Shown here in pieces: positions 1 through 64,000 of a stretch of DNA of 64,000 nt. The notes beneath the pieces are model-generated. The model worked only from the letters and a program-made list of their open reading frames with translations, did no database searches and was not told where the DNA came from. The translations under genes and the position numbers were made by a program. This DNA is from Alkalibacillus filiformis (GTDB taxonomy: Bacteria > Bacillota > Bacilli > Bacillales > Alkalibacillaceae): contig NZ_JAUSUP010000001.1 of NCBI RefSeq assembly GCF_030814115.1, forward strand, positions 62,001 to 126,000. Reading direction: 5' to 3'. The first letter of the stretch is position 1; each line of letters opens with the position of its first letter.

Positions 1-66
1 GCGTTTCCTTTGCACACTGACTACTAATGGCCTACATTAGATGTTAATACTAAAGGAGGCATTTTC

Positions 67-351
67 ATGGATGTTTATATAAACGATTATTTAATAACAG
101 CAGAGGATTTTGAGTCTAGTCAAATTTATGTTGCCGCTGAAGTCAAAAGGTTAATTAAGTTCAGTTTTAAGGTGAAACACGAAGATTATCATGACGTGAC
201 TACGTTACTGTATAAAAATGATTTCCATGTATCAGTACCAGGTGAGCAAATCAACATGGAAGCAACGATTTACAATTATTCGACGTCGTTTACAAATCTA
301 TATGAAGAAGGTTCTGTAGGAGATTTTTATTTAATGCTGGTAGAAAAATAA
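67..351 (+). CDS. DUF3219 family protein (YkvR-like)
   Basis: A 94-residue cytosolic protein without signal peptide or membrane segment. The central stretch around residues 40-58 (YHDVTTLLYKNDF) and the later NYSTS..TNLYEEG..GDF segment match my memory of the small Bacillus DUF3219 family, typified by B. subtilis YkvR. The function of that family is unknown. The ATG lies seven bases after a clear AAAGGAGG site. It stands alone ahead of the lipoprotein gene, with no terminator visible between them. The family call rests on recall, not on a search. Confidence 0.75.
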   Translation: MDVYINDYLITAEDFESSQIYVAAEVKRLIKFSFKVKHEDYHDVTTLLYKNDFHVSVPGEQINMEATIYNYSTSFTNLYEEGSVGDFYLMLVEK

Positions 352-440
352 TCCGTTTGAATAAGAGTAGTCACATGAAATAAGGGAAAAATACTATTTA
401 ATGCCAACAACTAAGCAGTGTATTAGAAAGGCTGGTCAAA

Positions 441-2054
441 GTGAACAGACCCTTTATTATTTTTCTCTTATTAGTATTGTTTAGTTTAACTTCAGGTTGT
501 TCAAATGATTCTGCTGAGAATGAAAAGGATCAAGAACAGGTGGATAGTTCATTTTCTGATAAAAAGGTCGTCATGGTTATGATTGATTCATTGATGGATC
601 ATACATTAAATCATGTTATTGAAGAAGGCGATGCACCTGCCCTGCAATTTTTAAAAGAGAACGGTCAGTACTATCCAGAATTAGTTGCGCCTGCACCGAG
701 TATGTCAGTTACCATTGAGAGTACAATTCTTACAGGTGAAATGCCTGATCAACATCACGTTCCAGGCCTTTCTTGGTATGATGATAAAGCCGATCGTATT
801 GTTAACTACGGAACGACGTGGCAATTTTGGGTAAAAAATGACTTCACCGAATCAACATATGATGTATTATACCGTTTGAATAATGAGCATCTAAACAAAG
901 ACGTCACAACAATTTTTGAAGATCTAGATGATGAAGGATTAACTTCAGGTTCCATTAATCTTGTGGTATATCGTGGTAATCATACTCATCAACTCAATGT
1001 TCCGTTATTTTTAGACGAAGTAACTGATTTACCTGAAACAGTCGAAACGAAAGGACCTAACGTATTAGCGTTAGGGCGCGTGACTAAACCTGAGATTATT
1101 GAAGATGATGAGAACTTATCTGATAGTTTATTTAAACGTATTGGGTTTCAAGATGAATATTCAATGGAAGTCGCTCAACAGCTAATCGCACAAGATGATC
1201 AACCTGACTTTACTTTTATATTTTTCCCGAAAAATGACCGAGAAACGCATAAGAAAAGTCCAAGTTATACTGGTGGAGTTGAGGATGCTGATGGCTATTT
1301 ACAAGGCATATTAAACAGTTATAACAGTTGGGAAGAAGCATTAGAAGAAAATATCTTCATTGTATTTGGTGACCACGGACAAGACCAAATGCTTGAAAAA
1401 GGAGAAGATATCGCGATAGATCTAGAAAGTCTCTATAATCATTATAGCCTTTCTAAATTAGGTGAACCAGTCAGTCAAGGTGATGTTGCGTTTGGGATTA
1501 ATCAGCGTTCAGCTTATGTATATGATGTACATGATGCTGACCTGCTCCCAGAACTAGCTGAACATTCTTTACAGGATGACCGAATTGATTTTGTGGCTTG
1601 GCAAGAAGGGGATGAAGTTCGTGTCATTAGCCCTAATGATGAAGTGTCTTTATACTTTAAAGAAAATGGTGAATGGGTAGACCCATATAATCAAAGCTGG
1701 TCGATCGAAGGTAATGAACAGATTTTAGATTTAGACATGAACGGAAATGAAGTAGTCTATTCTAATTATCCAGATGTTCTTAACCACATAATGACAGCAT
1801 TAAATAGTCATGACACACCTAAAATCATGTTAGCTGCTAAACCAGGACATTCTTTTCGGGCAGAAGGAATTACAATTCATGAAGCCGGTGGAGAACATGG
1901 AGGGCTTCATCGAAATGACTTACTGGCTTCTATGATTGTAACTGGTACAGATCAAACACCCGAATATATCCGTATGGTGGATTTGAAAGAGTATATTTTA
2001 AAGTTATTGACCGATGATTCCGAACCAATAAATGATGAAACCTCCCTGAATTAA
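441..2054 (+). CDS. Secreted alkaline-phosphatase-superfamily (nucleotide pyrophosphatase/phosphodiesterase-type) lipoprotein
   Basis: Residues 1-20 form a lipoprotein signal with the lipobox LTSGC (Cys20), so the mature enzyme should sit on the outer face of the membrane. Residues 42-110 carry the alkaline phosphatase/phosphodiesterase core: VVMVMIDSLMD for the first metal site, then the APSMSVTIEST segment that supplies the nucleophilic Ser/Thr. The later FGDHGQD (about residue 310) and EHGG (about residue 490) supply further metal ligands. The closest broad family is type I phosphodiesterase/nucleotide pyrophosphatase; the natural substrate is unknown. The start is GTG, after AGAAAGG. The product is very acidic, as expected for an exported protein of a salt-adapted bacterium. 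A hairpin overlaps the stop codon region. Confidence 0.8.
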   Translation: MNRPFIIFLLLVLFSLTSGCSNDSAENEKDQEQVDSSFSDKKVVMVMIDSLMDHTLNHVIEEGDAPALQFLKENGQYYPELVAPAPSMSVTIESTILTGEMPDQHHVPGLSWYDDKADRIVNYGTTWQFWVKNDFTESTYDVLYRLNNEHLNKDVTTIFEDLDDEGLTSGSINLVVYRGNHTHQLNVPLFLDEVTDLPETVETKGPNVLALGRVTKPEIIEDDENLSDSLFKRIGFQDEYSMEVAQQLIAQDDQPDFTFIFFPKNDRETHKKSPSYTGGVEDADGYLQGILNSYNSWEEALEENIFIVFGDHGQDQMLEKGEDIAIDLESLYNHYSLSKLGEPVSQGDVAFGINQRSAYVYDVHDADLLPELAEHSLQDDRIDFVAWQEGDEVRVISPNDEVSLYFKENGEWVDPYNQSWSIEGNEQILDLDMNGNEVVYSNYPDVLNHIMTALNSHDTPKIMLAAKPGHSFRAEGITIHEAGGEHGGLHRNDLLASMIVTGTDQTPEYIRMVDLKEYILKLLTDDSEPINDETSLN

Positions 2055-2070
2055 TTGGGAGGTTTATTCG
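2038..2070. terminator. Bidirectional terminator between convergent genes
   Basis: Perfect stem AAACCTCCC / GGGAGGTTT (2038-2046 and 2057-2065) with a ten-base loop. It overlaps the stop codon of the phosphodiesterase gene and lies just before the stop of the convergent glycosyltransferase gene. Confidence 0.8.
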
Positions 2071-2076
2071 TTAAGC

Positions 2077-3195
2077 TTATTGATAGATGAGGTCTACAAT
2101 GCTTTTTACACTTCTTTGAGGATCTAATTTTTGTTGGAATTGACTAATTTTATCACGAACCCTATTAATATCATCAGGGTCATAAAGTAATTTATAAATG
2201 TAATCATCAATCATCGCATCGTCTGATAACTTAATGGCTAGCCCTTGATTCACAAAGAATTGGCAGTTTTCTTCTTCGTGTCCGAGAAGCGGTTGGTAAA
2301 TAAGTAGAGGGACCCCTTTGGAAATCGCCTCAAAACAGGTTGAACCACCAGGCTTAGTGATTAATAAATCAGCAGCCCCCATCCATTGATCGACATCTTC
2401 AGTATAGCCCAAAATATTAATGTTGGAATGAAGTAAATCTTTATTGTTCAATAGAGAATCTTTTAGTTTATCATTTTTGCCTGTACAAACAATAATCTGT
2501 AGTTTCTCTTTCCACTTCGATAAGATTTTCGTTATTTCAGGTATACCACCTAGTCCTAGCCCACCGCCCATAATGAGGACAGTAGGTAATTGTTCATTCA
2601 AGCTTAACCGTTTTCTAACTTGGTGCTTGTTTTCGTTAGAAGAGAACTTAGGGTCAACTGGGATGCCAGTCACATTGATTCGGTTTGATGGGATTCCCAT
2701 ATTCATAATTTGACCTTTAACATCTTGAGTTGGTACAAAATAAAGGTCAACTTCAGGTTGAACCCAAATTCCGTGAGCAAAACAGTCTGTTACGATGGTA
2801 CATTGTTTTACATCAAAACCTAGTCTCTTTTTCCGCGCAACAGTTGAGCTACAAAATGGGTGCGTGCAAATAACTAAGTCTGGATTGTATTGTTCAAGAA
2901 GATCTTCAATTTTACGATGAAATAGTTGATAAATAAAATTTTGTAATGAAATCGATACAGGCTGATGCTGTTGAAAATGGTATAACTTTCGCCATAAAGA
3001 CGGTAATTGCGTGCTTAACTTTTGATAGGAGTGGACGAACACAGAAGTAACAAATGGTTTTAGAACGCTTCCTAATTCCATAATTTTTATGTCGACTGAA
3101 GAATCATACATAGAGATTCTTTGTGCGATGCCTTCAGCAACCTTTGTATGCCCTAAGCCGAATGGTTCTGACAAGATAAGGATCTTCTTCTGCAT
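2077..3195 (-). CDS. GT-B glycosyltransferase, UgtP/MGDG-synthase-like
   Basis: A 372-residue glycosyltransferase of the MurG/MGDG-synthase type. The N-terminal domain starts ILILSEPFGLGHTKVAEG, the glycine-rich acceptor-side loop of the diacylglycerol glucosyltransferase group. The C-terminal domain has LIMGGGLGLGG near residue 210 and the nucleotide-sugar signature LLITKPGGSTCFEA near 280, followed by the conserved HEEENCQFF. Relatives transfer glucose or galactose from UDP-sugars to diacylglycerol, or act in cell-envelope glycan synthesis. Which acceptor is used cannot be read from sequence. There are no membrane segments, so peripheral membrane attachment is likely. The ATG follows GAGGGAAAG. 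It is a single gene, convergent with the upstream lipoprotein. Confidence 0.75.
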   Translation of the reverse strand: MQKKILILSEPFGLGHTKVAEGIAQRISMYDSSVDIKIMELGSVLKPFVTSVFVHSYQKLSTQLPSLWRKLYHFQQHQPVSISLQNFIYQLFHRKIEDLLEQYNPDLVICTHPFCSSTVARKKRLGFDVKQCTIVTDCFAHGIWVQPEVDLYFVPTQDVKGQIMNMGIPSNRINVTGIPVDPKFSSNENKHQVRKRLSLNEQLPTVLIMGGGLGLGGIPEITKILSKWKEKLQIIVCTGKNDKLKDSLLNNKDLLHSNINILGYTEDVDQWMGAADLLITKPGGSTCFEAISKGVPLLIYQPLLGHEEENCQFFVNQGLAIKLSDDAMIDDYIYKLLYDPDDINRVRDKISQFQQKLDPQRSVKSIVDLIYQ

Positions 3196-3434
3196 GACTT
3201 TCCCTCACTATAATGTATTATCCTTAGAGTGCACCATTTAGAGGGTGACTAATCATATTGTCTATAGATGTTATTAGATTTTGTTTAGAAAAACTTTTCA
3301 TTGAAGCGCAACTTTATGTAAGGTCAATTTTATGAGCTACACTAATGCGACTAATTGTAATCATTATATTGCTTTGAATAATTATGATTAAGTAAGGGGA
3401 TTAAAATAGTAAAAGGTTAAAAGATGGTGAGGAA

Positions 3435-3893
3435 ATGAAAAGAGGAATAGTAACAGCACTTTCAGCGATTGGCATTGCTCAAGGTTTGAAAATCTTTACT
3501 CATAAAAAAGTTTCAGGAAGTTGGGATGTGAAACAAGCAGGCATGTCTGGTGGGATGCCAAGCTCCCATTCAGCTGGCGTTTCAGCACTCACCTCTTATA
3601 TGGCAGCAAGTAGAGGAGTTTTTCATACTGAAACAGCTTTAGCAACCATCTTTGGAATTATTGTCATGTATGATGCACAAGGAATTCGTCGACATACTGG
3701 TGAAATTGCTCAAATCGTCAATGATTTAGAAGGTCATTTCGAAGAACTTTCAGGAAATTATCCAAGCTTTCAATTTGTTAAAAAGGATAAAGAGTTAGAA
3801 GAGGTCTTAGGTCATCAACCGATCGAAGTGCTTGGTGGAGCTTTATTAGGCTCCTTAATTGGACTGATTACAGCCAATTTAGAGAAGAGGTAA
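3435..3893 (+). CDS. Divergent PAP2-family membrane protein (YuiD/DUF212)
   Basis: A 152-residue protein with the PAP2-like signature GMPSSHSAGVSALTSY at residues 38-53 and a second conserved segment, DAQGIRRHTGEIAQ, at about 77-90. Together these are typical of the YuiD/DUF212 family (acid phosphatase/vanadium haloperoxidase-related). The C terminus has a hydrophobic membrane-type stretch. A lipid phosphatase-like role is possible but unproven. The start has GGTGAGG upstream. The 240-base upstream region is AT-rich and shows no other gene. Confidence 0.85.
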   Translation: MKRGIVTALSAIGIAQGLKIFTHKKVSGSWDVKQAGMSGGMPSSHSAGVSALTSYMAASRGVFHTETALATIFGIIVMYDAQGIRRHTGEIAQIVNDLEGHFEELSGNYPSFQFVKKDKELEEVLGHQPIEVLGGALLGSLIGLITANLEKR

Positions 3894-3942
3894 CATTCCA
3901 TTGAATTTAATGATTACGAAAATCGTGTATAACGATATAAAA

Positions 3943-3977
3943 AACACAGGATGAATTCATTGAGAATTCTCCTGCGT
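3943..3977. terminator. Terminator between convergent genes
   Basis: Imperfect hairpin AACACAGGATGAATTC / GAATTCTCCTGCGTT with a short loop and T-rich flank (AAATTTTTC) to the right. It lies between the convergent yuiD-like and dehydrogenase genes. Confidence 0.6.
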
Positions 3978-4007
3978 TATAAATTTTTCGTTCTCCAGCT
4001 TTGTAGT

Positions 4008-4733
4008 TTAAAACGGATTCGTCGCCCATTGTAACGACTGCTTAATGAAAATACGTTGGTTAAGCTTGAGCTGCGCCACCATATATTCAGCTAAGTCTTC
4101 AGGCTGCATGAGTTTCTCAGGATCGTTCTTTTCATCTAGCTCCTCACCAAATGGCAATTCTGTCGCAACTAGGCTCGGGTTCATCGTAAATACGCGAATG
4201 TTATGTGGACGAACTTCTTGCATTAACGCTTCTGACATGCCTTGAACAGCAAATTTAGAAGCGGAATAAGCAGATGTTCCAGCTGTAGCTTTTAGACCAC
4301 TACTAGAAGAGATGTTAATAATATCACCGCGATCTTCATCAATCATAGATGGCAAGACAGCACGTGTGACGTTGTACATGCCAAAGACATTGACGTCAAA
4401 AATTCTGCGCCATTCTTCAGGGTCTGTTTCTAAGAATTTACCGTATGAAGCAATACCAGCATTGTTAATTAAAATGTCTGGTGTACCTAATGTTGAGGCT
4501 AAGTTTTTAATGGTTTGGTCTACCGCTGTCAAATCAGAAACATCTACAATCCCAATATCAACATTAACCCCATATTTTTTCACTTCTTCAGCGACTTTTT
4601 CTAGCTTACTTTCTTGCCTAGCAATTAAGCCGACATTCACACCTTCTTTAGCTAATTCGATAGCTGTTGCTCGTCCAATTCCTTGGCTAGCTCCTGTAAT
4701 ATATGCAATTTTACCTTCTAATTTTTGACCCAT
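4008..4733 (-). CDS. Short-chain dehydrogenase/reductase (FabG-like)
   Basis: Classical SDR of 241 residues. It has the nucleotide-binding motif TGASQGIG at about residues 13-20, NNAGIA near 90, and the catalytic Ser (ISSSSG, near 142) with YSASK near 155. The fold, length and motifs fit 3-oxoacyl-ACP-reductase-like NAD(P)H oxidoreductases. The substrate is not determinable from sequence. I place the start at the ATG at 4733, preceded by GGAGTG, rather than the GTG one codon upstream. It is transcribed alone, divergent from the AbgT gene. Confidence 0.85.
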   Translation of the reverse strand: MGQKLEGKIAYITGASQGIGRATAIELAKEGVNVGLIARQESKLEKVAEEVKKYGVNVDIGIVDVSDLTAVDQTIKNLASTLGTPDILINNAGIASYGKFLETDPEEWRRIFDVNVFGMYNVTRAVLPSMIDEDRGDIINISSSSGLKATAGTSAYSASKFAVQGMSEALMQEVRPHNIRVFTMNPSLVATELPFGEELDEKNDPEKLMQPEDLAEYMVAQLKLNQRIFIKQSLQWATNPF

Positions 4734-4941
4734 CACCTGTCACTCCTTTAAAGCTAGTATAGTATTTAGTTTAACTTTGATACACGAATGATTTCAAAAA
4801 TTTCGCCTTTTCGATGTGGTGAATTTTATAGAGAAATACCCTTCCTAAATTTCGACAAATTTTATATAATATCGTTTGTCCAAACTAAGAAATTATCTAA
4901 ATATTTATAAATTGGGAGAAAGAGAAAGGTAGGGACTTCGT

Positions 4942-6464
4942 ATGGAGGAGAAGCGTCGTGGGTTCTTTCAACGATTCCTTGATGTCATCGAGCGTACAGG
5001 CAACAAACTCCCACATCCGGTAACATTATTTGCGATCTTAGCATTAATGGTACTTGTGGCGTCTGCAATCGTTTCGAACATGGGGCTATCAGTTGAACAC
5101 CCTGGGGATGAAAGTGACGTAACAGTTAACAACTTATTAAACACAGAAGGTATTCGCTATATTTTTGGAAGTATGGTCGATAACTTTATCGGATTCGCTC
5201 CGCTTGGCGTTGTATTAGCGACAATGTTAGGTATCGGTATTGCTGAAAGATCAGGACTTATTAGTGCAGCATTACGCGGGTTTGTATTATCAGTACCTGG
5301 TTTCTTAATTACAGCGGGAATTGTTTTTGCTGGTATTATGTCGAGTGTAGCATCAGATGCTGGTTACGTTGTATTACCACCATTAGGTGCAGTTATCTTT
5401 GCCGCATTAGGTCGTCACCCGTTAGCTGGTTTAGCAGCAGCATTCGCTGGTGTATCAGCCGGTTTCAGTGCGAACCTTTTCTTATCGGCAACTGACGCAA
5501 TGTTAGGTGAAATTACAATTGAAGCAGCGGCAATCGTAAATCCTGCATACGCTGAGACGATGAACATCGCGATGAACTACTGGTTCATAATAGCTTCAGT
5601 CATTATTCTGACTCTTGTTGGTTGGTTCGTTACTGAGAAGATTGTTGAACCACGTCTTGGAGAATATAAAGGCGAATATCGTGAGGAACTAACTGGTTTA
5701 GAAGCTACAGAAAAGAAAGGCCTTGTATGGGCAACTGTTTCTGGTTTAGTCACAGCCATTGGTTTTGCATTACTAGTGCTACTTCCAAACGGACCTTTAC
5801 GTGCAGATGATGGTGGTATTATCCAATCACCATTTTGGATTCACTCGTTCCAATTATTTTAATCCTGTTCTTCGTACCAGGGCTTGTCTATGGTATTGTA
5901 ACGAAGGCAATTAAAAGTGATAAAGACGTGGCGAACCAACTGTCTGATACGATGGCAGCCATGGGTATGTTTATTGTCCTTGCTTTCACAGCAGGTCAGT
6001 TCGTCGCATACTTCAATGAGTCAAACATGGGTCTAGTATTAGGTGTATTAGGTGCAGAGTTTCTTGAAGCCGCGAACTTTACCGGTGTTCCATTAATTGT
6101 TGCGTTTATTTTCGTCGTAGGTGTCATTAACTTATTCGTCGGAAGTGCAACAGCAAAATGGGCCATGTTAGCACCTGTATTCGTGCCAATTATGATGCAA
6201 TTAGGTTATTCACCTGAAATGGCACAAATGGCATACAGAATTTCAGATTCAGCAACTAATATTATTACACCATTACTACCGTACTTCGCGATTATTATCG
6301 CGTTTGCGCAACGTTACAGCAAGAACATGGGGATTGGTACACTGATTTCAGTTATGTTCCCATACTCAATTGCATTCATGATCGTTTGGACAATCATGTT
6401 AATTGGTTGGATGTTCCTTGGTCTTGAACTAGGACCTGGTTCTCCGATTCTCTATAATGAGTAA
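4942..6464 (+). pseudogene. AbgT-family transporter, broken by a one-base frameshift
   Basis: The two halves together give the full length of about 507 residues expected for AbgT (p-aminobenzoyl-glutamate/antimetabolite transporters). They contain many membrane helices and the family's glycine-rich segments, for example FIGFAPLGVVLATMLGIGIAER in the first half and the C-terminal GSATAKWAMLAPVFVPI. The first frame runs from 4942 and shifts at the four-T run at 5833-5836. One more T would read SPFLDSLVP and restore the frame into the second half, which stays open to 6464. The absence of any other damage means either a very recent mutation or a homopolymer sequencing error. If intact, the protein would be an inner-membrane exporter or importer. 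Confidence 0.85.
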
Positions 6465-6469
6465 TAGTT

Positions 6470-6506
6470 ATAACCTCTCCATGTGACAATGGGGAGGTTA
6501 TTTTTT
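6470..6506 (+). terminator. Rho-independent terminator after abgT-like gene
   Basis: Stem ATAACCTCTCCAT / ATGGGGAGGTTAT with one wobble pair, followed by six T. Confidence 0.85.
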
Positions 6507-6569
6507 GCACTTTTACGAATAACAAGCCATCATATATAATAAATAGACTAGTAGAAACGTGAGGTGAGG

Positions 6570-6968
6570 ATGGTGAAGTTTGTAGAAAAGTTGATCATAT
6601 CATTTGTCAGTGCACTTATATTTACAGTCATTGCACCTCAATTAGGAGGATCATTTCTGACGTTCTTTTGGGTAACATTTTTGATTATGCTTACTTTAGG
6701 ACAATTGCTAGATTTCTTTGTGAAATATATCGTCGATCATGATCGTTTTAGAAGTGCAATCTATCGCTACTTAGCAAGTGTTTTCTTGTATGCTTACGGT
6801 GGGGTACTTATTTTAGCGAGCCTTTCTTTAGTAGTAGAACAATTATCGCCACTTGAACTTTCTCACTTAATCGTGCTAGGTGTGCTTCCAGCTTGGATCT
6901 ATTTTCATCTAGATATTGTCATTAAGCGTTTGTTACCCAAGTTGAGTGAACGTATTGTACAAGAATGA
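6570..6968 (+). CDS. Four-helix membrane protein of unknown function
   Basis: About 132 residues with four hydrophobic helices (roughly residues 8-26, 29-50, 69-89 and 101-118). It ends in a basic and then acidic tail. I do not recognise the family. GTG (6564), ATG (6570) and GTG (6573) are all possible starts in one frame. An AGGTGAGG lies so close that the last two are the most reasonable. It follows a terminator and so has its own promoter, which I cannot pinpoint. Confidence 0.6.
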   Translation: MVKFVEKLIISFVSALIFTVIAPQLGGSFLTFFWVTFLIMLTLGQLLDFFVKYIVDHDRFRSAIYRYLASVFLYAYGGVLILASLSLVVEQLSPLELSHLIVLGVLPAWIYFHLDIVIKRLLPKLSERIVQE

Positions 6969-7031
6969 AATCGCATGTCTCAAAATAAAAATCGCTCATT
7001 AGTCTATTTGTGAACGATGTAAAAAGCGAAA

Positions 7032-7403
7032 CTATTCTTCTATGTTTACATTCAAAAAGATATTAATCGCAAAAACAATCACAGCAATGACGACACCGAT
7101 TGCCCCGATACTTACAAGCGGTAGCCACTGAAGGTGTCCAGCTAAAACAAGAAAGAGTCCGAGCATCATAACGGGTAAAGCAATGTTGTGCATCCAAAAG
7201 TGGACTTTACCAAGCGGACTCATACCTGCTCTTGGGAATATTAAATATAAGATCCCTGCTAGAGTCATAGACGTCCAACCGAGTAAATTGATGTGGGCAT
7301 GAACACTTGTATAAATGTATTGTCCAGTCATAGACATATATAAACCTAATAAAACGCCAATAACAAAATAAACAACTGATATTTTAATTAACTTAATCCC
7401 CAT
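7032..7403 (-). CDS. Single-domain heme-copper-oxidase subunit I-like membrane protein
   Basis: 123 residues, four membrane segments, with histidines in VHAHINLLGW (about residue 36) and HFWMHNIALP (about 71). These resemble the helix ends of cbb3/NorB-type subunit I. At a quarter of the size of a real subunit I it cannot hold the full heme-copper centre. Such short homologues are common in Bacillaceae, and their role is unknown. I start at the ATG at 7403 because AAGGAGGTGAT sits immediately upstream; a longer reading frame extends to 7478 but lacks support. Confidence 0.65.
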   Translation of the reverse strand: MGIKLIKISVVYFVIGVLLGLYMSMTGQYIYTSVHAHINLLGWTSMTLAGILYLIFPRAGMSPLGKVHFWMHNIALPVMMLGLFLVLAGHLQWLPLVSIGAIGVVIAVIVFAINIFLNVNIEE

Positions 7404-7592
7404 ATCATCACCTCCTTCAGTTATATGTATGACTTCGTAATTAGGAAGTATGTGTGTGAAAAAAGTAAAACTTAACATAGATTTAACCTTTACGTTTTAA
7501 ACTAGTTTTGGAGATTATATGAGATACAACTGAACTCTAACAAGAATCCTACATAAGGTAATTAAAGTTTTCTTTTTTAGGGGGAGAATGTT

Positions 7593-7754
7593 GTGCACGA
7601 CGGAAGAAAGCAAAATGGGGTAGGCGGCTTAAAGCAGCAACACAAAAAGTTAGACCGTGGGTGGTTCAACTTAATGAAAGAGGCTGAAGCGATTGGTTTA
7701 ACGCCAAAAGAGGTCCAGCAGTTTTTACAAGAGCGCCAAAAGGTAAAGAAATAG
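7593..7754 (+). CDS. SinI-like anti-repressor domain protein
   Basis: A 53-residue protein starting with GTG after a GGGGGAG site. Residues 20-50 (LDRGWFNLMKEAEAIGLTPKE and onward) match the helical hook of SinI, the B. subtilis antagonist of the biofilm master repressor SinR, and the matching C-terminal SinR dimerisation domain. The N-terminal 18 residues are basic and glycine-rich. No SinR-type repressor with a helix-turn-helix is adjacent, so it is an orphan here. It could titrate a SinR homologue encoded elsewhere. The stop codon merges into the following terminator. Confidence 0.7.
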   Translation: MHDGRKQNGVGGLKQQHKKLDRGWFNLMKEAEAIGLTPKEVQQFLQERQKVKK

Positions 7755-7785
7755 CCGAATCCATCTGTGGACTCGGCTGTTTTTT
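7753..7785. terminator. Bidirectional terminator
   Basis: Stem AGCCGAATCCA / TGGACTCGGCT (7753-7779) followed by a seven-base T run. It separates the SinI-like gene from the convergent lipoprotein gene. Confidence 0.85.
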
Positions 7786-7788
7786 AGT

Positions 7789-8331
7789 TTAGTTTCCATA
7801 TGCATCGATAAGCTTTTCGATATAGTCGAACGCTTCATCTTCAATTTCATCAGCATCTCCTTGGATGTTGACATGAATGACCAGTTCTTCAAGCGAAATT
7901 ATACCGAAAAAGCCTTCAGGCGGCATATCATTAATCTCATAAGCTACATCGTGTCCGTTAATTTCGTGAATATCCATTTCGTCAGATTTATACTCTTCTA
8001 ATTGAAATTCATTTGGCTTAGGCTGAATTATAACACGGTATTTAGAATCACCTACGTATGGGCCGTAGACATACTCGACATCATCTCCTCGTTCATCTTC
8101 AACACTGCCTGATTGTAATTCACCATCCACTTGGCTGAAGTGTAAACCAACTTCGTCATCTGTTGTAATGTTAGCGGCAGTTAGCGTTAAATCATTAGGT
8201 TCAATTATGTGTACGTCGTAGCCAGCCTTTTCACTTAACTCCTTATCATAATCGCTGTAATCCGTACTTCCATTCCCGTTACAGGCTGATAAGATGAATA
8301 ACAGTACAAATAGCAACAAAACCTTTTTCAT
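7789..8331 (-). CDS. Acidic lipoprotein of unknown function
   Basis: 180 residues. A short signal ends in the lipobox ILSAC (Cys17), so the product should be membrane-anchored outside the cell. The mature part is strongly acidic and predicted mainly beta, with a C-terminal amphipathic helix. It loosely resembles DUF4367-type domains, which I cannot confirm. The ATG follows AGAGGTGAT. It is monocistronic. Confidence 0.7.
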   Translation of the reverse strand: MKKVLLLFVLLFILSACNGNGSTDYSDYDKELSEKAGYDVHIIEPNDLTLTAANITTDDEVGLHFSQVDGELQSGSVEDERGDDVEYVYGPYVGDSKYRVIIQPKPNEFQLEEYKSDEMDIHEINGHDVAYEINDMPPEGFFGIISLEELVIHVNIQGDADEIEDEAFDYIEKLIDAYGN

Positions 8332-8415
8332 AACATCACCTCTAAATTTTGGATTTATTACTATATTGTAACAAAAAATAAGGGGGAGTGAAGTTGAAAA
8401 CCATTCTCAATTAGA

Positions 8416-8445
8416 TTGACACCCCTTTCATTAACGTTATATAAT
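8416..8445 (+). promoter_or_regulatory. Sigma-A-type promoter for the nitroreductase gene
   Basis: A perfect TTGACA (8416-8421), an 18-base spacer and a perfect TATAAT (8440-8445), about 48 bases before the chosen start codon. Confidence 0.75.
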
Positions 8446-8492
8446 AACAGTGCTAAAAGGAAACGGACAACTTGATGAAAGGTGACATAGAT

Positions 8493-9068
8493 ATGGATAT
8501 TTTTGAGGCAATTCATGAAAGAAGAAGCATTGGTAAAGTGAAGGACAAGCCTGTTGAGGATGAGTTAATAGAGAAGATTTTAGAGGCAGGGACGTGGGCG
8601 CCGAATCATTTTAACACAGAACCGTGGAAATTTTACGTGTTAAAAGATGAAGGAAGAAGACCATTAGGCCGTACACTTGCTGACATTGCAAAAGAAGACA
8701 TGGAAGACCCAACAACACCTGAGTGTCAAGCAAAGTTAGAACGAATTGAGCAGAAACCATTTCGCGCACCAGTTATTATAACGGTAGCGGTAACACCGTC
8801 TGATCAAGACAAAGTCATTCCAATTGAAGAAGTAGGCGCGGTAAATTCCGCTGTTCAAAATATGTTACTAGCAGCACACGGTTTAGGCTTAGGCGCGATA
8901 TGGCGCACAGGTAAGCCTACGTATCATCCGAAAATGAAAAACTTGTTCGGCTTAAGAGAACAAGATGAAGTACTAGGCTTCATTTATATTGGATATCCTG
9001 AACAAAAGAAAGAAAAAGGAACGCGTACACCTTTTCAAGAGAAAACAACGTGGATTACAACTGATTAG
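8493..9068 (+). CDS. Nitroreductase family protein
   Basis: 191 residues with the FMN-binding arrangement of the nitroreductase family: IHERRSIGKVKDKP near the N terminus (Arg-Arg-Ser binding the FMN phosphate), APNHFNTEPWKFYV at about 38-51, and AVNSAVQNMLLAAHGLGLGAIWRTG at about 119-143. Members reduce nitro compounds, quinones or flavins with NAD(P)H; the substrate is unknown. I take the ATG at 8493 because AAAGGTGA is correctly spaced before it. The reading frame extends seven codons further upstream to a TTG. Confidence 0.85.
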   Translation: MDIFEAIHERRSIGKVKDKPVEDELIEKILEAGTWAPNHFNTEPWKFYVLKDEGRRPLGRTLADIAKEDMEDPTTPECQAKLERIEQKPFRAPVIITVAVTPSDQDKVIPIEEVGAVNSAVQNMLLAAHGLGLGAIWRTGKPTYHPKMKNLFGLREQDEVLGFIYIGYPEQKKEKGTRTPFQEKTTWITTD

Positions 9069-9082
9069 AGTGAATTAACGGG

Positions 9083-9112
9083 AAAGAGCCTTACGTCGAT
9101 GTAAGGCTCTTT
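9083..9112. terminator. Bidirectional terminator
   Basis: Perfect 12-bp stem AAAGAGCCTTAC / GTAAGGCTCTTT around a six-base loop, between convergent genes. Confidence 0.9.
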
Positions 9113-9114
9113 GT

Positions 9115-9294
9115 TTAATCTTCTTTACCAAGTTTGCGATCAATCGTTCCTTCATGATAATCATCGGATACTTGCTCGTACGTTTCGGCTAATCCTTTTT
9201 CAAACTGTGTGTCCCCTTGATAATGCTCATTTTTATAATTTTCCTCTGCGATTTTATGACTTGCTTTTTCATTCTCGCGTTTTTGTTTCGACAT
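9115..9294 (-). CDS. DUF4025 family small protein (YozQ-like)
   Basis: 59 residues, very hydrophilic, ending in YEQVSDDYHEGTIDRKLGKED. The QVSDxYxEGTID segment is the hallmark I associate with the Bacillus DUF4025/YozQ family, which has no known function. GGAGGTTTCTTA precedes the ATG at 9294, and a longer frame to 9333 lacks such a site. It is monocistronic and convergent with the nitroreductase gene. Confidence 0.75.
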   Translation of the reverse strand: MSKQKRENEKASHKIAEENYKNEHYQGDTQFEKGLAETYEQVSDDYHEGTIDRKLGKED

Positions 9295-9414
9295 TAAGAA
9301 ACCTCCATTCGATCGTTTGTTCAAATTTAGCATTTGTGCTCTAGTGCATTTTATACTACAAGGATTTAGTCGATTATGTTAGCATAAAAATGTTCAAGTT
9401 TAGATAGGAAGGAC

Positions 9415-11004
9415 ATGTCCATGACAATTCAAGAAGAAGTAAATAGAAGGAAGACTTTTGCCATCATTTCACACCCTGATGCTGGTAAAACTACACTAAC
9501 AGAAACTTTGTTATTATTCGGTAATTTAATTCGAGAAGCAGGAACTGTAAAAGGGAAGAAGACAGGGAAGTTCGCTACATCAGATTGGATGGAGATTGAA
9601 AAGCAACGCGGTATTTCAGTGACATCAAGTGTGATGAATTTTCCATATGATGATTTTCAAGTGAACATTTTAGATACACCAGGGCACGAAGACTTCAGTG
9701 AAGACACGTATCGTACGTTAACAGCGGTCGACAGTGTAGTCATGGTGATTGATGCGACTAAAGGAATTGAAGCCCAAACGAAAAAATTATTTAAAGTTTG
9801 TCGCATGCGTGGCATCCCAATCTTTACATTTATGAATAAAATGGACCGCGAAGGCCGCGAGCCATTGGAGTTAATGGAAGAAATAGAAGAAGTACTCGAT
9901 ATTGAAACTTACCCAATGAATTATCCAGCTGGCATGGGTAAACGATTTTTAGGTACGTTTGATCGCCAAAATAATCAGTTTGTTCGTTTCACACATGAAG
10001 GGGCAGAAACGGCTATTCCATACGATGATCTAAGTAATCCGGAATACGAGGATCTTGTCATTCATGAGGAATTCAAAGTAGCACAAGATGAGGTGGCTTT
10101 ATTAGATGAAGCGGGTGAAGAATTTTCACTAGATAAAGTATTAGCTGGTAAGCAGACACCTGTTTATTTCGGTAGTGCTTTAGCGCCGTTTGGTGTGGAG
10201 ACATTTTTTGATTCGTTTATTAATATGGCACCGACTCCAGCTCCGAGAAAATCAACAGAAGGAGTCGTTCAACCGGACAATCCGGATTTTTCAGGATTTA
10301 TATTTAAGATTCAAGCAAATATGAACCCACAACACCGTGATCGAATCGCTTTTGTCCGTGTATGTTCTGGTAAGTTTGAACGTGATATGAGTGTCAATTT
10401 AGCACGAACAGGAAAGAAAATAAACTTAGCTCAATCACAGCAATTCGTCGCATCACAAAGAGGGACGATTGAAGAAGCCTATGCAGGTGATATTATTGGG
10501 ATTTACGATCCGAATGTGTATCATATTGGCGACACCATTACAGAAAGCAGAGAACTGTTTGAGTACGATGAACTACCACAGTTTCCACCAGAACAGTATA
10601 AAGCCGTAACAGCTAAAAATGTCATGAAGTCCAAACAGTTTAAAAAAGGAATCGAACAACTTGTCCAAGAAGGCGCTATTCAGTTGTTCAAAAAATTCCA
10701 TACTGAATCTTATATAATCGGCGCTGTCGGTGAACTTCAATTCGAAGTATTCCAATACCGTATGAAAAATGAGTATAACTCAGAAGTCGTGTTTGAAGAT
10801 ATCGGTGAAAGAATTCCCAGATGGTTAACAATGGAAAAGGTGGATGAAAATTTATTTGATAGCCGTAGTACATTAGTTCGTGATCGTGAAGGCAATCCAG
10901 TCGTCTTATTCAAAAATGAATTCTCATTAAACTTATTTAAAGATCGCCACCCAGAAGTTGAATTAATCGACTTATATGAAGTGAATCAATATGACCAAGT
11001 ATAA
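9415..11004 (+). CDS. prfC: Peptide chain release factor 3
   Basis: 529 residues, full length for RF3. GTPase motifs are intact: P-loop SHPDAGKTT near residues 19-27, switch I region [19 protein letters not shown] near 88-95, and [10 protein letters not shown] near 142-151. The later EF-Tu-like domain II and the RF3 C-terminal domain ([17 protein letters not shown]) follow. RF3 uses GTP to remove RF1/RF2 from ribosomes after termination. ATG codons at 9415 and 9421 both lie behind AGGAAGG. It is monocistronic, as is usual. Confidence 0.95.
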
Positions 11005-11022
11005 TTTTTTATAGTGTGAGTT

Positions 11023-11055
11023 AGTAGTTCATTTACTAAAATGGACTACTTTTTT
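11023..11055. terminator. Terminator after prfC
   Basis: Stem AGTAGTTCATTT / AATGGACTACT with a wobble pair, followed by six or more T. It also faces the convergent staygreen gene. Confidence 0.75.
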
Positions 11056-11058
11056 ATG

Positions 11059-11532
11059 CTAGGAATTAAAGATTTCGTTTAATATGTCACGTGGAGTTCC
11101 ATAGTATAAAGTAGTTTGAAAAGCGGGATAAGAAGAATGATACTCAATGACAATAGGTGAATTAAGCAGATATTGATGCTGTTCGTAAAATGGAATGTCC
11201 CCATAAATAATCCCTTTTAAAGCAAGCTGCATTTCTTTTAAGAAAATATTATAACGAAATGCAGCCTCTTCTAATGAAAATTCCCCTCCGTCAACATACG
11301 CATATCCAAGTAATTGATTCTGTGCTTCAGAGGTTTGAATCCACTCAGCTAAAACTTCATCACGCAACTGCCAATCAATTGCATTAAAGTTGTAGTTAGT
11401 GCCGATATCTAAAAATAACTCTCCCGTTTCATCAGAATGAGTTAGTGTATACTTTCTTCCGATAATTGGAGTCGAAGGTGTTGCGGGTGGGTGGAATTGA
11501 ATTGACAATTTATTAGGATCGAAAGCTGACAC
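11059..11532 (-). CDS. Staygreen (SGR) family protein, putative Mg-dechelatase homologue
   Basis: 157 residues matching the bacterial staygreen pattern through its length: FDPNKLSIQFHPPATP, GRKYTLTHSDETGELFLDIG, RDEVLAEW, and the C-terminal YPAFQTTLYYGTPRDIL. Plant SGR extracts magnesium from chlorophyll a. Bacterial homologues occur in non-photosynthetic Firmicutes, where the real substrate is unknown. There is no signal peptide. The start is GTG after AGGAGGG. It lies next to an intergenic repeat array on its upstream side and stands alone. Confidence 0.85.
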   Translation of the reverse strand: MSAFDPNKLSIQFHPPATPSTPIIGRKYTLTHSDETGELFLDIGTNYNFNAIDWQLRDEVLAEWIQTSEAQNQLLGYAYVDGGEFSLEEAAFRYNIFLKEMQLALKGIIYGDIPFYEQHQYLLNSPIVIEYHSSYPAFQTTLYYGTPRDILNEIFNS

Positions 11533-11617
11533 GAATTTCCCTCCTTGTCATTATATATGGTAAGTGTATGAGGAAGAGGCTTGGGTAAAGAACTATCTAA
11601 TCGGCGGTTTTGGTATT

Positions 11618-11855
11618 ATTTGGCGCTCGCGGATGAAATTTTGGCGTTCGTTGATGATATTCTGGCGCTCACGAAAATTTATCAGCGCTCATGCATACTT
11701 TATCGGCGCTCACGAAAATTTATCAGCGCTCATGCATACTTTATCGGCGCTCGCAAATTTTATCAGCGCTCATGTGCACTTTATCGGCGCTCGCAAATTT
11801 TATCAGCGCTCATGTGCACTTTATCGGCGCTCGTAAAAATTTATCAGCGCTCACA
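11618..11855 (-). repeat. Intergenic array 1 of the GAGCGCYGATAAA/GAGCGCCAAA repeat (12 units)
   Basis: On the minus strand the array reads nine units of GAGCGCYGATAAA (nearest the 3' end of the betaine-binding gene) and then three GAGCGCCAAA-type units, with a period of about 21 bp. In the nine-unit block, CTGATAAA and CCGATAAA alternate perfectly. Several spacers (ATGCATAC, ATGTGCAC) are repeated exactly, so part of the array grew by duplication of a 42-bp pair. Open frames across it encode only repeats of the kind LSAL/YQRS and are not credible genes. This array fills most of the 389 bases between the staygreen and betaine-binding genes. Confidence 0.9.
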
Positions 11856-11869
11856 CCATATGATCATCA

Positions 11870-11909
11870 CGAAAATAAAAATCCCCAGCTAAGCCTAAGC
11901 TTAACTGGG
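11870..11909 (-). terminator. Terminator of the betaine-binding protein gene
   Basis: Stem CCCAG..TAAGC / GCTTA..CTGGG (11884-11909), with a T-rich tract beyond it on the minus strand. Confidence 0.7.
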
Positions 11910-11921
11910 AGGTAAAGTGAA

Positions 11922-12806
11922 TTAGTTAATCCACTCGTTAATTAATTCTTCGTTTTCATCAATCCACTCGCGAGCGCCATCGATTGGCTCTTCAGCGTCT
12001 TCAACGTAAGCCATTAGCTCACCAATTTCTTCGTCATCCATCTTCCAGTTCTTTAACCATTCACTGAATTCAGGATAGTCTTCTTCAAAGTCGTGACGCG
12101 TTGCGTGGTGAATCTTTTCAACGCCACCGAATGATTCTTTCGGGTCATCTAAATATTTTAAGTCGTGCTCAGCGAAAATGCTGTGTGGATTCCAAAGTGG
12201 AGCAACAATCGGCTCTTCGTTTGAAACAGCATCATCAATTGCTGCGATCATCGCAGGCTCAGAGCTTGGGACAAGTTCTAGCTCTAACTCATACTCTTCA
12301 ATCATCTCTTCAGCAACTTCCATCGTACCTGCACCTTGGTCGAAGCCTGTGATTTGATGGTCAAACTCTTCAGCATGCTCGTTTAAGTCTTCAATGCTAT
12401 TAACATCTTCCATATATTCTGGAACCACAAGACCTACTTTCGCATTGTCATACCAAGTTGCTTCAGAAAAGTCGATATCATCTTGGTATTGCTCTAGGTA
12501 ATGTTGGTCTTGAACAGGTAACCAAATCTCTAAACTAATGTCTAACTCATCATTTGCAAGTGCTGTCATCGTTGGTCCCATATCTAAGTTAATTAAATCA
12601 ACTTCATAACCACGATCTTCTAAAAGAACTTTCCACATATTCGTTACCGCAATATTTTCTGCCCAATTAATTTGTCCCATTTCAATCGGTTCTTTGTCAT
12701 TTGTGTCACCAGTTTCTCCGTTGTCTGCTTCATCGTTACCACCGCATGCTGCTAATACAACTAATAGGGCAGCACTTAGTAATAAAAGTTTTGTCTTATT
12801 AAACAT
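11922..12806 (-). CDS. Glycine betaine/proline-type ABC transporter substrate-binding lipoprotein (OpuAC-like)
   Basis: 294 residues. Signal peptide and lipobox VLAAC (Cys21), then a linker rich in Asp/Glu/Gly. The substrate-binding domain begins near residue 47 (MGQINWAENIAVTNMWKVLL) and carries the aromatic-box tryptophans typical of quaternary-amine binders (EIWLPVQ, ATWYDNAKVG, APLWNPHS). It captures a compatible solute for a membrane ABC permease. The permease and ATPase genes are not next to it, so this is an orphan binding protein. It is strongly acidic, as expected in a halophile. The ATG at 12806 lies behind GAGGGGGA; the frame is open six codons further upstream. Confidence 0.85.
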   Translation of the reverse strand: MFNKTKLLLLSAALLVVLAACGGNDEADNGETGDTNDKEPIEMGQINWAENIAVTNMWKVLLEDRGYEVDLINLDMGPTMTALANDELDISLEIWLPVQDQHYLEQYQDDIDFSEATWYDNAKVGLVVPEYMEDVNSIEDLNEHAEEFDHQITGFDQGAGTMEVAEEMIEEYELELELVPSSEPAMIAAIDDAVSNEEPIVAPLWNPHSIFAEHDLKYLDDPKESFGGVEKIHHATRHDFEEDYPEFSEWLKNWKMDDEEIGELMAYVEDAEEPIDGAREWIDENEELINEWIN

Positions 12807-13166
12807 TATTAAAATCCCCCTCATAATTTTTCTCTAAAATTGTTACTCACGATTTCAACTAAAGTTCTAAACTACATATGTAGCGCAATAACGCTAAACA
12901 TTTTTAAATGGGTGTGTTGCTTGCTATAAAGCAAAAACATCCCGTTAAAAAATGATCATAAACCACCTTCCTTTAAGGTTGTTAAGAACGTTAAATTTTT
13001 TCTTTACGAACCTAATATAACGATGATTAAGAAATTTGTCAAATATGATCGAAGAGTTTATGTACAAGAATTATGTAGTACATTTGGCCCCATTTATAAA
13101 AAGATGTTTAATCGCTCACACAATCGTCTATAGAAAAGTAAGCGAAAAACACAAGGAGGGTGTGGA
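12807..13166 (-). promoter_or_regulatory. Upstream region of the betaine-binding gene, with a conspicuous hairpin
   Basis: There is no credible gene in these 360 bases. A strong hairpin lies at about 12911-12945 (TTGCTT / AAGCAA core flanked by GGGTGT and ACATCCC), about 105 bases before the start codon, so it could sit in the leader of the mRNA. The remainder is AT-rich and probably holds the promoters of both divergent genes. The hairpin may be an attenuator or a stability element; this is inference. Confidence 0.4.
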
Positions 13167-13454
13167 ATGAAGGAAATTTACACAGAAATCATTCAACTTG
13201 AAAATCAGCTAACCATGTACGAGATCCTTTCATTGCACGATTATAACCAAACTGTCGATGGCGATTTTTATTTTATCACTGAACACGGCGTAGTTGCCCC
13301 TCGCAATCTACCAAAATTGGTATCGACGTTTCTAACATTAGATGAAACGAGTGAGTTGAAAGTTGTGATAGAAGGTTATGATGTTAATCAAATATTTACT
13401 GACATAAAGACGTGCATCGAAGAAGGAGCAGCTGAGAAAGAAGCCGTTGTATAG
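13167..13454 (+). CDS. Small cytosolic protein of unknown function
   Basis: 95 residues, slightly acidic, without membrane segments. I recognise no domain. An AAGGAGGGTGTGGA site precedes the ATG. It ends 28 bases before a universal stress protein gene and probably forms an operon with it, so a stress-related role is possible by association only. Confidence 0.65.
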   Translation: MKEIYTEIIQLENQLTMYEILSLHDYNQTVDGDFYFITEHGVVAPRNLPKLVSTFLTLDETSELKVVIEGYDVNQIFTDIKTCIEEGAAEKEAVV

Positions 13455-13482
13455 TACTTAAATTGAAAAGGAGGTTTGTGGT

Positions 13483-13986
13483 ATGAATGAACTTTTCGCT
13501 AGGGTGTTAGTAGCCTATGATGGCTCAACAGATAGTAAGAAGGCATTGAATAAGGCAGAGGGAATCGCAAAGCAAAACGATGCAAAGTTGATTGTAGCTT
13601 ACGTTCAAGACCAAAGTCCAGCAGCGCCAATCTCAGATCAACACACGATTCCACATGGGACATCGATGTTAAATCAAACGACGAACTACACGACATCAAT
13701 GCCAGCATCAGATAGTTCTGAGCAACAACAAGTAGACATTATGGACCAACAAGCTGATGAAATACTCGATGAGGCGAAATTGAAACTATCCAATGAGATT
13801 GACACTGATTATGAAATCCTTTTAGGACCTCCAGCAAGAGAAATTGTTAAATTCGCAAAAGATCAAGATGTCGACCTCGTAATATTAGGAAATCGCGGTT
13901 TAAGCGGCTTGAAAAAGATTGTCATGGGAAGTGTCAGCAACAAAGTAACAAATGACTCACACTGCCCAGTACTAGTCATTAAATAG
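13483..13986 (+). CDS. Universal stress protein (UspA family)
   Basis: 167 residues. The N-terminal VLVAYDGSTDSKKALNKA and the C-terminal ATP-binding motif VILGNRGLSGLKKIVMGSVSNKV (G-2x-G-9x-G-S type) are both present, which suggests an ATP-binding Usp. Residues 48-85 are a polar, Gln/Ser/Thr-rich insertion longer than usual. The ATG lies behind AAAGGAGG. The gene follows the 95-residue protein gene closely and ends before a weak terminator. Confidence 0.9.
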   Translation: MNELFARVLVAYDGSTDSKKALNKAEGIAKQNDAKLIVAYVQDQSPAAPISDQHTIPHGTSMLNQTTNYTTSMPASDSSEQQQVDIMDQQADEILDEAKLKLSNEIDTDYEILLGPPAREIVKFAKDQDVDLVILGNRGLSGLKKIVMGSVSNKVTNDSHCPVLVIK

Positions 13987-13995
13987 AGTAGAAGA

Positions 13996-14020
13996 GACGC
14001 TCTTTATGGGCGTCCTTTTT
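13996..14020 (+). terminator. Probable terminator after the usp gene
   Basis: A short stem GACGC / GCGTC followed by CTTTTT. The stem is only five pairs. Confidence 0.55.
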
Positions 14021-14038
14021 ATATAGCGGGAGTCGAGC

Positions 14039-14300
14039 TGAGCGCTGATAAATTGTCATGAACGCCGATAAAAATTGCCGAGCGCCGATAAATTGGTGTG
14101 TGCGCCGATAAAATGTACGTGAACGCCGATAAAAATTTTCGAGCGCTGATAAAATTTCGTGGACGCTGATAAATATCGGTGAGCGAGCGCCAAATAAATT
14201 TTGTGAGTGCCAAAAAAGTATATACGAGCGCCAAATAAATTACGTGAGCGCAAAAAAAGTATGAACGAACGCCAAATAATCTACCAGAGCGCCAAAAATC
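14039..14300 (+). repeat. Intergenic array 2 of the GAGCGCYGATAAA/GAGCGCCAAA repeat (13 units)
   Basis: Seven GATAAA-type units followed by six CCAAA-type units on the plus strand, with a period of about 20-22 bp. The units show more divergence (GAACGCC, GTGCGCC, GGACGCT) than array 1. It lies downstream of the usp gene in the same orientation and fills nearly all of the gap before the next gene. The minus-strand open frames across it are products of the repeat. Confidence 0.9.
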
Positions 14301-14365
14301 ACCGAAGACGTCGATCCAAAATATGCTAAACTTAAAACTAGTACAAGAACTAGGGAGAGATTAAT

Positions 14366-14551
14366 ATGCAAAACTTCTATTTCATAACATTAGCATTTGT
14401 ACTCGGGATTGTCGCATTTTTAACAGGTGAAATCGTCACATTCGTTATGCTCGGTTTCATTCTCCTTTCATTACAAAATATCCATCGAGTGTTAAAAGAA
14501 ATGCTCGAGATTCAAAAGCAAGATCAAAATGAAAATGAACAATCGTCATAG
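14366..14551 (+). CDS. Small membrane protein
   Basis: 61 residues: two short hydrophobic stretches separated by TGE (about residues 5-20 and 24-38), then a charged amphipathic C-terminal tail of about 23 residues rich in Glu, Gln and Asn. The pattern fits a small helical-hairpin membrane protein. I do not recognise a family. AGGGAGAG precedes the ATG and a good terminator follows. Confidence 0.6.
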   Translation: MQNFYFITLAFVLGIVAFLTGEIVTFVMLGFILLSLQNIHRVLKEMLEIQKQDQNENEQSS

Positions 14552-14559
14552 TAAAAAAC

Positions 14560-14589
14560 GGTCTTTCCATCTAAGGAAGGGCCTTTTTT
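14560..14589 (+). terminator. Rho-independent terminator
   Basis: Stem GGTCTTTCC / GGAAGGGCC (with G-U pairs) around ATCTAA, followed by six T. Confidence 0.8.
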
Positions 14590-14769
14590 ATCCGCTCATT
14601 AACAACTTTAAGTAAAATTATGAATTATTTGACAAAAAATCACTAGTTTATGATGTGAGTAATTGGTAGTAGTGACGGTGTTTAGGAAACTAACTATTTA
14701 GGGTGGATTTTCAAATTACGGCCTTTTCGTCTTTGGAGGAAAAGGCCGTATTAAGGCTTTTGACATGCG

Positions 14770-16599
14770 TTATCTAAACAAATCTAAAAACCGTTCCCAA
14801 ATGCCTTTTTCTTCTTCTTCAACTTCTCCACTTTCCTCATCGTCATCGATTGTAATGCTTCCACTTTGGATCACAAATTGAACCGTTTCAACTTTGTCAT
14901 TACGTTCAGAAACGAATGAAACGGGTTCGAAGTCGGAGTGGTCAAAGTCATTCATCATGTTGTCGATTTCACTTTGCATTTGTTCTGGTAAATCGCTCGT
15001 TTCTTCAGCGAGTTCTCCAGTTCCATCATGCAACTCATCAACACCATCTTCTAATTCAAACGTTCCATCATTTAACTCACTAATGCCTTCATGAATATCA
15101 CTGTAAGCAGATGACAATTCGCCAACGCCACCTGTATAGTCGACTAATCCAGCATGAAAGTCGCCGTATTGGTTTGCTAGCTCATTTAAACCTGACTCAA
15201 GTTCTGCTAAATCATCGGCAAAATCGAGATCATCCATACTTGCAGCTAATTCATCGGCCATTAACTCTAAGTTCGTCGCCATCTCATGAAGTGATTCGCT
15301 AACGTCAAGTAATGTAGGACTAACTGCTTCAAATGCTTCACCAACAGCATCATAAGTTCCTTGGACTGTTTGTGCAGCAATATACGTATCAACGAGTTCA
15401 TCTAAAATGTCAGAATCTGCTCCACTCATGTAAAGTGATTGAATCTCTTCTTCCGATAAGTCGCTTCTAGGAATATCAGCTATTGCATCATCTAATGCAT
15501 CATACGCTTGATTATAATGGTCTCGTAATTGCCACAATCCATCTTCAACTTCATACAATCCACCTGCAATTTCGCGTAAACCTTGTTCAAGTTCTTCTAG
15601 GTCAGATGTGTCCATATTATCATCTAACTCAAAGCCAGAACTTATCTCTTGAAGTGCATCACCAATTGATTGTGAGCCTTCAACTAAGTCAGTCGAGCCA
15701 TCATCTAACTCACGAACGCCATCTAAGTAGTCACCAGAACCATCATGAAGTTCGACAACACCATCATTGAGATCCACTACGCCATCACGCAAATCAGTGA
15801 CACCATCATATAAGTCTGCAATCCCATCTGATAACGAGCGCATCTCATCTTGCATTTCATCTGTCTCAGGGTCATCTACAGACATTGATGATGGTAAAGC
15901 CGCAATTTCTACACCATCAAACTCAAAGTTTATAACATCAGCTTCAACGACAAACTGTTCATCCTCACCAGGCATAACAGTGAACGTCACTTGCTTATTT
16001 TTCCCAGCACTAGCAACAGTACCATCTTCAGCTTCAATCGCATGATAAATTTCAGAATCTAAATTTAAAGTCACTTGTAATAAATAATGGTCATAAAAGA
16101 CAGGGTTGACCTCTTCGTTGGCGGACGTTTTAATTTTAATTGCTAACTGACCGTCCTCGCCAGCGATGTCATGAGGATTAACGACTTCACCGTCTAACGT
16201 ATATTCAAGGTCAACAGTCCACGGAAGCGGCTGACCATTTAAATTGCCTTGATAGTAAAACTCATCCTCTAGAGCCGTGAACATAACCTCTTCATCATGA
16301 AGCTTTATATCTTCTAGATTCGTTAAGTTATGAACACTTTCGTAATGGCCAAAGTCAATCATTTCACCAGGTTTAGTTACATTAAATTGATTGACTACAT
16401 ACATCCCGTCTTGCTCACCAAACGCATTCAATGTCGCATAGATGACTTCATGTTTTTCAGAAAAAGAGCCTTCACCATGTAGTTGTGAAGATGAAGACTC
16501 ATCAGAATCTGATTCGCCCGAAGTCGCCAGAGCAAACGTTGGAATAAGCAATAGGGATGCGATGAAGGTGATCGTGACACGTTTCATATTCATAATCAT
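14770..16599 (-). CDS. Secreted LxDG heptad-repeat protein paired with an MMPL exporter
   Basis: 609 residues. An N-terminal signal peptide (about 1-25) is followed by a beta-rich domain (to about 235). Next comes a long helical region with runs of seven-residue repeats of the form LxDGxxD/L (LYDGVTDLRDGVVDLNDG near 250-270 and again near 480-530). This is the x-x-x-L-x-x-G repeat seen in YhgE/Pip-like proteins and MMPL partners. It has no C-terminal membrane helix, unlike YhgE, so it is likely released or held by partners. Its ATG overlaps the stop codon of the exporter gene (ATGA), which indicates translational coupling. It probably acts as an extracytoplasmic adaptor of the exporter. Confidence 0.75.
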   Translation of the reverse strand: MIMNMKRVTITFIASLLLIPTFALATSGESDSDESSSSQLHGEGSFSEKHEVIYATLNAFGEQDGMYVVNQFNVTKPGEMIDFGHYESVHNLTNLEDIKLHDEEVMFTALEDEFYYQGNLNGQPLPWTVDLEYTLDGEVVNPHDIAGEDGQLAIKIKTSANEEVNPVFYDHYLLQVTLNLDSEIYHAIEAEDGTVASAGKNKQVTFTVMPGEDEQFVVEADVINFEFDGVEIAALPSSMSVDDPETDEMQDEMRSLSDGIADLYDGVTDLRDGVVDLNDGVVELHDGSGDYLDGVRELDDGSTDLVEGSQSIGDALQEISSGFELDDNMDTSDLEELEQGLREIAGGLYEVEDGLWQLRDHYNQAYDALDDAIADIPRSDLSEEEIQSLYMSGADSDILDELVDTYIAAQTVQGTYDAVGEAFEAVSPTLLDVSESLHEMATNLELMADELAASMDDLDFADDLAELESGLNELANQYGDFHAGLVDYTGGVGELSSAYSDIHEGISELNDGTFELEDGVDELHDGTGELAEETSDLPEQMQSEIDNMMNDFDHSDFEPVSFVSERNDKVETVQFVIQSGSITIDDDEESGEVEEEEKGIWERFLDLFR

Positions 16600-18581
16600 T
16601 TCCCCTTATAAAAATTTGCTTTAATAGTCGTTTTTTCAATAAGTTTATCAAACAGCAACAACAGTGCGGGCAGTAAGAAGACGACGCTTAAGAACGCTAG
16701 GAGCGCACCACGGCCTAACAATAACCCGACTGAACCAACAATTGGATTCGATGATGTGATCCATAAAATAAATCCAACACTTGATAGGATGGCAGCTGAT
16801 ATGAAAATTGCAAATAGCTTCTCATCAATCGTCCGTTTCATCGCTTCAAACGCTGTCATCTCTTTACGCAGTCGTTTGTAATTTTCCGTAAACAAAATGC
16901 CGTAGTCGACAGTCGCTGCCAATTGAACGGTACTAACGATTAGATACCCAACAAAGACGAGTGTGGAATCGGTGAAATACGGAATCGATAAGTTAAACCA
17001 TACGGCTGATTGGATCGTAATGAGCAACACAACTGGAAAAAAGATCGACCTGAATGTTGCAAGTAATACAATCGCTACAGCAATCACCGTCAGCCAGTTA
17101 ACGAGTGTATTATCCCGCTGAACAGTATCTTTAATATCATACAACGTCACACTTTCACCAAGTAAGTGAGCCTCATCCCCGTAATAATCCATAGCGGTCT
17201 TTTGTACATCTTCAACGAGGGCAAAGGCTTGATCACCTTCAGTTCCTGTATCTGTATGAAGAGTGATTCGACTATAGTTTTCCGAATAAAACGATTCCGT
17301 AACCGATTCATCTAAATAATCAGATGGGATCGCTGGGTCAATCCTATTCACATAAGCCATCACACTTGAGATATTATTTAAGTTTTCTAACTCATACACC
17401 AACTCTTCTTCTTTAGCCACATCGCCTTTAGGGACAAGCACGACCATAGGTGTGTTTTCACCAAACTGTTCCTCAATTTGAATTTCATCAGCGCCAAGTC
17501 TTGTCGTATCAGGTTGTTCACCAACACCATAAATAAATGTCGTTTCACTTTGCGCTAAGAAAGCTGGCACGATTAAAAGTCCAACAAAAATTAAAGTCGG
17601 AATGCGTAGTTTAAGCACACGCTTACCAACATTTTTAAATTCAGGCACAATTGGCTTATGCTGTGTTTTATCAATCCACTTATAGAACATAAGCGTTAGC
17701 GCAGGTAAGAACACCATCACACTAATGAAACTAAACACAATACCTTTTACGAGGTTTAAACCTAAGTCGGCCCCGATTTCAAAGTTCATAAACGTTAGTG
17801 CAATAAACCCGAAAAACGTCGTCGTCGCACTCGCTGCAATTGCTGGGAATGAGCGCTTCATCGCCAATCGCATCGCTTCAGTAGGATCAGGCACTTTCTT
17901 TCGATAATCTGAAAAACTATGCAGTAAAAATATCGCATAATCGAGCGAGACGGCGAGTTGGAGGATTGGTGCAACTGACTGAGTAACGAATGAAATTTCC
18001 CCGAGGAAGATATTCGTCCCTAAATTGATAATGACCGAAATACCAATTGCCGTTAAAAAGAATAGCGGTTCAACCCACGAATTCGTCGATAAAATCAAGA
18101 TAATTATAATAATCGGTATGAGTAGCGCAGCGGCATACATCGCCTCACGATCAGCCATTTCTTGAGACATCGCCGTGTCAGCTGCCTCACCATCAGCAGC
18201 ATTTTCTTCACCGATCAAATCGTAAATCGCATTCATCGCCTCAACTTCATAACCCTCATCAACGGTTAAAGAGAAAAGAGCAGCGCCACTTTGATAATAT
18301 TGTTCCACAGTGTCAGTATCCGCCATTTCCAGTGGCGTTTTAAGATCTAAGACATCATCTAACCATGTAATATGCGAGACACCTTCAATGTTTTCTAATG
18401 CCTCTTTATACGCGAGTGACTCTGGAATGGTGACGTCCTCAACCATGACACGCGTATTTCCAATAGGCTCATCAAATTCTTCTTCCATTAAGTCTGTTGC
18501 TTCCATAGAAGGCGAATCATCAGGTAAGTAATCCATCATATTATAATTGACATGAACAGCGAAAAACGCAATCGTACTCAT
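16596..18581 (-). CDS. MMPL/RND family exporter (YdfJ-like)
   Basis: 661 residues from the first usable ATG. It shows the duplicated RND layout: extracytoplasmic loops (about 8-130 and 360-470), each followed by five or six helices. The conserved membrane motif LQLAVSLDYAIFLLHSF occurs near 205 and its counterpart VQLAATVDYGILFTENY near 560. The Asp-Tyr pairs are the proton-relay residues of MMPL proteins. The ATG at 18581 falls inside the expected first helix. The frame is open for 23 more codons upstream to an ATC at 18648-18650, spaced seven bases from AGGGTG, which restores a normal N terminus (RIIKHKKSIVWTFFILGI). The true start may therefore be a non-standard codon. Likely a lipid or drug exporter. 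Confidence 0.8.
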   Translation of the reverse strand: MSTIAFFAVHVNYNMMDYLPDDSPSMEATDLMEEEFDEPIGNTRVMVEDVTIPESLAYKEALENIEGVSHITWLDDVLDLKTPLEMADTDTVEQYYQSGAALFSLTVDEGYEVEAMNAIYDLIGEENAADGEAADTAMSQEMADREAMYAAALLIPIIIIILILSTNSWVEPLFFLTAIGISVIINLGTNIFLGEISFVTQSVAPILQLAVSLDYAIFLLHSFSDYRKKVPDPTEAMRLAMKRSFPAIAASATTTFFGFIALTFMNFEIGADLGLNLVKGIVFSFISVMVFLPALTLMFYKWIDKTQHKPIVPEFKNVGKRVLKLRIPTLIFVGLLIVPAFLAQSETTFIYGVGEQPDTTRLGADEIQIEEQFGENTPMVVLVPKGDVAKEEELVYELENLNNISSVMAYVNRIDPAIPSDYLDESVTESFYSENYSRITLHTDTGTEGDQAFALVEDVQKTAMDYYGDEAHLLGESVTLYDIKDTVQRDNTLVNWLTVIAVAIVLLATFRSIFFPVVLLITIQSAVWFNLSIPYFTDSTLVFVGYLIVSTVQLAATVDYGILFTENYKRLRKEMTAFEAMKRTIDEKLFAIFISAAILSSVGFILWITSSNPIVGSVGLLLGRGALLAFLSVVFLLPALLLLFDKLIEKTTIKANFYKGK

Positions 18582-18708
18582 GATTCCTAATATGAAAAAC
18601 GTCCAAACGATCGATTTTTTATGTTTAATAATCCGACTTGCTAGATCGATTTTGTTTCACCCTCTCTTGCATAGAACATCAATCCACTTTATTATTATAT
18701 GGACACTG

Positions 18709-18786
18709 TGTTGGATATTCAACAAACAGTTTAGCACTTTACGTTCGTTATCCAACACGATGTCGACTACATGTTGGATTTCAACA
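18709..18786. promoter_or_regulatory. Two operator-like palindromes for the divergent TetR-type regulator
   Basis: TGTTG-GATATT-CAACA at 18709-18724 and TGTTG-GATTT-CAACA at 18772-18786, with a related half-site ATCCAACA between them (about 18750). The perfect TGTTG/CAACA arms and the position between the divergent exporter and tetR-type genes suggest they are the binding sites of that repressor. Confidence 0.65.
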
Positions 18787-18810
18787 AAATTGTCACAGAG
18801 GAGGGTTAAT

Positions 18811-19380
18811 GTGGGAGAGAAAATGGACCGCCGCAAAAAATACACCCGCATGGTACTAAAAGATAGCATAATTGAACTGTTATCCGAAAAACCGATCACT
18901 TCAGTTACAGTGAAAGAAATTTGCGAACTCGCAGATGTTAACCGTTCAACATTTTATACGCATTACGCTGACCAATATGACTTATTAACGAAAATAGAAA
19001 ATGAAATTATTGATGATATGAACACATACTTAAGTAGCTATAGTTTTACCAAAGAAGACGAAGCTTTATTAATGACTCAAAAACTTGTCGAATACATTAC
19101 CGATAAAAAGCTCATGTTCGAAATACTATTAAATGAAAACGGCGACTCAACTTTCTAAAAACGCGTTATGGAAGTCGCCCGCCGCTTTGTCATGAAAAAT
19201 ACAATGGAAAGCACCGACTTAGAAGAACACTTCTCAAGCTATTTGAGCATTTATATTATTAGCGGCGCCATCCACGTCATCAAAGAATGGATCGCCAGCG
19301 GAATGAAAGAATCACCAAAAGAGATAGCTCAACTCATCAACCACTTTTCTAATCGTGGATTGTCTTATTTGCAGGAGTGA
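18811..19380 (+). pseudogene. TetR-family regulator interrupted by an in-frame TAA
   Basis: From GTG 18811 (behind AGAGGAGGG) the protein reads a standard TetR DNA-binding domain: SIIELLSEKPITSVTVKEICELADVNRSTFYTHYADQYDLLTKI, about residues 15-65. After about 115 residues a TAA (19156-19158) interrupts the ligand-binding domain. The same frame then continues without any further stop to 19380 (KRVMEVARRFVMKNTM and on), giving 189 residues in all, the usual TetR size. A single C-to-T change from CAA would explain it. TetR_C_33-type C termini of this sort regulate adjacent MMPL exporters. If the stop is real, the exporter may be derepressed. Confidence 0.85.
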
Positions 19381-19388
19381 TTGAGAGT

Positions 19389-19579
19389 GAGCGCTGATAA
19401 ATTAGGTTGGGCGCTGATAAAAATTCGCTAGCGCCGATAAAAATGTCTGAGTGCTGATAAAATTTTCTGGGCGCTGATAAACAAAGTGTGAGCGCCGATA
19501 AATTTTGAGCACTGATCAAAGTCCGCAAGCGCCAAATGATTTTCCCGAACGCCAAATTATCAACACGAACGCCAAAAAA
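19389..19579 (+). repeat. Intergenic array 3 of the GAGCGCYGATAAA/GAGCGCCAAA repeat (10 units)
   Basis: Seven GATAAA-type units (the seventh reads GATCAA) and then three CCAAA-type units on the plus strand, with a period of about 20-22 bp. It begins nine bases after the tetR stop codon and runs directly into the terminator of the convergent MFS gene. Confidence 0.9.
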
Positions 19580-19614
19580 ATAGCAACCGCTTATAACATT
19601 AATGCGGTTGCTAT
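19580..19614 (-). terminator. Terminator of the MFS gene
   Basis: Perfect stem ATAGCAACCGC / GCGGTTGCTAT (19580-19590 and 19604-19614). On the minus strand it is followed by a run of seven T that belongs to the last repeat unit of array 3. Confidence 0.85.
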
Positions 19615-19635
19615 TAAATCAAACTTATTAAATTG

Positions 19636-20802
19636 TTACTGAAAATTTTTGGCTCGTGCGCCAGATGGCAACCCAATTTTTTTATACCCAATAAACGTCA
19701 GCACAATCATACCAATGACAAAAGCAATGAAATAAGGCGAAATGACATCGCGAACGACACCTGTGACGAAGGAGCTAACGATAATTCCAAGTGAGTAAAA
19801 GGACGACATTAAACCAAATGCTCGTCCATGTCCTTCTTTTGACACAGCATCTGTAATCGCGGTTGCCATCGCAGGCATGACAATCCCGAAGAAAAATCCA
19901 ACGATAAACAATAAAATCGGCAAAGCTAACATATCAGTGAAAATCGCAAACAACGTCAACGACATACCGAATAAGCCGAACATTAACCGTTTGATAGGAT
20001 CCAATCGATGTAAGAAAAAAAGTGAAAGAGACGTTAAAGTACCTGTCGCCATCAAACTCAACAACAACCCAGTCCGCGCAGTCGAATACCCCATTTCAAC
20101 CGCTAAATATGGCACTTCATAAATAATCACCCCATGGACATACATGACCGCAAAGCCAGTCGCTAAAATAATATGGACAGCAGGAAATGCGAGCACTTGT
20201 CCGAACGTTAGACTGCTTTTCAGTTTGTCACCTGGAGAATTTGGTCTCGCATCATGAATGTAACCTATCGTATAAATACTAATAACTAACAAACCAGACC
20301 CGATAAAGAAGTAAGTCGCCTCGTAACCTAGTAAGTTCCCTAAATTACCTCCTGCTAACGGCGCTAGAATACTAGCAATCGTCATCAGCATGCCGTAGAT
20401 CGCCATATTTTTCCCTTGTTGCTGACTGTTTTTTGCATAACTTGATAAAAGCGCGAGAGCAGAAGGGATTAAAAACGCTAGCGCAAACCCATTTAAAACC
20501 CGTAACACGAGTAAAGTCGTCGCATCAGTCGCAAAACTATGCGCGATAAACAAACCGCCTGACATCATCATCGGCAGTGTAATGAACAACTTTTTTCCGT
20601 ACCGATCAATCAACGGTCCGGCAATTAAGTTTCCAGTCAAGTTGGCGATTTGTCCCGTGCTCATCATAATCCCGATTAACACACTTGAAGCACCGAGCGT
20701 TGCAGCAAATGGCGCAAACAATGGTGCTTGTACACTCATCACTAAACTCATGAAAAACATGACTAAAAATATATGTAGCTTATGAAAAGTTGCGATACTC
20801 AA
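19636..20802 (-). CDS. Major facilitator superfamily transporter
   Basis: 388 residues and twelve membrane helices. The MFS motif A between helices 2 and 3 reads GNLIAGPLIDRYGKKLF (about residues 48-64), and helix 5 has the drug-exporter-like IYGMLMTIASILAPLAGG. It is probably a proton-driven exporter; the substrate is unknown. I start at TTG 20802 because AGGTGAGGAA is well placed before it; the frame is open to 20943 but that would overlap the divergent dioxygenase gene. Its promoter region is shared with the CatE-like gene and contains a palindrome, so co-regulation is plausible. Confidence 0.8.
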   Translation of the reverse strand: MSIATFHKLHIFLVMFFMSLVMSVQAPLFAPFAATLGASSVLIGIMMSTGQIANLTGNLIAGPLIDRYGKKLFITLPMMMSGGLFIAHSFATDATTLLVLRVLNGFALAFLIPSALALLSSYAKNSQQQGKNMAIYGMLMTIASILAPLAGGNLGNLLGYEATYFFIGSGLLVISIYTIGYIHDARPNSPGDKLKSSLTFGQVLAFPAVHIILATGFAVMYVHGVIIYEVPYLAVEMGYSTARTGLLLSLMATGTLTSLSLFFLHRLDPIKRLMFGLFGMSLTLFAIFTDMLALPILLFIVGFFFGIVMPAMATAITDAVSKEGHGRAFGLMSSFYSLGIIVSSFVTGVVRDVISPYFIAFVIGMIVLTFIGYKKIGLPSGARAKNFQ

Positions 20803-20862
20803 ATTCCTCACCTCATCGCCATTGTATGCACGACGGTGAAAATTAGACGAGCTATGAAAAAG

Positions 20863-20909
20863 TTGACAAATATAACTTACAATTATAAACTTACTTACAT
20901 AAAGTAAGT
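20863..20909 (+). promoter_or_regulatory. Promoter with YodB/CatR-like operator upstream of the catE-like gene
   Basis: TTGACA (20863-20868) and TATAAA (20884-20889) with a 15-base spacer. Overlapping the expected start point is a 17-bp perfect palindrome, TTACTT-ACATA-AAGTAA (20891-20907), which contains TACT-N7-AGTA. I recall this as the operator form for the quinone-sensing MarR/DUF24 repressors YodB and CatR, which control catE in B. subtilis. Confidence 0.65.
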
Positions 20910-20931
20910 GACATTCAAAGGAGGATATTCC

Positions 20932-21768
20932 ATGAATTTTCATAGAAAACCAACCACATTCGTCAGTCGCGTCACCATTAAAGTGACAGATCTAGCACGT
21001 TCATTAGAATTTTATCAAAAAATCGTCGGCTTAAACGTACTGGAACAAACAGAAGACACAGTCCATTTAACAGCAGATGGAAAAACGAGCATGTTGAAAC
21101 TCGTACAACCAGAAAATCCAGAACCGAAGCAGAGACGTACTTCAGGTTTATATCATTATGCCATTTTAGTACCAGAACGCCGTCATTTAGCTGACTTTGT
21201 CATTCATTTATCAGAACATAACGTTCCAATCGGTGCATCCGATCACTTAGTCAGTGACGCAATTTACTTCAATGATCCAGATGGTAATGGTATTGAGGTC
21301 TATCAAGATAAAGATCCTGAAACGTGGACTTGGCACGGTGATCAAGTAGAAATGGCAGTCGATCCACTAGACTTTGAGGATTTAGTTAAATATAAGACTG
21401 AACAAGGCTGGCAAGGGATGCCCGAGAAAACGGTGATGGGCCACATCCACTTACACGTTTCAGATTTACCAAAAGCAGAGAAGTTTTACGTGGAAGGACT
21501 CGGCTTTGATGTCGTTTGCCAATTTGGCGGTCAGGCTATTTTTCTATCAACTAACGATTACCACCACCATATAGCCGCTAATACGTGGAATGGTGTTGGT
21601 GCACCTAAAGCTTCAGAAAACAGCGCAGGCTTATATTCATACCAAATTGTCTACCCTGATGAAGCATCACGTGAAGCCACCATTCATAGATTAAAAGAGA
21701 TGGGATCACCCGTAGAAGGAAATGTTACAGAAGACCCCGCAGGAAATCAGATCGAATTAGTCGTATAA
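20932..21768 (+). CDS. catE: Ring-cleaving dioxygenase/glyoxalase-fold protein, CatE-like
   Basis: 278 residues with two VOC (glyoxalase-fold) modules. The first is residues 10-120 (VTIKVTDLARSLEFYQKIVGLNV, with NDPDGNGIEVYQDKD). The second is residues 160-278 (MGHIHLHVSDLPKAEKFYVEGLGF, ending TEDPAGNQIELVV). The metal ligands expected for extradiol dioxygenases are the His of MGHIHLHV, a His in the middle (DYHHHIAANTW) and the Glu of NQIELVV; all are present. B. subtilis CatE opens catechol and is induced by quinones. The operator-like palindrome upstream supports the same role here. The ATG at 20932 lies behind AAAGGAGGA. Confidence 0.75.
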   Translation: MNFHRKPTTFVSRVTIKVTDLARSLEFYQKIVGLNVLEQTEDTVHLTADGKTSMLKLVQPENPEPKQRRTSGLYHYAILVPERRHLADFVIHLSEHNVPIGASDHLVSDAIYFNDPDGNGIEVYQDKDPETWTWHGDQVEMAVDPLDFEDLVKYKTEQGWQGMPEKTVMGHIHLHVSDLPKAEKFYVEGLGFDVVCQFGGQAIFLSTNDYHHHIAANTWNGVGAPKASENSAGLYSYQIVYPDEASREATIHRLKEMGSPVEGNVTEDPAGNQIELVV

Positions 21769-21895
21769 AGATAGTAAAGCTATTTTTAGAGGGGGACGTA
21801 TGATGATTTCCCGGGAAAAATTGAGGCAGTCGATTGTGATTAGAAGTGTTGCGGAAAGGCCAATCACTTTGTGAAAATTGAAGTTTACTAAAATA

Positions 21896-21931
21896 AAAGC
21901 AGAACTTCTATTAAGATGGAAGTTCTGCTTT
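21896..21931. terminator. Bidirectional terminator
   Basis: Perfect stem AAAGCAGAACTTC / GAAGTTCTGCTTT. It overlaps the end of the small minus-strand membrane protein gene. Confidence 0.85.
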
Positions 21932-22177
21932 GTTATTATTTAGACGCATTATTTTACTAGAAATGATGTAAGCAATCACCGCCGAAGCTAAAATCATTCC
22001 TAACGACACGAGTGAAAAGCCACCGACAATCACAGTTTCTTGAGGAAGGCTACCACTCATACTCCAAGCTTCACTCACATTCGGTGTATGCATCCAAGTT
22101 AAGATCATGCCAGACAACACTTGGAAGGTAGCAAAAATGACGACAAAACTAATGCCAAAAAGGAAAAACTTTTTCAT
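21911..22177 (-). CDS. Small two-helix membrane protein
   Basis: 88 residues: a signal-anchor-like first helix (about 4-28), a short outside loop (HTPNVSEAWSMSGSLPQ) and a second helix (about 48-72), then a polar tail. Family not recognised. AGGAGGTACAAATT precedes the ATG. Transcribed alone, with array 4 upstream. Confidence 0.7.
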   Translation of the reverse strand: MKKFFLFGISFVVIFATFQVLSGMILTWMHTPNVSEAWSMSGSLPQETVIVGGFSLVSLGMILASAVIAYIISSKIMRLNNNKAELPS

Positions 22178-22261
22178 AATTTGTACCTCCTAATGTAACT
22201 GTCACAAATGTAACATATTCTTTCAAATAATGGAATTCGGAAATGATGCTCGCGAGACTAA

Positions 22262-22580
22262 TTTGGCGTTCGGGGGAATTAATTTGGCGTTCACGAAATT
22301 ATTCTGGCGCTCGCACGAAAATTTATCGGCGCACGCAAATGGTTTATCAGCGCACATGAAAATTTATCGGCGCACGCAAATGGTTTATCAGCGCTCACGA
22401 AAACTTATCGGCGCACGCATATGATTTATCAGCGTTCACGAAAACTTATCGGCGCACGCATATGATTTATCAGCGTTCACGAAAATTTATCGGCGCACGC
22501 AAATGGTTTATCAGCGCTCACGAAAATTGATCAGCGCATGCAAACAACTTATCAGCGCCCAGCATAATTAATCAGCACTC
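22262..22580 (-). repeat. Intergenic array 4 of the GAGCGCYGATAAA/GAGCGCCAAA repeat (16 units)
   Basis: The largest array. On the minus strand it has thirteen GATAAA-type units followed by three CCAAA-type units. In the interior, plus-strand units TTTATCGGCGCACGCAAATG and TTTATCAGCGCTCACGAAA alternate, so the array has a higher-order period of about 42 bp. Its own variant (GCGCAC instead of GCGCTC in every second unit) shows homogenisation within the array. It fills most of the 525 bases between two divergent genes, so unlike the other arrays it does not follow a gene end. Confidence 0.9.
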
Positions 22581-22702
22581 CCCAAACAATCAACTAGGCT
22601 ATCCCACATTTTAAAAAATCCTCTCCTCATTTAACTTAAATTTAACCTTTCCTTATTAAGATGTAATTAAAGCATCAATATTTAGTTGGGGGAGGGCTGT
22701 AT

Positions 22703-23104
22703 ATGACAGAAGAACAACAAGTAGAAGAACAAAAGGTTTTTCGTGATGAAGAAGAGGACAAAAAGAGCTCTACAGGTTTAGAGAACAATGTCGCTGGATT
22801 GTTGTGTTACTTATTTGGGTTCATAACGGGTCTTATATTCTTGTTAGTTGAAAAAGATAGCAAGTTCGTCCGTTTCCATGCATTCCAATCAATTTTTATT
22901 TGGGTATCTTTATTCGTCCTCAGTATGGTGATTGGCTTCGTTCCGTTAATTGGCTGGCTCATATCACTGTTGCTTGCGCCGGTTGGATTTGTCATTTGGA
23001 TTGTCTGTATGATCAAGGCGTACCAAGGCAAGTGGTTCAAGTTCCCAGTTGTCGGTAACATCGCCGAAGAGCAAGTGAATAAAATGAACAACGAAGCAGC
23101 ATAA
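22703..23104 (+). CDS. DUF4870 domain-containing membrane protein
   Basis: 133 residues. A charged cytosolic N terminus (1-28, Glu/Lys-rich) is followed by three helices. The family signature LENNVAGLLCYLFGFITGLIF....EKDSKFVRFHAFQS (about 27-72) fits DUF4870 (Tic20-like fold). Function unknown. GGGGGAGGG precedes the ATG. A direct repeat of AGTCGGCT with a T-rich tail follows the gene but forms only a weak hairpin. Confidence 0.85.
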   Translation: MTEEQQVEEQKVFRDEEEDKKSSTGLENNVAGLLCYLFGFITGLIFLLVEKDSKFVRFHAFQSIFIWVSLFVLSMVIGFVPLIGWLISLLLAPVGFVIWIVCMIKAYQGKWFKFPVVGNIAEEQVNKMNNEAA

Positions 23105-23206
23105 GTGACTCAGTCGGCTCAAAATCGAGTCGGCTGTTTTATTTTGTGAAAATTTTAAAAATTATCGTCTTTCGAGTAAAATATAAGTAATTAAGGAGGT
23201 GGGAAA

Positions 23207-26200
23207 ATGAGTCGCTTACATAAAAATGTCATAGCATCGATCTTCGTCATCACAATCCTTCTCATTTTACCGAGTGGCACCGCCAACGCAGCAAATACGT
23301 TAATACTCGATGACGATACGGACCGACTCGACCTTTACGATGGTATTGAGATGGTGAAAGATCGCGACATGCAGTTAGAACTCTCCGATGTAACAACACC
23401 ATCATTTAAAAACCAGTTCGTTTCAGAAGACGAAATCAATCAACGAAACGGCTTTTTTGAAACGGCTAACTGGATCCGCTTTGAGCTTGAAAATAAATCG
23501 AACCAAACAGACTGGCTGCTCGAATTCGCTTTTCCACTCGTTTATGAACTCGACATTTACCGTGAAACGAACTCAGGGTTTGAAACGATCTATCAAGGTG
23601 GTGCGGTCGTTGAGCCGTTTCACGAACGAGATATTAACCATCGATTTTTCGCTGTAAACATAGATATTGAACCGAGTACTAGTGAAACGTTTTACGCTCG
23701 AGCAGTTGGAGGGGGCGACTTACACCCACCTATATACATATGGAGTCATGATGCTTTTTTTGACCGAACGCAAAGTGAGCTGACGTTGCTTGGCATTTTT
23801 TACGGCATCATCATCGTCATGATTGTCTACAATTTATTTTTATACTTTAGTTTAAAAATGCGCAGTTACTTATATTACGTAATCGCGATGCTATGTACGT
23901 TGTTAGGTAAGATTTCAATCAACGGTGTTGGCTTTCAATATTTATGGTCAGACTATCCAGCTTGGAATTTAATATCAACCCCATTTTGGGTCAGTCTCGG
24001 CTGTATTTTCGTCTTACTATTTACACGCGCCTTTCTCGATGTCGATCAATATTTGCCGAAGTTTAATCGGTTGTCATATTTACTCATCGCCTTAAACATA
24101 GCAACTGTCATCATGCTTTTTATATCTCATATCGTCGCACTTAATATGATGATTGTGAGTGCATTCTTAACATTTATAACCGTTCTAATCGTTGCCTTTA
24201 TTTGCTTGAAACGCGGCGCACGACAAGCACGTTTTTACATTCTCGGGTGGATGATTTTCTTAACTGGTGTGTTTATTACGATTTTAGAGCGTGCAGCGAT
24301 CCTTCCATATTCGCTCTTGACCGAATACGCGGGGCAAGCTGCGATGACCGTAGAAGTCGTCTTATTAAGCTTCGCCTTAGCTGACAAAATTAACTTAATG
24401 CGAGCTGAAAAAGAAGAAGCTGAAAAACAAGCGCGCGAAAGCCAAGAGCTCGCGATGGAAAATTTAAAAAAAGCAGACGTACTAAAAGACGAATTTCTAG
24501 CTGTCACATCCCATGAACTCAGAACGCCGATTTATGGCATGGTCGGCATTGCGGAATCGTTACGCGATGGGATTGCTGGCGGTGTTTCTGAACAAATGAA
24601 GCAGCAATTATCAACGATCGTCGCAAGTGGTAATCGTCTTACGCATTTAGTGAACGACATTTTAGATTTTTCAAAGTTAAAATACGACTCGTTGGAACTG
24701 CAATTAAAATCCGTGCACGTTAAGGGCGTCATTGAAGTTGTCGTTGCGGTTTCCAAGCCTTTAATAAAAAATAAACCAATCGAACTCGTCACAGACATCC
24801 CAGAAGACTTATCTCCCGTATACGCCGATCCGAATCGAATCCAACAAATTCTCTACAACTTAGTCGGCAATGCCATTAAATACACAGATGAAGGACGCAT
24901 CGTCATTTCAGCTTACGAAACAGAAGACGGACTGACAATTAGCGTTCAAGATACAGGAAGCGGCATATCAGCAGATCAGTTGGAATACATTTTTAACCCG
25001 TTTCAGCAAGCAGATCCGTCAACGCACACAATTGGTGGTACGGGCATGGGCTTAAGCATTACGAAGCGTTTAGTTGATTTGCATGAAGGTTCACTTTCAG
25101 TAGAATCTCAGCCGAAACAAGGTTCAACTTTTTATGTCACATTACCTGTTCAAATAGAAGACACAGCAGAAGAAGTGGCCAAACCAGTAGAGCGCTTGTT
25201 GACAGGGGAAAGTGCGAAAGTCGAACCACCAAAGATCAAGAGAGCGAACCAACCGAGCATTTTAGTGGCAGATGATGAAGCGGTCAACCTACAAGTATTA
25301 ACGAACCAGTTAGCATTAGAAGGCTATGAAGTCGTCACAGCATCAGATGGTGAAGAAGTTTTCGATATTCTTAAAGAAAAGCCAATCGACTTACTTATTT
25401 TAGATTTAATGATGCCAAAATTGTCAGGTTATGAAGTGTGTAGCCGTCTGCGTCGTGATTATTCATTAATGGAACTACCGATCTTAATGTTAACAGCGAA
25501 AAGTGAACTCGATGACAAAATCGTCTCGTTTGAAGCAGGGGCGAATGATTATCTCGTTAAACCTTGTGACAAAATGGAACTCTTATCACGCGTTCGCACA
25601 CTCATTCGCATTCGCACGCTCAACCAAGAATTAACGAATTTAAATACACACCTAGAAGAAAAAATTGAAGAACGAACAGAAGCGTTGAAAGTCGCAAACG
25701 AAGACTTAAAAGACGCCAATGAAAACTTACTCGAAGCAGAGCAGTCAAGAAGACAAATGTTATCGAATATCGCACATGAACTTGGTACACCTGTCACGTT
25801 AATTCACAGTTATATGCAATCGCTAAAAGCAGGAACCCTATCGCCTTATAACGAACATTACAACGAGCAAGTTTTGAAGAAGATTCAAGTGCTTAACCGA
25901 CTCATTACCGATTTATTCGATTTATCGAAACTTGAAGAAGGTAAAACGAGTTTAAATAAAACAAGTGTCAATGTGCGCAGTTGGTTGGAACAGGTTGAGC
26001 GAAGATGTCAGTTTAATGTTGAACAACACAACCGCCGTTTTCACGGTATTAATTGGGAAAAATTTGCCGAAGTGGACGATTGGATCTTTTATATCGATCA
26101 CGATCGAATGGACCAAGTCTTTTCTAATTTAATTTCAAACGCAGCGAAATATACAACTGAATCTGACGGTGAAATTGCAGTCGATGCACATGTTCACCTT

Positions 26201-26491
26201 GATGAACGTCATATATTAATAGAAATTACAGATAACGGTACTGGTATAAACCAAGAAGATCTACCATATATTTTCGACCGATTTTATAAGCAAGCTAGTT
26301 TATCACGTTATAACCCACACGGAACAGGGCTAGGACTGGCGATTGCTAAAGAAATCGTTGAAAGCCATAAAGGGACAATTAGCGTTGAAAGTGACCTAAA
26401 CGTAGGCACGACCTTTTTAATCAAGCTTCCAATTAAAAAACAATCAGTCATCGAAGAGCCTGAACAAAATATAGAGGGGGAGAGCTTATGA
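23207..26491 (+). CDS. Hybrid sensor kinase: 7TMR-DISM receptor, kinase, receiver, second kinase
   Basis: 1094 residues. A signal peptide (1-28) is followed by an extracellular DISMED2-type carbohydrate-binding-like domain (about 45-185) and seven helices (about 190-395). Then come a coiled coil, HisKA with SHELRTP (His436), an HATPase domain with DTGSGIS and GGTGMGLSI (to about 650), and a receiver domain (about 684-795) with phospho-acceptor Asp733 in LILDLMMPK. A long coiled coil leads to a second HisKA, AHELGTP (His857), and a second HATPase (to about 1080, DNGTGINQ and GTGLGLAI). The second His box has Gly where the first has Arg. Two complete kinase modules around one receiver imply an internal relay. 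The stop overlaps the ATG of the response regulator gene, its likely target. Confidence 0.9.
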   Translation: MSRLHKNVIASIFVITILLILPSGTANAANTLILDDDTDRLDLYDGIEMVKDRDMQLELSDVTTPSFKNQFVSEDEINQRNGFFETANWIRFELENKSNQTDWLLEFAFPLVYELDIYRETNSGFETIYQGGAVVEPFHERDINHRFFAVNIDIEPSTSETFYARAVGGGDLHPPIYIWSHDAFFDRTQSELTLLGIFYGIIIVMIVYNLFLYFSLKMRSYLYYVIAMLCTLLGKISINGVGFQYLWSDYPAWNLISTPFWVSLGCIFVLLFTRAFLDVDQYLPKFNRLSYLLIALNIATVIMLFISHIVALNMMIVSAFLTFITVLIVAFICLKRGARQARFYILGWMIFLTGVFITILERAAILPYSLLTEYAGQAAMTVEVVLLSFALADKINLMRAEKEEAEKQARESQELAMENLKKADVLKDEFLAVTSHELRTPIYGMVGIAESLRDGIAGGVSEQMKQQLSTIVASGNRLTHLVNDILDFSKLKYDSLELQLKSVHVKGVIEVVVAVSKPLIKNKPIELVTDIPEDLSPVYADPNRIQQILYNLVGNAIKYTDEGRIVISAYETEDGLTISVQDTGSGISADQLEYIFNPFQQADPSTHTIGGTGMGLSITKRLVDLHEGSLSVESQPKQGSTFYVTLPVQIEDTAEEVAKPVERLLTGESAKVEPPKIKRANQPSILVADDEAVNLQVLTNQLALEGYEVVTASDGEEVFDILKEKPIDLLILDLMMPKLSGYEVCSRLRRDYSLMELPILMLTAKSELDDKIVSFEAGANDYLVKPCDKMELLSRVRTLIRIRTLNQELTNLNTHLEEKIEERTEALKVANEDLKDANENLLEAEQSRRQMLSNIAHELGTPVTLIHSYMQSLKAGTLSPYNEHYNEQVLKKIQVLNRLITDLFDLSKLEEGKTSLNKTSVNVRSWLEQVERRCQFNVEQHNRRFHGINWEKFAEVDDWIFYIDHDRMDQVFSNLISNAAKYTTESDGEIAVDAHVHLDERHILIEITDNGTGINQEDLPYIFDRFYKQASLSRYNPHGTGLGLAIAKEIVESHKGTISVESDLNVGTTFLIKLPIKKQSVIEEPEQNIEGESL

Positions 26492-27171
26492 GCGAAACCA
26501 TTTTGCTCGTTGAAGATGAAGCAGGCATTCGAGACATGACCCAAATGTATTTAGAAAGTAAAGGCTACAACACACTAGCTGCACAAGACGGTAATGAAGC
26601 ACTAGAACTTATTGACAAAACGCCACCTGAGCTCATTTTACTCGACATCGAAATGCCAGGTATGGACGGCTTTGAAGTCTGTCAAAAGATCCGAGAAAAA
26701 CTAACGATCCCAATCATCTTCTTAAGCGTTCGCAGAAATACTTTCGATAAAGTGAAATGCTTTGAACTTGGCGGTGATGACTACTTAACGAAGCCGTATG
26801 ACTTTGAAGAACTAGAAGCTCGAATAAAAGCGAACTTGCGTATTTATTATACGAAACCGAAAGCCAAAAATAACACATTAGAATATGGCCAAATCAAAAT
26901 CGACCTAGACCATATGACGTGCTATGTTAACGATGAACCAATTACTCTTACAACAAAAGAATTAGAGCTCCTCATTCACCTAGCAGAACACCCAAACCGC
27001 GTCTGGAGCCACGAACAACTTTACGACCGCATTTGGAGCTATGATGCGACAGGCAACATCGAAACAGTCAAAGTCCACATTAGCCATTTGCGCAGTAAAG
27101 TCGAAGAGAACCCCAACAAACCACAATACATTCAGACAGTCAGAGGGTTTGGGTACAAATTTAACGCATAG
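26488..27171 (+). CDS. OmpR/PhoB-family response regulator
   Basis: 227 residues. Receiver domain 1-120 with the acidic pair ED near residue 10, phospho-acceptor Asp53 (LILLDIEMPGMDG), and the conserved Lys in LTKPYDF. The winged-helix DNA-binding domain (about 130-225) ends VKVHISHLRSKVEENP...IQTVRGFGYKF. It starts inside the kinase stop codon (ATGA) behind GGGGGAGAG, so it is the cognate partner of the hybrid kinase. Target genes are unknown. Confidence 0.93.
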   Translation: MSETILLVEDEAGIRDMTQMYLESKGYNTLAAQDGNEALELIDKTPPELILLDIEMPGMDGFEVCQKIREKLTIPIIFLSVRRNTFDKVKCFELGGDDYLTKPYDFEELEARIKANLRIYYTKPKAKNNTLEYGQIKIDLDHMTCYVNDEPITLTTKELELLIHLAEHPNRVWSHEQLYDRIWSYDATGNIETVKVHISHLRSKVEENPNKPQYIQTVRGFGYKFNA

Positions 27172-27218
27172 GATTAAGGGTTACTGACAAAAGCTTGGTA
27201 TGCCAAGAGAGGCGGTTG

Positions 27219-27503
27219 ATGAATGTGGATTTATTAATTTTTATAACTTTTTTAGTTTTAATCAACATCATCGTGGTCAAATACACATCCAAAACTAGAA
27301 TGATGCTCGTGACAAGTGGGTTTGTCATCATGTTCTTTTTAGCTCCAATAACATGGTTCATAACCTTGATCTCGTTAGGTATGACTGGAAGCGGCATTGC
27401 CGGTAGTGTCGCTGGTATGATGTTTGGTTTTATAACGTTTATTAATGGGATCTATTATCTATTTAGAGGAATGTTAACTAGTCAACAAACTGAAAATACA
27501 TAA
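27219..27503 (+). CDS. Small three-helix membrane protein
   Basis: 94 residues with three hydrophobic helices (about 3-21, 28-54 and 60-82); Gly-rich third helix (GMTGSGIAGSVAGMMFGF). Family not recognised. The ATG at 27219 follows AGAGAGGCGG. It lies 47 bases after the response regulator gene, so co-transcription is possible. Confidence 0.65.
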   Translation: MNVDLLIFITFLVLINIIVVKYTSKTRMMLVTSGFVIMFFLAPITWFITLISLGMTGSGIAGSVAGMMFGFITFINGIYYLFRGMLTSQQTENT

Positions 27504-27569
27504 TCATTGAATAAAACTTCACCTTAATCAAAGAATATATTTTGTATTCTTAAATGGAGGTGAAGTTCG

Positions 27570-28082
27570 ATGGGTATTTTAAGTGGTAATCAAAAGAAAG
27601 AGCCATTACATTATGGCGAGGTTTATAACTTGTTTTCATTTTTAGTGGCGGCTAATGGGTTTCATTCTATGTTACAAACATATGGTAACCATACAGGTGA
27701 CAGGGATTTGAAAAAATTTATTGAAGAATTAATTCCTGGCGTGAAATCAGAAATTAAAGAAGTTGAAGAAGTGTTAAAAGAAAACGGGATTGCATTACCT
27801 CCAGCAGCACCAGACAAACCACTAGCTACTTTAGAGGAGATTCCTCCAGGTGCAAAGTTTGCAGATCCAGAAATTAGCGCAAGCGTTTCTAAAGGACTAG
27901 CTGAAGGTTTAGTCGGCTGTTCAACGATTATTGCTCAATGCACGCGAGAAGATATCGCCATGTTATTCGGGCAATATCATATGAACAAAGCTCAAGCAGC
28001 TGGCAAAGCTTTAAGGTTAAACAAAGAAAAAGGTTGGTTAATCCCACCACCCCTTCATACTAAAATTCCAAGTGAGGATTAA
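27570..28082 (+). CDS. DUF3231 family protein
   Basis: 170 residues of mainly helical, ferritin/CotF-like character. The sequence EPLHYGEVYNLFSFLVAANGFHSMLQTYGNHTGD at the N terminus and ENGIALPPAAPDKP in the middle fit the Bacillus DUF3231 family, usually about this size per repeat; longer members have two repeats. Some members are linked to spores, but the role is not established. AATGGAGGTGAAG precedes the ATG. Monocistronic with a strong terminator. Confidence 0.85.
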   Translation: MGILSGNQKKEPLHYGEVYNLFSFLVAANGFHSMLQTYGNHTGDRDLKKFIEELIPGVKSEIKEVEEVLKENGIALPPAAPDKPLATLEEIPPGAKFADPEISASVSKGLAEGLVGCSTIIAQCTREDIAMLFGQYHMNKAQAAGKALRLNKEKGWLIPPPLHTKIPSED

Positions 28083-28088
28083 AGGGAA

Positions 28089-28122
28089 AGCCGAGATCTA
28101 CCTAATAGGAGATCTCGGTTTT
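28089..28122 (+). terminator. Rho-independent terminator
   Basis: Stem GCCGAGATCT / AGATCTCGGTT around a ten-base loop, followed by a T-rich tract (TTTTCGTTTTT). Confidence 0.85.
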
Positions 28123-28187
28123 CGTTTTTAGCGCTTTTATAACTATGTGTTAAACTGAGTGAAAAAGTAATAATATCGATTATGTTT

Positions 28188-28363
28188 GAGCGCTGATAAG
28201 TTATCTATGAACGCCGATAAAAGTTGTTTAGCGCTGATAAGTAATCCGCGAGCGCCGATAAATTTTGCTGAACGCTGATAAGTAATCCGCGAGCGCCGAT
28301 AAATTTTGCTGAGCACTGATAAAATTCCGTGAGCGCCAAAATCCAAGATTCGAGCGCCAAAAT
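28188..28363 (+). repeat. Intergenic array 5 of the GAGCGCYGATAAA/GAGCGCCAAA repeat (9 units)
   Basis: Seven GATAAA-type units and two CCAAA-type units on the plus strand. CTGATAAG and CCGATAAA alternate through the first six units. One 40-bp pair of units (with spacers TAATCCGCG and TTTTGCTGA) occurs twice in a row, a recent tandem duplication of a dimer. It follows the DUF3231 gene and its terminator. Confidence 0.9.
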
Positions 28364-28434
28364 ATTTTCCTGAGGGTGACTAATGCTGTGGGTACATTTT
28401 CGAGAATAAGAAAATATAGTTTTTCAATTCGGCT

Positions 28435-28572
28435 ATGTTTATAACATTAATACTGATTGGTCTGATTCAATTTTTCCAACTACCACAAGTGTTGAATTAC
28501 ATATTATTAGCGATTGCACTAATTTTCTGTGCTTTAGCCATTAAAGAAAGGGTAAAGGAGAGTAAGCGATGA
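28435..28572 (+). CDS. Possible 45-residue membrane peptide coupled to the next gene
   Basis: An ATG frame of 45 residues: one or two hydrophobic stretches (residues 2-14 and 20-36) and a basic tail (IKERVKESKR). The stop overlaps the ATG of the following lipoprotein gene (ATGA), and the last codons contain that gene's AAAGGAGAG site. There is no good ribosome site ahead of its own ATG. Family not recognised; it may be translated weakly or not at all. Confidence 0.4.
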   Translation: MFITLILIGLIQFFQLPQVLNYILLAIALIFCALAIKERVKESKR

Positions 28573-28940
28573 AAAAAGTGGTACTTATTTTCACGATACT
28601 TCTACTGTTGACCGCATGTATTGAAGTAGGTGAATCGACAGGAGAACACAAGGTCTATCAACATGAAGGCATCATCGCGAAAAAGCAACAACTAGACGGT
28701 GAGCGCGACGTAAAACAAATCCTCGTCATATCAGAGATTGAACGAGACGATGTAAAAGGCAAAACAATTAGCGAAATCAATCAACTAGCTGGACAACACG
28801 AAGCCGCCTACTACGCTGTAGACGATGATCAGTTTGAAGATCTAACAATAGGTACAAAAGTAGAAATTTATTGGACTGGGGAACAACTCGATTCAAATCC
28901 GCCGCAACGAGGGGCAGAAGAAATTCATGTTTTGGAATAA
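28569..28940 (+). CDS. DUF3221-like lipoprotein
   Basis: 123 residues. Lipobox LLTAC (Cys17), then a small acidic domain with EGIIAKKQQLDGERDVKQILVISEI and a C-terminal LTIGTKVEIYWTGEQLDSNPPQRGAEEI. The latter fits an OB-like DUF3221 domain in my judgement. It is an exported, membrane-anchored protein of unknown function. The start lies behind AAAGGAGAG. Followed by a terminator. Confidence 0.7.
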   Translation: MKKVVLIFTILLLLTACIEVGESTGEHKVYQHEGIIAKKQQLDGERDVKQILVISEIERDDVKGKTISEINQLAGQHEAAYYAVDDDQFEDLTIGTKVEIYWTGEQLDSNPPQRGAEEIHVLE

Positions 28941-28956
28941 TAAACGATATGTAATT

Positions 28957-28996
28957 AAACCATTGCGAAAAAGTTCTGCGCAATGGTTTTAATTTT
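28957..28996 (+). terminator. Rho-independent terminator
   Basis: Perfect stem AAACCATTGCG / CGCAATGGTTT with an eleven-base loop, then TTAATTTTATT. Confidence 0.85.
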
Positions 28997-29024
28997 ATTG
29001 GTATCAACATTAGGTAGAAATGCT

Positions 29025-29132
29025 TTAATAGCCGTGACTGCCATATCCCCAAGATGAACCAATAATAATTAACAAAATGAATAGGACGACAACTAATGCA
29101 ATGCCGCCGCCTTGGTGGTATCCGTGTGACAT
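29025..29132 (-). CDS. YjcZ-family mini-protein
   Basis: 35 residues: a Gly/His/Tyr-rich start (MSHGYHQGGG), one membrane helix (IALVVVLFILLIIIG) and a Trp-Gly-Tyr-Gly tail. This is the standard layout of the Bacillus YjcZ/sporulation-associated mini-protein family, whose function is not known. GGGGGAAAG lies before the ATG. Another copy is at 37.8 kb. Confidence 0.85.
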   Translation of the reverse strand: MSHGYHQGGGIALVVVLFILLIIIGSSWGYGSHGY

Positions 29133-29311
29133 AGTTCTTTCCCCCTTTTTATGGTTACAATTTCAATATATGTGCGAATACCTTTAATGTAAGGGCTTCT
29201 GCGGAATATCTAAAAATGAAGTGTATTCAAAAGTGATGACTGAATATTGAGAATTTGAAGAAAGTAAATTATAATCTTTGTAATAGCAAAATGCATTAAG
29301 GAGGGCTTGAA

Positions 29312-29857
29312 ATGGATTCAAGAATTAAAATGATTGAATCAGATGAAGCTGATGGAAAACTTGAAGAGCTTTATGATCGATTTAATGGAAAGATGGCGAA
29401 CATTTTAAAAGTCCACTCTTTAAATCCAAAATCACTTGAAGCACATCTTAATTATTATAAAGTGATTATGTTCGGAAAGTCCCCTTTAAAACGGGATTTA
29501 AGAGAGATGATTGCTACGGTTGTTTCATCAACTAATGAATGTTTTTACTGAATAGAACATCATGGGGCGGCGCTCCATATGTTAACGAAAGACCAGCACC
29601 TTGTTAATCAGGTGAAGGAAGATTATAAAAATGCAAATTTAGATGACAAAATAAAAGCAATTTTAGATTATGCTGTAAAATTAACAATTGAACCTCATTC
29701 AGTATCAGATGAGGATGTAACTCACCTAAAAGAAATGGGTTGTACAGACCAAGAGATCCTAGACATCTGTCAAATCACTTCATATTTTAACTTTGTAAAT
29801 CGAATGGCTGAAGGTTTAGGGGTTAATTTAGAAGAAGATTTTTATGAAGAAAATTAA
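29312..29857 (+). CDS. AhpD-like peroxidase-related protein with in-frame TGA at the redox cysteine (candidate selenoprotein)
   Basis: Read through one TGA (29549-29551), this is a 181-residue carboxymuconolactone-decarboxylase/AhpD-type protein, the usual family length. The active-site motif of such proteins is C-x-x-C-x-x-x-H. Here it reads Cys77-Phe-Tyr-(TGA, residue 80)-Ile-Glu-His83, so the stop falls exactly on the second redox Cys. The frame then continues unbroken for 101 codons with family features (HHGAALH, then ITSYFNFVNRMAEGLGV near the end). The ATG at 29579 has only a poor ribosome site. A stem-loop starts 5 nt after the TGA. The options are selenocysteine insertion or a TGC/TGT-to-TGA nonsense mutation; other genes in this window do carry disabling mutations. 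AAGGAGGGC precedes the first ATG. Confidence 0.7.
29556..29583 (+). promoter_or_regulatory. Candidate bacterial SECIS stem-loop inside the coding region
   Basis: AACAT (29556-29560) pairs with ATGTT (29579-29583). One C is bulged at 29561. ATGGGG (29562-29567) pairs with CTCCAT (29573-29578, one G-U), leaving the loop CGGCG, which can close one further C-G pair around GGC. The loop lies about 17 nt after the TGA with G at its start, as bacterial SECIS models require. It is notably GC-rich for this gene. Confidence 0.55.
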
Positions 29858-29896
29858 TCGATTCGATGAGGTTAACACCCTAACCGGATTTTGTTT

Positions 29897-29982
29897 AAAT
29901 CGCTCATCGAATCAATTAAGAGGCTCATAGATCCATTCGAGAGGCTCATTAAATCCAACCAACAAGCTCATAGAGATCAACC
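29897..29982 (+). repeat. Short tandem repeat of a second type (about 4 units of 21-22 bp)
   Basis: Four consecutive imperfect units share a GCTCAT core followed by AATC or GATC. Units start near 29897, 29918, 29940 and 29961; two read AGAGGCTCAT. The period matches that of the GAGCGCYGATAAA arrays, but the sequence is different. It lies between the AhpD-like gene and the terminator of the convergent DUF4190 gene. Confidence 0.6.
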
Positions 29983-29991
29983 ATATATAAA

Positions 29992-30015
29992 AGACGCGCT
30001 ATCTATAGCGCGTCT
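29992..30015 (-). terminator. Terminator of the DUF4190 gene
   Basis: Perfect ten-pair stem AGACGCGCTA / TAGCGCGTCT with loop TCTA, followed on the minus strand by TTTATATA. Confidence 0.8.
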
Positions 30016-30021
30016 ACGTTA

Positions 30022-30273
30022 TTAATTCACGGAAATTGAAAAATAACTAATTAAATTTAGAATAGCAAAAAGTTGAATAACAATACCTATAATACTACAA
30101 ACCATTCCTGAAGTCGCTAGGCCATCTTTCTTTTCGTAAGCTTTCTGCGCTTTTTTTGAAGTGATAACACCAACAACACCTAGGACGAAACCGATTAAGG
30201 GGACTAAGATTGATAGAATCCCTAAAGTTAATGAAGTGGTTGAGTAGCTGTTTTTCGCATCTTGATCTTCCAT
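30022..30273 (-). CDS. DUF4190 domain-containing membrane protein
   Basis: 83 residues. After a polar start (SYSTTSLTLGILSILVPLIGFVLGVVGVITS) come two helices with KKAQKAYEKKDGLATSGMVCSIIGIV between them, the exact layout of the DUF4190 family. Function unknown. GGAGGTCGTTAA precedes the ATG. Downstream of, and in the same direction as, the next gene. Confidence 0.85.
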   Translation of the reverse strand: MEDQDAKNSYSTTSLTLGILSILVPLIGFVLGVVGVITSKKAQKAYEKKDGLATSGMVCSIIGIVIQLFAILNLISYFSISVN

Positions 30274-30303
30274 TTAACGACCTCCAAATAAAGATTTGAA
30301 TAA

Positions 30304-30735
30304 TCAACCTTCTCGCCCAGCGAACTTCTCTAGAACCAAGTAGTCTTCTGATTTATGTTTAGGGACATCATATTCATCTAACGTCTGGTAAACTTCTTTT
30401 GGTTTGAAAGCGACAACTCTTATATTAAGTTTTCCTGGCAAGATGATTTTCGCAGAGCTTTGCTTCCAACCGACGCGTTTGAAGCGGATTTCTTGAATGT
30501 CTTCAACGTGAACGACTTTTTGGTGAACGCGGAAGTTAATATAATAAATTTCATATGTGATCGTTTCGGCATCGAGTTTTAACTTAAAGTTAATAAAAAT
30601 GTTTAAGAAGAACACGACGATTACACTAATTTTAATCGGATCAACTATTCCTCTTGCAAGCTCAAATCCCACTGTAATAAGTAATATTAGTCCTAAAATT
30701 GCCACCCACAAATAAGGCCAAGCTCGATATACCAT
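30304..30735 (-). CDS. Membrane protein with PH-like C-terminal domain, unknown function
   Basis: 143 residues. Two N-terminal helices (about 5-24 and 33-50) are followed by a beta-rich domain (KLDAETITYEIYYINFRVHQKVVHVEDIQEIRFKRVGW) that resembles the bacterial PH-like fold of small membrane proteins. I did not identify a named family. The ATG at 30735 is chosen for GGAGGTATTGTG upstream. It ends 30 bases before the DUF4190 gene start, so the two are probably co-transcribed. Confidence 0.65.
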   Translation of the reverse strand: MVYRAWPYLWVAILGLILLITVGFELARGIVDPIKISVIVVFFLNIFINFKLKLDAETITYEIYYINFRVHQKVVHVEDIQEIRFKRVGWKQSSAKIILPGKLNIRVVAFKPKEVYQTLDEYDVPKHKSEDYLVLEKFAGREG

Positions 30736-30884
30736 CACAATACCTCCGTAATAAAAACACCACCTTAATGTTAACATAATTTTCCTTACATTATCATTCA
30801 ATAGTTGAAAAATTCTAAATTCCCCTCTAAAGTTGAAACGTTTCCCTTTTTTAAACGTCTTATATAGATGTGGGAGGGGTGCGC

Positions 30885-31814
30885 ATGCGCGTTTTAGAAG
30901 TTAATCATCTAAAGAAATCGTTTGGTGCAGTTCAGGCGGTTAAAGATGTTAGTTTTCAAGTTGAGCAAGGTGAAGTGTTTACAATTATTGGCCCAAACGG
31001 AGCAGGAAAGACGACAACACTTGAAATGATCGAAGGGCTCGTACCGCCAGATCAAGGTGATATAAAATTTGGTGAATTAAATTGGAAAAAGAACGGAGAT
31101 GCCATTAAAAAGAAAATCGGTGTCCAGCCGCAGCTTAGTGCGATGTTCGATCTGCTAACGCCAAGTGAACATTTGCAGTTATTCGCATCTTTTTACGATA
31201 AAAATAGACCAGAAGAAGAAATCCTTAAAACAGTCAATTTAACCGAGCACAAAGATAAGCAAGTTCGTAATTTATCAGGTGGTCAACGTCAAAGACTTGC
31301 GATCGGTTTGGCGATGATTGGTGATCCGGAAATAATATTTTTAGATGAGCCAACAACAGGACTCGACCCGCAAGCACGACGTAACTTGTGGGATATTATT
31401 TTGCGTCTTAAACGTTTAGACAAAACGATTATTTTAACGACGCACTACATGGATGAAGCCGAACAGTTAAGCGATCGTGTCTGTATCATCGATCAAGGGG
31501 AAATCGTCACGATCGATCAGCCAGATGCCCTTATAAAAAGGTTAACCGTCGAACGAGAAGTGCGTCTTTCATTTTTAGAACATGAAGAAGCGGCGATCAA
31601 CTCGGAAAAAGTTTTAACAGAACTAAGTGTGGTCTCGCGTATTGATCGGGATTCAACGCAATTAAAAATTTGGACAGAAGACCCCGAGTACACGCTACTT
31701 GAACTATTCAATTATACGAAACAACAAAACTATCAAGTTGATCAAATATCGATTCGAGAAATGAGCTTAGAAGATGTCTTCATAGAATTCACAGGAAAGG
31801 AATGGCGAGATTAA
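30885..31814 (+). CDS. ABC transporter ATP-binding protein
   Basis: 309 residues. Walker A GPNGAGKTT (about 37-45), signature LSGGQRQRL (about 130-138), Walker B IIFLDEPTTGLDP (about 149-161) and the H-loop TTHYMDEAEQLSDR. The C-terminal extension is typical of drug/antibiotic ABC-2 exporters. Energises the membrane protein encoded directly downstream. The ATG at 30885 lies behind GGGAGGGG. The stop codon is directly followed by the permease ATG. Confidence 0.93.
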   Translation: MRVLEVNHLKKSFGAVQAVKDVSFQVEQGEVFTIIGPNGAGKTTTLEMIEGLVPPDQGDIKFGELNWKKNGDAIKKKIGVQPQLSAMFDLLTPSEHLQLFASFYDKNRPEEEILKTVNLTEHKDKQVRNLSGGQRQRLAIGLAMIGDPEIIFLDEPTTGLDPQARRNLWDIILRLKRLDKTIILTTHYMDEAEQLSDRVCIIDQGEIVTIDQPDALIKRLTVEREVRLSFLEHEEAAINSEKVLTELSVVSRIDRDSTQLKIWTEDPEYTLLELFNYTKQQNYQVDQISIREMSLEDVFIEFTGKEWRD

Positions 31815-32921
31815 ATGAATCAGTTTAAGCAAATGTTTTTGATGCATTTAAAAATGACGTTTCGAGAAAAGCAGGCATGGTTTTGGGGGCTGTTCTTCCC
31901 AGTGATCCTAATGCTTATTTTCATGTCAATTTTCGCCGATTCAGATGATGAGTTTGAAGCGTCTGTTGCAGTAGTGGAGGAGAATCCGAACGAAGTCTCA
32001 ACCGCGATCTATGACCAAATCGAAGTCATTCCGGTGTTGAACGTTGACCATCAGTTAGAGAGCCAATCCGAAGCAGAACAACTCATTATAGATCAAGAGG
32101 TCACGGCGGCGATTGTCCTACCGCAAACAGATGAAGATTCCGACGTCTTATTAATGGTCAATGCTGAAGACGAACAAAGCACGACAACTCAAGTGGTATC
32201 AGGTGTTTTGAGTAACATTGTTCAACAAATGAACTTACAAGTCGTTGGCGCATCTGAAACGTACGCGGTCGATTTCCAGACGGTTACAACTGGTGAACAC
32301 GAACTGAGTTACCAAGACTTCTTATTGACTGGTTTAATTGCATTAGCTGTTGCGCAAGGCGGTTTGTTCGGCATGATTGACCTAGTCGATATGCGCCGTA
32401 AAGGGCTAATTAAACGCCTGCGCATGACACCTGTAAATATGAGTTTGTTCGGCCTAAGTGACATGATGATGCGGTTACTATTTAGCGTTATTCAAATTTT
32501 CGTCCTCGCATTAATCGGCGTTTTCTTATTTAACGCCACATTGCATATTAATGTATTAGGTTTAGTCGTCTTATTCCTAGTCGGCGCGCTATCATTTAAC
32601 GCAATCGGCTACTTTATTTCATCATTTAGTAAAACAACGGAAGCTTACATGGGTGTTGCGAACATTTTTAGCTTTTTAATGATGTTTTTAAGCGGCATAT
32701 TCTTCCCAGTTGAAATGATGCCAGAGTGGTTGCATCCTGTAGCGCACGTACTTCCTTTGACATACTTTGCTGAAGGCTTACGCGACACAATGGTATACAG
32801 TATTGGAATCGAATCTAGCGCAATATGGTTCCACATAGGTGTAATGGCATTATGGGGCGTGGTTGCCTATATCATCGGTTCATGGCTATACCGTCGCAAA
32901 TCGATCGTGGCGACGCGATAA
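31815..32921 (+). CDS. ABC-2 type transporter permease
   Basis: 368 residues. One N-terminal helix (about 20-43), a large extracytoplasmic domain (45-175), and five more helices to the C terminus. The ABC-2 signature occurs near 285-310 (FSFLMMFLSGIFFPVEMMPEWLHPVAHVLPLTYFAEGLR). With the preceding ATPase it forms an exporter for a drug, lipid or peptide; the substrate is unknown. The ATG abuts the upstream stop, and the ribosome site lies within the ATPase gene. Confidence 0.9.
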   Translation: MNQFKQMFLMHLKMTFREKQAWFWGLFFPVILMLIFMSIFADSDDEFEASVAVVEENPNEVSTAIYDQIEVIPVLNVDHQLESQSEAEQLIIDQEVTAAIVLPQTDEDSDVLLMVNAEDEQSTTTQVVSGVLSNIVQQMNLQVVGASETYAVDFQTVTTGEHELSYQDFLLTGLIALAVAQGGLFGMIDLVDMRRKGLIKRLRMTPVNMSLFGLSDMMMRLLFSVIQIFVLALIGVFLFNATLHINVLGLVVLFLVGALSFNAIGYFISSFSKTTEAYMGVANIFSFLMMFLSGIFFPVEMMPEWLHPVAHVLPLTYFAEGLRDTMVYSIGIESSAIWFHIGVMALWGVVAYIIGSWLYRRKSIVATR

Positions 32922-32944
32922 TATATAAGGAGAGGGGAAATGTG

Positions 32945-33505
32945 ATGCAAGAGGTTAAAGAAGATCGTTCAATTACACACAAGTTAACAGGTGAAAAAAT
33001 TACATTTTTAGAGACGAGTCGTGAAACAGGAGGGGATTATGAGTATATTGAAGTTGACTTACCACCAGCTGGCGAAGGGCCACCACTACATTTTCACAAA
33101 AACTTTGATGAGCAATTTGAAGTGCTAGATGGTCAACTAAAAGTGACAAAAGGTAAAGAAGACCACATACTACAGCAAGGTGACAAGATGACCGTCGTAA
33201 AAGAAACGCACCATACTTTTTCAAATGCATCAGACAAAAACGCCGTTACATTTCGCGTGAAGATTACACCAGCTCATCAGTTTGAAGAATCAATGCGCAT
33301 TCTTTATGGGTTAATTGAAGATGGCGAGACCGATGACAAAGGCGTTCCGAAAAACAAAACATACGCCGCAATCGCATTAGACATGCAAGATTCATGCGTT
33401 GTCAAAATGCCGTTTTTCTTAAAATTTTTCATAAGTCAGTTAGCGAAGAAAGGGAAGAAAAAGGGCATTGATCAAGAGTTGATTGAGAAATATGCAAAAG
33501 ATTAA
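32945..33505 (+). CDS. Cupin domain protein
   Basis: 186 residues. A cupin barrel covers about 20-120: motif 1 GPPLHFHKNFDEQFEVLDG has the His-x-His and the later Glu ligands, motif 2 is near THHTFSNAS. The C terminus is basic and helical, with a hydrophobic stretch (VVKMPFFLKFFISQLAKKGKKK) that could bind the membrane. Function unknown. Lies 23 bases after the ABC permease gene behind AGGAGAGGGG, so likely in the same operon. Confidence 0.8.
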   Translation: MQEVKEDRSITHKLTGEKITFLETSRETGGDYEYIEVDLPPAGEGPPLHFHKNFDEQFEVLDGQLKVTKGKEDHILQQGDKMTVVKETHHTFSNASDKNAVTFRVKITPAHQFEESMRILYGLIEDGETDDKGVPKNKTYAAIALDMQDSCVVKMPFFLKFFISQLAKKGKKKGIDQELIEKYAKD

Positions 33506-33515
33506 AGGTGATAAA

Positions 33516-33794
33516 ATGAAAAGCTTTTTTAAAGTGTTGTTAACCGGCTTACAAGTAACCATTATATTATCGCTACTCTTGTTTATTACCACTCTATTAA
33601 TGCTTGTACTAGGCTACTCTATAAATTACGCACCAACATTATTCGGTTTGCCACTGTTTATTATTGAGGTTTATGAGACACGATTTGCGATTGAAGCACG
33701 TGTGATGGGGCTTGCGCTATTTTTCATCATCGGCGTTATAGCTCACTTGGTGGTTCAATATTTCTTAAGGTATAAAAAGGCGAGTGTGCAGTGA
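33516..33794 (+). CDS. Small membrane protein
   Basis: 92 residues and two to three hydrophobic helices (about 7-32, 38-50 and 66-86). I know no family. AAAGGTGATAAA precedes the ATG at 33516. Ten bases separate it from the cupin stop, so it belongs to the same operon, and a strong terminator ends the unit. Confidence 0.65.
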   Translation: MKSFFKVLLTGLQVTIILSLLLFITTLLMLVLGYSINYAPTLFGLPLFIIEVYETRFAIEARVMGLALFFIIGVIAHLVVQYFLRYKKASVQ

Positions 33795-33799
33795 AGGTT

Positions 33800-33838
33800 G
33801 ACTTAAGGTGAGATCTCACCTTAAGTCATTTTATTTTA
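33800..33838 (+). terminator. Terminator of the ABC-cupin operon
   Basis: Perfect 15-pair inverted repeat TGACTTAAGGTGAGA / TCTCACCTTAAGTCA, then TTTTATTTTATT. Confidence 0.9.
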
Positions 33839-33881
33839 TTGAAAATTTTGGTAATATAAAGTTGTAGCAAGGGGGATTAGT

Positions 33882-34817
33882 ATGAACAGTAAAGATCTTA
33901 TCCAAGCATTCGGGTTTAACGTTGATCAAGAGCAGGAAAGTATTTACCCATTTTCACCGGTTTATAAAGTGGATGATTTTATTATTAAAAGAACACAGTT
34001 TCCAATCAAGCAAGCTAATCAATTTGTGAGATATTTAAATCATCTACATGATCACGGTGTTCCTGTTGTAACACCAGTTAATTTAGATGGAAGTAATCCA
34101 TTACAAATTGCTGATGAATGTTATGTTTGTTATCCATTTATTGATGGATCAGAATATAAAGGAATAAAAAAAGAGATCAAACAGGCTGGCAAACTACTTG
34201 GTAAAATCCATTCGCTAGCATCACGAGACAATACATACGAATTAGAAGAATATGATGTGTTTGACTTTTATGGTAATGAAGTAGATGAACATATTGCAGA
34301 AATTGAGAAACTAAATAGCCAATATGAGTCTGGACTAAATATAGACAGATTAAAGGAAATCTTTAGTGAAGCCGTTACAAAACAAGACTACTTAAAAAAC
34401 GCACCGATTACTTGGGTTGAAACGCCTCACGACTATAAAGCGAATAACTTAGTGTATAAAGAAAACCCGGTGTTAATAGATCCAGATCATGCAAAGTGGA
34501 TCCCAAGAACATTTGACTTAGCATTAGCGTTATTACTATTTCACAATGAGTTCTCATCTGCACCCAATCGTCTGTTTACACTTGAAGAGTGGCGAGTTTT
34601 CCTAGAAGGTTATCATCAATATCAATCTTTAACTGAAGCTGAATTAAAGGTGTGGGATGAAGCCGTCGTGCACGTTTTCCTTGATGAAGTGATGTGGATC
34701 TTAGCTGAAGAGGATGACTGGGCACGAGAGGAGCAACGTGAACTGCTAATGAGTTTAGTAGATTTTATATTTGATTTTAAGGTTTATTCAGATGTGCTCA
34801 ATAAAAGTTTTGTATAA
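33882..34817 (+). CDS. Aminoglycoside phosphotransferase-fold kinase (APH family)
   Basis: 311 residues. The APH/choline-kinase fold is seen in the catalytic stretch ETPHDYKANNLVYKENPVLIDPDHAKWIPR (about 186-215). His-Asp-Tyr-Lys-Ala-Asn-Asn stands for the usual HxDxxxxN loop and LIDPDHA for the DFG-like metal-binding Asp. The acceptor substrate is unknown; in Bacillaceae such proteins are not normally resistance genes. Start behind AAGGGGG. Followed closely by the next gene. Confidence 0.8.
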   Translation: MNSKDLIQAFGFNVDQEQESIYPFSPVYKVDDFIIKRTQFPIKQANQFVRYLNHLHDHGVPVVTPVNLDGSNPLQIADECYVCYPFIDGSEYKGIKKEIKQAGKLLGKIHSLASRDNTYELEEYDVFDFYGNEVDEHIAEIEKLNSQYESGLNIDRLKEIFSEAVTKQDYLKNAPITWVETPHDYKANNLVYKENPVLIDPDHAKWIPRTFDLALALLLFHNEFSSAPNRLFTLEEWRVFLEGYHQYQSLTEAELKVWDEAVVHVFLDEVMWILAEEDDWAREEQRELLMSLVDFIFDFKVYSDVLNKSFV

Positions 34818-34829
34818 GGAGCGCTAGCA

Positions 34830-35261
34830 ATGAAAACTAAAATTCTATTGATAGCCCTAACAGCATCAATCATCCTTAACATCACTGTTATATTCAGCTT
34901 AGTCAATCAAAACAACGAGGGTAGCGTTGAACAAACTTTAAACCGATTTATGTTTGATGCTGCATTCCAAATTCAAGGTGAAATGACAGAAGAACACTAT
35001 GCAAGGATGAGCCAAACGTTTGATCATATTGAGGAGTTGTCGCGAAATTCAATGGATGACTCAGACTATTCGCGTGAAGTTTGGCAAACGATGAGTGTCG
35101 TTCATCAACAATTAACGTCAGTCGATCATCACGTCCTCGAGCTAGAACCAAAGACGAGAAGAGAAATCTCTCAAACTATCAACCACTCAGTTGAAAACCG
35201 AAACATTATTGAAATCGAGCAAAACATTTATGACATTATAAGAGAAAATGAAACTGATTAA
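34830..35261 (+). CDS. Membrane-anchored helical protein of unknown function
   Basis: 143 residues with a single N-terminal helix (about 4-25) that could be an uncleaved anchor. The rest is acidic and predicted to be all helix. Family not recognised. It lies 12 bases after the APH-like gene behind AAGGAGCG and is probably co-transcribed. Confidence 0.65.
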   Translation: MKTKILLIALTASIILNITVIFSLVNQNNEGSVEQTLNRFMFDAAFQIQGEMTEEHYARMSQTFDHIEELSRNSMDDSDYSREVWQTMSVVHQQLTSVDHHVLELEPKTRREISQTINHSVENRNIIEIEQNIYDIIRENETD

Positions 35262-35318
35262 GGCATCTTCCAAACAGGGAGTTGTCTTTTTTGTTTGTTA
35301 AGAAGGTTGATATTGGGT

Positions 35319-35570
35319 GAGCGCTGATAAATTTGCTTGAGCGCTGATAAAAGTTGGTGAACGCTGATAAACATCACGTGAACGCCGATAAAAATTTACG
35401 AGCGCTGATAAGTTAGTCGCGAACGCTGATAATTTTTCCTGAGCGCTGATAAAAAATGTCGGTGAAATATTGTGAACGCCAAATAAATCGCATGAACGCC
35501 AGAATCCAGGCCGCAAGCGCCAAATAATTATCATTAACGCCAAAATCCATACCTCAATCGCCAAAAAATC
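35319..35570 (+). repeat. Intergenic array 6 of the GAGCGCYGATAAA/GAGCGCCAAA repeat (12 units)
   Basis: Seven GATAAA-type units and then five CCAAA-type units on the plus strand, with a period of about 20-22 bp. Here CTGATAAA dominates and the regular alternation is lost, so this copy looks older. A 117-codon minus-strand frame across it is a repeat artefact. It fills most of the 508-base gap; the remainder carries the promoter region of the DMT permease gene, including a small inverted repeat AAACT-N7-AGTTT near 35712. Confidence 0.9.
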
Positions 35571-35769
35571 TAATAATCTACAACCCTCATTTCCACCGCC
35601 ACACCGCGATATACCTCGACCGCAAAATTTGCCAAAATATTTTTTCATCAAAAAGGTTGCTTATAAGCGCTAAGCGTTGTAAGATGAACAAGCTTGACAC
35701 AAATTAAATCAAACTTCTTAGTAGTTTGACCTGAACCTGTTAGATAGAGAGAAAAGGGAGGGTTTAACG

Positions 35770-36702
35770 ATGAGAATGAGAATGAATAACTTTATTGCCT
35801 ATGGAATGGTGATCTTCGGTGCAGGCTTTTGGGGCTTAACAGGCTTATTCGTCCAAAACTTATATGACTACGGATTCACGCCATGGCAAGTCGTCACACT
35901 TCGCTTAACATTTTCCAGCTTAATCCTACTCACGATGTTAGCAATATTTGCCAGAAGTTATTTAAAGATTCGATTGATCGATTTACCTTATTTCATTGCA
36001 CTTGGCGTCGTCAGTATTGCACTTTTCAATTGGTTTTATTTCCAAGTCATGGACCTTGCATCACTTTCAGTCGCCGTCGTATTCGTCTATACTTCACCCG
36101 TCTTTGCAGCCATCATAGCTAAAATCTTCTTTAATGAAGCTCTTACCGTAACTAAAATCATAGCCATTCTTATGACGATCACAGGAAGTGCATTTGCGAT
36201 CGAATTCTTTCCAATTGGCGAATTCTCATTAACGATTCAAACCATTATATACGGATTACTTGCAGGCTTTTTCTGTTCGACGTATAGCTTAATCGGCAAA
36301 GACGTCAGCCGCTGGTACCACCCATTTACAATCACGACGTACGCGATGCTTTGCGGTACGCTATTTTTAATCCCAACAAGTGGCATATGGCAAAACTACG
36401 AAGCGTTCGCACACGGAGATGTATGGCTAAATATACTCGGAATTGTTATTATATCAACAATTGTAGCTTATTTACTTTACACAAACGGTCTTGCCTATGT
36501 CGAATCAAGTAAAGCGACAATACTCGCTTCAATTGAGATTGTCATTGCTGTCATTGTTGGAGTCGTTGTGTTCAATGAGATCTTAACTGGTTGGCAACTA
36601 TTCGGGTTCGTCCTATTGTTCGGCTCGTTATTCTTAACGGTGTTCTCGTTTAAAGGAAAAGTTAAAGTGAAGAAACCACGAGATGAAAACCATCCCAGAT
36701 GA
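35770..36702 (+). CDS. EamA/DMT-family permease
   Basis: 310 residues, ten predicted helices in two homologous EamA halves (about 10-140 and 150-295). Typical motifs are GAGFWGLTGLFVQ at the start and the repeat VYTSPVFAAIIAKIFFNEALT. Exports or imports a small metabolite; which one is unknown. GGGAGGG precedes the ATG. Monocistronic. Confidence 0.87.
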   Translation: MRMRMNNFIAYGMVIFGAGFWGLTGLFVQNLYDYGFTPWQVVTLRLTFSSLILLTMLAIFARSYLKIRLIDLPYFIALGVVSIALFNWFYFQVMDLASLSVAVVFVYTSPVFAAIIAKIFFNEALTVTKIIAILMTITGSAFAIEFFPIGEFSLTIQTIIYGLLAGFFCSTYSLIGKDVSRWYHPFTITTYAMLCGTLFLIPTSGIWQNYEAFAHGDVWLNILGIVIISTIVAYLLYTNGLAYVESSKATILASIEIVIAVIVGVVVFNEILTGWQLFGFVLLFGSLFLTVFSFKGKVKVKKPRDENHPR

Positions 36703-36719
36703 AGAATAGATAATTAAAA

Positions 36720-36775
36720 AAATAGTAGTTGAGTTCTGGATTAAATTCCCGCCACAACTTAACTACTATTTCTTT
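36720..36775 (+). terminator. Probable terminator
   Basis: Long stem AAATAGTAGTTGAGTT / AACTTAACTACTATTT (one wobble) around a loop of about 20 bases, followed by CTTTG. Confidence 0.65.
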
Positions 36776-36864
36776 GTATGCAATAATAATTAAATAGACT
36801 TTGATAATTATTTAGTGTTAGTTAGAATGGTAATATAAAATCTGTAGTAAAGGGGAAGTGATGG

Positions 36865-37647
36865 GTGATAAAAAAGGCATTATCTTTATCAGAGTTCTCA
36901 AAATTCACTCTGTTTGAATTTATCTACATAATCCTATACATAACAATTCCATTTATTTACTTATACTTTGAAAGGGATATGAACTATCAGTTTTCACTAA
37001 TCCTTATTCAACTACTTGTACTTGGTATCTTGGTCAGGAACCTAAGGAAGGAAGTTTGCTTTAAAAAGTATTCCCCTTTTGGTTATAAACTTATAAGTTT
37101 CTTTATACTAATTAGTACTATATCATTTGTTTTATTTATGATTTTGGAGCCAAAAGAATTATGGTTGGAATGGATAATAGCAATTCTAATGGTGATCAGT
37201 TTTATGTTTTACCTTAGTATTGTAGTGTTATTTATAGGTTATTTTGTAAATTTTGCATTTACCTATGAATTAAAAAGAACATTTCCGTTTGATAAAGACA
37301 AAGGTAATAAAGAAGAAGAAAGATTAGATTTGAAAGAGTTATCAAAATTCATGAGTGTATCTGATCAAACTAATTATAAGCTTTTGGGTTACATAGAGTT
37401 TATCTTTATTGCCATGTTTATATATTTACTTTATGGGTGGATCGTATCGTTTGAAGTTATTAGAGCTGAGATGGTTAGGTTGCTTTCAAGTAATGAAGCT
37501 TTGTTATTAGTATTACATTCCTATGATTTTGGTTTAGTTTTAGCTAGTTTCTCTATTACTTTAAGTATTTTTAGTTTAACCCAAAAAAGAAAAAATGATA
37601 TCTTGAATCAAGCTAGGAAAGGTTTAGAAAAGGAAAGTCAGTCATAA
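36865..37647 (+). CDS. Membrane protein of unknown function
   Basis: 260 residues with six predicted helices (two near the N terminus, two near 75-125, two near 170-240) and a cytosolic Lys/Glu-rich segment near 140-165. Family not recognised. GTG start behind AGGGGAAG. It is more AT-rich than the neighbouring permease and has no evident partner, which marks the start of the accessory half of the window. Confidence 0.65.
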   Translation: MIKKALSLSEFSKFTLFEFIYIILYITIPFIYLYFERDMNYQFSLILIQLLVLGILVRNLRKEVCFKKYSPFGYKLISFFILISTISFVLFMILEPKELWLEWIIAILMVISFMFYLSIVVLFIGYFVNFAFTYELKRTFPFDKDKGNKEEERLDLKELSKFMSVSDQTNYKLLGYIEFIFIAMFIYLLYGWIVSFEVIRAEMVRLLSSNEALLLVLHSYDFGLVLASFSITLSIFSLTQKRKNDILNQARKGLEKESQS

Positions 37648-37748
37648 TCTTTATTTTAGGTTTCAAATAAAATTCTTTAGATTTTGTACAAACTTTAATA
37701 GTTATATACGCTTAAAAACTTTCATTAAATAATTATCAACCCAATACC

Positions 37749-37785
37749 AAAAAGCCCCTTAGCTAAAAAGTTAAGGGGCTTTTTC
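37749..37785. terminator. Bidirectional terminator
   Basis: Stem AAAAAGCCCCTTA / TTAAGGGGCTTTTT, T-rich on both sides; serves the membrane protein gene and faces the convergent YjcZ-type gene. Confidence 0.85.
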
Positions 37786-37841
37786 ATACATTAGGTTGAT
37801 ACAAACTCGCGTTAGAAGGTTGGAAAATCAGGTCTCAACCC

Positions 37842-37937
37842 TTAGCAGTAAAAAGAAGCGCCTACAATAATTAGTAAAATAAACAACACAACGATCAACA
37901 CGAACGAGTCACCGTAACGTCCTCCTGAATAGCCCAT
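37842..37937 (-). CDS. YjcZ-family mini-protein
   Basis: 31 residues: MGYSGGRYGDS, a single membrane helix (FVLIVVLFILLIIVGASF) and a terminal Tyr-Cys. This is the second YjcZ-type copy in the window. AAAGGAGGTACTCGCC precedes the ATG. Function unknown; family members are often linked to sporulation. Confidence 0.85.
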   Translation of the reverse strand: MGYSGGRYGDSFVLIVVLFILLIIVGASFYC

Positions 37938-38137
37938 GGCGAGTACCTCCTTTATCACTATAGTACATTACATCATATGTTTAGGATGGTGAAATGGGTG
38001 GGCCGGTGTTGGGGGGAAGGGAAGTATTTTTAACGTTTATACATTGAAATGTATCACTACAGCTTTTCCTTAAGTTTACAAGAAGAAAAATATTTAGTAT
38101 ATTTGAAATGTTAGGAAAAAATTGAAGGAGGGTGATA

Positions 38138-38224
38138 TTGTGGAATTACGAAGAATTAATGCAAGAACAAGAAAACGAAATTACCCAATATGCAACCTCC
38201 CAAAGTGTTTGGGAAGATCATTAG
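38138..38224 (+). CDS. Possible 28-residue peptide upstream of the acetyltransferase gene
   Basis: A TTG start five bases after an excellent AAGGAGGGTGATA site, encoding an acidic peptide (MWNYEELMQEQENEITQYAT and eight further residues). It lies 68 bases upstream of the GNAT gene. It could be a leader peptide or a free-standing small protein. An overlapping GTG frame of 29 residues is the weaker alternative. Confidence 0.35.
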   Translation: MWNYEELMQEQENEITQYATSQSVWEDH

Positions 38225-38291
38225 CATGAGGTAATAACACACTGTACATCCTAACAATCTTGTTCTTTGCAAATTAGGAGGAACAAGAAAT

Positions 38292-39056
38292 ATGATTCAT
38301 TATGTAGAAATCCAAGAAAGAGAAAAATTAGCGCCATTATTTAAAGACTTTGATGACACCGTCGTTTTGTCGTGCTTACAAGGCCATATGGGTAGTGCCT
38401 ACGTGGATGACCTCAATCATCCAACGGTAGCCCAAATCATTGTTGGAATTTTTGTGTTCTATGCAGGAGACCATGATGCTGATGAAGCAAATGAACTGCT
38501 GCAAAACTTACCAGAATTCACTCTTGCGACCGTTAAAACTGAAGAGTGGAGAAAGAAATTTGAAACATTGCATAAAGGATCCTTTGAAAAAATCAAAAGG
38601 TATGAGTTTTATAAAAATCCAAATCACTTAAATCAAGATTACATTAAAAAGTATCTGACACACATACCAGAGGAGTACGAACTAAAACCCATTGACTTAA
38701 CGATAGCTGAAGACCCTACATTGCATGAGCTTTCTGAAGACTTTATAGCTCAATTTAATTCTACTAATGACTTTGTAGAAAGAGGAATGGGCTTCGCTAT
38801 GCTTCACAAAGGTAAAGTCGTCTGTGGAGCAACCTCATTTAGTATATACGATGATGGTATTGAAATTGAAGTTGCAACACACCCCGATTATAGAGGAAAA
38901 GGTTTAGCAACGATTACAGCTTCTGCTTTAATATTAGAGTGCTTAAATAGAGGGTTTTACCCAAGTTGGGATGCTGCCAATATGGAATCAGTCAAGCTAG
39001 CTGAGAAACTAGGTTATAAATTTAAGACTGAATATGAAACTTATGTTATAGAATAA
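38292..39056 (+). CDS. GNAT acetyltransferase (PF12746 type)
   Basis: 254 residues. The N-terminal half has no canonical GNAT features, as in the ZmaR-like/PF12746 group. The acetyl-CoA-binding half (about 170-250) reads IEIEVATHPDYRGKGLATITASALI with the R/Q-x-x-G-x-G/A motif, then WDAANMESVKLAEKLGY. It transfers acetyl groups to a small molecule that is unknown. AGGAGGAACAAG precedes the ATG. Confidence 0.85.
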   Translation: MIHYVEIQEREKLAPLFKDFDDTVVLSCLQGHMGSAYVDDLNHPTVAQIIVGIFVFYAGDHDADEANELLQNLPEFTLATVKTEEWRKKFETLHKGSFEKIKRYEFYKNPNHLNQDYIKKYLTHIPEEYELKPIDLTIAEDPTLHELSEDFIAQFNSTNDFVERGMGFAMLHKGKVVCGATSFSIYDDGIEIEVATHPDYRGKGLATITASALILECLNRGFYPSWDAANMESVKLAEKLGYKFKTEYETYVIE

Positions 39057-39073
39057 TAGATGATGCTTTCCAG

Positions 39074-39101
39074 ATACCCCTTAAAACTAATTAAGGGGTA
39101 T
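39074..39101 (+). terminator. Rho-independent terminator
   Basis: Perfect 11-pair stem ATACCCCTTAA / TTAAGGGGTAT, loop AACTAA. Confidence 0.85.
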
Positions 39102-39134
39102 TACTTTATTAAAATAAAAATTGGAGGCGCTTTT

Positions 39135-39766
39135 ATGAAGTTTATTGTAGTTGTTTGTTGGTTATTTTTAATCACCCTGGCGGCTTGCACTACAGAGGAT
39201 ACCAATATAGACATTGACCAATCGGCAGAAAATACACTTATAGAAGTGGCAGACAATAATCTCATACACGAAGATGACGGGTACTATGAGGTGAATACAT
39301 TAGAAGAATTATTGGATTCTGAGCTCATCGTGAAAGGCGAAGTCGTTGAGATTGAAGGCCCATTTGAAACAGAAGATCTAATCAATGAACTCTTCCAAGA
39401 CTATAACGATTATTTCAAGTTCCACATCGACCTAATCATTGAAGTCGACGAATACTATGGCAACACACTCCCATATGATGAAATCGTCGTCAGAAGAGAA
39501 GGTGGCAAAATCGACGATCGTGCACACATCACACCATTTGAACATTTCGCAATAGGAGAAAAAGTCCTCATCTTCAATTAGAAAACGATCCCGAAAGATA
39601 CACCCAAGTGCTAGATGGTTACGAGCCAGAACAGTACTTCGGCTTACAGATGAATACAACATTTAAAAAAGGAAGCGGCGATGAGTACATTCGAGCTGAT
39701 GGGGTTGGAGAGTATGAAGGGAGGGAGAAGGTTACGGTTGGTGAGATTGAAAGGGTCATTAAATGA
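39135..39766 (+). pseudogene. Acidic lipoprotein gene with a frameshift
   Basis: The first frame from ATG 39135 (behind GGAGGCGC) gives a lipobox LAAC (Cys18) and an acidic domain ending EHFAIGEKVLIF before TAG 39579-39581. Reading one base earlier just before that stop (ATCTTCCAATTAG instead of ATCTTCAATTAG) joins it to a second frame that runs on to 39766. That continuation (LENDPERYTQVLDGYEPEQY, later VTVGEIERVIK) reads like the natural end of the protein, about 210 residues in total. A one-base deletion near 39575 is therefore likely, either real or a sequencing error. Function unknown. Confidence 0.7.
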
Positions 39767-39791
39767 AAAAGGGGCTAAATTGCCCGTTTTT
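39766..39791. terminator. Terminator between convergent genes
   Basis: AAAAAGGGGC / GCCCGTTTTT with one mismatch around TAAATT; five T on each outer arm. Confidence 0.7.
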
Positions 39792-39802
39792 CATTTTGAA
39801 AG

Positions 39803-40111
39803 TTATTCAGTTTTACTCGGATACTTCTCACCATTTTTCTTCAGTTTTGCCTCAATAATTTCTTCAACATCTAATTTAAGGTCTGAGCACAGCATCAGTG
39901 AGTAGATTAAAACATCTGCAATTTCCTCTTGGATATTGCCTTTGTTAGATTCTAATGCTGTTTCACTATCTTTCCATTGAAAGTCCTCCAATAATTCTGC
40001 TGCTTCGATCGAGATTGAAATCGCTAAGTCTTTAGGATTGTGGAAGTGTCGCCAATTTCGTTGATCTCTAAATTGGTTAATTGAATTAATTATTTTATGT
40101 AAGTCACTCAC
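39803..40111 (-). CDS. MazG-like nucleotide pyrophosphohydrolase
   Basis: 102 residues. The all-alpha NTP pyrophosphatase metal motif is seen as IEAAELLEDFQW (about residues 34-45) and EEIADVLIYSLML (about 62-74), i.e. ExxE and ExxD. The group includes RS21-C6/dCTPase-like enzymes that hydrolyse non-canonical or excess dNTPs. No signal peptide. Transcribed away from the nuclease-helicase gene. Confidence 0.87.
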   Translation of the reverse strand: MSDLHKIINSINQFRDQRNWRHFHNPKDLAISISIEAAELLEDFQWKDSETALESNKGNIQEEIADVLIYSLMLCSDLKLDVEEIIEAKLKKNGEKYPSKTE

Positions 40112-40247
40112 CTATAATCTACTCCTTACTTTAATAGTAGTTTACCATTTCAGTCTTTAGAAAATTTTAGTAATATGTATTTATAGCATATTTTATCATT
40201 TCATCTATTTAATTCACATAGATTGTTTTGGGTTAGGAGGATTATGT

Positions 40248-42179
40248 GTGATTGTATATGAAGCGAATAAACAAGAATTCCTTAATCACGTTGATCAAGA
40301 TGAGCTTGTCACTCACATACTAGACGTATTTGAAGAAAAGTTAGGGCGCACTAGTGAGTCAGAAATACGCTCTTGGGACAACTCTATGTTGCATATGTAT
40401 CGCGTCTTAAATGACGAAGAAATTCCTAATGATGCTGGAGTTGCTATAGAATATAAAATTCCCTATACGTCAAAAAGAGTTGACTTCTTATTATCTGGAT
40501 TTGATGGGGAAAATGATCATGTAGTCATAGTCGAATTAAAGCAATGGTCTGAGGTTGAAAAGGTAGAAGGGAAAGAAGCAATCGTTAAAACGGCACTAAA
40601 TAGAGGGCTGCGTGAAGTGGCACACCCATCTTATCAAGCATGGTCTTACTCTGCTTTAATTGAAGACTTTAACGAGAATGTTCAAGAACAATCTATACAA
40701 CTGCAACCATGCGCTTATTTACATAATTACAGACGAACAGATGATGACCCTTTGACAGATGAGTATTATGATCACTATCTGAACTTAGCACCTGTTTATA
40801 CAAAAGGTGATGTAGCTAAGCTCAGAGACTTCATAAAGAAACATATTGTATACGGAGATCAAAAAGAGGTTTTATATCAAATAGAGCAAGGTAAAATAAG
40901 ACCATCAAAATCACTTCAAGACTCATTAACAAGTATGTTACAAGGTAATGAAGAGTTTATTATGATTGATGAGCAAAAGGTCTTCTACGAAACAGCATTG
41001 CAGTTAGCAGACAGAGCCATTCAAACTGATACAAAACAAGTCATGATTGTCGAAGGTGGTCCAGGTACAGGTAAATCAGTATTGGCGGTCAACTTACTAG
41101 TTGCTATGACTAATAAGTCTTTAACTTGCCAGTATGTTACGAAAAATTCAGCTCCTAGAAATGTTTATTCTACAAAGCTTAAAGGTGATTTTAAAAAGAC
41201 GCGAATTGATAATTTATTTAAAGGATCTGGCAGTTATACTGATACAGAAGAAGATGAGCTAGATGTTTTAATAGTGGACGAAGCTCATAGGTTGAATGAA
41301 AAATCAGGTATGTTTCAGAACTTAGGAGAAAATCAAGTGAAAGAAGTTATTCATACTAGTAAGCTATCAGTTTTCTTCATCGATGAAAATCAACGTGTTA
41401 CTTTGAAAGATGTTGGCAATATCGAGATGATCAAAGAATTTGCAGAAGAATACGGAGCTGAGGTAACTTATGGTGAATTAGCTTCTCAATTCAGGTGTGA
41501 TGGCTCAGATGGATATATCGCATGGCTTGATGACGTATTACAAATTAGAGAAACAGCTAATACCAATGACATGAGTATAGACTATGATTTTAGAGTATTT
41601 TCTGACCCACACGTAATGAAACAAGAGTTAATTAAGAAAAATAAACTCAATAATAAGTCAAGGGTTGTAGCAGGCTATTGCTGGGAGTGGCCTAAAGACC
41701 AACGTAATAAAACCGACTATCACGATATTAGAATCGAAGAACATGATTTTTCTATTAGTTGGAATCTAGGAAATACAGATACGTGGGCTATTGACGAAGA
41801 ATCTATCCATGAAGCGGGTTGTATTCACACAAGTCAAGGTCTTGAGTTTGATTATGTTGGAGTGATTATTGGAGACGACTTACGTGTTGAAAATGGTGAA
41901 GTGGTTACTGATCTCACAAAGCGTGCCAAATCCGATCAGTCATTAAGAGGGATTAAGAAGCGGCTCAAAGAAGACCCTGAAGAAGCTCAAAAAATAGCTG
42001 ATCGAATTATACGTAATACTTATAGAACTCTTATGACGAGAGGGCAAAAAGGGTGTTTTGTATATTGTACAGATAAGAATCTAGAGCGTTATTTAATGGA
42101 GAGATTAAAAAGAGAAAAAGATTATAATGAAATGATTAACCAAGAAATGAAAGTAGCGGAGAGAAGAAGGGATTATTAA
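40248..42179 (+). CDS. DUF2075 ATPase/helicase with N-terminal PD-(D/E)XK-like domain
   Basis: 643 residues. Residues 55-110 (AIEYKIPYTSKRVDFLLSGF... VVIVELKQW) carry a D...ExK nuclease-like core. The SF1-type helicase/ATPase follows: Walker A GGPGTGKS (270-277), Walker B VLIVDEAHR (about 343-351), DENQRVT motif III (about 385) and late motifs (HTSQGLEFDYVGVIIG, about 545, and TYRTLMTRGQKG, about 592). This is the DUF2075 family, found singly in accessory regions and sometimes tied to defence. Start GTG behind GGAGGATTAT. No partner gene is adjacent. Confidence 0.85.
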   Translation: MIVYEANKQEFLNHVDQDELVTHILDVFEEKLGRTSESEIRSWDNSMLHMYRVLNDEEIPNDAGVAIEYKIPYTSKRVDFLLSGFDGENDHVVIVELKQWSEVEKVEGKEAIVKTALNRGLREVAHPSYQAWSYSALIEDFNENVQEQSIQLQPCAYLHNYRRTDDDPLTDEYYDHYLNLAPVYTKGDVAKLRDFIKKHIVYGDQKEVLYQIEQGKIRPSKSLQDSLTSMLQGNEEFIMIDEQKVFYETALQLADRAIQTDTKQVMIVEGGPGTGKSVLAVNLLVAMTNKSLTCQYVTKNSAPRNVYSTKLKGDFKKTRIDNLFKGSGSYTDTEEDELDVLIVDEAHRLNEKSGMFQNLGENQVKEVIHTSKLSVFFIDENQRVTLKDVGNIEMIKEFAEEYGAEVTYGELASQFRCDGSDGYIAWLDDVLQIRETANTNDMSIDYDFRVFSDPHVMKQELIKKNKLNNKSRVVAGYCWEWPKDQRNKTDYHDIRIEEHDFSISWNLGNTDTWAIDEESIHEAGCIHTSQGLEFDYVGVIIGDDLRVENGEVVTDLTKRAKSDQSLRGIKKRLKEDPEEAQKIADRIIRNTYRTLMTRGQKGCFVYCTDKNLERYLMERLKREKDYNEMINQEMKVAERRRDY

Positions 42180-42275
42180 ATTGTATCTTTATCGTGACAA
42201 AACATTGTAATGAAGAAAGCTAGTAAGCTCTCATTATAAAAATGTGCTAGTAAGATTAATTTAGGAGGTGATCCC

Positions 42276-42830
42276 ATGCAAAAACTAATTTACACAACAA
42301 TTTTAGCCAGTCTGATCTTCATCGCCGGCTGCACTGGTTCACAGTACGACTTGGATGATCCAGCAGCTGTTGTTAAAGGTGAAGAGATTACGGTTGGTGA
42401 CGTTTTATTTGTATATAATGCTGATGATGACGAGTTGCCACATGCCGTTGATACGTATGTGATGGAGTACCTTTTGATGCAAGAAGCAAAAGAAATGGGA
42501 ATTGATGTTTCTGAAGAAGTAGAAATGGCTGTAGAATCTATGGGGCGCTATCCTTCTGAAGCCGTTGATACTGACCAAGCCAATCAGATTCGTCAATTCG
42601 CAGAATCACGTGCTGACTTGTTTGACATGGACCCAGAGACGTATCATGAAGAGTATACTAGGAAACGTGCTGAGTTGAGCCAACACTCAAATGCATTTGC
42701 TGAAGAGTACGTGGACGTTGATGAACTTGATACAGATGAAAACATTGAAGAAGCAGATGAAACGATGCAACAAATCATCAATGACTTGTTAGAAGAATAT
42801 GAAGATGAGATTGAGGTTTTTATAGAATAA
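42276..42830 (+). CDS. SurA-N-like lipoprotein, paralogue 1
   Basis: 184 residues. Lipobox IAGC (Cys19), then AAVVKGEEITVGDVLFVYN (about 30-48) resembling the start of the SurA/PrsA N-terminal chaperone domain, followed by acidic helices. It has no parvulin (peptidyl-prolyl isomerase) domain, unlike PrsA. Likely a membrane-anchored extracytoplasmic chaperone-like protein; function unproven. Nearly identical in sequence and leader (TTAGGAGGTGATCCC) to the gene at 46.75 kb, and related to the one at 50.5 kb. Confidence 0.75.
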   Translation: MQKLIYTTILASLIFIAGCTGSQYDLDDPAAVVKGEEITVGDVLFVYNADDDELPHAVDTYVMEYLLMQEAKEMGIDVSEEVEMAVESMGRYPSEAVDTDQANQIRQFAESRADLFDMDPETYHEEYTRKRAELSQHSNAFAEEYVDVDELDTDENIEEADETMQQIINDLLEEYEDEIEVFIE

Positions 42831-43170
42831 GAGAAAACCTTTTTATTGTTAGAGTTATAAGTATTATATTACGGACTCTCTTCAATGATGGAGGCGTATG
42901 AAGGAGATAATAAAAGAACTAGTTCTGGAACAAGAAATGTAGTTAAAAAGAGTTACTATCATAATTAGCTTATAAATAAATTTTCCTATTTTTCATAGCT
43001 CCTCACCTTGCCTTTAAGGGTATTTTTTAGACCACACCCTTTAATACTTCATCGGAAAAAAATCCCTTTCAGATTTTTTGAGAATTATGATAGATTTTGT
43101 CGAACGGTGTGTGATAGAATAATTTTTACCGTAATCATAATTTAGAGAAAAATTTTTGGAGGGGATTTTC
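42831..43170 (+). other. Intergenic region before the TRAP operon
   Basis: 340 bases without a credible gene. Two overlapping peptide frames of 26 and 14 codons start near 42891 and 42899 and are probably remnants. The right part carries an AT-rich region with a possible promoter for the TRAP operon; I see no clear operator or riboswitch. Confidence 0.4.
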
Positions 43171-44157
43171 ATGAATAAGAAATTTATAAGCGCTTTCACA
43201 TTAATGTTAGCGGTCTCACTAATTCTAGCAGCTTGTGGTGGCGACAATGGTGACCAGGCTGACACTGATGGTGGTGACAGTGAAGGATTAGATACGAACA
43301 TTGCAACAATTGCCACAGGTGGTTCTTCTGGTCCTTATAACATTATTGCGACAACATTAGCGGAAGCTTACACTGATGAATTAGGTGTTAACGCTCGTAC
43401 AGAAACAACGGGTGCATCAGTAGAGAATATGAATCTACTTAATAGAGAAAGTGTAGAAATGGCATTTGTAATGAGTGACGTTTTAAGTCAAGCAGTTGAA
43501 GGTGAGCAAAACTTTGAAGATGATTCAATTGATAATGTACAGCAAATCGCGACACTGTACCCTAACTATGTACAAGTTGTAACGACTGCTGACAGTGGGA
43601 TTGAAACGCTTGATGACTTAGAAGGAAAGCGTGTAGCTGTAGGTGACCAAAACTCAGGTGTAGAAGTTAACGCGCGTACGCTTTTAGAAGGTCATGGAAT
43701 TACGTATGATGATATTGATGAAGATTACTTAGGTTATGCTGAAGCGGCTGACGGAATTCGTACAGGTCAAATTGATGCTGCATTCTTAACAAGTGGTCTA
43801 CCAAACTCTTCAGTATTAGAATTAGCTGAATCAGTTGATCTACAGATTGTAACGATTGAACAAAATCGAGTAGAAGAAATTGCTGAAGATAAAGAGTACT
43901 TCGTTTCAATGGAGATTCCAGAAGGTACTTACAACAATGATGAACCAATTGAAACAGCTGCGATTATGAACGCTTTAGTTGTTCGTTCTGACTTAAGCGA
44001 AGATGATGTTTATGAGTTAACGAAAACATTATTCGAGAACTTAGAACAACTTGAAAATTCACACCAAGCAGCATCTGATATCAACTTAGAAGATGCACAA
44101 AAAGGAATGGTTGCACCAATTCACCCAGGGGCGCAGCGTTATTACGATGAACAATAA
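43171..44157 (+). CDS. TAXI-family TRAP transporter solute-binding lipoprotein
   Basis: 328 residues. Lipobox ILAAC (Cys22), acidic linker, then the TAXI domain: IATIATGGSSGPYNIIATTLAEAY (about 46-70), LLNRESVEMAFVMSD, LEGKRVAVGDQNSGVEVNARTLLEGHGI (about 155-182). Binds an organic acid such as a C4-dicarboxylate or glutamate; which one is unknown. GGAGGGGATTTTC precedes the ATG at 43171. Forms an operon with the DUF1850 and permease genes. Confidence 0.92.
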   Translation: MNKKFISAFTLMLAVSLILAACGGDNGDQADTDGGDSEGLDTNIATIATGGSSGPYNIIATTLAEAYTDELGVNARTETTGASVENMNLLNRESVEMAFVMSDVLSQAVEGEQNFEDDSIDNVQQIATLYPNYVQVVTTADSGIETLDDLEGKRVAVGDQNSGVEVNARTLLEGHGITYDDIDEDYLGYAEAADGIRTGQIDAAFLTSGLPNSSVLELAESVDLQIVTIEQNRVEEIAEDKEYFVSMEIPEGTYNNDEPIETAAIMNALVVRSDLSEDDVYELTKTLFENLEQLENSHQAASDINLEDAQKGMVAPIHPGAQRYYDEQ

Positions 44158-44611
44158 ATGGTTGATTAGGGGCACTTTAATCATAGTGCTCCTATTTTTA
44201 ACCTTTTTTCACTGGTCTGTTATTAAAATTGAATCAGGTGATGAGAGGTATTACCTTAACAGTGATTCGTTTACGTTAACTTGGATTCACTCTGTTGAAA
44301 ATGAACCGTGGTATGAAGTCTATGAACGTGATGGAAAACAATTAGTATTAACAGAGACTTACTTCAAAACGTTTGGTGCAGGTGTTCCATCTGAAGGTGA
44401 AATCATTGAAAGTGATGATGGTTTTATTCGAATGGCCGTAAATCGAGAGATGAATCACATGAATATGATCGTATCAGATCATACGGAAACAACGATTATA
44501 ACAGATACAAAGGAAATCCCTTTATATGAACTTTTTGAGCCGTATAGTGAGATTGAGATCAAAGTTCATAGAGTCTATCTTTGGAATATGTGGGGAGGGA
44601 AACCGTTATGA
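44147..44611 (+). CDS. DUF1850 protein of the TRAP operon
   Basis: 154 residues: one N-terminal helix (about 7-24) and an outside beta domain with SFTLTWIHSVENEPWYEVYERDG (about 41-63), characteristic of DUF1850. Such proteins are regularly encoded next to TAXI-type TRAP permeases. Starts 11 bases inside the end of the binding protein gene and ends overlapping the permease ATG, so all three are translationally coupled. Confidence 0.87.
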   Translation: MNNKWLIRGTLIIVLLFLTFFHWSVIKIESGDERYYLNSDSFTLTWIHSVENEPWYEVYERDGKQLVLTETYFKTFGAGVPSEGEIIESDDGFIRMAVNREMNHMNMIVSDHTETTIITDTKEIPLYELFEPYSEIEIKVHRVYLWNMWGGKPL

Positions 44612-46647
44612 GTCAAAATGACGTAAAAGACCCTGTTGAAAAACAAGGCAATAAGTCTAATGAAATAGATACTAACGAAGAGATAGATAAACAAGAAATA
44701 CTAGAAAAATACGATAAACAATCTAAGATAAGGGATTTAGATAATCGCAAGTTCATATTCTGGACGTTGTTTATCATTGCTGCATTATATTCAGCTTATC
44801 ATTTGTGGATTCAGTTTAACCCTATGCCTGCATTACAACAGCGTTCGATTCATGTTGCGGTTGGCCTTGCTTTAATTTTCTTAATTTATCCGACTTTTGC
44901 AAGTCAAAACCGTAATAAAGTTCCATTTTATGATTGGATTTTGTTTGGTTTAAGCTTTTACTCAAGTTTTTATATTTTAACGGAATATACAGCGATTGTA
45001 ACTGAGCGTGGCGGTATTCCTAACACGATGGATATTATTGTAGGAATTATGACTGTCCTATTGATTTTAGAGGCAGCAAGACGTGTAACAGGGCTTATTT
45101 TACCTGTCTTTGCTTTAATCTTTTTATCATATCCATTCTTTAGTCATATGGACTTCCTACCAATGCGACTCATGACGCGTGAGTTTGATTTGGGCGATAT
45201 TTTTGGGCAATTGTATTTAACAACAGAAGGTCTATATTCCACAGCAATTGGCGCTTCTGTGAGCTTTATTTTCTTATTTATTTTGTTTGGTGCGTTTTTA
45301 CAAAAATCTGGCCTAGGACAGTTCTTTAATGATATCGCAATGGCGTTAGCTGGACATAGACAAGGTGGTCCAGCGAAGGTAGCGACAGTCTCCAGTGGTT
45401 TTATGGGCAGTATTAACGGAGCGGCAGTTGCGAACACGGTAAGTACTGGTTCGTTTACGATTCCTTTAATGAAGAAAATTGGCTATAACAAAAACTTCGC
45501 TGGAGCTGTTGAAGCGAGTTCCTCGGTAGGTGGACAAGTCTTGCCACCAATTATGGGTGCAAGTGCCTTCATAATGGCTGAGACGACTGGAATTAACTAT
45601 GGAACAATCGCATTAGCAGCGTTAATTCCAGCCGTTTTATACTATTTAGCTGTTATTATGCAAGTTCACTATCGTGCTGGTAAACAAGGGCTTAAAGGTA
45701 TTCCAAAAGCTGATTTACCTCGAGTGAGAGAAGTGTTGAAGGAGCGAGGTCATTTACTAATACCGATCGTAGGTTTAATCGTCATGTTATTCCAAAACAT
45801 GCCGGTAGGACGTGCAGCATTTTGGACGATTGTTTTAACCATTGTTGTCGCTTCATTTAGAAAAGCTACACGTATGGGTCCAAGAGATGTCATGGACGCA
45901 TTAGTATTAGGTGCTCGTCAATCATTAGCTGTTATGATTGCCTGTGCGGTAGTTGGAATTATAATTGGTGTTGTTAGCTTAACAAGTTTCGGTACAGTTA
46001 TGACTTCATCTATTCAAAGTTTAGGCGCGGGTTCATTATTCTTAACTTTATTCTTTACCATGTTAGCGTCGATGTTATTAGGTATGGGTCTACCATCCAT
46101 CCCAGCTTATATCATTACAGCAACAATGGCAGCGCCAGCATTATCTGAATTTGGTATACCTGTATTAGTAGCCCACATGTTTGTATTCTACTTTGGTATT
46201 TTTGCTAACGTAACACCGCCAGTAGCTTTAGCGGCATTCGCTGGTGCTGGAGTGTCAGGTGGTAACCCAATGATTACAGGTTTCCAAGCATTAAAGCTAT
46301 CATTAGCAGGATTTATCATTCCTTACCTGTTTGTGTTTGATCCAACGTTGTTAATGATTGACACAACAGGAGTTGCAACGAACGCAACGGAATTTGGTCT
46401 TCCACCAATAATGGATATCTTACTAGTAGTAACAACAGCCATTATTGGAATTGTCGCTCTGAGTTCGGCATTAGAAGGTTTCTTCCATACCTTCATAAAT
46501 CCATTCTTGCGAGTTGTGTTGTTGACGGGTGCTTTATTATCGGTGGTACCAAGTTTAATGACAGATGTGATTGGATTATCGTTAGTTGCTATTATTCTAG
46601 CGATGAATTTCATGAAAGCTCGTAAGAAAAATGAAAAGTTAGCTTAA
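44608..46647 (+). CDS. TRAP transporter permease, fused small and large subunits (TAXI type)
   Basis: 679 residues. A charged N terminus (1-40), four helices corresponding to the DctQ-like part (about 45-165), then the DctM-like part with repeated helices (SFIFLFILFGAFLQKSGLG, GSINGAAVANTVSTGSFTIPLMKKIGY near 275-305, MGLPSIPAYIITATM near 505). It moves the solute with a Na+ or H+ gradient. ATGA overlap with the DUF1850 gene; GGGGAGGG upstream. Ends the operon at a strong terminator. Confidence 0.92.
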   Translation: MSQNDVKDPVEKQGNKSNEIDTNEEIDKQEILEKYDKQSKIRDLDNRKFIFWTLFIIAALYSAYHLWIQFNPMPALQQRSIHVAVGLALIFLIYPTFASQNRNKVPFYDWILFGLSFYSSFYILTEYTAIVTERGGIPNTMDIIVGIMTVLLILEAARRVTGLILPVFALIFLSYPFFSHMDFLPMRLMTREFDLGDIFGQLYLTTEGLYSTAIGASVSFIFLFILFGAFLQKSGLGQFFNDIAMALAGHRQGGPAKVATVSSGFMGSINGAAVANTVSTGSFTIPLMKKIGYNKNFAGAVEASSSVGGQVLPPIMGASAFIMAETTGINYGTIALAALIPAVLYYLAVIMQVHYRAGKQGLKGIPKADLPRVREVLKERGHLLIPIVGLIVMLFQNMPVGRAAFWTIVLTIVVASFRKATRMGPRDVMDALVLGARQSLAVMIACAVVGIIIGVVSLTSFGTVMTSSIQSLGAGSLFLTLFFTMLASMLLGMGLPSIPAYIITATMAAPALSEFGIPVLVAHMFVFYFGIFANVTPPVALAAFAGAGVSGGNPMITGFQALKLSLAGFIIPYLFVFDPTLLMIDTTGVATNATEFGLPPIMDILLVVTTAIIGIVALSSALEGFFHTFINPFLRVVLLTGALLSVVPSLMTDVIGLSLVAIILAMNFMKARKKNEKLA

Positions 46648-46651
46648 TACT

Positions 46652-46698
46652 ACTAGACTCGAGTGTTAGCAAACGCTGATCTCGAGTCTAGTTTGTTT
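46652..46698 (+). terminator. Terminator of the TRAP operon
   Basis: Perfect 12-pair stem ACTAGACTCGAG / CTCGAGTCTAGT around a 17-base loop, then TTGTTTTTG. Confidence 0.9.
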
Positions 46699-46750
46699 TT
46701 GTGATAATATGATTGGTGAAGTTGATTTGTAAATTAATGGAGGTGACCCC

Positions 46751-47305
46751 ATGCAAAAACTAATCTACATAACAATTCTAGCTAGCCTCGTCTTCATCGC
46801 CGGTTGCTCAGGCTCTCAGTATGATCTAGATGATCCAGCGGCTGTTGTTAAAGGAGAAGAGATTACGGTTGGTGACGTTTTATTTGTATATAATGCTGAT
46901 GATGACGAGTTGCCAGGTGCCGTTGATGCGTATGTAACGGAGTACTTAATCATGCAAGAAGCTCAAAATATGGGGATTGATGTATCTGAAGAAGTAGAAA
47001 TGCACGGACAATTTTTAGGTGGTTATCCTTCAGAAGACGTTGATACTGACCAAGCCAATCAAATTCGTCAGTTTGCAGAATCACGTGCTGAATTGTTTGA
47101 TATGGAGCCAGAGACATTTCTTGAAGAGTATACCAGGAAACGTGCTGAGGTGAGCGCATATTCAAATGCATTCTTTGAAGAACACGTGGACTTTGAGGAG
47201 CTAGATGCGGATGAAGACATTGAAGAAGTAGATGCAACGATACAACAAATGATTAATGACTTGTATGAAGAGTATGAAGATGAAATTGACGTGCATATAG
47301 AATAG
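46751..47305 (+). CDS. SurA-N-like lipoprotein, paralogue 2
   Basis: 184 residues, the same length as paralogue 1 (42.3 kb) and mostly identical in the first 110 residues. The C-terminal third differs more (SAYSNAFFEEHVDFEELDADEDIEEV). The lipobox and the AAVVKGEEITVGD segment are kept. The two copies are direct repeats around the TRAP operon. No parvulin domain. Same uncertain chaperone-like role. Confidence 0.75.
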   Translation: MQKLIYITILASLVFIAGCSGSQYDLDDPAAVVKGEEITVGDVLFVYNADDDELPGAVDAYVTEYLIMQEAQNMGIDVSEEVEMHGQFLGGYPSEDVDTDQANQIRQFAESRAELFDMEPETFLEEYTRKRAEVSAYSNAFFEEHVDFEELDADEDIEEVDATIQQMINDLYEEYEDEIDVHIE

Positions 47306-47494
47306 AAATCGCAAAGGGAGTTTGTTTTGTCGAGCTCCTTTCTTTTTGTATATTGACAAGAACGCCTGTTCGAATATAATTATAATTGAAGACTTCACAT
47401 TTCCTCTGTTTCACTCACCTTAAATTAACACTCCAAACGTTAATTTCCCTAATTAATCACTTTTAATGTTGTTATATTTGAAAGGAGAAAGCCT

Positions 47495-47815
47495 ATGGGT
47501 CATGACATTTTTGGCTACAATCATGCCGGTAAAAAAATTGCTTATGCTCGTTTTAGCATGTCGAACTATAACGCTGATGTTTTGTACAAAGTACTAGATT
47601 CAGAAGAACATAATGGAGGTGTAAGTGGCGTTGGTGCACGCTCCACTTTCTCTGTCCACCAGATGGAATATGCACTTCAAGAATTTATTCACTCACACGA
47701 AAACAAGTTCTCCTTAGCAGGGAATGATCTTGACAATGTGCAGATTAAAGAATTCCTTGAAAACTGTCTTGAGACAGCTCAAAAAGAAGGAGAAGTTGAA
47801 GTGTGTTTTGCTTAA
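47495..47815 (+). CDS. Small protein of unknown function
   Basis: 106 residues, cytosolic, starting MGHDIFGYNHAGKKIAYARFSMSN. I have a vague sense of similar bacterial proteins but no family name. AAAGGAGAAAG precedes the ATG. It stands alone between the lipoprotein and a Nudix gene; about 240 bases downstream hold no gene I can support. Confidence 0.6.
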   Translation: MGHDIFGYNHAGKKIAYARFSMSNYNADVLYKVLDSEEHNGGVSGVGARSTFSVHQMEYALQEFIHSHENKFSLAGNDLDNVQIKEFLENCLETAQKEGEVEVCFA

Positions 47816-48056
47816 TGCTTCGTTAATCCTTCTGAAACCTCAGTTAGAAGTTTCCACTTTAAATTATTTTCTCTGATTGAGCGAGAATCAATTGAAAGTC
47901 AGAAACGAGGAATGTGGAGTCTTTAATTTCATAGAGTTTGATAGATTGGTGGTTCAGTTATGTTCCATAATTGAGCTGTTTTTCATTTTGTAGAAAAGTC
48001 TGTAAAGTAATTTTGTGGTAAAATATAGGTGTTGATTTTTACTTAGGAGGAACGCT

Positions 48057-48545
48057 ATGACAAGCGAGCAGAATTACCACAGAGCCTTCGGTGTCTATGG
48101 CCTTTGTATTGAAGACGAGAAGTTATTAGTTATACATAAAAACGGTGGTCCTTATATTAATAGATTTGATCTACCAGGTGGAAGTTTGGAAGAAGGCGAG
48201 TCGTTAGCTGATGCACTAAGAAGAGAAGTGCATGAAGAAACAGGTTTGCAAGTTAAAATAGATGAAAACGTCGGCCTGGTTGACTTTAAACTTCCTTGGT
48301 TATGGAAAGGCCACACGGATGTTCATCATATCGCTGTTTTCTATACAGTTAGAAAAGTTGGTGGCGAGTTAATCGAGCCAAATCAATATGAAGGTCAAGA
48401 CTCTCTTGGTGCTTTATGGTTGTCAGAGGAGGAAGTGTCTTTAGATAACGCTTCTCCGTTAGTTTTAAAAGCTTTCGATTGGATGAAAACTAAGAAACTA
48501 GGAATAGAAGTTGAGTGCTTTGATGAATGGAAGGTATTAAAATAG
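48057..48545 (+). CDS. Nudix hydrolase
   Basis: 162 residues with a perfect Nudix box, GGSLEEGESLADALRREVHEETGLQV (about residues 41-66: Gx5Ex7REUxEExGU). Hydrolyses a nucleoside-diphosphate-linked compound that cannot be named from sequence. TTAGGAGGAACGCT precedes the ATG. The next gene begins 25 bases on. Confidence 0.9.
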   Translation: MTSEQNYHRAFGVYGLCIEDEKLLVIHKNGGPYINRFDLPGGSLEEGESLADALRREVHEETGLQVKIDENVGLVDFKLPWLWKGHTDVHHIAVFYTVRKVGGELIEPNQYEGQDSLGALWLSEEEVSLDNASPLVLKAFDWMKTKKLGIEVECFDEWKVLK

Positions 48546-48570
48546 TTAAGGTCTAAAAGGAGGGGCTATA

Positions 48571-48933
48571 TTGTTATTAGGATTTATTAGTGTATTAATT
48601 AGTGTATTAATTCCGGTCGCAACGGTTGTCTTGTTAATCGTTGGTCTAATCATCTCTAGAAAATTTGCTTTTACTGGTGGCTTTTATTTTTTCTTATTGC
48701 TCATAATTAGTGAACTATATCAATTTATTATGAAAACAGGTGGTATCGGTATTAGAATGGTGGATTACTTCCAAGAACATGGACCGCCAATGGGGATGAC
48801 TATGGGAGAGTTTGTAGTGTGGACATCATTCATTCCTAGGGTCTTAGAATTAATAGCCTTTACCTTTTTAGTCGTTGGATTGTTTAAACTATGGAAGACA
48901 AGTGCAAGCAAAACAAAGGAGATGTCTCATTGA
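48571..48933 (+). CDS. Small membrane protein
   Basis: 120 residues with three hydrophobic helices (about 3-28, 33-52, 88-112) and an outside Pro-Gly-Met-rich loop (EHGPPMGMTMGE). TTG start behind AAGGAGGGGC. Its stop overlaps the TTG of the following acetyltransferase gene. Family not recognised. Confidence 0.6.
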   Translation: MLLGFISVLISVLIPVATVVLLIVGLIISRKFAFTGGFYFFLLLIISELYQFIMKTGGIGIRMVDYFQEHGPPMGMTMGEFVVWTSFIPRVLELIAFTFLVVGLFKLWKTSASKTKEMSH

Positions 48934-49496
48934 AAATAGTTGAAAAAACGTTTGATATTGTGTCAGAAACTGATCGGTTAATCATTAGGCCTTTAGAGAA
49001 ATCTGATTACGAAAGTTGGCTCGATGGTTTTGAAAGTCGTAAGCCTTCACAGCACCGTCATGATGAAGGCAAGCGAGACATGAGTAATTGTACTAAAGAT
49101 TGGTTTCATGATTTAGTAGACAAGCACCAGGAGTTAGCTATATCAGATACAGCGTTTGTTTTTGGTCTTTTTAGAAAAACGGACGGCGTTCATTTAGGAA
49201 TGGTAGACTTCTCAACGCTTGTACGAGATAACTTCCAGTGGGGAAGAATCGGGTATTCAATTCATAACCATCAATGGCGAAATGGATATGGTCAAGAAGC
49301 GGTTGAAGAAGCGCTCGAAATCGGTTTTAAACATTTAAACTACCACCGAATTGAAGCGCATATTAATGTGGATAATGAGGCTTCTTTTCAACTGGCAGAG
49401 CGTGTTGGAATGGAGTATGAGTGCACGAGAAAAGGATTTATCTATGAATTTGGTGGTTGGACGGATAACTTAGTTTACTTTAAGAATTCGATTTAA
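48930..49496 (+). CDS. GNAT acetyltransferase (RimJ/RimL-like)
   Basis: 188 residues. Starts TTG, overlapping the previous stop, behind AAAGGAGATG. TDRLIIRPLEKSDYESW begins the fold. WRNGYGQEAVEEALEIGFKHLNYHRIEAHINVDNEASFQLAERVGM (about 123-168) is the acetyl-CoA site and beta-bulge of the RimJ/L group. Substrate unknown (N-terminal amines or small molecules). Confidence 0.85.
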   Translation: MKIVEKTFDIVSETDRLIIRPLEKSDYESWLDGFESRKPSQHRHDEGKRDMSNCTKDWFHDLVDKHQELAISDTAFVFGLFRKTDGVHLGMVDFSTLVRDNFQWGRIGYSIHNHQWRNGYGQEAVEEALEIGFKHLNYHRIEAHINVDNEASFQLAERVGMEYECTRKGFIYEFGGWTDNLVYFKNSI

Positions 49497-49546
49497 TTTA
49501 TTGAACTATGGTTTGCAATGGTTGTACCCGAAAGAGGTGAAAGGTA

Positions 49547-50038
49547 ATGCAGAAGTTATTAGTTGTGTTTTTGGTTTCACTAATGATGCTTGCAGCATGC
49601 GGTCATACATCTGTACCAACTATAACGACTGAAGTTACCGTTTCACATTTAACTGATGAAGAATATAACAGAGTTGGAACTCATGGAATAGACAATCCGT
49701 CAAAAGAGGATTTTCGTAAGTTTACTTTAAAATTCGTTATGCCGTTTAGGGACGAATTATCTAACCGACAGTTTGATTTCCCTGGTGATTGGAGAGACAT
49801 TATTAATTCCATAGATGATGAGGATCGTTATTGGTATGGTTCAGGTGGGCAACAGTTAGAGAACAAGAATAAGGGTGCGGTATATTTCAAAGAATTCGTT
49901 TTTTATGCAAGAGGATTGAGTGATGATGATATTGTAGATGCTTTTGATTCTGTCGCAGTTTATGCCTCTTGGGATACTAACACTGGTGATAAAGAGCAGA
50001 GGGAACTTGTAGTTGATGAGCTTATAGAGTTTGAATAA
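49547..50038 (+). CDS. Lipoprotein of unknown function
   Basis: 163 residues, lipobox LAAC (Cys18), followed by an acidic region with no recognised domain. AAAGAGGTGAAAGG precedes the ATG. First of three consecutive lipoprotein genes. Confidence 0.65.
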   Translation: MQKLLVVFLVSLMMLAACGHTSVPTITTEVTVSHLTDEEYNRVGTHGIDNPSKEDFRKFTLKFVMPFRDELSNRQFDFPGDWRDIINSIDDEDRYWYGSGGQQLENKNKGAVYFKEFVFYARGLSDDDIVDAFDSVAVYASWDTNTGDKEQRELVVDELIEFE

Positions 50039-50078
50039 ATTACAATTGTAGTATTAAGGACATAAAAAGGTGATAAAC

Positions 50079-50474
50079 ATGAAGATTAATAGCGTTAAAG
50101 TTTTTACCATGCTAATTCTAACAAGCTTAGTTCTTACGGCGTGTTATTCAGATTATGAGGAACTATCCTTTAAACACGAAACAGAACATTGGGAAGTTGA
50201 GTATTTCGTATCGATTAGAGGTGGAGATAGTGAAAACGTCAGTCTAATAATGGAGTATATTGGTGAAGGTGAACCACCAGAAAGCATTAGTTATTCGGTT
50301 GATGCTATGTCTAGTTCTAGATCAGGGGAAGATATGTTTATTAGAAATGGTGTATTCAATACCTCTATGGGGAGTTGTACTGATTGCGAAGTGACACAAG
50401 AAAATGCGAAAATAGATGTCAATATTAGGTGGGAAGATAACAATGAATCAATGGTGTTGAAGTTAGAGGACTAA
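50079..50474 (+). CDS. Lipoprotein of unknown function
   Basis: 131 residues. Lipobox VLTAC (Cys22). The mature part is predicted beta-rich and carries a CTDC pair near residue 108 that could form a disulfide outside the cell. The ATG at 50079 lies behind AAAAGGTGATAAAC; a GTG nine bases earlier is in the same frame. Confidence 0.65.
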   Translation: MKINSVKVFTMLILTSLVLTACYSDYEELSFKHETEHWEVEYFVSIRGGDSENVSLIMEYIGEGEPPESISYSVDAMSSSRSGEDMFIRNGVFNTSMGSCTDCEVTQENAKIDVNIRWEDNNESMVLKLED

Positions 50475-50544
50475 GTGAAGGCATTTGTAGCTTATTCTAT
50501 GATAAAATGAAATGAGATTTAATAGCTTCAAAAGAGGTGGCAAG

Positions 50545-51087
50545 ATGCGTAAAGCAATATTTTTAATTATGTTAATGAGTATCAGTCTGGTTGTGGCATG
50601 TTCAGATTCTGGATATAGTCACGACGATACGGCTGCTGTCGTAAAAGGGGAAGAGATTACGGTTGGTGACGTACGTTTTGTGTTTAATGTTCAAGATGAA
50701 AACTTGCGCAATTCGGTTGAAATGTATATTGTAGATGAATTGATTATTGAAGAGGTTAAAAATGAGATGGGAATCGATTTATCAGACGATGTTGAAAGCT
50801 ACGTTGAAGCTGATCCTTCTTATCCTTTTGATGATCTTGATCCTGAAGCGGCAGAGAGAATGAGAGCTTTCGTTGAAGAACAGGCTGAGCGATTTGATAT
50901 GGAGCCTGAAGAATATCACGAAGCTTTCTCGCGAGCAAGTGCAGAGCGCACGGTATATCAAGACCGTTACTTTTTAGAGAAAATTGATGATCCAGACTCA
51001 AATGAAATCGATCAATCCATCTATGGTGTAACGACCGAATTAGTTGAGAAGTATGAGGATGAGATTGAGATTTATATAGAGGAATAG
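50545..51087 (+). CDS. SurA-N-like lipoprotein, paralogue 3
   Basis: 180 residues. Lipobox VVAC (Cys19), then TAAVVKGEEITVGDVRFVFN as in the two other copies, with a clearly more divergent rest. Again there is no isomerase domain. AAGAGGTGG precedes the ATG at 50545. The shared 5' segment is almost identical at the DNA level to paralogues 1 and 2 (GAAGAGATTACGGTTGGTGA), hinting at gene conversion. Confidence 0.72.
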   Translation: MRKAIFLIMLMSISLVVACSDSGYSHDDTAAVVKGEEITVGDVRFVFNVQDENLRNSVEMYIVDELIIEEVKNEMGIDLSDDVESYVEADPSYPFDDLDPEAAERMRAFVEEQAERFDMEPEEYHEAFSRASAERTVYQDRYFLEKIDDPDSNEIDQSIYGVTTELVEKYEDEIEIYIEE

Positions 51088-51095
51088 TTCAGTTC

Positions 51096-51124
51096 AAAGC
51101 ACGCTTAAAAGGGGGTGCTTTTTT
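51096..51124 (+). terminator. Rho-independent terminator
   Basis: AAGCAC / GTGCTT stem around a 12-base loop, followed by six T. Confidence 0.7.
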
Positions 51125-51198
51125 AATGTTTTTGAATGGGTGTTTAGAGAAATGTGTTAAAATAATAGTGAATGGTGACCGAGTGGGAGGGGAATATC

Positions 51199-51549
51199 AT
51201 GATTGAGATCATGGTTATAGTTGCTTTTATTTTATTTGTAACGCTCATATCAAGGTTTTATGTGCATATTAAATATGATATTCCAGTGGAGATTTATCGA
51301 ACAGTTAATCAATTTCATAAAAGGTTAGAGATTGGTTTGGTCATTATGTTTGTTGTTACTTTGATCATATTTATTCTCACACCCCTTCACACATTTGCGA
51401 CTGCTGTCGTTATAGGTTATTTTGCAACAGAATCCGGTGTTCGTGCTTATATGGAGTACAAACATGGAATAGAAGAAAAAGCACACCTTCCTGAATTAGT
51501 AAGTGCTGTTGGTTGTAGTGTGGCTTTTATTTTTGCTGTTTTTATTTAA
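51199..51549 (+). CDS. DUF4181-like membrane protein
   Basis: 116 residues, four helices, with the conserved-looking ESGVRAYMEYKHGIEEKAHL segment (about 80-99) that fits DUF4181. Function unknown. The ATG at 51199 follows GGGAGGGGA. Next gene starts 18 bases on. Confidence 0.65.
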   Translation: MIEIMVIVAFILFVTLISRFYVHIKYDIPVEIYRTVNQFHKRLEIGLVIMFVVTLIIFILTPLHTFATAVVIGYFATESGVRAYMEYKHGIEEKAHLPELVSAVGCSVAFIFAVFI

Positions 51550-51567
51550 GATGTTAGGAGTAGATCT

Positions 51568-51834
51568 ATGGATACATTCGATTTTAAACCAATTAAAATA
51601 ATTTTTGCTGTCTTAACTTTAGCTCTTGCTGTACCGTTTTTGTTTAACCCATCTGTTGGGATTGTTTTAACTTTATTACTGTTATCGTTAAGTTTTTTAC
51701 TAGCTACTTTAGGGTTTGAGCAGTTTGATAAGAAACGAATACCATTCTCTATTTTACTTGTTGTCACTTCACTGTTTACAGCAGGCGTCTCGATTTATGT
51801 GTTGTGGCTAACATCAAGTCTTGTGATAAGCTAA
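51568..51834 (+). CDS. Small membrane protein (YczI/DUF3953-like layout)
   Basis: 88 residues, three helices (about 9-25, 27-46, 58-82). Size and spacing resemble YczI/DUF3953, but I am not sure of the family. Starts after GTTAGGAG, close behind the DUF4181-like gene. Confidence 0.5.
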   Translation: MDTFDFKPIKIIFAVLTLALAVPFLFNPSVGIVLTLLLLSLSFLLATLGFEQFDKKRIPFSILLVVTSLFTAGVSIYVLWLTSSLVIS

Positions 51835-51857
51835 AATTTCTAAATGGAGTGTGACTT

Positions 51858-52292
51858 ATGGTTGGTGTAGAAATTGATTTAGTTGTGAAAGATAGCTTGA
51901 AAGCATTAGAGTTGTACGAAAGAGTATTTGATGTAAAACGTGTTGAAGTTTCAAACCTTCCTCGTGGTGAAAATGAGGCCGTCTTCAAGTTGTACGAGGT
52001 TCAATTTCACTTGTTGGATGAAAATCCTGATTTCCATCTGATTGCACCAACGCCGGACGACCCTAAAACGAGTTGGGTAAACGTCACGGTCCCAGACATT
52101 AACGAAACCTACACAAAAGCAATGGAATTGGGATGCACAGAAATCCAACCAGTCACTGAGCTTCCTGATTACGGTGTCTCTAACGCTATATTTATGGATC
52201 CTTTCGGTTATGTATGGATGCTGCATCAAGTTCATAAAGAAGTGAGCCATGAAGAGCGCTTACAGCTATGGGAAGAGCAGAAGAAAAAATAA
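51858..52292 (+). CDS. VOC-family protein (PhnB/glyoxalase-like)
   Basis: 144 residues. VGVEIDLVVKDSLKALELYERVFDVKR at the start and DYGVSNAIFMDPFGYVWMLHQVHKEVSHEE at the end are typical of PhnB-like glyoxalase-fold proteins. Ligand and reaction unknown. AAATGGAGTG precedes the ATG. The unit ends at a strong terminator. Confidence 0.8.
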   Translation: MVGVEIDLVVKDSLKALELYERVFDVKRVEVSNLPRGENEAVFKLYEVQFHLLDENPDFHLIAPTPDDPKTSWVNVTVPDINETYTKAMELGCTEIQPVTELPDYGVSNAIFMDPFGYVWMLHQVHKEVSHEERLQLWEEQKKK

Positions 52293-52306
52293 TGAATGTA
52301 AAGAGG

Positions 52307-52333
52307 AAGGCACGCTATTGGCTAGCGTGCCTT
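52307..52333. terminator. Bidirectional terminator
   Basis: Perfect stem AAGGCACGCTA / TAGCGTGCCTT with loop TTGGC, T-rich to the right. Confidence 0.85.
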
Positions 52334-52497
52334 TATTTATCTTGATTTCTTTTATGATGCGGTACGTAAGTGTCACGGTCTTGTCTATACATTTTGTAGA
52401 TCCTTTCCGCAAAATCATTATCATCTTCTTCACTTATATCATGCAAATGGGCATCTGTTTTTTTACCGTTAATCCATTGAAACAACTCATCACTCAA
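52333..52497 (-). CDS. Small charged protein
   Basis: 54 residues, highly charged (MSDELFQWINGKKTDAHLHD, then EEDDNDFAERIYKMYRQDRD and a basic end). TTG start at 52497 with AAGGAG eight bases before it. A longer GTG frame to 52536 has no ribosome site. The convergent terminator on its 3' side supports it as a real gene. The opposite strand has a longer open frame that I judge to be a shadow. Confidence 0.55.
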   Translation of the reverse strand: MSDELFQWINGKKTDAHLHDISEEDDNDFAERIYKMYRQDRDTYVPHHKRNQDK

Positions 52498-52639
52498 ACT
52501 GATCAACTCCTTATTAACAATTATAGGAAAAGTCACTTTGGAAGTAAGAATGAACTTAGTGTTGATTGGAATTTTATGTTAACATTAATTTTAGGAATAT
52601 TCAATTTACTAACTTTATTATATTTGGGAGCGCGATCAT

Positions 52640-53032
52640 TTGAATTTTAAAGTTATTATAAATCAACCAATTTCAAACAAAGAAGTTCCCGAACTAAGAG
52701 AATTTATTGGTTGGGATAGACGCGATCATGACTATCCAATATTGTTCGAACGGTGTAACTTTTGGGCTGGGGTAAGAAACGAATCTCATAAATTGATAGC
52801 TTTTGGTTATGTATGTGGAATGGGTTTAGAACATGGTTATATGGAAGATATAATCGTTCACCCTAAATATCAAGGTCAGGGGCTCGGAAAGAAATTAGTA
52901 AGAGAGTTGTTAGGCGAGTCAGAACGTCTTGGACTAGAAATTGTATCTGTTACACATGGAGAAAATAAAACCGATTTTTATAATAAATGTGGATTTACGC
53001 CTAGTGCAGGGTCTGTATGGCGGAGAACTTGA
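52640..53032 (+). CDS. GNAT acetyltransferase
   Basis: 130 residues. YMEDIIVHPKYQGQGLGKKLVRELLGESERLGLEIVSVTHGENKTDFYNKCGF (about 71-124) holds the acetyl-CoA motif QGQGLG and the C-terminal Tyr region. Substrate unknown. TTG start behind GGGAG. Confidence 0.82.
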   Translation: MNFKVIINQPISNKEVPELREFIGWDRRDHDYPILFERCNFWAGVRNESHKLIAFGYVCGMGLEHGYMEDIIVHPKYQGQGLGKKLVRELLGESERLGLEIVSVTHGENKTDFYNKCGFTPSAGSVWRRT

Positions 53033-53081
53033 TCGATCAAGTTCAAAGTGGAAAGCAGGAGAGGAACTTTATCAAGTAGCC

Positions 53082-53237
53082 ATGAAAGCAGTCAAGTTAG
53101 ATAGATTAGTAAGAGTGGAGGATATGGGTTGGGGTATACTAATTTTTGTTATTTTAGTTATATATTTTGGTTTGAAAATAAGAGAAAACTTAGTATGGCA
53201 AACATTATATGAATCAATCGGTCATAAACCTCGTTAA
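53082..53237 (+). CDS. Possible 51-residue single-helix membrane protein
   Basis: An ATG frame encoding MKAVKLDRLVRVEDMGWGIL, a membrane helix (IFVILVIYFGL) and a short polar tail. A second ATG (53124) directly follows GGAGG. Frame continuity upstream overlaps the GNAT gene. No family recognised. Confidence 0.35.
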   Translation: MKAVKLDRLVRVEDMGWGILIFVILVIYFGLKIRENLVWQTLYESIGHKPR

Positions 53238-53285
53238 GTTACATCAAGGTATTCATTCTTAAAGTCAAGAGGGGTGCGATGTCGT

Positions 53286-53414
53286 TTGAAGAACATTACT
53301 TCAAAACTTGGTCCTACAGCACATGGCGAAATGAGTGTAGATACGACTGTCCGTTTACTAGTGCACAAAGATGATTACGCTAAAGCACAAAAAGCAATGT
53401 CTGACTATAAATAG
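53286..53414 (+). CDS. Possible small protein or gene remnant
   Basis: A 42-codon TTG frame (behind AGAGGGGTG) reading LKNITSKLGPTAHGEMSVDT and then VRLLVHKDDYAKAQKAMSDYK. It has a coding-like composition, resembling the middle of a DUF2007-type signal-transducing protein. The frame remains open upstream without a better start. It may be the end of a decayed gene. Confidence 0.35.
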   Translation: MKNITSKLGPTAHGEMSVDTTVRLLVHKDDYAKAQKAMSDYK

Positions 53415-53491
53415 CATATCTAATGGGTGAAATTATACAAAAGGTTACTAAATAGATCTACTAAGGACAGATGATATTTAGGAGTGATTTT

Positions 53492-53914
53492 ATGTTCATA
53501 GTAAATGTAGAAGGTGCAATATACAGTGATGGAAAATGGCTATTAATACGAAGAAGTGACAAAGAAGAACACGCTGGTGGATTGCTTTCGCTTGTTGGTG
53601 GAAAGTGTGAGGTTGAGGGGAACTCCAGAGATATTTTAGAAAGAACCTTACATAAAGAAATACTAGAAGAGGTTGGCATTGAAGTAGAGGTTTCTAAGTA
53701 TGTAAACAGCTCCTCGTTCGTCACTGAAACAGGTTTAAATGTTATCGACCTTGTTTTCCTGTGTGAGCACAAGTCAGGAGAGGCTTATGCTAAGAGCAGT
53801 GATGAAGTTGATGACGTTATGTGGATGACAACTTCTGAGATCTTAACTCATTCTGATGCTCCAGATTATTTAAAAGAGAACGTAAAACTTGCGGATATAA
53901 AATTAGAGAAATAG
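53492..53914 (+). CDS. Nudix hydrolase
   Basis: 140 residues. Nudix box GGKCEVEGNSRDILERTLHKEILEEVGIEV (about 32-61), with Lys where the standard REUxEE has Arg; the two catalytic Glu are kept, so activity is likely. Substrate unknown. TTAGGAGTGATTTT precedes the ATG at 53492; seven in-frame codons upstream lack support. Confidence 0.8.
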   Translation: MFIVNVEGAIYSDGKWLLIRRSDKEEHAGGLLSLVGGKCEVEGNSRDILERTLHKEILEEVGIEVEVSKYVNSSSFVTETGLNVIDLVFLCEHKSGEAYAKSSDEVDDVMWMTTSEILTHSDAPDYLKENVKLADIKLEK

Positions 53915-53987
53915 ATTAAGAAATTTTTGAGAGGTTAGGAGATTTAATATGGATACATTTAATTTACTTTTAATTAGGGGGAACACA

Positions 53988-54770
53988 ATGGATACAACAC
54001 AACAAAATAGTCATGCATGGGATCAAAAAGTTGAAGAAGGATCTAGGTACACTCAAGCTGTAAGTAGTGAAGTTATTGAAAAAAGCAAATCTGGTGAATG
54101 GCAAATCACTGTCACAACTGAAAAGCCAGTTCCTAGAGATTGGTTTCCTAATTCCTTAAATGGATTGAGGATCCTTTGCTTAGCATCAGGTGGAGGTCAA
54201 CAAGCACCAGTTCTAGCAGCGGCAGGAGCAGATGTAACAGTTACTGATATATCTAAAAAGCAATTGGAACAAGATGAGAAGGTAGCTAAACGAGATGACT
54301 TAACTTTAAAAACGGTTCAAGGTGATATGTCAGACCTTAGTGACTTTGATGATGAGTATTTTGATATTGTCGTCAATCCTGTTTCTAATTTGTTTGTTAA
54401 AGATGTTCAGCCTGTGTGGGATGAGATTTCAAGAGTGGTGAAAAATCAAGGCATTATAATTGCTGGATTTACTAACCCTTTATTGTGGATTTTTGATGAT
54501 GATCAAGAAAGAAAAGGTATTCTTGATGTTAAACACTCAATTCCTTCATCAACATTGGATTATTTACCAGGGGATAAAGTTCAAGATTATATTAATTCAG
54601 GTCAAACAGTTGAACACGCTCACACCCTCGAGTACCAAATTCAAGGTCAAATTGATGCAGGATTTGTTATTACAGGTTTTTATGAGGATGATTTTGGCGG
54701 AACGAGAATTTTAGATAAGCATATAAAAACATTTATGGCTACAAGGGCTCTAAAGCTAAATCTATTTTAA
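53988..54770 (+). CDS. Class I SAM-dependent methyltransferase
   Basis: 260 residues. Motif I LRILCLASGGGQQAPVLAAAGADVTVTDIS (about 53-82), followed by VQGDMSDLSDFDDEYFDIVVNP (motifs II and III). A small-molecule type methyltransferase; target unknown. I start at ATG 53988 behind TTAGGGGGAACACA. An ATG 13 codons upstream (53949) also has a ribosome site. Confidence 0.85.
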   Translation: MDTTQQNSHAWDQKVEEGSRYTQAVSSEVIEKSKSGEWQITVTTEKPVPRDWFPNSLNGLRILCLASGGGQQAPVLAAAGADVTVTDISKKQLEQDEKVAKRDDLTLKTVQGDMSDLSDFDDEYFDIVVNPVSNLFVKDVQPVWDEISRVVKNQGIIIAGFTNPLLWIFDDDQERKGILDVKHSIPSSTLDYLPGDKVQDYINSGQTVEHAHTLEYQIQGQIDAGFVITGFYEDDFGGTRILDKHIKTFMATRALKLNLF

Positions 54771-54814
54771 GTTGAACTAGGTGGTCAACAATTGGTGGGG
54801 AGAGGAGCAAGAAA

Positions 54815-55216
54815 ATGAACATCGAACAAAAGCTTTATCAAACAGCAATCGACTTGATAGAAAAAAGATACCCTTCTGGTTGGGGTGGGGCCGCAGCCAT
54901 GTATACCGAAGATGATCAAATCTTAACAAGTGTATCACCAGACGTGATCAACGCTTCAACTGAATTATGTATTGAAACTGGATCAATTCTTGAAGCGCAT
55001 AAACTAAATACTAAGGTCACGCATACAATTTGTGTTGCAAGAGAAGATGAGAATGCTAATTTTATAGTTTTGACCCCTTGTGGAGTATGTCAAGAAAGGC
55101 TATTTTACTGGGGAGAAAATGTTAAAGCGGCTGTAACTAATCCAGATGGAAAGTTGCTTTATAAAACATTAAAAGAAATCCAACCTTATCATTGGTATAA
55201 AGCTTATAAAGAGTAA
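54815..55216 (+). CDS. Cytidine-deaminase-like protein
   Basis: 133 residues. GWGGAAAMYTEDDQILTSVSP.....ASTELCIETGSILEAHK (about 23-65) and TPCGVCQERLFYWGE (about 89-103) match the zinc-binding pattern of the cytidine/blasticidin-S deaminase group, with a Cys (LCIE) in place of the His of HAE and the PCxxCQ pair. It may deaminate a nucleoside. GGGGAGAGGAG precedes the ATG. Confidence 0.8.
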   Translation: MNIEQKLYQTAIDLIEKRYPSGWGGAAAMYTEDDQILTSVSPDVINASTELCIETGSILEAHKLNTKVTHTICVAREDENANFIVLTPCGVCQERLFYWGENVKAAVTNPDGKLLYKTLKEIQPYHWYKAYKE

Positions 55217-55341
55217 TTCATTTAATTAACTGTGGCTAAATCTTCTATAAAGCAATTATTTATTTGATTCTGAATAGACCAGGCAGTAGATAAGTTGTTT
55301 TAGACTTTATGAGTGTTAAGGAGGGAAAGGAGTTGGCCTTT

Positions 55342-55542
55342 ATGAACTTTATGATTCCTTTCACAATTATCTTAATCATGATGTCAGTTGGTATAACTGT
55401 GATGTATTCAGCAATTAAAGATTACCGAAATGAATCTACAAAAACATTTAATACTTTTATATCGACATTTATTCTCTTTGTTGTTGGACTAGTTCTTTTC
55501 CTTTATGGTGCAGACGGTTTTTGGGAAGTGTTGAGTTACTAG
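55342..55542 (+). CDS. Small two-helix membrane protein
   Basis: 66 residues, helices about 5-24 and 42-59. The frame starts at ATG 55309; I prefer the ATG at 55342, although TTG 55333 directly after AAAGGAG is also possible. Family not recognised. Confidence 0.5.
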   Translation: MNFMIPFTIILIMMSVGITVMYSAIKDYRNESTKTFNTFISTFILFVVGLVLFLYGADGFWEVLSY

Positions 55543-55699
55543 ACATCCGGGAGTCTAATGTTGAAGAAGGAAGATGACGGTGGTTTTGGTCCATTTAACC
55601 CAATGCTCATAAAAAAACAAAGAACTAAAATCTTGTAGAAAATCTAGTAATGAGAAAGGGATAGCAACAAGTAGCTTAACTTATCAAAGGGGAATAAAA

Positions 55700-56095
55700 A
55701 TGAAAAAATTTTACGTAGCATCTAGTTTTAAAAATAAAGATACAGTACGTAGGGTTAGTAATGAGTTGAAAAACAATGGTTTTATTCCAACATATGATTG
55801 GACACAAAATGAAAGAGCTTCAACAATTCATGATCTGAAAGTTATAGGGCAAGAAGAAAAAAATGCTGTAATGGAAGCAGATTTCATGATTGTTTTATTA
55901 CCAGGAGGAAAAGGTAGTCACATAGAGTTTGGTATAGCACTTGGACAAGGAAAGAGAATTTATCTATACTCATCGAATGATGAAGTAAATGAACTTGAAA
56001 CAACGAGTACGTTTTATCATTTATCTGAAGTAGAGAAATGTATAGGATCTATTGAAGATTTAATAGAGACTGTAACAAATAGACAAACGGTATAA
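55700..56095 (+). CDS. Nucleoside 2-deoxyribosyltransferase-like protein
   Basis: 131 residues of the YtoQ/N-deoxyribosyltransferase-like Rossmann type: FYVASSFKNKDTVRRVSNEL at the start, then ADFMIVLLPGGKGSHIEFGIALGQGKRIYLY (about 61-91) with the candidate catalytic Glu in HIEFG. May transfer or remove deoxyribose from nucleosides. AAAGGGGAATAAAA precedes the ATG. Confidence 0.75.
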   Translation: MKKFYVASSFKNKDTVRRVSNELKNNGFIPTYDWTQNERASTIHDLKVIGQEEKNAVMEADFMIVLLPGGKGSHIEFGIALGQGKRIYLYSSNDEVNELETTSTFYHLSEVEKCIGSIEDLIETVTNRQTV

Positions 56096-56122
56096 GAGAT
56101 AGAAGAGAAGGGAAGTAAGCTG

Positions 56123-56824
56123 ATGAAGCAAGTGATTGCTCTTGGAGGCGGTGGTTTCTCTATGGAGCCAGAAAATCCGTTGTTAGATTTATATGTACTA
56201 AATCAATCAAATAAAATAACCCCTAAGATCTGTTTCATTCCTACGGCTAGTGGAGATTCAGAAAACTACATATCAAGGTTTTATAACTTCTTTGAAAAAC
56301 AAAATTGTAAACCTTCACATCTATCACTATTTAAACCACCTACAAGAGACTTGGAAAGCTTTCTATTAGAGCAAGACATCATTTATGTTGGTGGTGGTAA
56401 CACCAAGAACTTGCTCATTTTATGGAAAGAATGGGGATTAGATGCGATTTTAAAAAAGGCATGGGAACAAGGTATAGTATTAGCAGGTATCAGTGCAGGA
56501 TCAATTTGTTGGTTTGAAGAAGGGGTTTCTGATTCATTTGGGCATGAACTTGAACCACTGAAGTGTTTAGGATTCTTAAAAGGAAGTAATTGCCCTCATT
56601 ATGATGGCGAAGAAAATAGAAGACCTGCTTATCACGAACTTGTAGCTAAGGGTAAAGTTAAATCAGGTTTTGCTACTGATGATGGTGTCGCTCTTCATTA
56701 TATTGATCAAGAAGTAAGTAAAGTCGTAAGTTCAAGGCCAAATTCCAAGGCTTATAAAGTATATTTTGATAAGACAGTAAAAGAAGTTGAAATAGAGACT
56801 AACTTTTTGGGAAATAGCTTTTAA
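56123..56824 (+). CDS. Peptidase E-type (S51) protein
   Basis: 233 residues. IALGGGGFSMEPENPLLDLYVLN at the start, IIYVGGGNTKNLL near 91, and the nucleophile elbow GISAGSICW (about 122-130; Ser in the middle) are characteristic of S51 dipeptidase E relatives. Members cleave Asp-X dipeptides; some act on other substrates. The ATG is behind AGGGAAGTAAGC. Next gene is a HAD hydrolase 43 bases on. Confidence 0.85.
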   Translation: MKQVIALGGGGFSMEPENPLLDLYVLNQSNKITPKICFIPTASGDSENYISRFYNFFEKQNCKPSHLSLFKPPTRDLESFLLEQDIIYVGGGNTKNLLILWKEWGLDAILKKAWEQGIVLAGISAGSICWFEEGVSDSFGHELEPLKCLGFLKGSNCPHYDGEENRRPAYHELVAKGKVKSGFATDDGVALHYIDQEVSKVVSSRPNSKAYKVYFDKTVKEVEIETNFLGNSF

Positions 56825-56867
56825 GCCGGATTCAACATTAGAAGTTTATGGTTTAAGGGGGAGTTAA

Positions 56868-57545
56868 ATGAAAAGTTATAAAGCAATTTTATTTGATTTA
56901 GATGATACATTACTTAATAGAGATCAGGCAGTTGATCAAATGTTTTCAATTATCTATGAAGAGTGTTATGAGAATGTTCCTCCATTAGTTGAGAACAAAA
57001 TGCTGCAGAGGTTTAAAGAGCATGATCTAAAAGGTTATGGCAATGGCGATAAAGAACAGGTTCTAAAACCTTTTTTCGATGAATTCCCTCGTAAATTTCC
57101 TTTACAAAACAACAATGATATACAAGTTTTTTGGGATTATCATTTCCCTCGTTGTTTTTCTATAAACCAAAACACGATCGATACGATAAATAATATAAAG
57201 AAGCAAGTTAAAGTTGGCATAATAACAAACGGATCAACTCAGAGACAGAAAGCAAAAATAAATAACACTAATTTAAATCAGTGGTTTGAAACAATCATTA
57301 TTTCTGAAGGAGTGGGGTTCAGTAAACCTGACAAACGCATATTTGAATTAGCATTAAATAAGCTGAATGTGCAACCGGAAGATACATTATTTGTTGGAGA
57401 TCACATAGAAAAGGATATTAGTGGTTGTCAAAATGCAGGTATAAACGGTGTATGGTTAAATCCTCATAAGGTCGAAAATAATACTGAAATTAAACCTTAT
57501 GCTGAGGTCGATTCTTTTGATCGTTTGTTAAGTTATATTCAATAA
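56868..57545 (+). CDS. HAD-family hydrolase (YjjG-like)
   Basis: 225 residues. Motif I FDLDDTLLNRDQAV (about 9-22), motif II GIITNGSTQRQK (about 115-126), Lys in FSKPDKRIF (about 150) and motif III FVGDHIEKDISG (about 175). A complete phosphatase of the HAD subfamily I with cap domain; substrate likely a phosphorylated metabolite or nucleotide. AAGGGGGAG precedes the ATG. Confidence 0.87.
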   Translation: MKSYKAILFDLDDTLLNRDQAVDQMFSIIYEECYENVPPLVENKMLQRFKEHDLKGYGNGDKEQVLKPFFDEFPRKFPLQNNNDIQVFWDYHFPRCFSINQNTIDTINNIKKQVKVGIITNGSTQRQKAKINNTNLNQWFETIIISEGVGFSKPDKRIFELALNKLNVQPEDTLFVGDHIEKDISGCQNAGINGVWLNPHKVENNTEIKPYAEVDSFDRLLSYIQ

Positions 57546-57585
57546 CCAAAGTAAAGTTAACTACAATTAAACCTCGAGGTGAACT

Positions 57586-57897
57586 ATGTTAATTAAAATA
57601 TCCCAGATAGAACCTGACCAACTTACTGATTTACAAATGACAGAGCTCTTATTTGAAAACGTAGAAGATGATATTGAGAATGGTGATTTAATATTTGTTC
57701 CAGGGAGTAGTAAAGCTGTGCAGTACCGTTTACCTATAGCTGTTCAGTTGTATCAAGAAGGTAGAGCAGGGAAAATTCTATTCTCAGGAGGTGTGACTTG
57801 GGAAGATTCAAGTTTGCCAGAGTCACACAAATTAAAGGAAAAAGCTATTGAGCAAGGTGTCCCTGAGAAGGATATTCTAGTTGAGGACTTATTTTAA
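57586..57897 (+). pseudogene. YdcF/DUF218 gene, 3' truncated
   Basis: The 103 residues contain the first half of a YdcF-type (DUF218) protein: NGDLIFVPGSSKAVQYRLPIAVQLYQEGRAGKILFSGG (about 33-70), ending in EKDILVEDLF. Relatives continue for about 90 more residues beginning with a conserved Ser-x-x-Thr-x-x-Asn segment, which is missing here. The break coincides with a sharp rise in AT content and the start of a frame that has no start codon. It is the left boundary of the foreign segment. Confidence 0.75.
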
Positions 57898-58313
57898 TAG
57901 AGAAGTCGATACATAAAACATATAAAGAAGATACAGTTTTAGATTTAGAAGCAATTTATGCTGTTTTCAATATAAAGTTAAATGAAGAAATAACACTACT
58001 TGATATAAAAGCTTATGGATTAGAAGAGTCTGAATTAAAAAACAATATAAACTATAAAAAACAACAGCAATTATTAGATGCTTGGCAAAAAAATGAAATA
58101 AACAGAATAGAAAAATTATGTGTTGATTCATTTGAACATCCCTATACAATTTATAAAGATGAGTATTACAAAGCTTTAGATAGTCATCGTGGTGATTATA
58201 TACTTAGAACTTTGAAGGATAAAATGAATCAACATAAAAACCATTATGATAAGCAAAGTAATATGTCATTAAGTGATGAATTGAAAAATGTAAAATTTGA
58301 TTGGAAAGGTTAA
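57885..58313 (+). pseudogene. Reading frame of 142 codons lacking a start codon
   Basis: A continuous frame from 57885 to the TAA at 58311-58313 with protein-like composition (for example EKSIHKTYKEDTVLDLEAIYA and, near the end, DELKNVKFDWKG). There is no ATG/GTG/TTG near the start and no ribosome site. It appears to be the 3' part of a gene whose 5' end was lost where it now abuts the truncated DUF218 gene. Family not recognised. Confidence 0.6.
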
Positions 58314-58348
58314 GTTTAAATAGATATAAAATAGCTCTTTCTTTGAAG

Positions 58349-58549
58349 TTATTTTATATCTATTTTCCCCTCTTTAATCAATTGTTTAATATATCTATCA
58401 TTGTAATAACCTTTTTCTCTTGCTAGACGAGGGTTATTATTAATAATTCTTATAATTAGAAAATAATTTAGTTTAATACTTAAAAAGCATAGTGATGCTG
58501 AAAATATAGATAATAAAATTAATAAATTTGAATCTAAAAGATTAAGCAT
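58349..58549 (-). CDS. Small single-helix membrane protein
   Basis: 66 residues; one N-terminal membrane helix (about 8-33) and a charged cytosolic tail. AAGGAGGAGATATTA precedes the ATG, a near-ideal ribosome site. Family not recognised; belongs to the AT-rich segment. Confidence 0.65.
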   Translation of the reverse strand: MLNLLDSNLLILLSIFSASLCFLSIKLNYFLIIRIINNNPRLAREKGYYNDRYIKQLIKEGKIDIK

Positions 58550-58656
58550 TAATATCTCCTCCTTATATAATTATACATTATTTTCCAGGATAAAGCTATT
58601 TTTGAATTTTTAATATTCAATAATATAATTTATCATCTTGTATAATTGGAGATGAT

Positions 58657-58902
58657 ATGGTGCTTTTAAAACAAGGAGATATATTGTTAATAAAAACTAA
58701 TAAAGGTTTTGAAGAAGTGCTAGTAATACAGAATGATATTGGCAATAAACACAGTACTACAACTATAGTTTTTAATTTTGTAAATAACAGATTGAATGTG
58801 CGGATTATTGATAAAAAAAGAGTACTTAGAAAAATTGATCGTATTGATGGAAATTTAAAAGTGCAAGTTTTTCAAAAGTTGATATCAGAACTAAATAGTT
58901 AG
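58657..58902 (+). CDS. Divergent MazF/PemK-like toxin-fold protein
   Basis: 81 residues. KQGDILLIKTNKGFEEVLVIQNDIGNKHSTTTIVFNF resembles the start and core of MazF/PemK (GDIxx..., VLVIQNDxGNxxSPT), and RIIDKKRVLRKIDRID their later RxLDKxRL segment. It lacks the stretch GSEQGG between them and several catalytic positions, and is shorter than usual (about 110), so RNase activity is doubtful. No antitoxin gene of the MazE type precedes it. TTGGAGATGAT before the ATG. Confidence 0.65.
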   Translation: MVLLKQGDILLIKTNKGFEEVLVIQNDIGNKHSTTTIVFNFVNNRLNVRIIDKKRVLRKIDRIDGNLKVQVFQKLISELNS

Positions 58903-58903
58903 A

Positions 58904-58929
58904 AAACTCACCATTGTGGTGGGTTTTTT
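58904..58929 (+). terminator. Rho-independent terminator
   Basis: AAACTCACCA / TGGTGGGTTT (one wobble) around TTG, merging with a T run. Confidence 0.85.
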
Positions 58930-58973
58930 ATATAATAATTTTGAATATATGAAATAATTGTGAGGTGAGGAAG

Positions 58974-59132
58974 TTGGAGCGAAAATTTTGGTTAGTTGAA
59001 GTTTCCCCAGATGAAATTCCTTTTGAGACTAAATCTTTTTATACATATGATAAAACAAAAGATTATATATACGAGTTAAATAATCCAGAGAATTACGTGT
59101 CAATTTATAATCTAAAAAACTTAATATTTTGA
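58974..59132 (+). CDS. Small protein of unknown function
   Basis: 52 residues (MERKFWLVEVSPDEIPFETK and a Tyr/Asn/Leu-rich rest). TTG start behind GTGAGGTGAGGAAG. No membrane segment; unknown family. Confidence 0.5.
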   Translation: MERKFWLVEVSPDEIPFETKSFYTYDKTKDYIYELNNPENYVSIYNLKNLIF

Positions 59133-59214
59133 ATGTACTGTAGAGTATTAGACCTTAATAAGTTATAATAATTGGTATAAATTACATTATAATTACAGGA
59201 AAAGTAGGGTCTTT

Positions 59215-59727
59215 ATGTTTAGCAAATTAATGCAAATAGTAAAATGGTCTATTATTATATTAGTAATAATGTCCGTAGGCTACGGAGGCACATTCTTCTT
59301 TGAAAAGGCATCTTTTTTAACAATATCTTATAAAGAAAAAGATGAATTAATTAAAACGATATGGACAATTCAAGCAACTGTAGTTACTTTTGGTATAGCG
59401 TTATTAGCGCTTATTGTAGGTAGTAATAGAGAAAAAAGGTATGGTATAAATGTGTTGGAGTTCTATTTTGTTAAAATTAGACCAATTTTTAATAGGTATG
59501 AAGTTATAATTCTACTAATATCTCTGGTCTTTTTAAATTACTTCTTTGTAGCTTTTAATTATTTATTTGGTACTTTATTTATATTTTTTATTAGTATCTG
59601 CTGTGTTATTGATATCTTATTTAAGATTTTAACATTAGTAAGAATGGATGAGAAAGGGCTAAGAAATATCGAAAACTTTATATTACAAAGGTGTGTAGAA
59701 TACATTCAAAAGGAAGAAAATAAATGA
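59215..59727 (+). CDS. Four-helix membrane protein of a two-gene unit
   Basis: 170 residues with helices at about 10-31, 47-66, 95-113 and 115-140, and a charged C-terminal cytosolic helix. Pattern TIWTIQATVVTFGIALLALIVGSNREKRYGINVLEFYFVKIRP is reminiscent of the membrane part of larger unknown Firmicutes proteins. Its stop overlaps the ATG of the 650-residue gene (ATGA). Poor ribosome site (AGTAGGGTC). Unknown function; the coupling suggests a membrane anchor or effector. Confidence 0.65.
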   Translation: MFSKLMQIVKWSIIILVIMSVGYGGTFFFEKASFLTISYKEKDELIKTIWTIQATVVTFGIALLALIVGSNREKRYGINVLEFYFVKIRPIFNRYEVIILLISLVFLNYFFVAFNYLFGTLFIFFISICCVIDILFKILTLVRMDEKGLRNIENFILQRCVEYIQKEENK

Positions 59728-61676
59728 AAGAATTAATTACAAATTTGCAAGTCCATACTATTGAGTGTATAAGAGATAACAAACTTAATCTGCTTGAAGA
59801 GAATTTAAGTCTTTTAAAGAAAATACATAAACGTATGCTTGAAGAATCAAAGCAACCAAATGATTCTAAGAGTCTCAAGCATCTTATAAATAGTATAGAT
59901 ATAATTCTCGATAAATTAGCAGATCATAATTTTTATGAAGAATTTATTGATTTAGTTTCAACTTTTTATTTGGATGCTATAACTCATAAATTTATATTCA
60001 ATTTCAATTCAGCATTTTACCGATTTGCAAAATCGCTTAAATACATTGATGAAGAAAATTCAGTAAAGAAAATTAACTTTTCAAGATTATTAGTAAATAT
60101 CTATATTCTTGGAAGCGAAATAAATGATTATGAATATAATAAGCAAGTAAGTCATTTGTTGCCGCATATATATACAAATATTCAACAGAATAGTAATCTG
60201 TCAGAATTAACAAAGAAAGAGGTAACGGATAATTTAATAGGTGTTATATTTGATAATTTATATTTATTTGATAAAAAGGCTTATGAACAGCAAATAACAC
60301 TTTTTGAAAGGCTGGTGTTAAGACTATTAAAAGCTGCTATAGATGAAAAAGATAGTTATGTACTTAATCAAATATGGAATGGAAAATTTTCAAATGAGTT
60401 CGGTGAGTTGAATAAGAGTAGCAAAATAATATTATTTATAGCTGTCTATTCTTATTATCTTTCTGAGAAAGAAACTTTAGTAGATATGGAACATTTTAGA
60501 GCTTTATTTACAAAAGTTCTAGGGAAAAAGAATGACTTACTGCTGCTTAGGGGGCTAGATAGTTTTTGGAGCTTGTACAAGTTAGTGAAGCCAGAACTGA
60601 TAGGATGGGAATTTATGCCCTCTAACGGTGAGGCAAAATGGATGATGATGGAGGAGGTCCTGGAAGAATTCACTATATTTTATGCAGCTTCTATAGATTC
60701 CAGCTTTATTGATGAAATAGATAATACAGGTGAGCTTCAAAGTTTATTATTTAAATTTAATGCTAAAGAATTTAGTAAAATTGAAGATAAGTATGAAAAT
60801 TTTATAATGCATTTTGGAATAAAAGATTATGATAAAATAAGTGATTTGAGAATAATATACGAAGAACTTTTAGACAAATATTATGAAGGAAAATTACAAG
60901 AATTAACAGAATGGGATAAGAAATTAGAAAATCTCAAGTATCTTGAGGTAGATAAGGAAAATCTAATCGATGACAGTACTTTTTTGAGTGTTTTGGACAA
61001 GTATGATCAACAGCAATTTCAAAATAAAAATAAATATTCAATTGTTGAAAGACATTTAATTCCTGTTTCTACGCTAAATAATGAATTTTCTTTGGGAAAA
61101 TCAAATGACTTTTTAATCAAACGAAGTAGGACAAAATTACAACTATCTATTTTAAATGACCTAATAAACGAAGGGCTTCAAGTTGAGGAAGTAATAAGAG
61201 AAGTTATGTTTTATTATCCCGAAGAATTTGTTAAAGATCTGGAAGTTATCATTAATGGGCATACAAAAGAATTTACTCATCTTTTTAGTAGTGGAATAAA
61301 TTGGAGAAACCTTCATTTTAATAAACGACGTTTTGAAAAGTTCAATAAGCAAATGCGACAATTTACTTTTATAAGTAAAGCTTCTATTCCAGGATTATTT
61401 CTATTTAATAAAAATGATTATACCTATCATTTAAATAATTTTACAATTAATTATAGAAAACTTAACACTAAAGAATTACACGATCAACTAAAGGAATATA
61501 GAATTAAAGAGGGGTATAGAATTCCTATTCTCAACAACCATTCTAAAGAATTATCCCTGAAAGAAGCGAAGGATTTTCTGAAACTCAATAATAGAATTTT
61601 AGAATCTCATATAGACTTATATTTCTTCTCAGAATCTGTGGATAATTCTTTATATATAAAATTTAAAAATGCTTAA
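59724..61676 (+). CDS. Large helical protein of unknown function, coupled to the membrane protein
   Basis: 650 residues, AT-rich codons, predicted almost entirely helical with many Lys/Glu/Asn and no membrane segment, Walker motif or recognised catalytic motif. I cannot assign a family. The ATGA overlap with the small membrane protein implies equal expression and a complex of both, similar in plan to membrane-plus-sensor modules of defence loci. Ribosome site AAAGGAAG lies within the upstream gene. Confidence 0.65.
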   Translation: MKELITNLQVHTIECIRDNKLNLLEENLSLLKKIHKRMLEESKQPNDSKSLKHLINSIDIILDKLADHNFYEEFIDLVSTFYLDAITHKFIFNFNSAFYRFAKSLKYIDEENSVKKINFSRLLVNIYILGSEINDYEYNKQVSHLLPHIYTNIQQNSNLSELTKKEVTDNLIGVIFDNLYLFDKKAYEQQITLFERLVLRLLKAAIDEKDSYVLNQIWNGKFSNEFGELNKSSKIILFIAVYSYYLSEKETLVDMEHFRALFTKVLGKKNDLLLLRGLDSFWSLYKLVKPELIGWEFMPSNGEAKWMMMEEVLEEFTIFYAASIDSSFIDEIDNTGELQSLLFKFNAKEFSKIEDKYENFIMHFGIKDYDKISDLRIIYEELLDKYYEGKLQELTEWDKKLENLKYLEVDKENLIDDSTFLSVLDKYDQQQFQNKNKYSIVERHLIPVSTLNNEFSLGKSNDFLIKRSRTKLQLSILNDLINEGLQVEEVIREVMFYYPEEFVKDLEVIINGHTKEFTHLFSSGINWRNLHFNKRRFEKFNKQMRQFTFISKASIPGLFLFNKNDYTYHLNNFTINYRKLNTKELHDQLKEYRIKEGYRIPILNNHSKELSLKEAKDFLKLNNRILESHIDLYFFSESVDNSLYIKFKNA

Positions 61677-61698
61677 TAATTTATAAGGAGGTTTTTAT

Positions 61699-62346
61699 AT
61701 GGATTTAATGCTATACAAAAATGAAATAGAGGAAGAACTATTGAGGTACTCTAATCAATGTGTGAAAGAAAATGAGTATGATTATACTACATTTGGTAAA
61801 GAGATTGAACCAATACTATCAGAAGGATTAAGGTTCTACTTTATGAGTAAATTTAATTTTAGCGAAAGCGATTTTTATGAAGCTCCTAACAAAAATCATT
61901 TTCCTGATTTTACTTTATGTAGAGAAATAGCAATTGAGTTTAAAGCTGCAGTATATAATCGAAAGCCTGAAAATGATATGGGCACTATTAATAGTTGGAG
62001 TAGTAAGTTAAAAGAGTATGGTGATAATATTTATTATATTTTTGTTAAATACTCTACTGTGAATACTTACGTGAATATAGAAGATGTATTTTTTGATAAG
62101 GTTTATAGATTTATAGGATTAAACTCAGCTGGTTTCTTAAGGTATAGAGAAAAAGATGGTAATTTAAGACCTAAGTCTTGGGAAGATTTTGATAATGCTT
62201 ATACATATTGTGATAGCTTGATGGAATTCCAAGAGGGGCTGAGAAAAAGCGAATCCTATAGAGCAAGGAGGCTAGTAGAAAAACATTTTCCAGATGTAAG
62301 TGAAGAAGATAGAAGGATTATTAAAGAAAAATATTTTGATAATTAA
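61699..62346 (+). CDS. Restriction endonuclease-like protein 1 (PD-(D/E)XK)
   Basis: 215 residues. FPDFTLCREIAIEFKAAVYNRKPENDMGTINSWSSKL (about 73-110) has the PD-xn-ExK catalytic motif (PDF and EFK) followed by the NDMGT signature familiar from type II restriction enzymes. Predicted to cut DNA at a defined site; the site is unknown. TAAGGAGG precedes the ATG. Next gene starts 14 bases later. Confidence 0.75.
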   Translation: MDLMLYKNEIEEELLRYSNQCVKENEYDYTTFGKEIEPILSEGLRFYFMSKFNFSESDFYEAPNKNHFPDFTLCREIAIEFKAAVYNRKPENDMGTINSWSSKLKEYGDNIYYIFVKYSTVNTYVNIEDVFFDKVYRFIGLNSAGFLRYREKDGNLRPKSWEDFDNAYTYCDSLMEFQEGLRKSESYRARRLVEKHFPDVSEEDRRIIKEKYFDN

Positions 62347-62360
62347 TTAGGAGGAACTGA

Positions 62361-63353
62361 ATGGAACAAGAAGAAACAATACAAAAAAGTGCAGATGAAA
62401 TTCACGAATCTTTAAGAGATTGTCTTCCAATGGATGAGTTATATTTTGAATTTATTAAATTTAGGGAAGAAATTTTAAAAAAAATAGATAATTTTGAAGA
62501 GCGTGAAACACTTCTAGAAAGTCTAAAAGCATTTCTGTCATTAAGACTTAAATCAAAAGAGTATCCCAATTTTTTTAAAAAGAAACTAAAGACCGAATAT
62601 TATGGGTTTAAAGTACTTGTAAATTTAATAGGACTATCAGGAGAACAATGTAAAAATATTATATTTAATCATTCAACTTTAGATGTTAATTTTTCAGAAT
62701 CAAAGGTAGCCAATAATGAAGATATTAATACTGCGTTTGCGGATTTACTTATGAATGGCTATGAAGACGCAGAGCTAAAAGAATTAGTTGATGGCGATCA
62801 GATATTACTAGAATGCTTCAACTTAAAAAAGATAAATGGTTTAGTTGATTTGTTAGATAATAGCGAACTACTTAATAATGCTATAAGAATGGCTTATAAA
62901 GGAAGGTTAAGTGGAAAAAAAGGGTATCATACTGAACAACAAATCATTGGAGAATTAATTATTAATATGGGCTATACATATGAATCTGGAATAATTGATT
63001 TCCTAATTGATTACTATAATCCAACACAACACGATCAAGATAGAAATCCAAAAGTTGATTTAATAATTCCTGACAAACAAAATCCCAAAATATTAATTGA
63101 ATCAAGCTACCAATTAAGTACTGGCTCTTCACAAACAAGAAAAGGCGATAGTTATACTGCAATTAACAATGCGGTAAAAAAATATAATGATGAAAATGAT
63201 GAAAATCTGATTTTTATTAATTTTGTTGATGGTGCAGGTTGGAAACAAAGAGGAAAGGTTCAAATAAATAGACTGATGGATAATGCTGATTATGTTGTGA
63301 ATTATGATAATTTAGATAACCTCATTAATATAGTCAAACATTATATGGATTAA
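62361..63353 (+). CDS. Restriction endonuclease-like protein 2
   Basis: 330 residues. The N-terminal half is helical. The C-terminal part HTEQQIIGELIINMGYTYESG......NPKVDLIIPDKQNPKILIESSYQLSTGSSQTRKGDSY (about 195-270) is the D-x-ExS/K-type nuclease core, and FINFVDGAGWKQRGKVQINRLMDNADYVVNYDNLDNL ends it, a pattern I know from type II restriction enzymes of the ScaI/DpmI-like kind. The usual Lys of ExK is replaced by Ser-Tyr-Gln. TTAGGAGGAACTGA precedes the ATG. No methyltransferase gene is seen in the window. Confidence 0.7.
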   Translation: MEQEETIQKSADEIHESLRDCLPMDELYFEFIKFREEILKKIDNFEERETLLESLKAFLSLRLKSKEYPNFFKKKLKTEYYGFKVLVNLIGLSGEQCKNIIFNHSTLDVNFSESKVANNEDINTAFADLLMNGYEDAELKELVDGDQILLECFNLKKINGLVDLLDNSELLNNAIRMAYKGRLSGKKGYHTEQQIIGELIINMGYTYESGIIDFLIDYYNPTQHDQDRNPKVDLIIPDKQNPKILIESSYQLSTGSSQTRKGDSYTAINNAVKKYNDENDENLIFINFVDGAGWKQRGKVQINRLMDNADYVVNYDNLDNLINIVKHYMD

Positions 63354-63383
63354 ATATTATTTATAAATAAGTGAGAAAACAAA

Positions 63384-63716
63384 ATGCAATGCATTATTTG
63401 CAAAAATGAAAAATCAGTAGATGATATTTGTATGTATAGTATTAACTATATGACAAAAGGTAGAGTGCAAAAAAGATATTATTGTAAAAAATGTAGTGTG
63501 AAAAAATATGGAGATAATTGGAGACAAATTAAAGGATACGACGAGCACTATGAAGTAAGTGAAAGTGGATATGTTAGCGTTTATAGACAAGATAAATATT
63601 TTGATATAACTCATATTAAAAACGCAAGTACAAGATATGTCTATTTATATAAAAATGGTAAAAAAATCAAGAAGAATATATATTCCCTAATAAATAAGTT
63701 TTTTAGAGATAATTAA
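63384..63716 (+). CDS. Zinc-ribbon plus NUMOD4-motif protein
   Basis: 110 residues. Two Cys pairs (CIIC at 3-6, CKKC at about 34-37) form a likely zinc ribbon. WRQIKGYDEHYEVSESGYVSVYRQ (about 46-69) is the NUMOD4 motif of HNH homing endonucleases and their relatives. An HNH nuclease domain is missing, so it is a DNA-binding fragment or accessory protein. Weak ribosome site (AAGTGAGAA). Ends at a strong terminator. Confidence 0.7.
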   Translation: MQCIICKNEKSVDDICMYSINYMTKGRVQKRYYCKKCSVKKYGDNWRQIKGYDEHYEVSESGYVSVYRQDKYFDITHIKNASTRYVYLYKNGKKIKKNIYSLINKFFRDN

Positions 63717-63732
63717 AGATTACTTTAATAGT

Positions 63733-63774
63733 AAAAAAGCATCAAATTGCAGTATAGCAATTTGATGCTTTTTT
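63733..63774. terminator. Bidirectional terminator
   Basis: Perfect 18-pair stem AAAAAAGCATCAAATTGC / GCAATTTGATGCTTTTTT with loop AGTATA, T-rich on both sides. It separates convergent genes. Confidence 0.9.
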
Positions 63775-63798
63775 AATGAGGGTTAAATTTTATTATAA

Positions 63799-64000
63799 CT
63801 AAACTTTAATAATAGAAGCCTTCAAAGGATATTGAGGGTTTCCATATAATTCATTAAGTAATTCTTCTGAATAGCTAGTAAATTTGAGAAATTCTTCAAG
63901 TGTAGGTTTTCTGTCTAGTTTCTGTGCTAATTCTTGTGCCCTCAATTCAACTTCTTTCTTAGTTATATCTCGTTTAGGTCTTTTAACTGAGTCTCTTACC
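63799..64000 (-). CDS. C-terminal part of a protein running off the window (homing-endonuclease-repeat-like)
   Basis: The last 66 residues before the TAG. The frame is open to the window edge, so the start lies beyond 64000. KKEVELRAQELAQKLDRKPT followed by EEFLKFTSYSEELLNELYGN resembles the HNH-associated repeat (x-LA-x-x-L-x-R-x-P-T-x-x-E-F), suggesting an HNH nuclease or other DNA-binding protein. This fits the neighbouring NUMOD4 gene. Low certainty because only the end is seen. Confidence 0.45.
   Translation of the reverse strand, partial: VRDSVKRPKRDITKKEVELRAQELAQKLDRKPTLEEFLKFTSYSEELLNELYGNPQYPLKASIIKV

Follow-up and report, generated by a model that had tools for sequence, protein, structure and literature searches.

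We analyzed a 64,000-nt stretch of the Alkalibacillus filiformis genome (the window) and conclude, with a probability that we put at about 95%, that the TGA at codon 80 of the gene at positions 29312-29857 is recoded as selenocysteine (Sec) and that the gene encodes a selenoprotein. Sec insertion itself is what we infer from the comparative sequence evidence laid out below. What looks like a broken gene, and would be split in two by ordinary gene callers, would thus be a functional gene for a selenoprotein; only the 92-codon part 3' of the TGA appears among the window's frames of at least 90 codons. The gene is a member of the AhpD-like CxxU family, which has been known since 2005, and does not define a new family. 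Its features are collected in Table 1.

Table 1. Positions in the window of the gene at 29312-29857, its predicted functional codons and its candidate signals
Feature	Position	Strand	Basis
Sigma-A-type promoter-like sequence TTGAGA-17-TATAAT (11 of 12)	29247..29275	+	Consensus match only
PerR-box-like sequence overlapping the -10 box (2 of 14 positions mismatched)	29269..29283	+	Weak lead
Putative ribosome-binding site AAGGAGGG	29298..29305	+	Sequence; precedes ATG 29312
Predicted AhpD-like (TIGR01926) selenoprotein CDS, 181 residues with Sec80	29312..29857	+	TIGR01926 and PF02627 matches
Codon of E65, candidate relay residue	29504..29506	+	PMC3141380 (excerpt)
Redox-center codons C77-F78-Y79-U80	29540..29551	+	Translation, codon alignment
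Codon of Y79, candidate relay residue	29546..29548	+	PMC3141380 (excerpt)
TGA probably read as Sec, residue 80, second position of CxxU	29549..29551	+	Codon conservation in homologues
Entire predicted hairpin; outer 5-bp stem 29556-29560/29579-29583, bulge 29561	29556..29583	+	Fold
Codon of H84, invariant His assigned to a proposed proton relay	29561..29563	+	62/62 rows; AhpD relay residues in PMC3141380 (excerpt)
Predicted SECIS core; 7-bp stem 29562-29568/29572-29578, GGC loop 29569-29571	29562..29578	+	Fold, conservation, constraints in PMC13188914 (excerpt)

The in-frame TGA and its conservation

The frame runs from the ATG at 29312 to the TAA at 29857 and comprises 181 codons, with the TGA at codon 80 as its single in-frame stop. 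When Sec was entered as Cys, the read-through protein matched TIGR01926 ("peroxidase-related enzyme") over residues 3-172 with 154.5 bits (cut-off 81.8), and it also matched the CMD domain PF02627 with 41.1 bits (cut-off 23). The residues around the TGA read C77-F-Y-U80-I-E-H83-H84, so that the TGA stands in place of the second Cys of CxxC. A reading of the DNA made from its sequence alone (the sequence-only reading) had placed the TGA at exactly this position of an AhpD-like CxxC...H center, and both the frame and the homologue alignment bear it out. That reading took H83 for the His of the motif, which the C-x-x-C-x-x-x-H spacing corrects to H84; H84 is invariant in 62 aligned rows, and many relatives have A, S, T or V at position 83. 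Two models of a related domain that are selenoproteins by name, NF041238 (AhpD_rel_CFYUT) and NF053654 (YciW-related), gave 51.6 bits (cut-off 175) and 30.2 bits (cut-off 310), respectively, and we do not assign the gene to either because these scores are far under the cut-offs.

As the sequence-only reading stated, AhpD-like CxxU selenoproteins are known from marine metagenomes: the parts of the papers that we draw on describe 27 sequences (COG2128) from the Sargasso Sea survey in 2005 (PMC1088965) and the family again in the GOS survey (PMC2398784). The excerpted text of a 2026 review lists an "AhpD-like protein, TIGR01926, CxxU" (PMC13188914), and that of PMC1794560 gives one AhpD-like selenoprotein in Alkaliphilus metalliredigenes and only three selenoproteins in Bacillales among 2006 genomes. 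The gene described here shares with the family, as these excerpts present it, the TIGR01926 model, the CxxU motif and a bacterial SECIS directly after the UGA. It differs in that the published members in those excerpts come from marine metagenomes and Alkaliphilus, whereas this one belongs to a relative of Filobacillus and Aquisalibacillus, and in that its hairpin core is nearly unchanged among nine close genomes. Filobacillus and Aquisalibacillus were placed in Bacillaceae by the labels of our tree, and Filobacillus by its NCBI lineage as well; we found no paper on an AhpD-like selenoprotein in Bacillaceae in the open-access literature.

We searched 149 genomes, namely the window's own and 148 relatives of the order, with the protein at E 1e-10 and obtained matches in 15. 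Codon 80 was TGA in all nine homologues at or above 63% identity, a set that includes the window's genome, and in none of seven distant rows of 26-34% identity. A second collection, of GTDB genomes, was scanned with patterns placed outside the redox motif. Among the best 80 of 135 relatives obtained in this way, codon 80 was TGA in 73, TGC in 6 and TGT in 1, a proportion that is no census because it describes the best 80 of 135. Five of these 80 loci come from the same genomes as five relatives of the 149-genome search. The window served as the reference for alignment and as the 74th TGA row beside the 73 collection loci.

TGA rows span 14 named phyla on the tree by a count of labels, and a minimum of three changes between Sec and Cys is needed to explain their distribution. 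The window clusters with 12 rows from Bacillaceae and neighboring families, followed by a group of Halobacteroidaceae-type rows together with Salipaludibacillus keqinensis; the outgroup consisted of three of the seven distant Cys rows, taken by a motif filter. A point against recoding is that, in 7/7 comparisons with relatives, dN was higher in the part 3' of the TGA than in the part 5' of it. dS was mostly saturated, and omega for the downstream part could be computed in only one comparison, where it was 0.067.

The sequence-only reading named a nonsense mutation as its rival explanation, and the window does contain two further broken genes (abgT by a frame change near 5840, tetR by the TAA at 19156-19158), but we reject a TGA-broken pseudogene, or a sequencing error, as having next to no chance of being correct because the TGA is common to the homologues: it occupies the same codon in 9/9 close homologues and 73/80 collection loci, with Cys in the other seven, the matched frames of the 80 loci are free of further stops, apart from another TGA in L118 at its far end, and the synonymous sites after the TGA are frozen.

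A constrained hairpin after the TGA

The TGA is followed by a predicted hairpin (Table 1) whose GGC loop lies 17 nt past it. The inner seven pairs are widely kept among relatives, and the outer five are not common to most of them. The sequence-only reading gave the span 29556-29583 and the single bulge as we find them, and its count of 11 pairs becomes 12 (5 + 7). The best fold, at -12.8 kcal/mol, includes two extra pairs reaching the flank of the TGA. Equally good folds arose in 5/200 dinucleotide shuffles (z -2.35), 1% of 300 protein-preserving synonymous shuffles were as stable as the window hairpin, and a rule-conforming stem of equal length appeared in 2.6% of 1000 synonymous shuffles. 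Constraints on bacterial SECIS elements, as set out in the excerpt of PMC13188914, are a loop of 3-9 nt, a stem of 4-16 bp, a G within the first two loop positions, a distance of 16-37 nt from UGA to loop and an energy of <= -7.5 kcal/mol. The window hairpin lies within these limits, with a 3-nt GGC loop, 7 bp, 17 nt and -12.5 kcal/mol, and its C-GGC-G fits the N1-G-[G/U]-N-N2 pattern quoted in the same excerpt. No Rfam family passed its gathering threshold, a negative whose weight depends on Rfam having a general model of bacterial SECIS elements. A SNORD20 match under the gathering score was dismissed as chance.

For the hairpin we regard the comparative evidence as stronger than these single-sequence fold statistics. 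Codons +4 to +8 past the TGA (CAT GGG GCG GCG CTC) are identical in 9/9 close genomes. Degenerate codons for invariant residues were identical in all nine genomes in 5/6 cases within +3 to +9 vs. 1/61 elsewhere (Fisher 3.7e-6), and such frozen synonymous sites make it possible to test sharply which nucleotides of the SECIS are needed by SelB in these bacteria. Stems of 6 bp or more that conform to the rules were present in 70 of the 74 TGA genes vs. one of the seven Cys genes, and stem length was individually significant (p <= 0.05) in 34/74 and 0/7, respectively. Fold energy relative to synonymous shuffles gave a mean z of -1.45 for the 74 TGA rows vs. 0.0 for the seven Cys rows (Mann-Whitney p = 4e-4), with individual p <= 0.05 in 30/74 and 0/7.

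Pairing itself was followed in an alignment of 31 hand-picked rows (30 distinct), all with TGA and all in one register, shifted or other hairpins having been left out. Across the 30 distinct rows, 94.8% of cells were paired, vs. 38-58% with one side slid, a figure that is flattered because only same-register TGA rows were picked. Two-sided changes occurred in only five cells, four rows having C-G for U-A at one pair and one row A-U for C-G at another. The outermost pair was broken in 6/30 rows and two other pairs in three and two rows, and the 30 distinct rows showed no excess of pair types over shuffles (355 of 500).

Selenocysteine machinery and other TGA genes of the genome

The search for selA, selB, selC and selD that the sequence-only reading had proposed as a check returned all four above their cut-offs in the genome itself (2.7 Mb, 97.9% complete). 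tRNA-Sec scored 62.3 bits (cut-off 47), in agreement with a tRNA-SeC call by ARAGORN; selB scored 331.8 bits (cut-off 242), selA 547.5 bits (cut-off 268) and selD, which carries an in-frame TGA, 392.8 bits (cut-off 125). All four lie inside 7 kb (contig C1, 467608-474246). Of 14 control genomes, five were above the cut-off for tRNA-Sec, two for selB, one for selA and two for selD. SelB and tRNA-Sec would act with the hairpin right after the UGA to recode codon 80 as Sec. With these genes present, the TGA kept in 9/9 close homologues, and both the frame and the hairpin conserved after it, each refuting condition of that reading that we checked came out in favor of Sec, and the central claim of a selenoprotein is upheld.

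selA was above the cut-off in 83/149 genomes of the order, which suggests that Sec use is common there. The earlier remark that a selenoprotein is unusual for the Bacillaceae thus fails for Sec use in general and stands for this particular gene, found in 9/149. All nine genomes bearing the gene have selA (P = 0.004 given 83/149), and tRNA-Sec was above the cut-off in 13/13 genomes (the eight other hosts of the gene and five congeners) and in 3/14 controls.

Two further frames of the genome contain a TGA. Between selD and selA lies a small C-M-Q-TGA frame (L018:2575-2808, on C1) with a hairpin after the TGA, which we take by its motif to be SelW-like. The other is a peroxiredoxin (PF00578) on the minus strand of contig C3 (42819-43427; L165:420-1028), whose TGA, in F-T-F-V-TGA-P-T-E, presumably sits where the peroxidatic Cys is normally found. 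Since the AhpD-like gene, selD, the SelW-like frame and the peroxiredoxin each carry a TGA, the genome likely has at least four selenoprotein genes. Among the matches listed, TGA-containing relatives of this peroxiredoxin (at least 54% identity) occur in at least 21 of the 149 genomes, all with selA; the place of the TGA in these peroxiredoxins was read only in the window's own genome.

It could also be supposed that the TGA is decoded as Cys or Trp, or passed by general read-through, without the Sec machinery, and Cys at codon 80 in 7/80 loci would fit such a scheme. Against it, 7 of the window's 49 stop-to-stop frames of 150 codons or more end in TGA, which thus serves as a stop here, tRNA-Sec and SelB are present, rule-conforming stems are concentrated in the TGA genes in the proportions given above, and the same genome has in-frame TGA in selD, the SelW-like frame and the peroxiredoxin. 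We consider this explanation very improbable.

Predicted fold, probable function and genomic context

An AF2 model built from the 62-row alignment with Cys at position 80 is all-helical (pLDDT 94.8), as is the AhpD fold. The alignment combines 53 of the 80 collection loci with nine rows from whole genomes or the window; five of the 27 loci left out belong to genomes already represented. The closest PDB structures are Mlr4105 (3c1l), 2pfx, 2prr and D. radiodurans AhpD (6k40), which share the fold at TM ~0.9 and differ in having Cys rather than Sec and 28-32% identity; the CxxC centers of 3c1l and 2pfx align with the CxxU. E65, C77, Y79, C/U80 and H84 are invariant in 62/62 rows. In the excerpt of PMC3141380, the relay consists of E36, C48, Y50, C51 and H55 in P. 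aeruginosa PA0269 and of E118, C130, H132, C133 and H137 in M. tuberculosis AhpD. The same five positions (Glu, Cys, His/Tyr, Cys, His, spaced 12-2-1-4) are found here in the Tyr form of PA0269, Tyr79 standing where M. tuberculosis AhpD has His132. The spacing matches both proteins and so puts the Sec at the position of Cys133.

The product would be a redox enzyme of the AhpD type, all-helical, with C77-F-Y-U80 as its center and E65, Y79 and H84 as relay residues. Cys133 of M. tuberculosis AhpD is the attacking thiol. By analogy, the selenol at position 80 would attack either a hydroperoxide or the disulfide of a partner, with C77 (the equivalent of Cys130) resolving the intermediate as a selenenylsulfide and a cellular reductant then restoring the center. 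A selenol at this position should speed attack on hydroperoxides or disulfides. Named, cultured relatives carry the gene and natural Cys relatives exist, which makes the contribution of Sec to an AhpD-type center measurable.

On these analogies, we somewhat favor a role as a selenium-dependent AhpD-type hydroperoxide/disulfide oxidoreductase. A competing proposal, to which we assign a smaller yet substantial share, is that the selenoprotein is not a peroxidase and serves instead as a disulfide/dithiol oxidoreductase of another pathway, or in CMD chemistry like that of the debrominase Bmp8. The fold is common to Bmp8 (6ohi, TM 0.77, 20% identity) and to proteins of unknown activity, and members of TIGR01926 are named only "peroxidase-related." All five AhpD relay positions with the PA0269-form spacing of the excerpted account (PMC3141380) speak against it, as does the Bmp8 match being much weaker than the AhpD-like ones.

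A candidate partner is the TGA-encoded peroxiredoxin of the same genome, with which the gene shows weak co-occurrence: among the matches listed, both are found in 5/9 genomes, vs. ~2.3 expected within the 83 selA genomes (P = 0.04). A broader proposal draws on this co-occurrence and on the PerR-like box over the promoter. In it, the Sec-AhpD of these Bacillaceae donates electrons to the Sec-peroxiredoxin of the same genome, forming an AhpC-AhpD pair with selenium as both catalytic atoms and under peroxide control by PerR, and in which the Sec form is the usual one in a subfamily moving among many phyla with its hairpin. We regard this proposal as a long shot.

The upstream signals bear on its regulatory part. 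Nine promoter-like sites were found in the stretch, with 4.1 expected. The box was scored against what we presume to be the PerR consensus, and two mismatches were matched by 1.3% of 2000 shuffles in the window. The corresponding boxes of the two nearest relatives have three and four mismatches, which is within chance there, and we do not adopt PerR control. A relaxed pattern with zero mismatches at the site matched three sites, and 14/100 shuffles gave as many; this is no independent test, because the pattern was written after the site had been seen.

The gene is dispensable, since 5/5 other genomes of the genus have no protein match at E 1e-10 and keep selA. In two congeners (G002 and G003), the flanking DNA on both sides is present in the same order, with ~2 kb extra a little upstream, and the site of the gene is occupied by a shorter stretch only, which in G002 is rich in GCTCATAGA-type repeats. 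The other three congeners gave next to no match to the flanks. Some species thus have the Sec-AhpD gene, and two congeners lack it at the corresponding site. Short GCTCATAGA-type repeats also lie just 3' of the gene in the window (29858-29990), and a longer array occupies the gene-free site of a relative (L176). Across the window and 19 Bacillota loci, no neighbor family recurred in more than four loci, and the gene seems to act alone because no widely conserved neighbor accompanies it; three Halobacteroidaceae-type loci share, by eye, an apparent riboflavin operon. One scan of viral_contigs returned no relative.

Of the three further genes that the sequence-only reading held to be disrupted, abgT and tetR are, by a frame change and a TAA, respectively, and with no in-frame TGA; the third, placed by that reading at 39.1 kb, may correspond to the gene at 39060-39581, which had no Pfam match. 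The AbgT-type transporter (4942-6464) is split into two overlapping frames, the second of which takes up the Pfam profile where the first leaves off (1-296, then 296-502), reflecting either a frame change or an assembly error. The TetR-type regulator (18823-19377) has TetR_N before and TetR_C_8 after its in-frame TAA. When frames separated by a single stop were joined, inspection by eye found only one, at 29312, with a TGA flanked on either side by family homology; the list was confined to frames less than 45% covered by longer frames, and homology was searched for a minority of them. A dispersed intergenic repeat lies at 28183-28377, with more copies near 11638-11856, 14039-14185, 19388-19536, 22291-22580 and 35318-35454; the copies in the window are 72-79% identical to one another, and the repeat has dozens of matches in two congeners.
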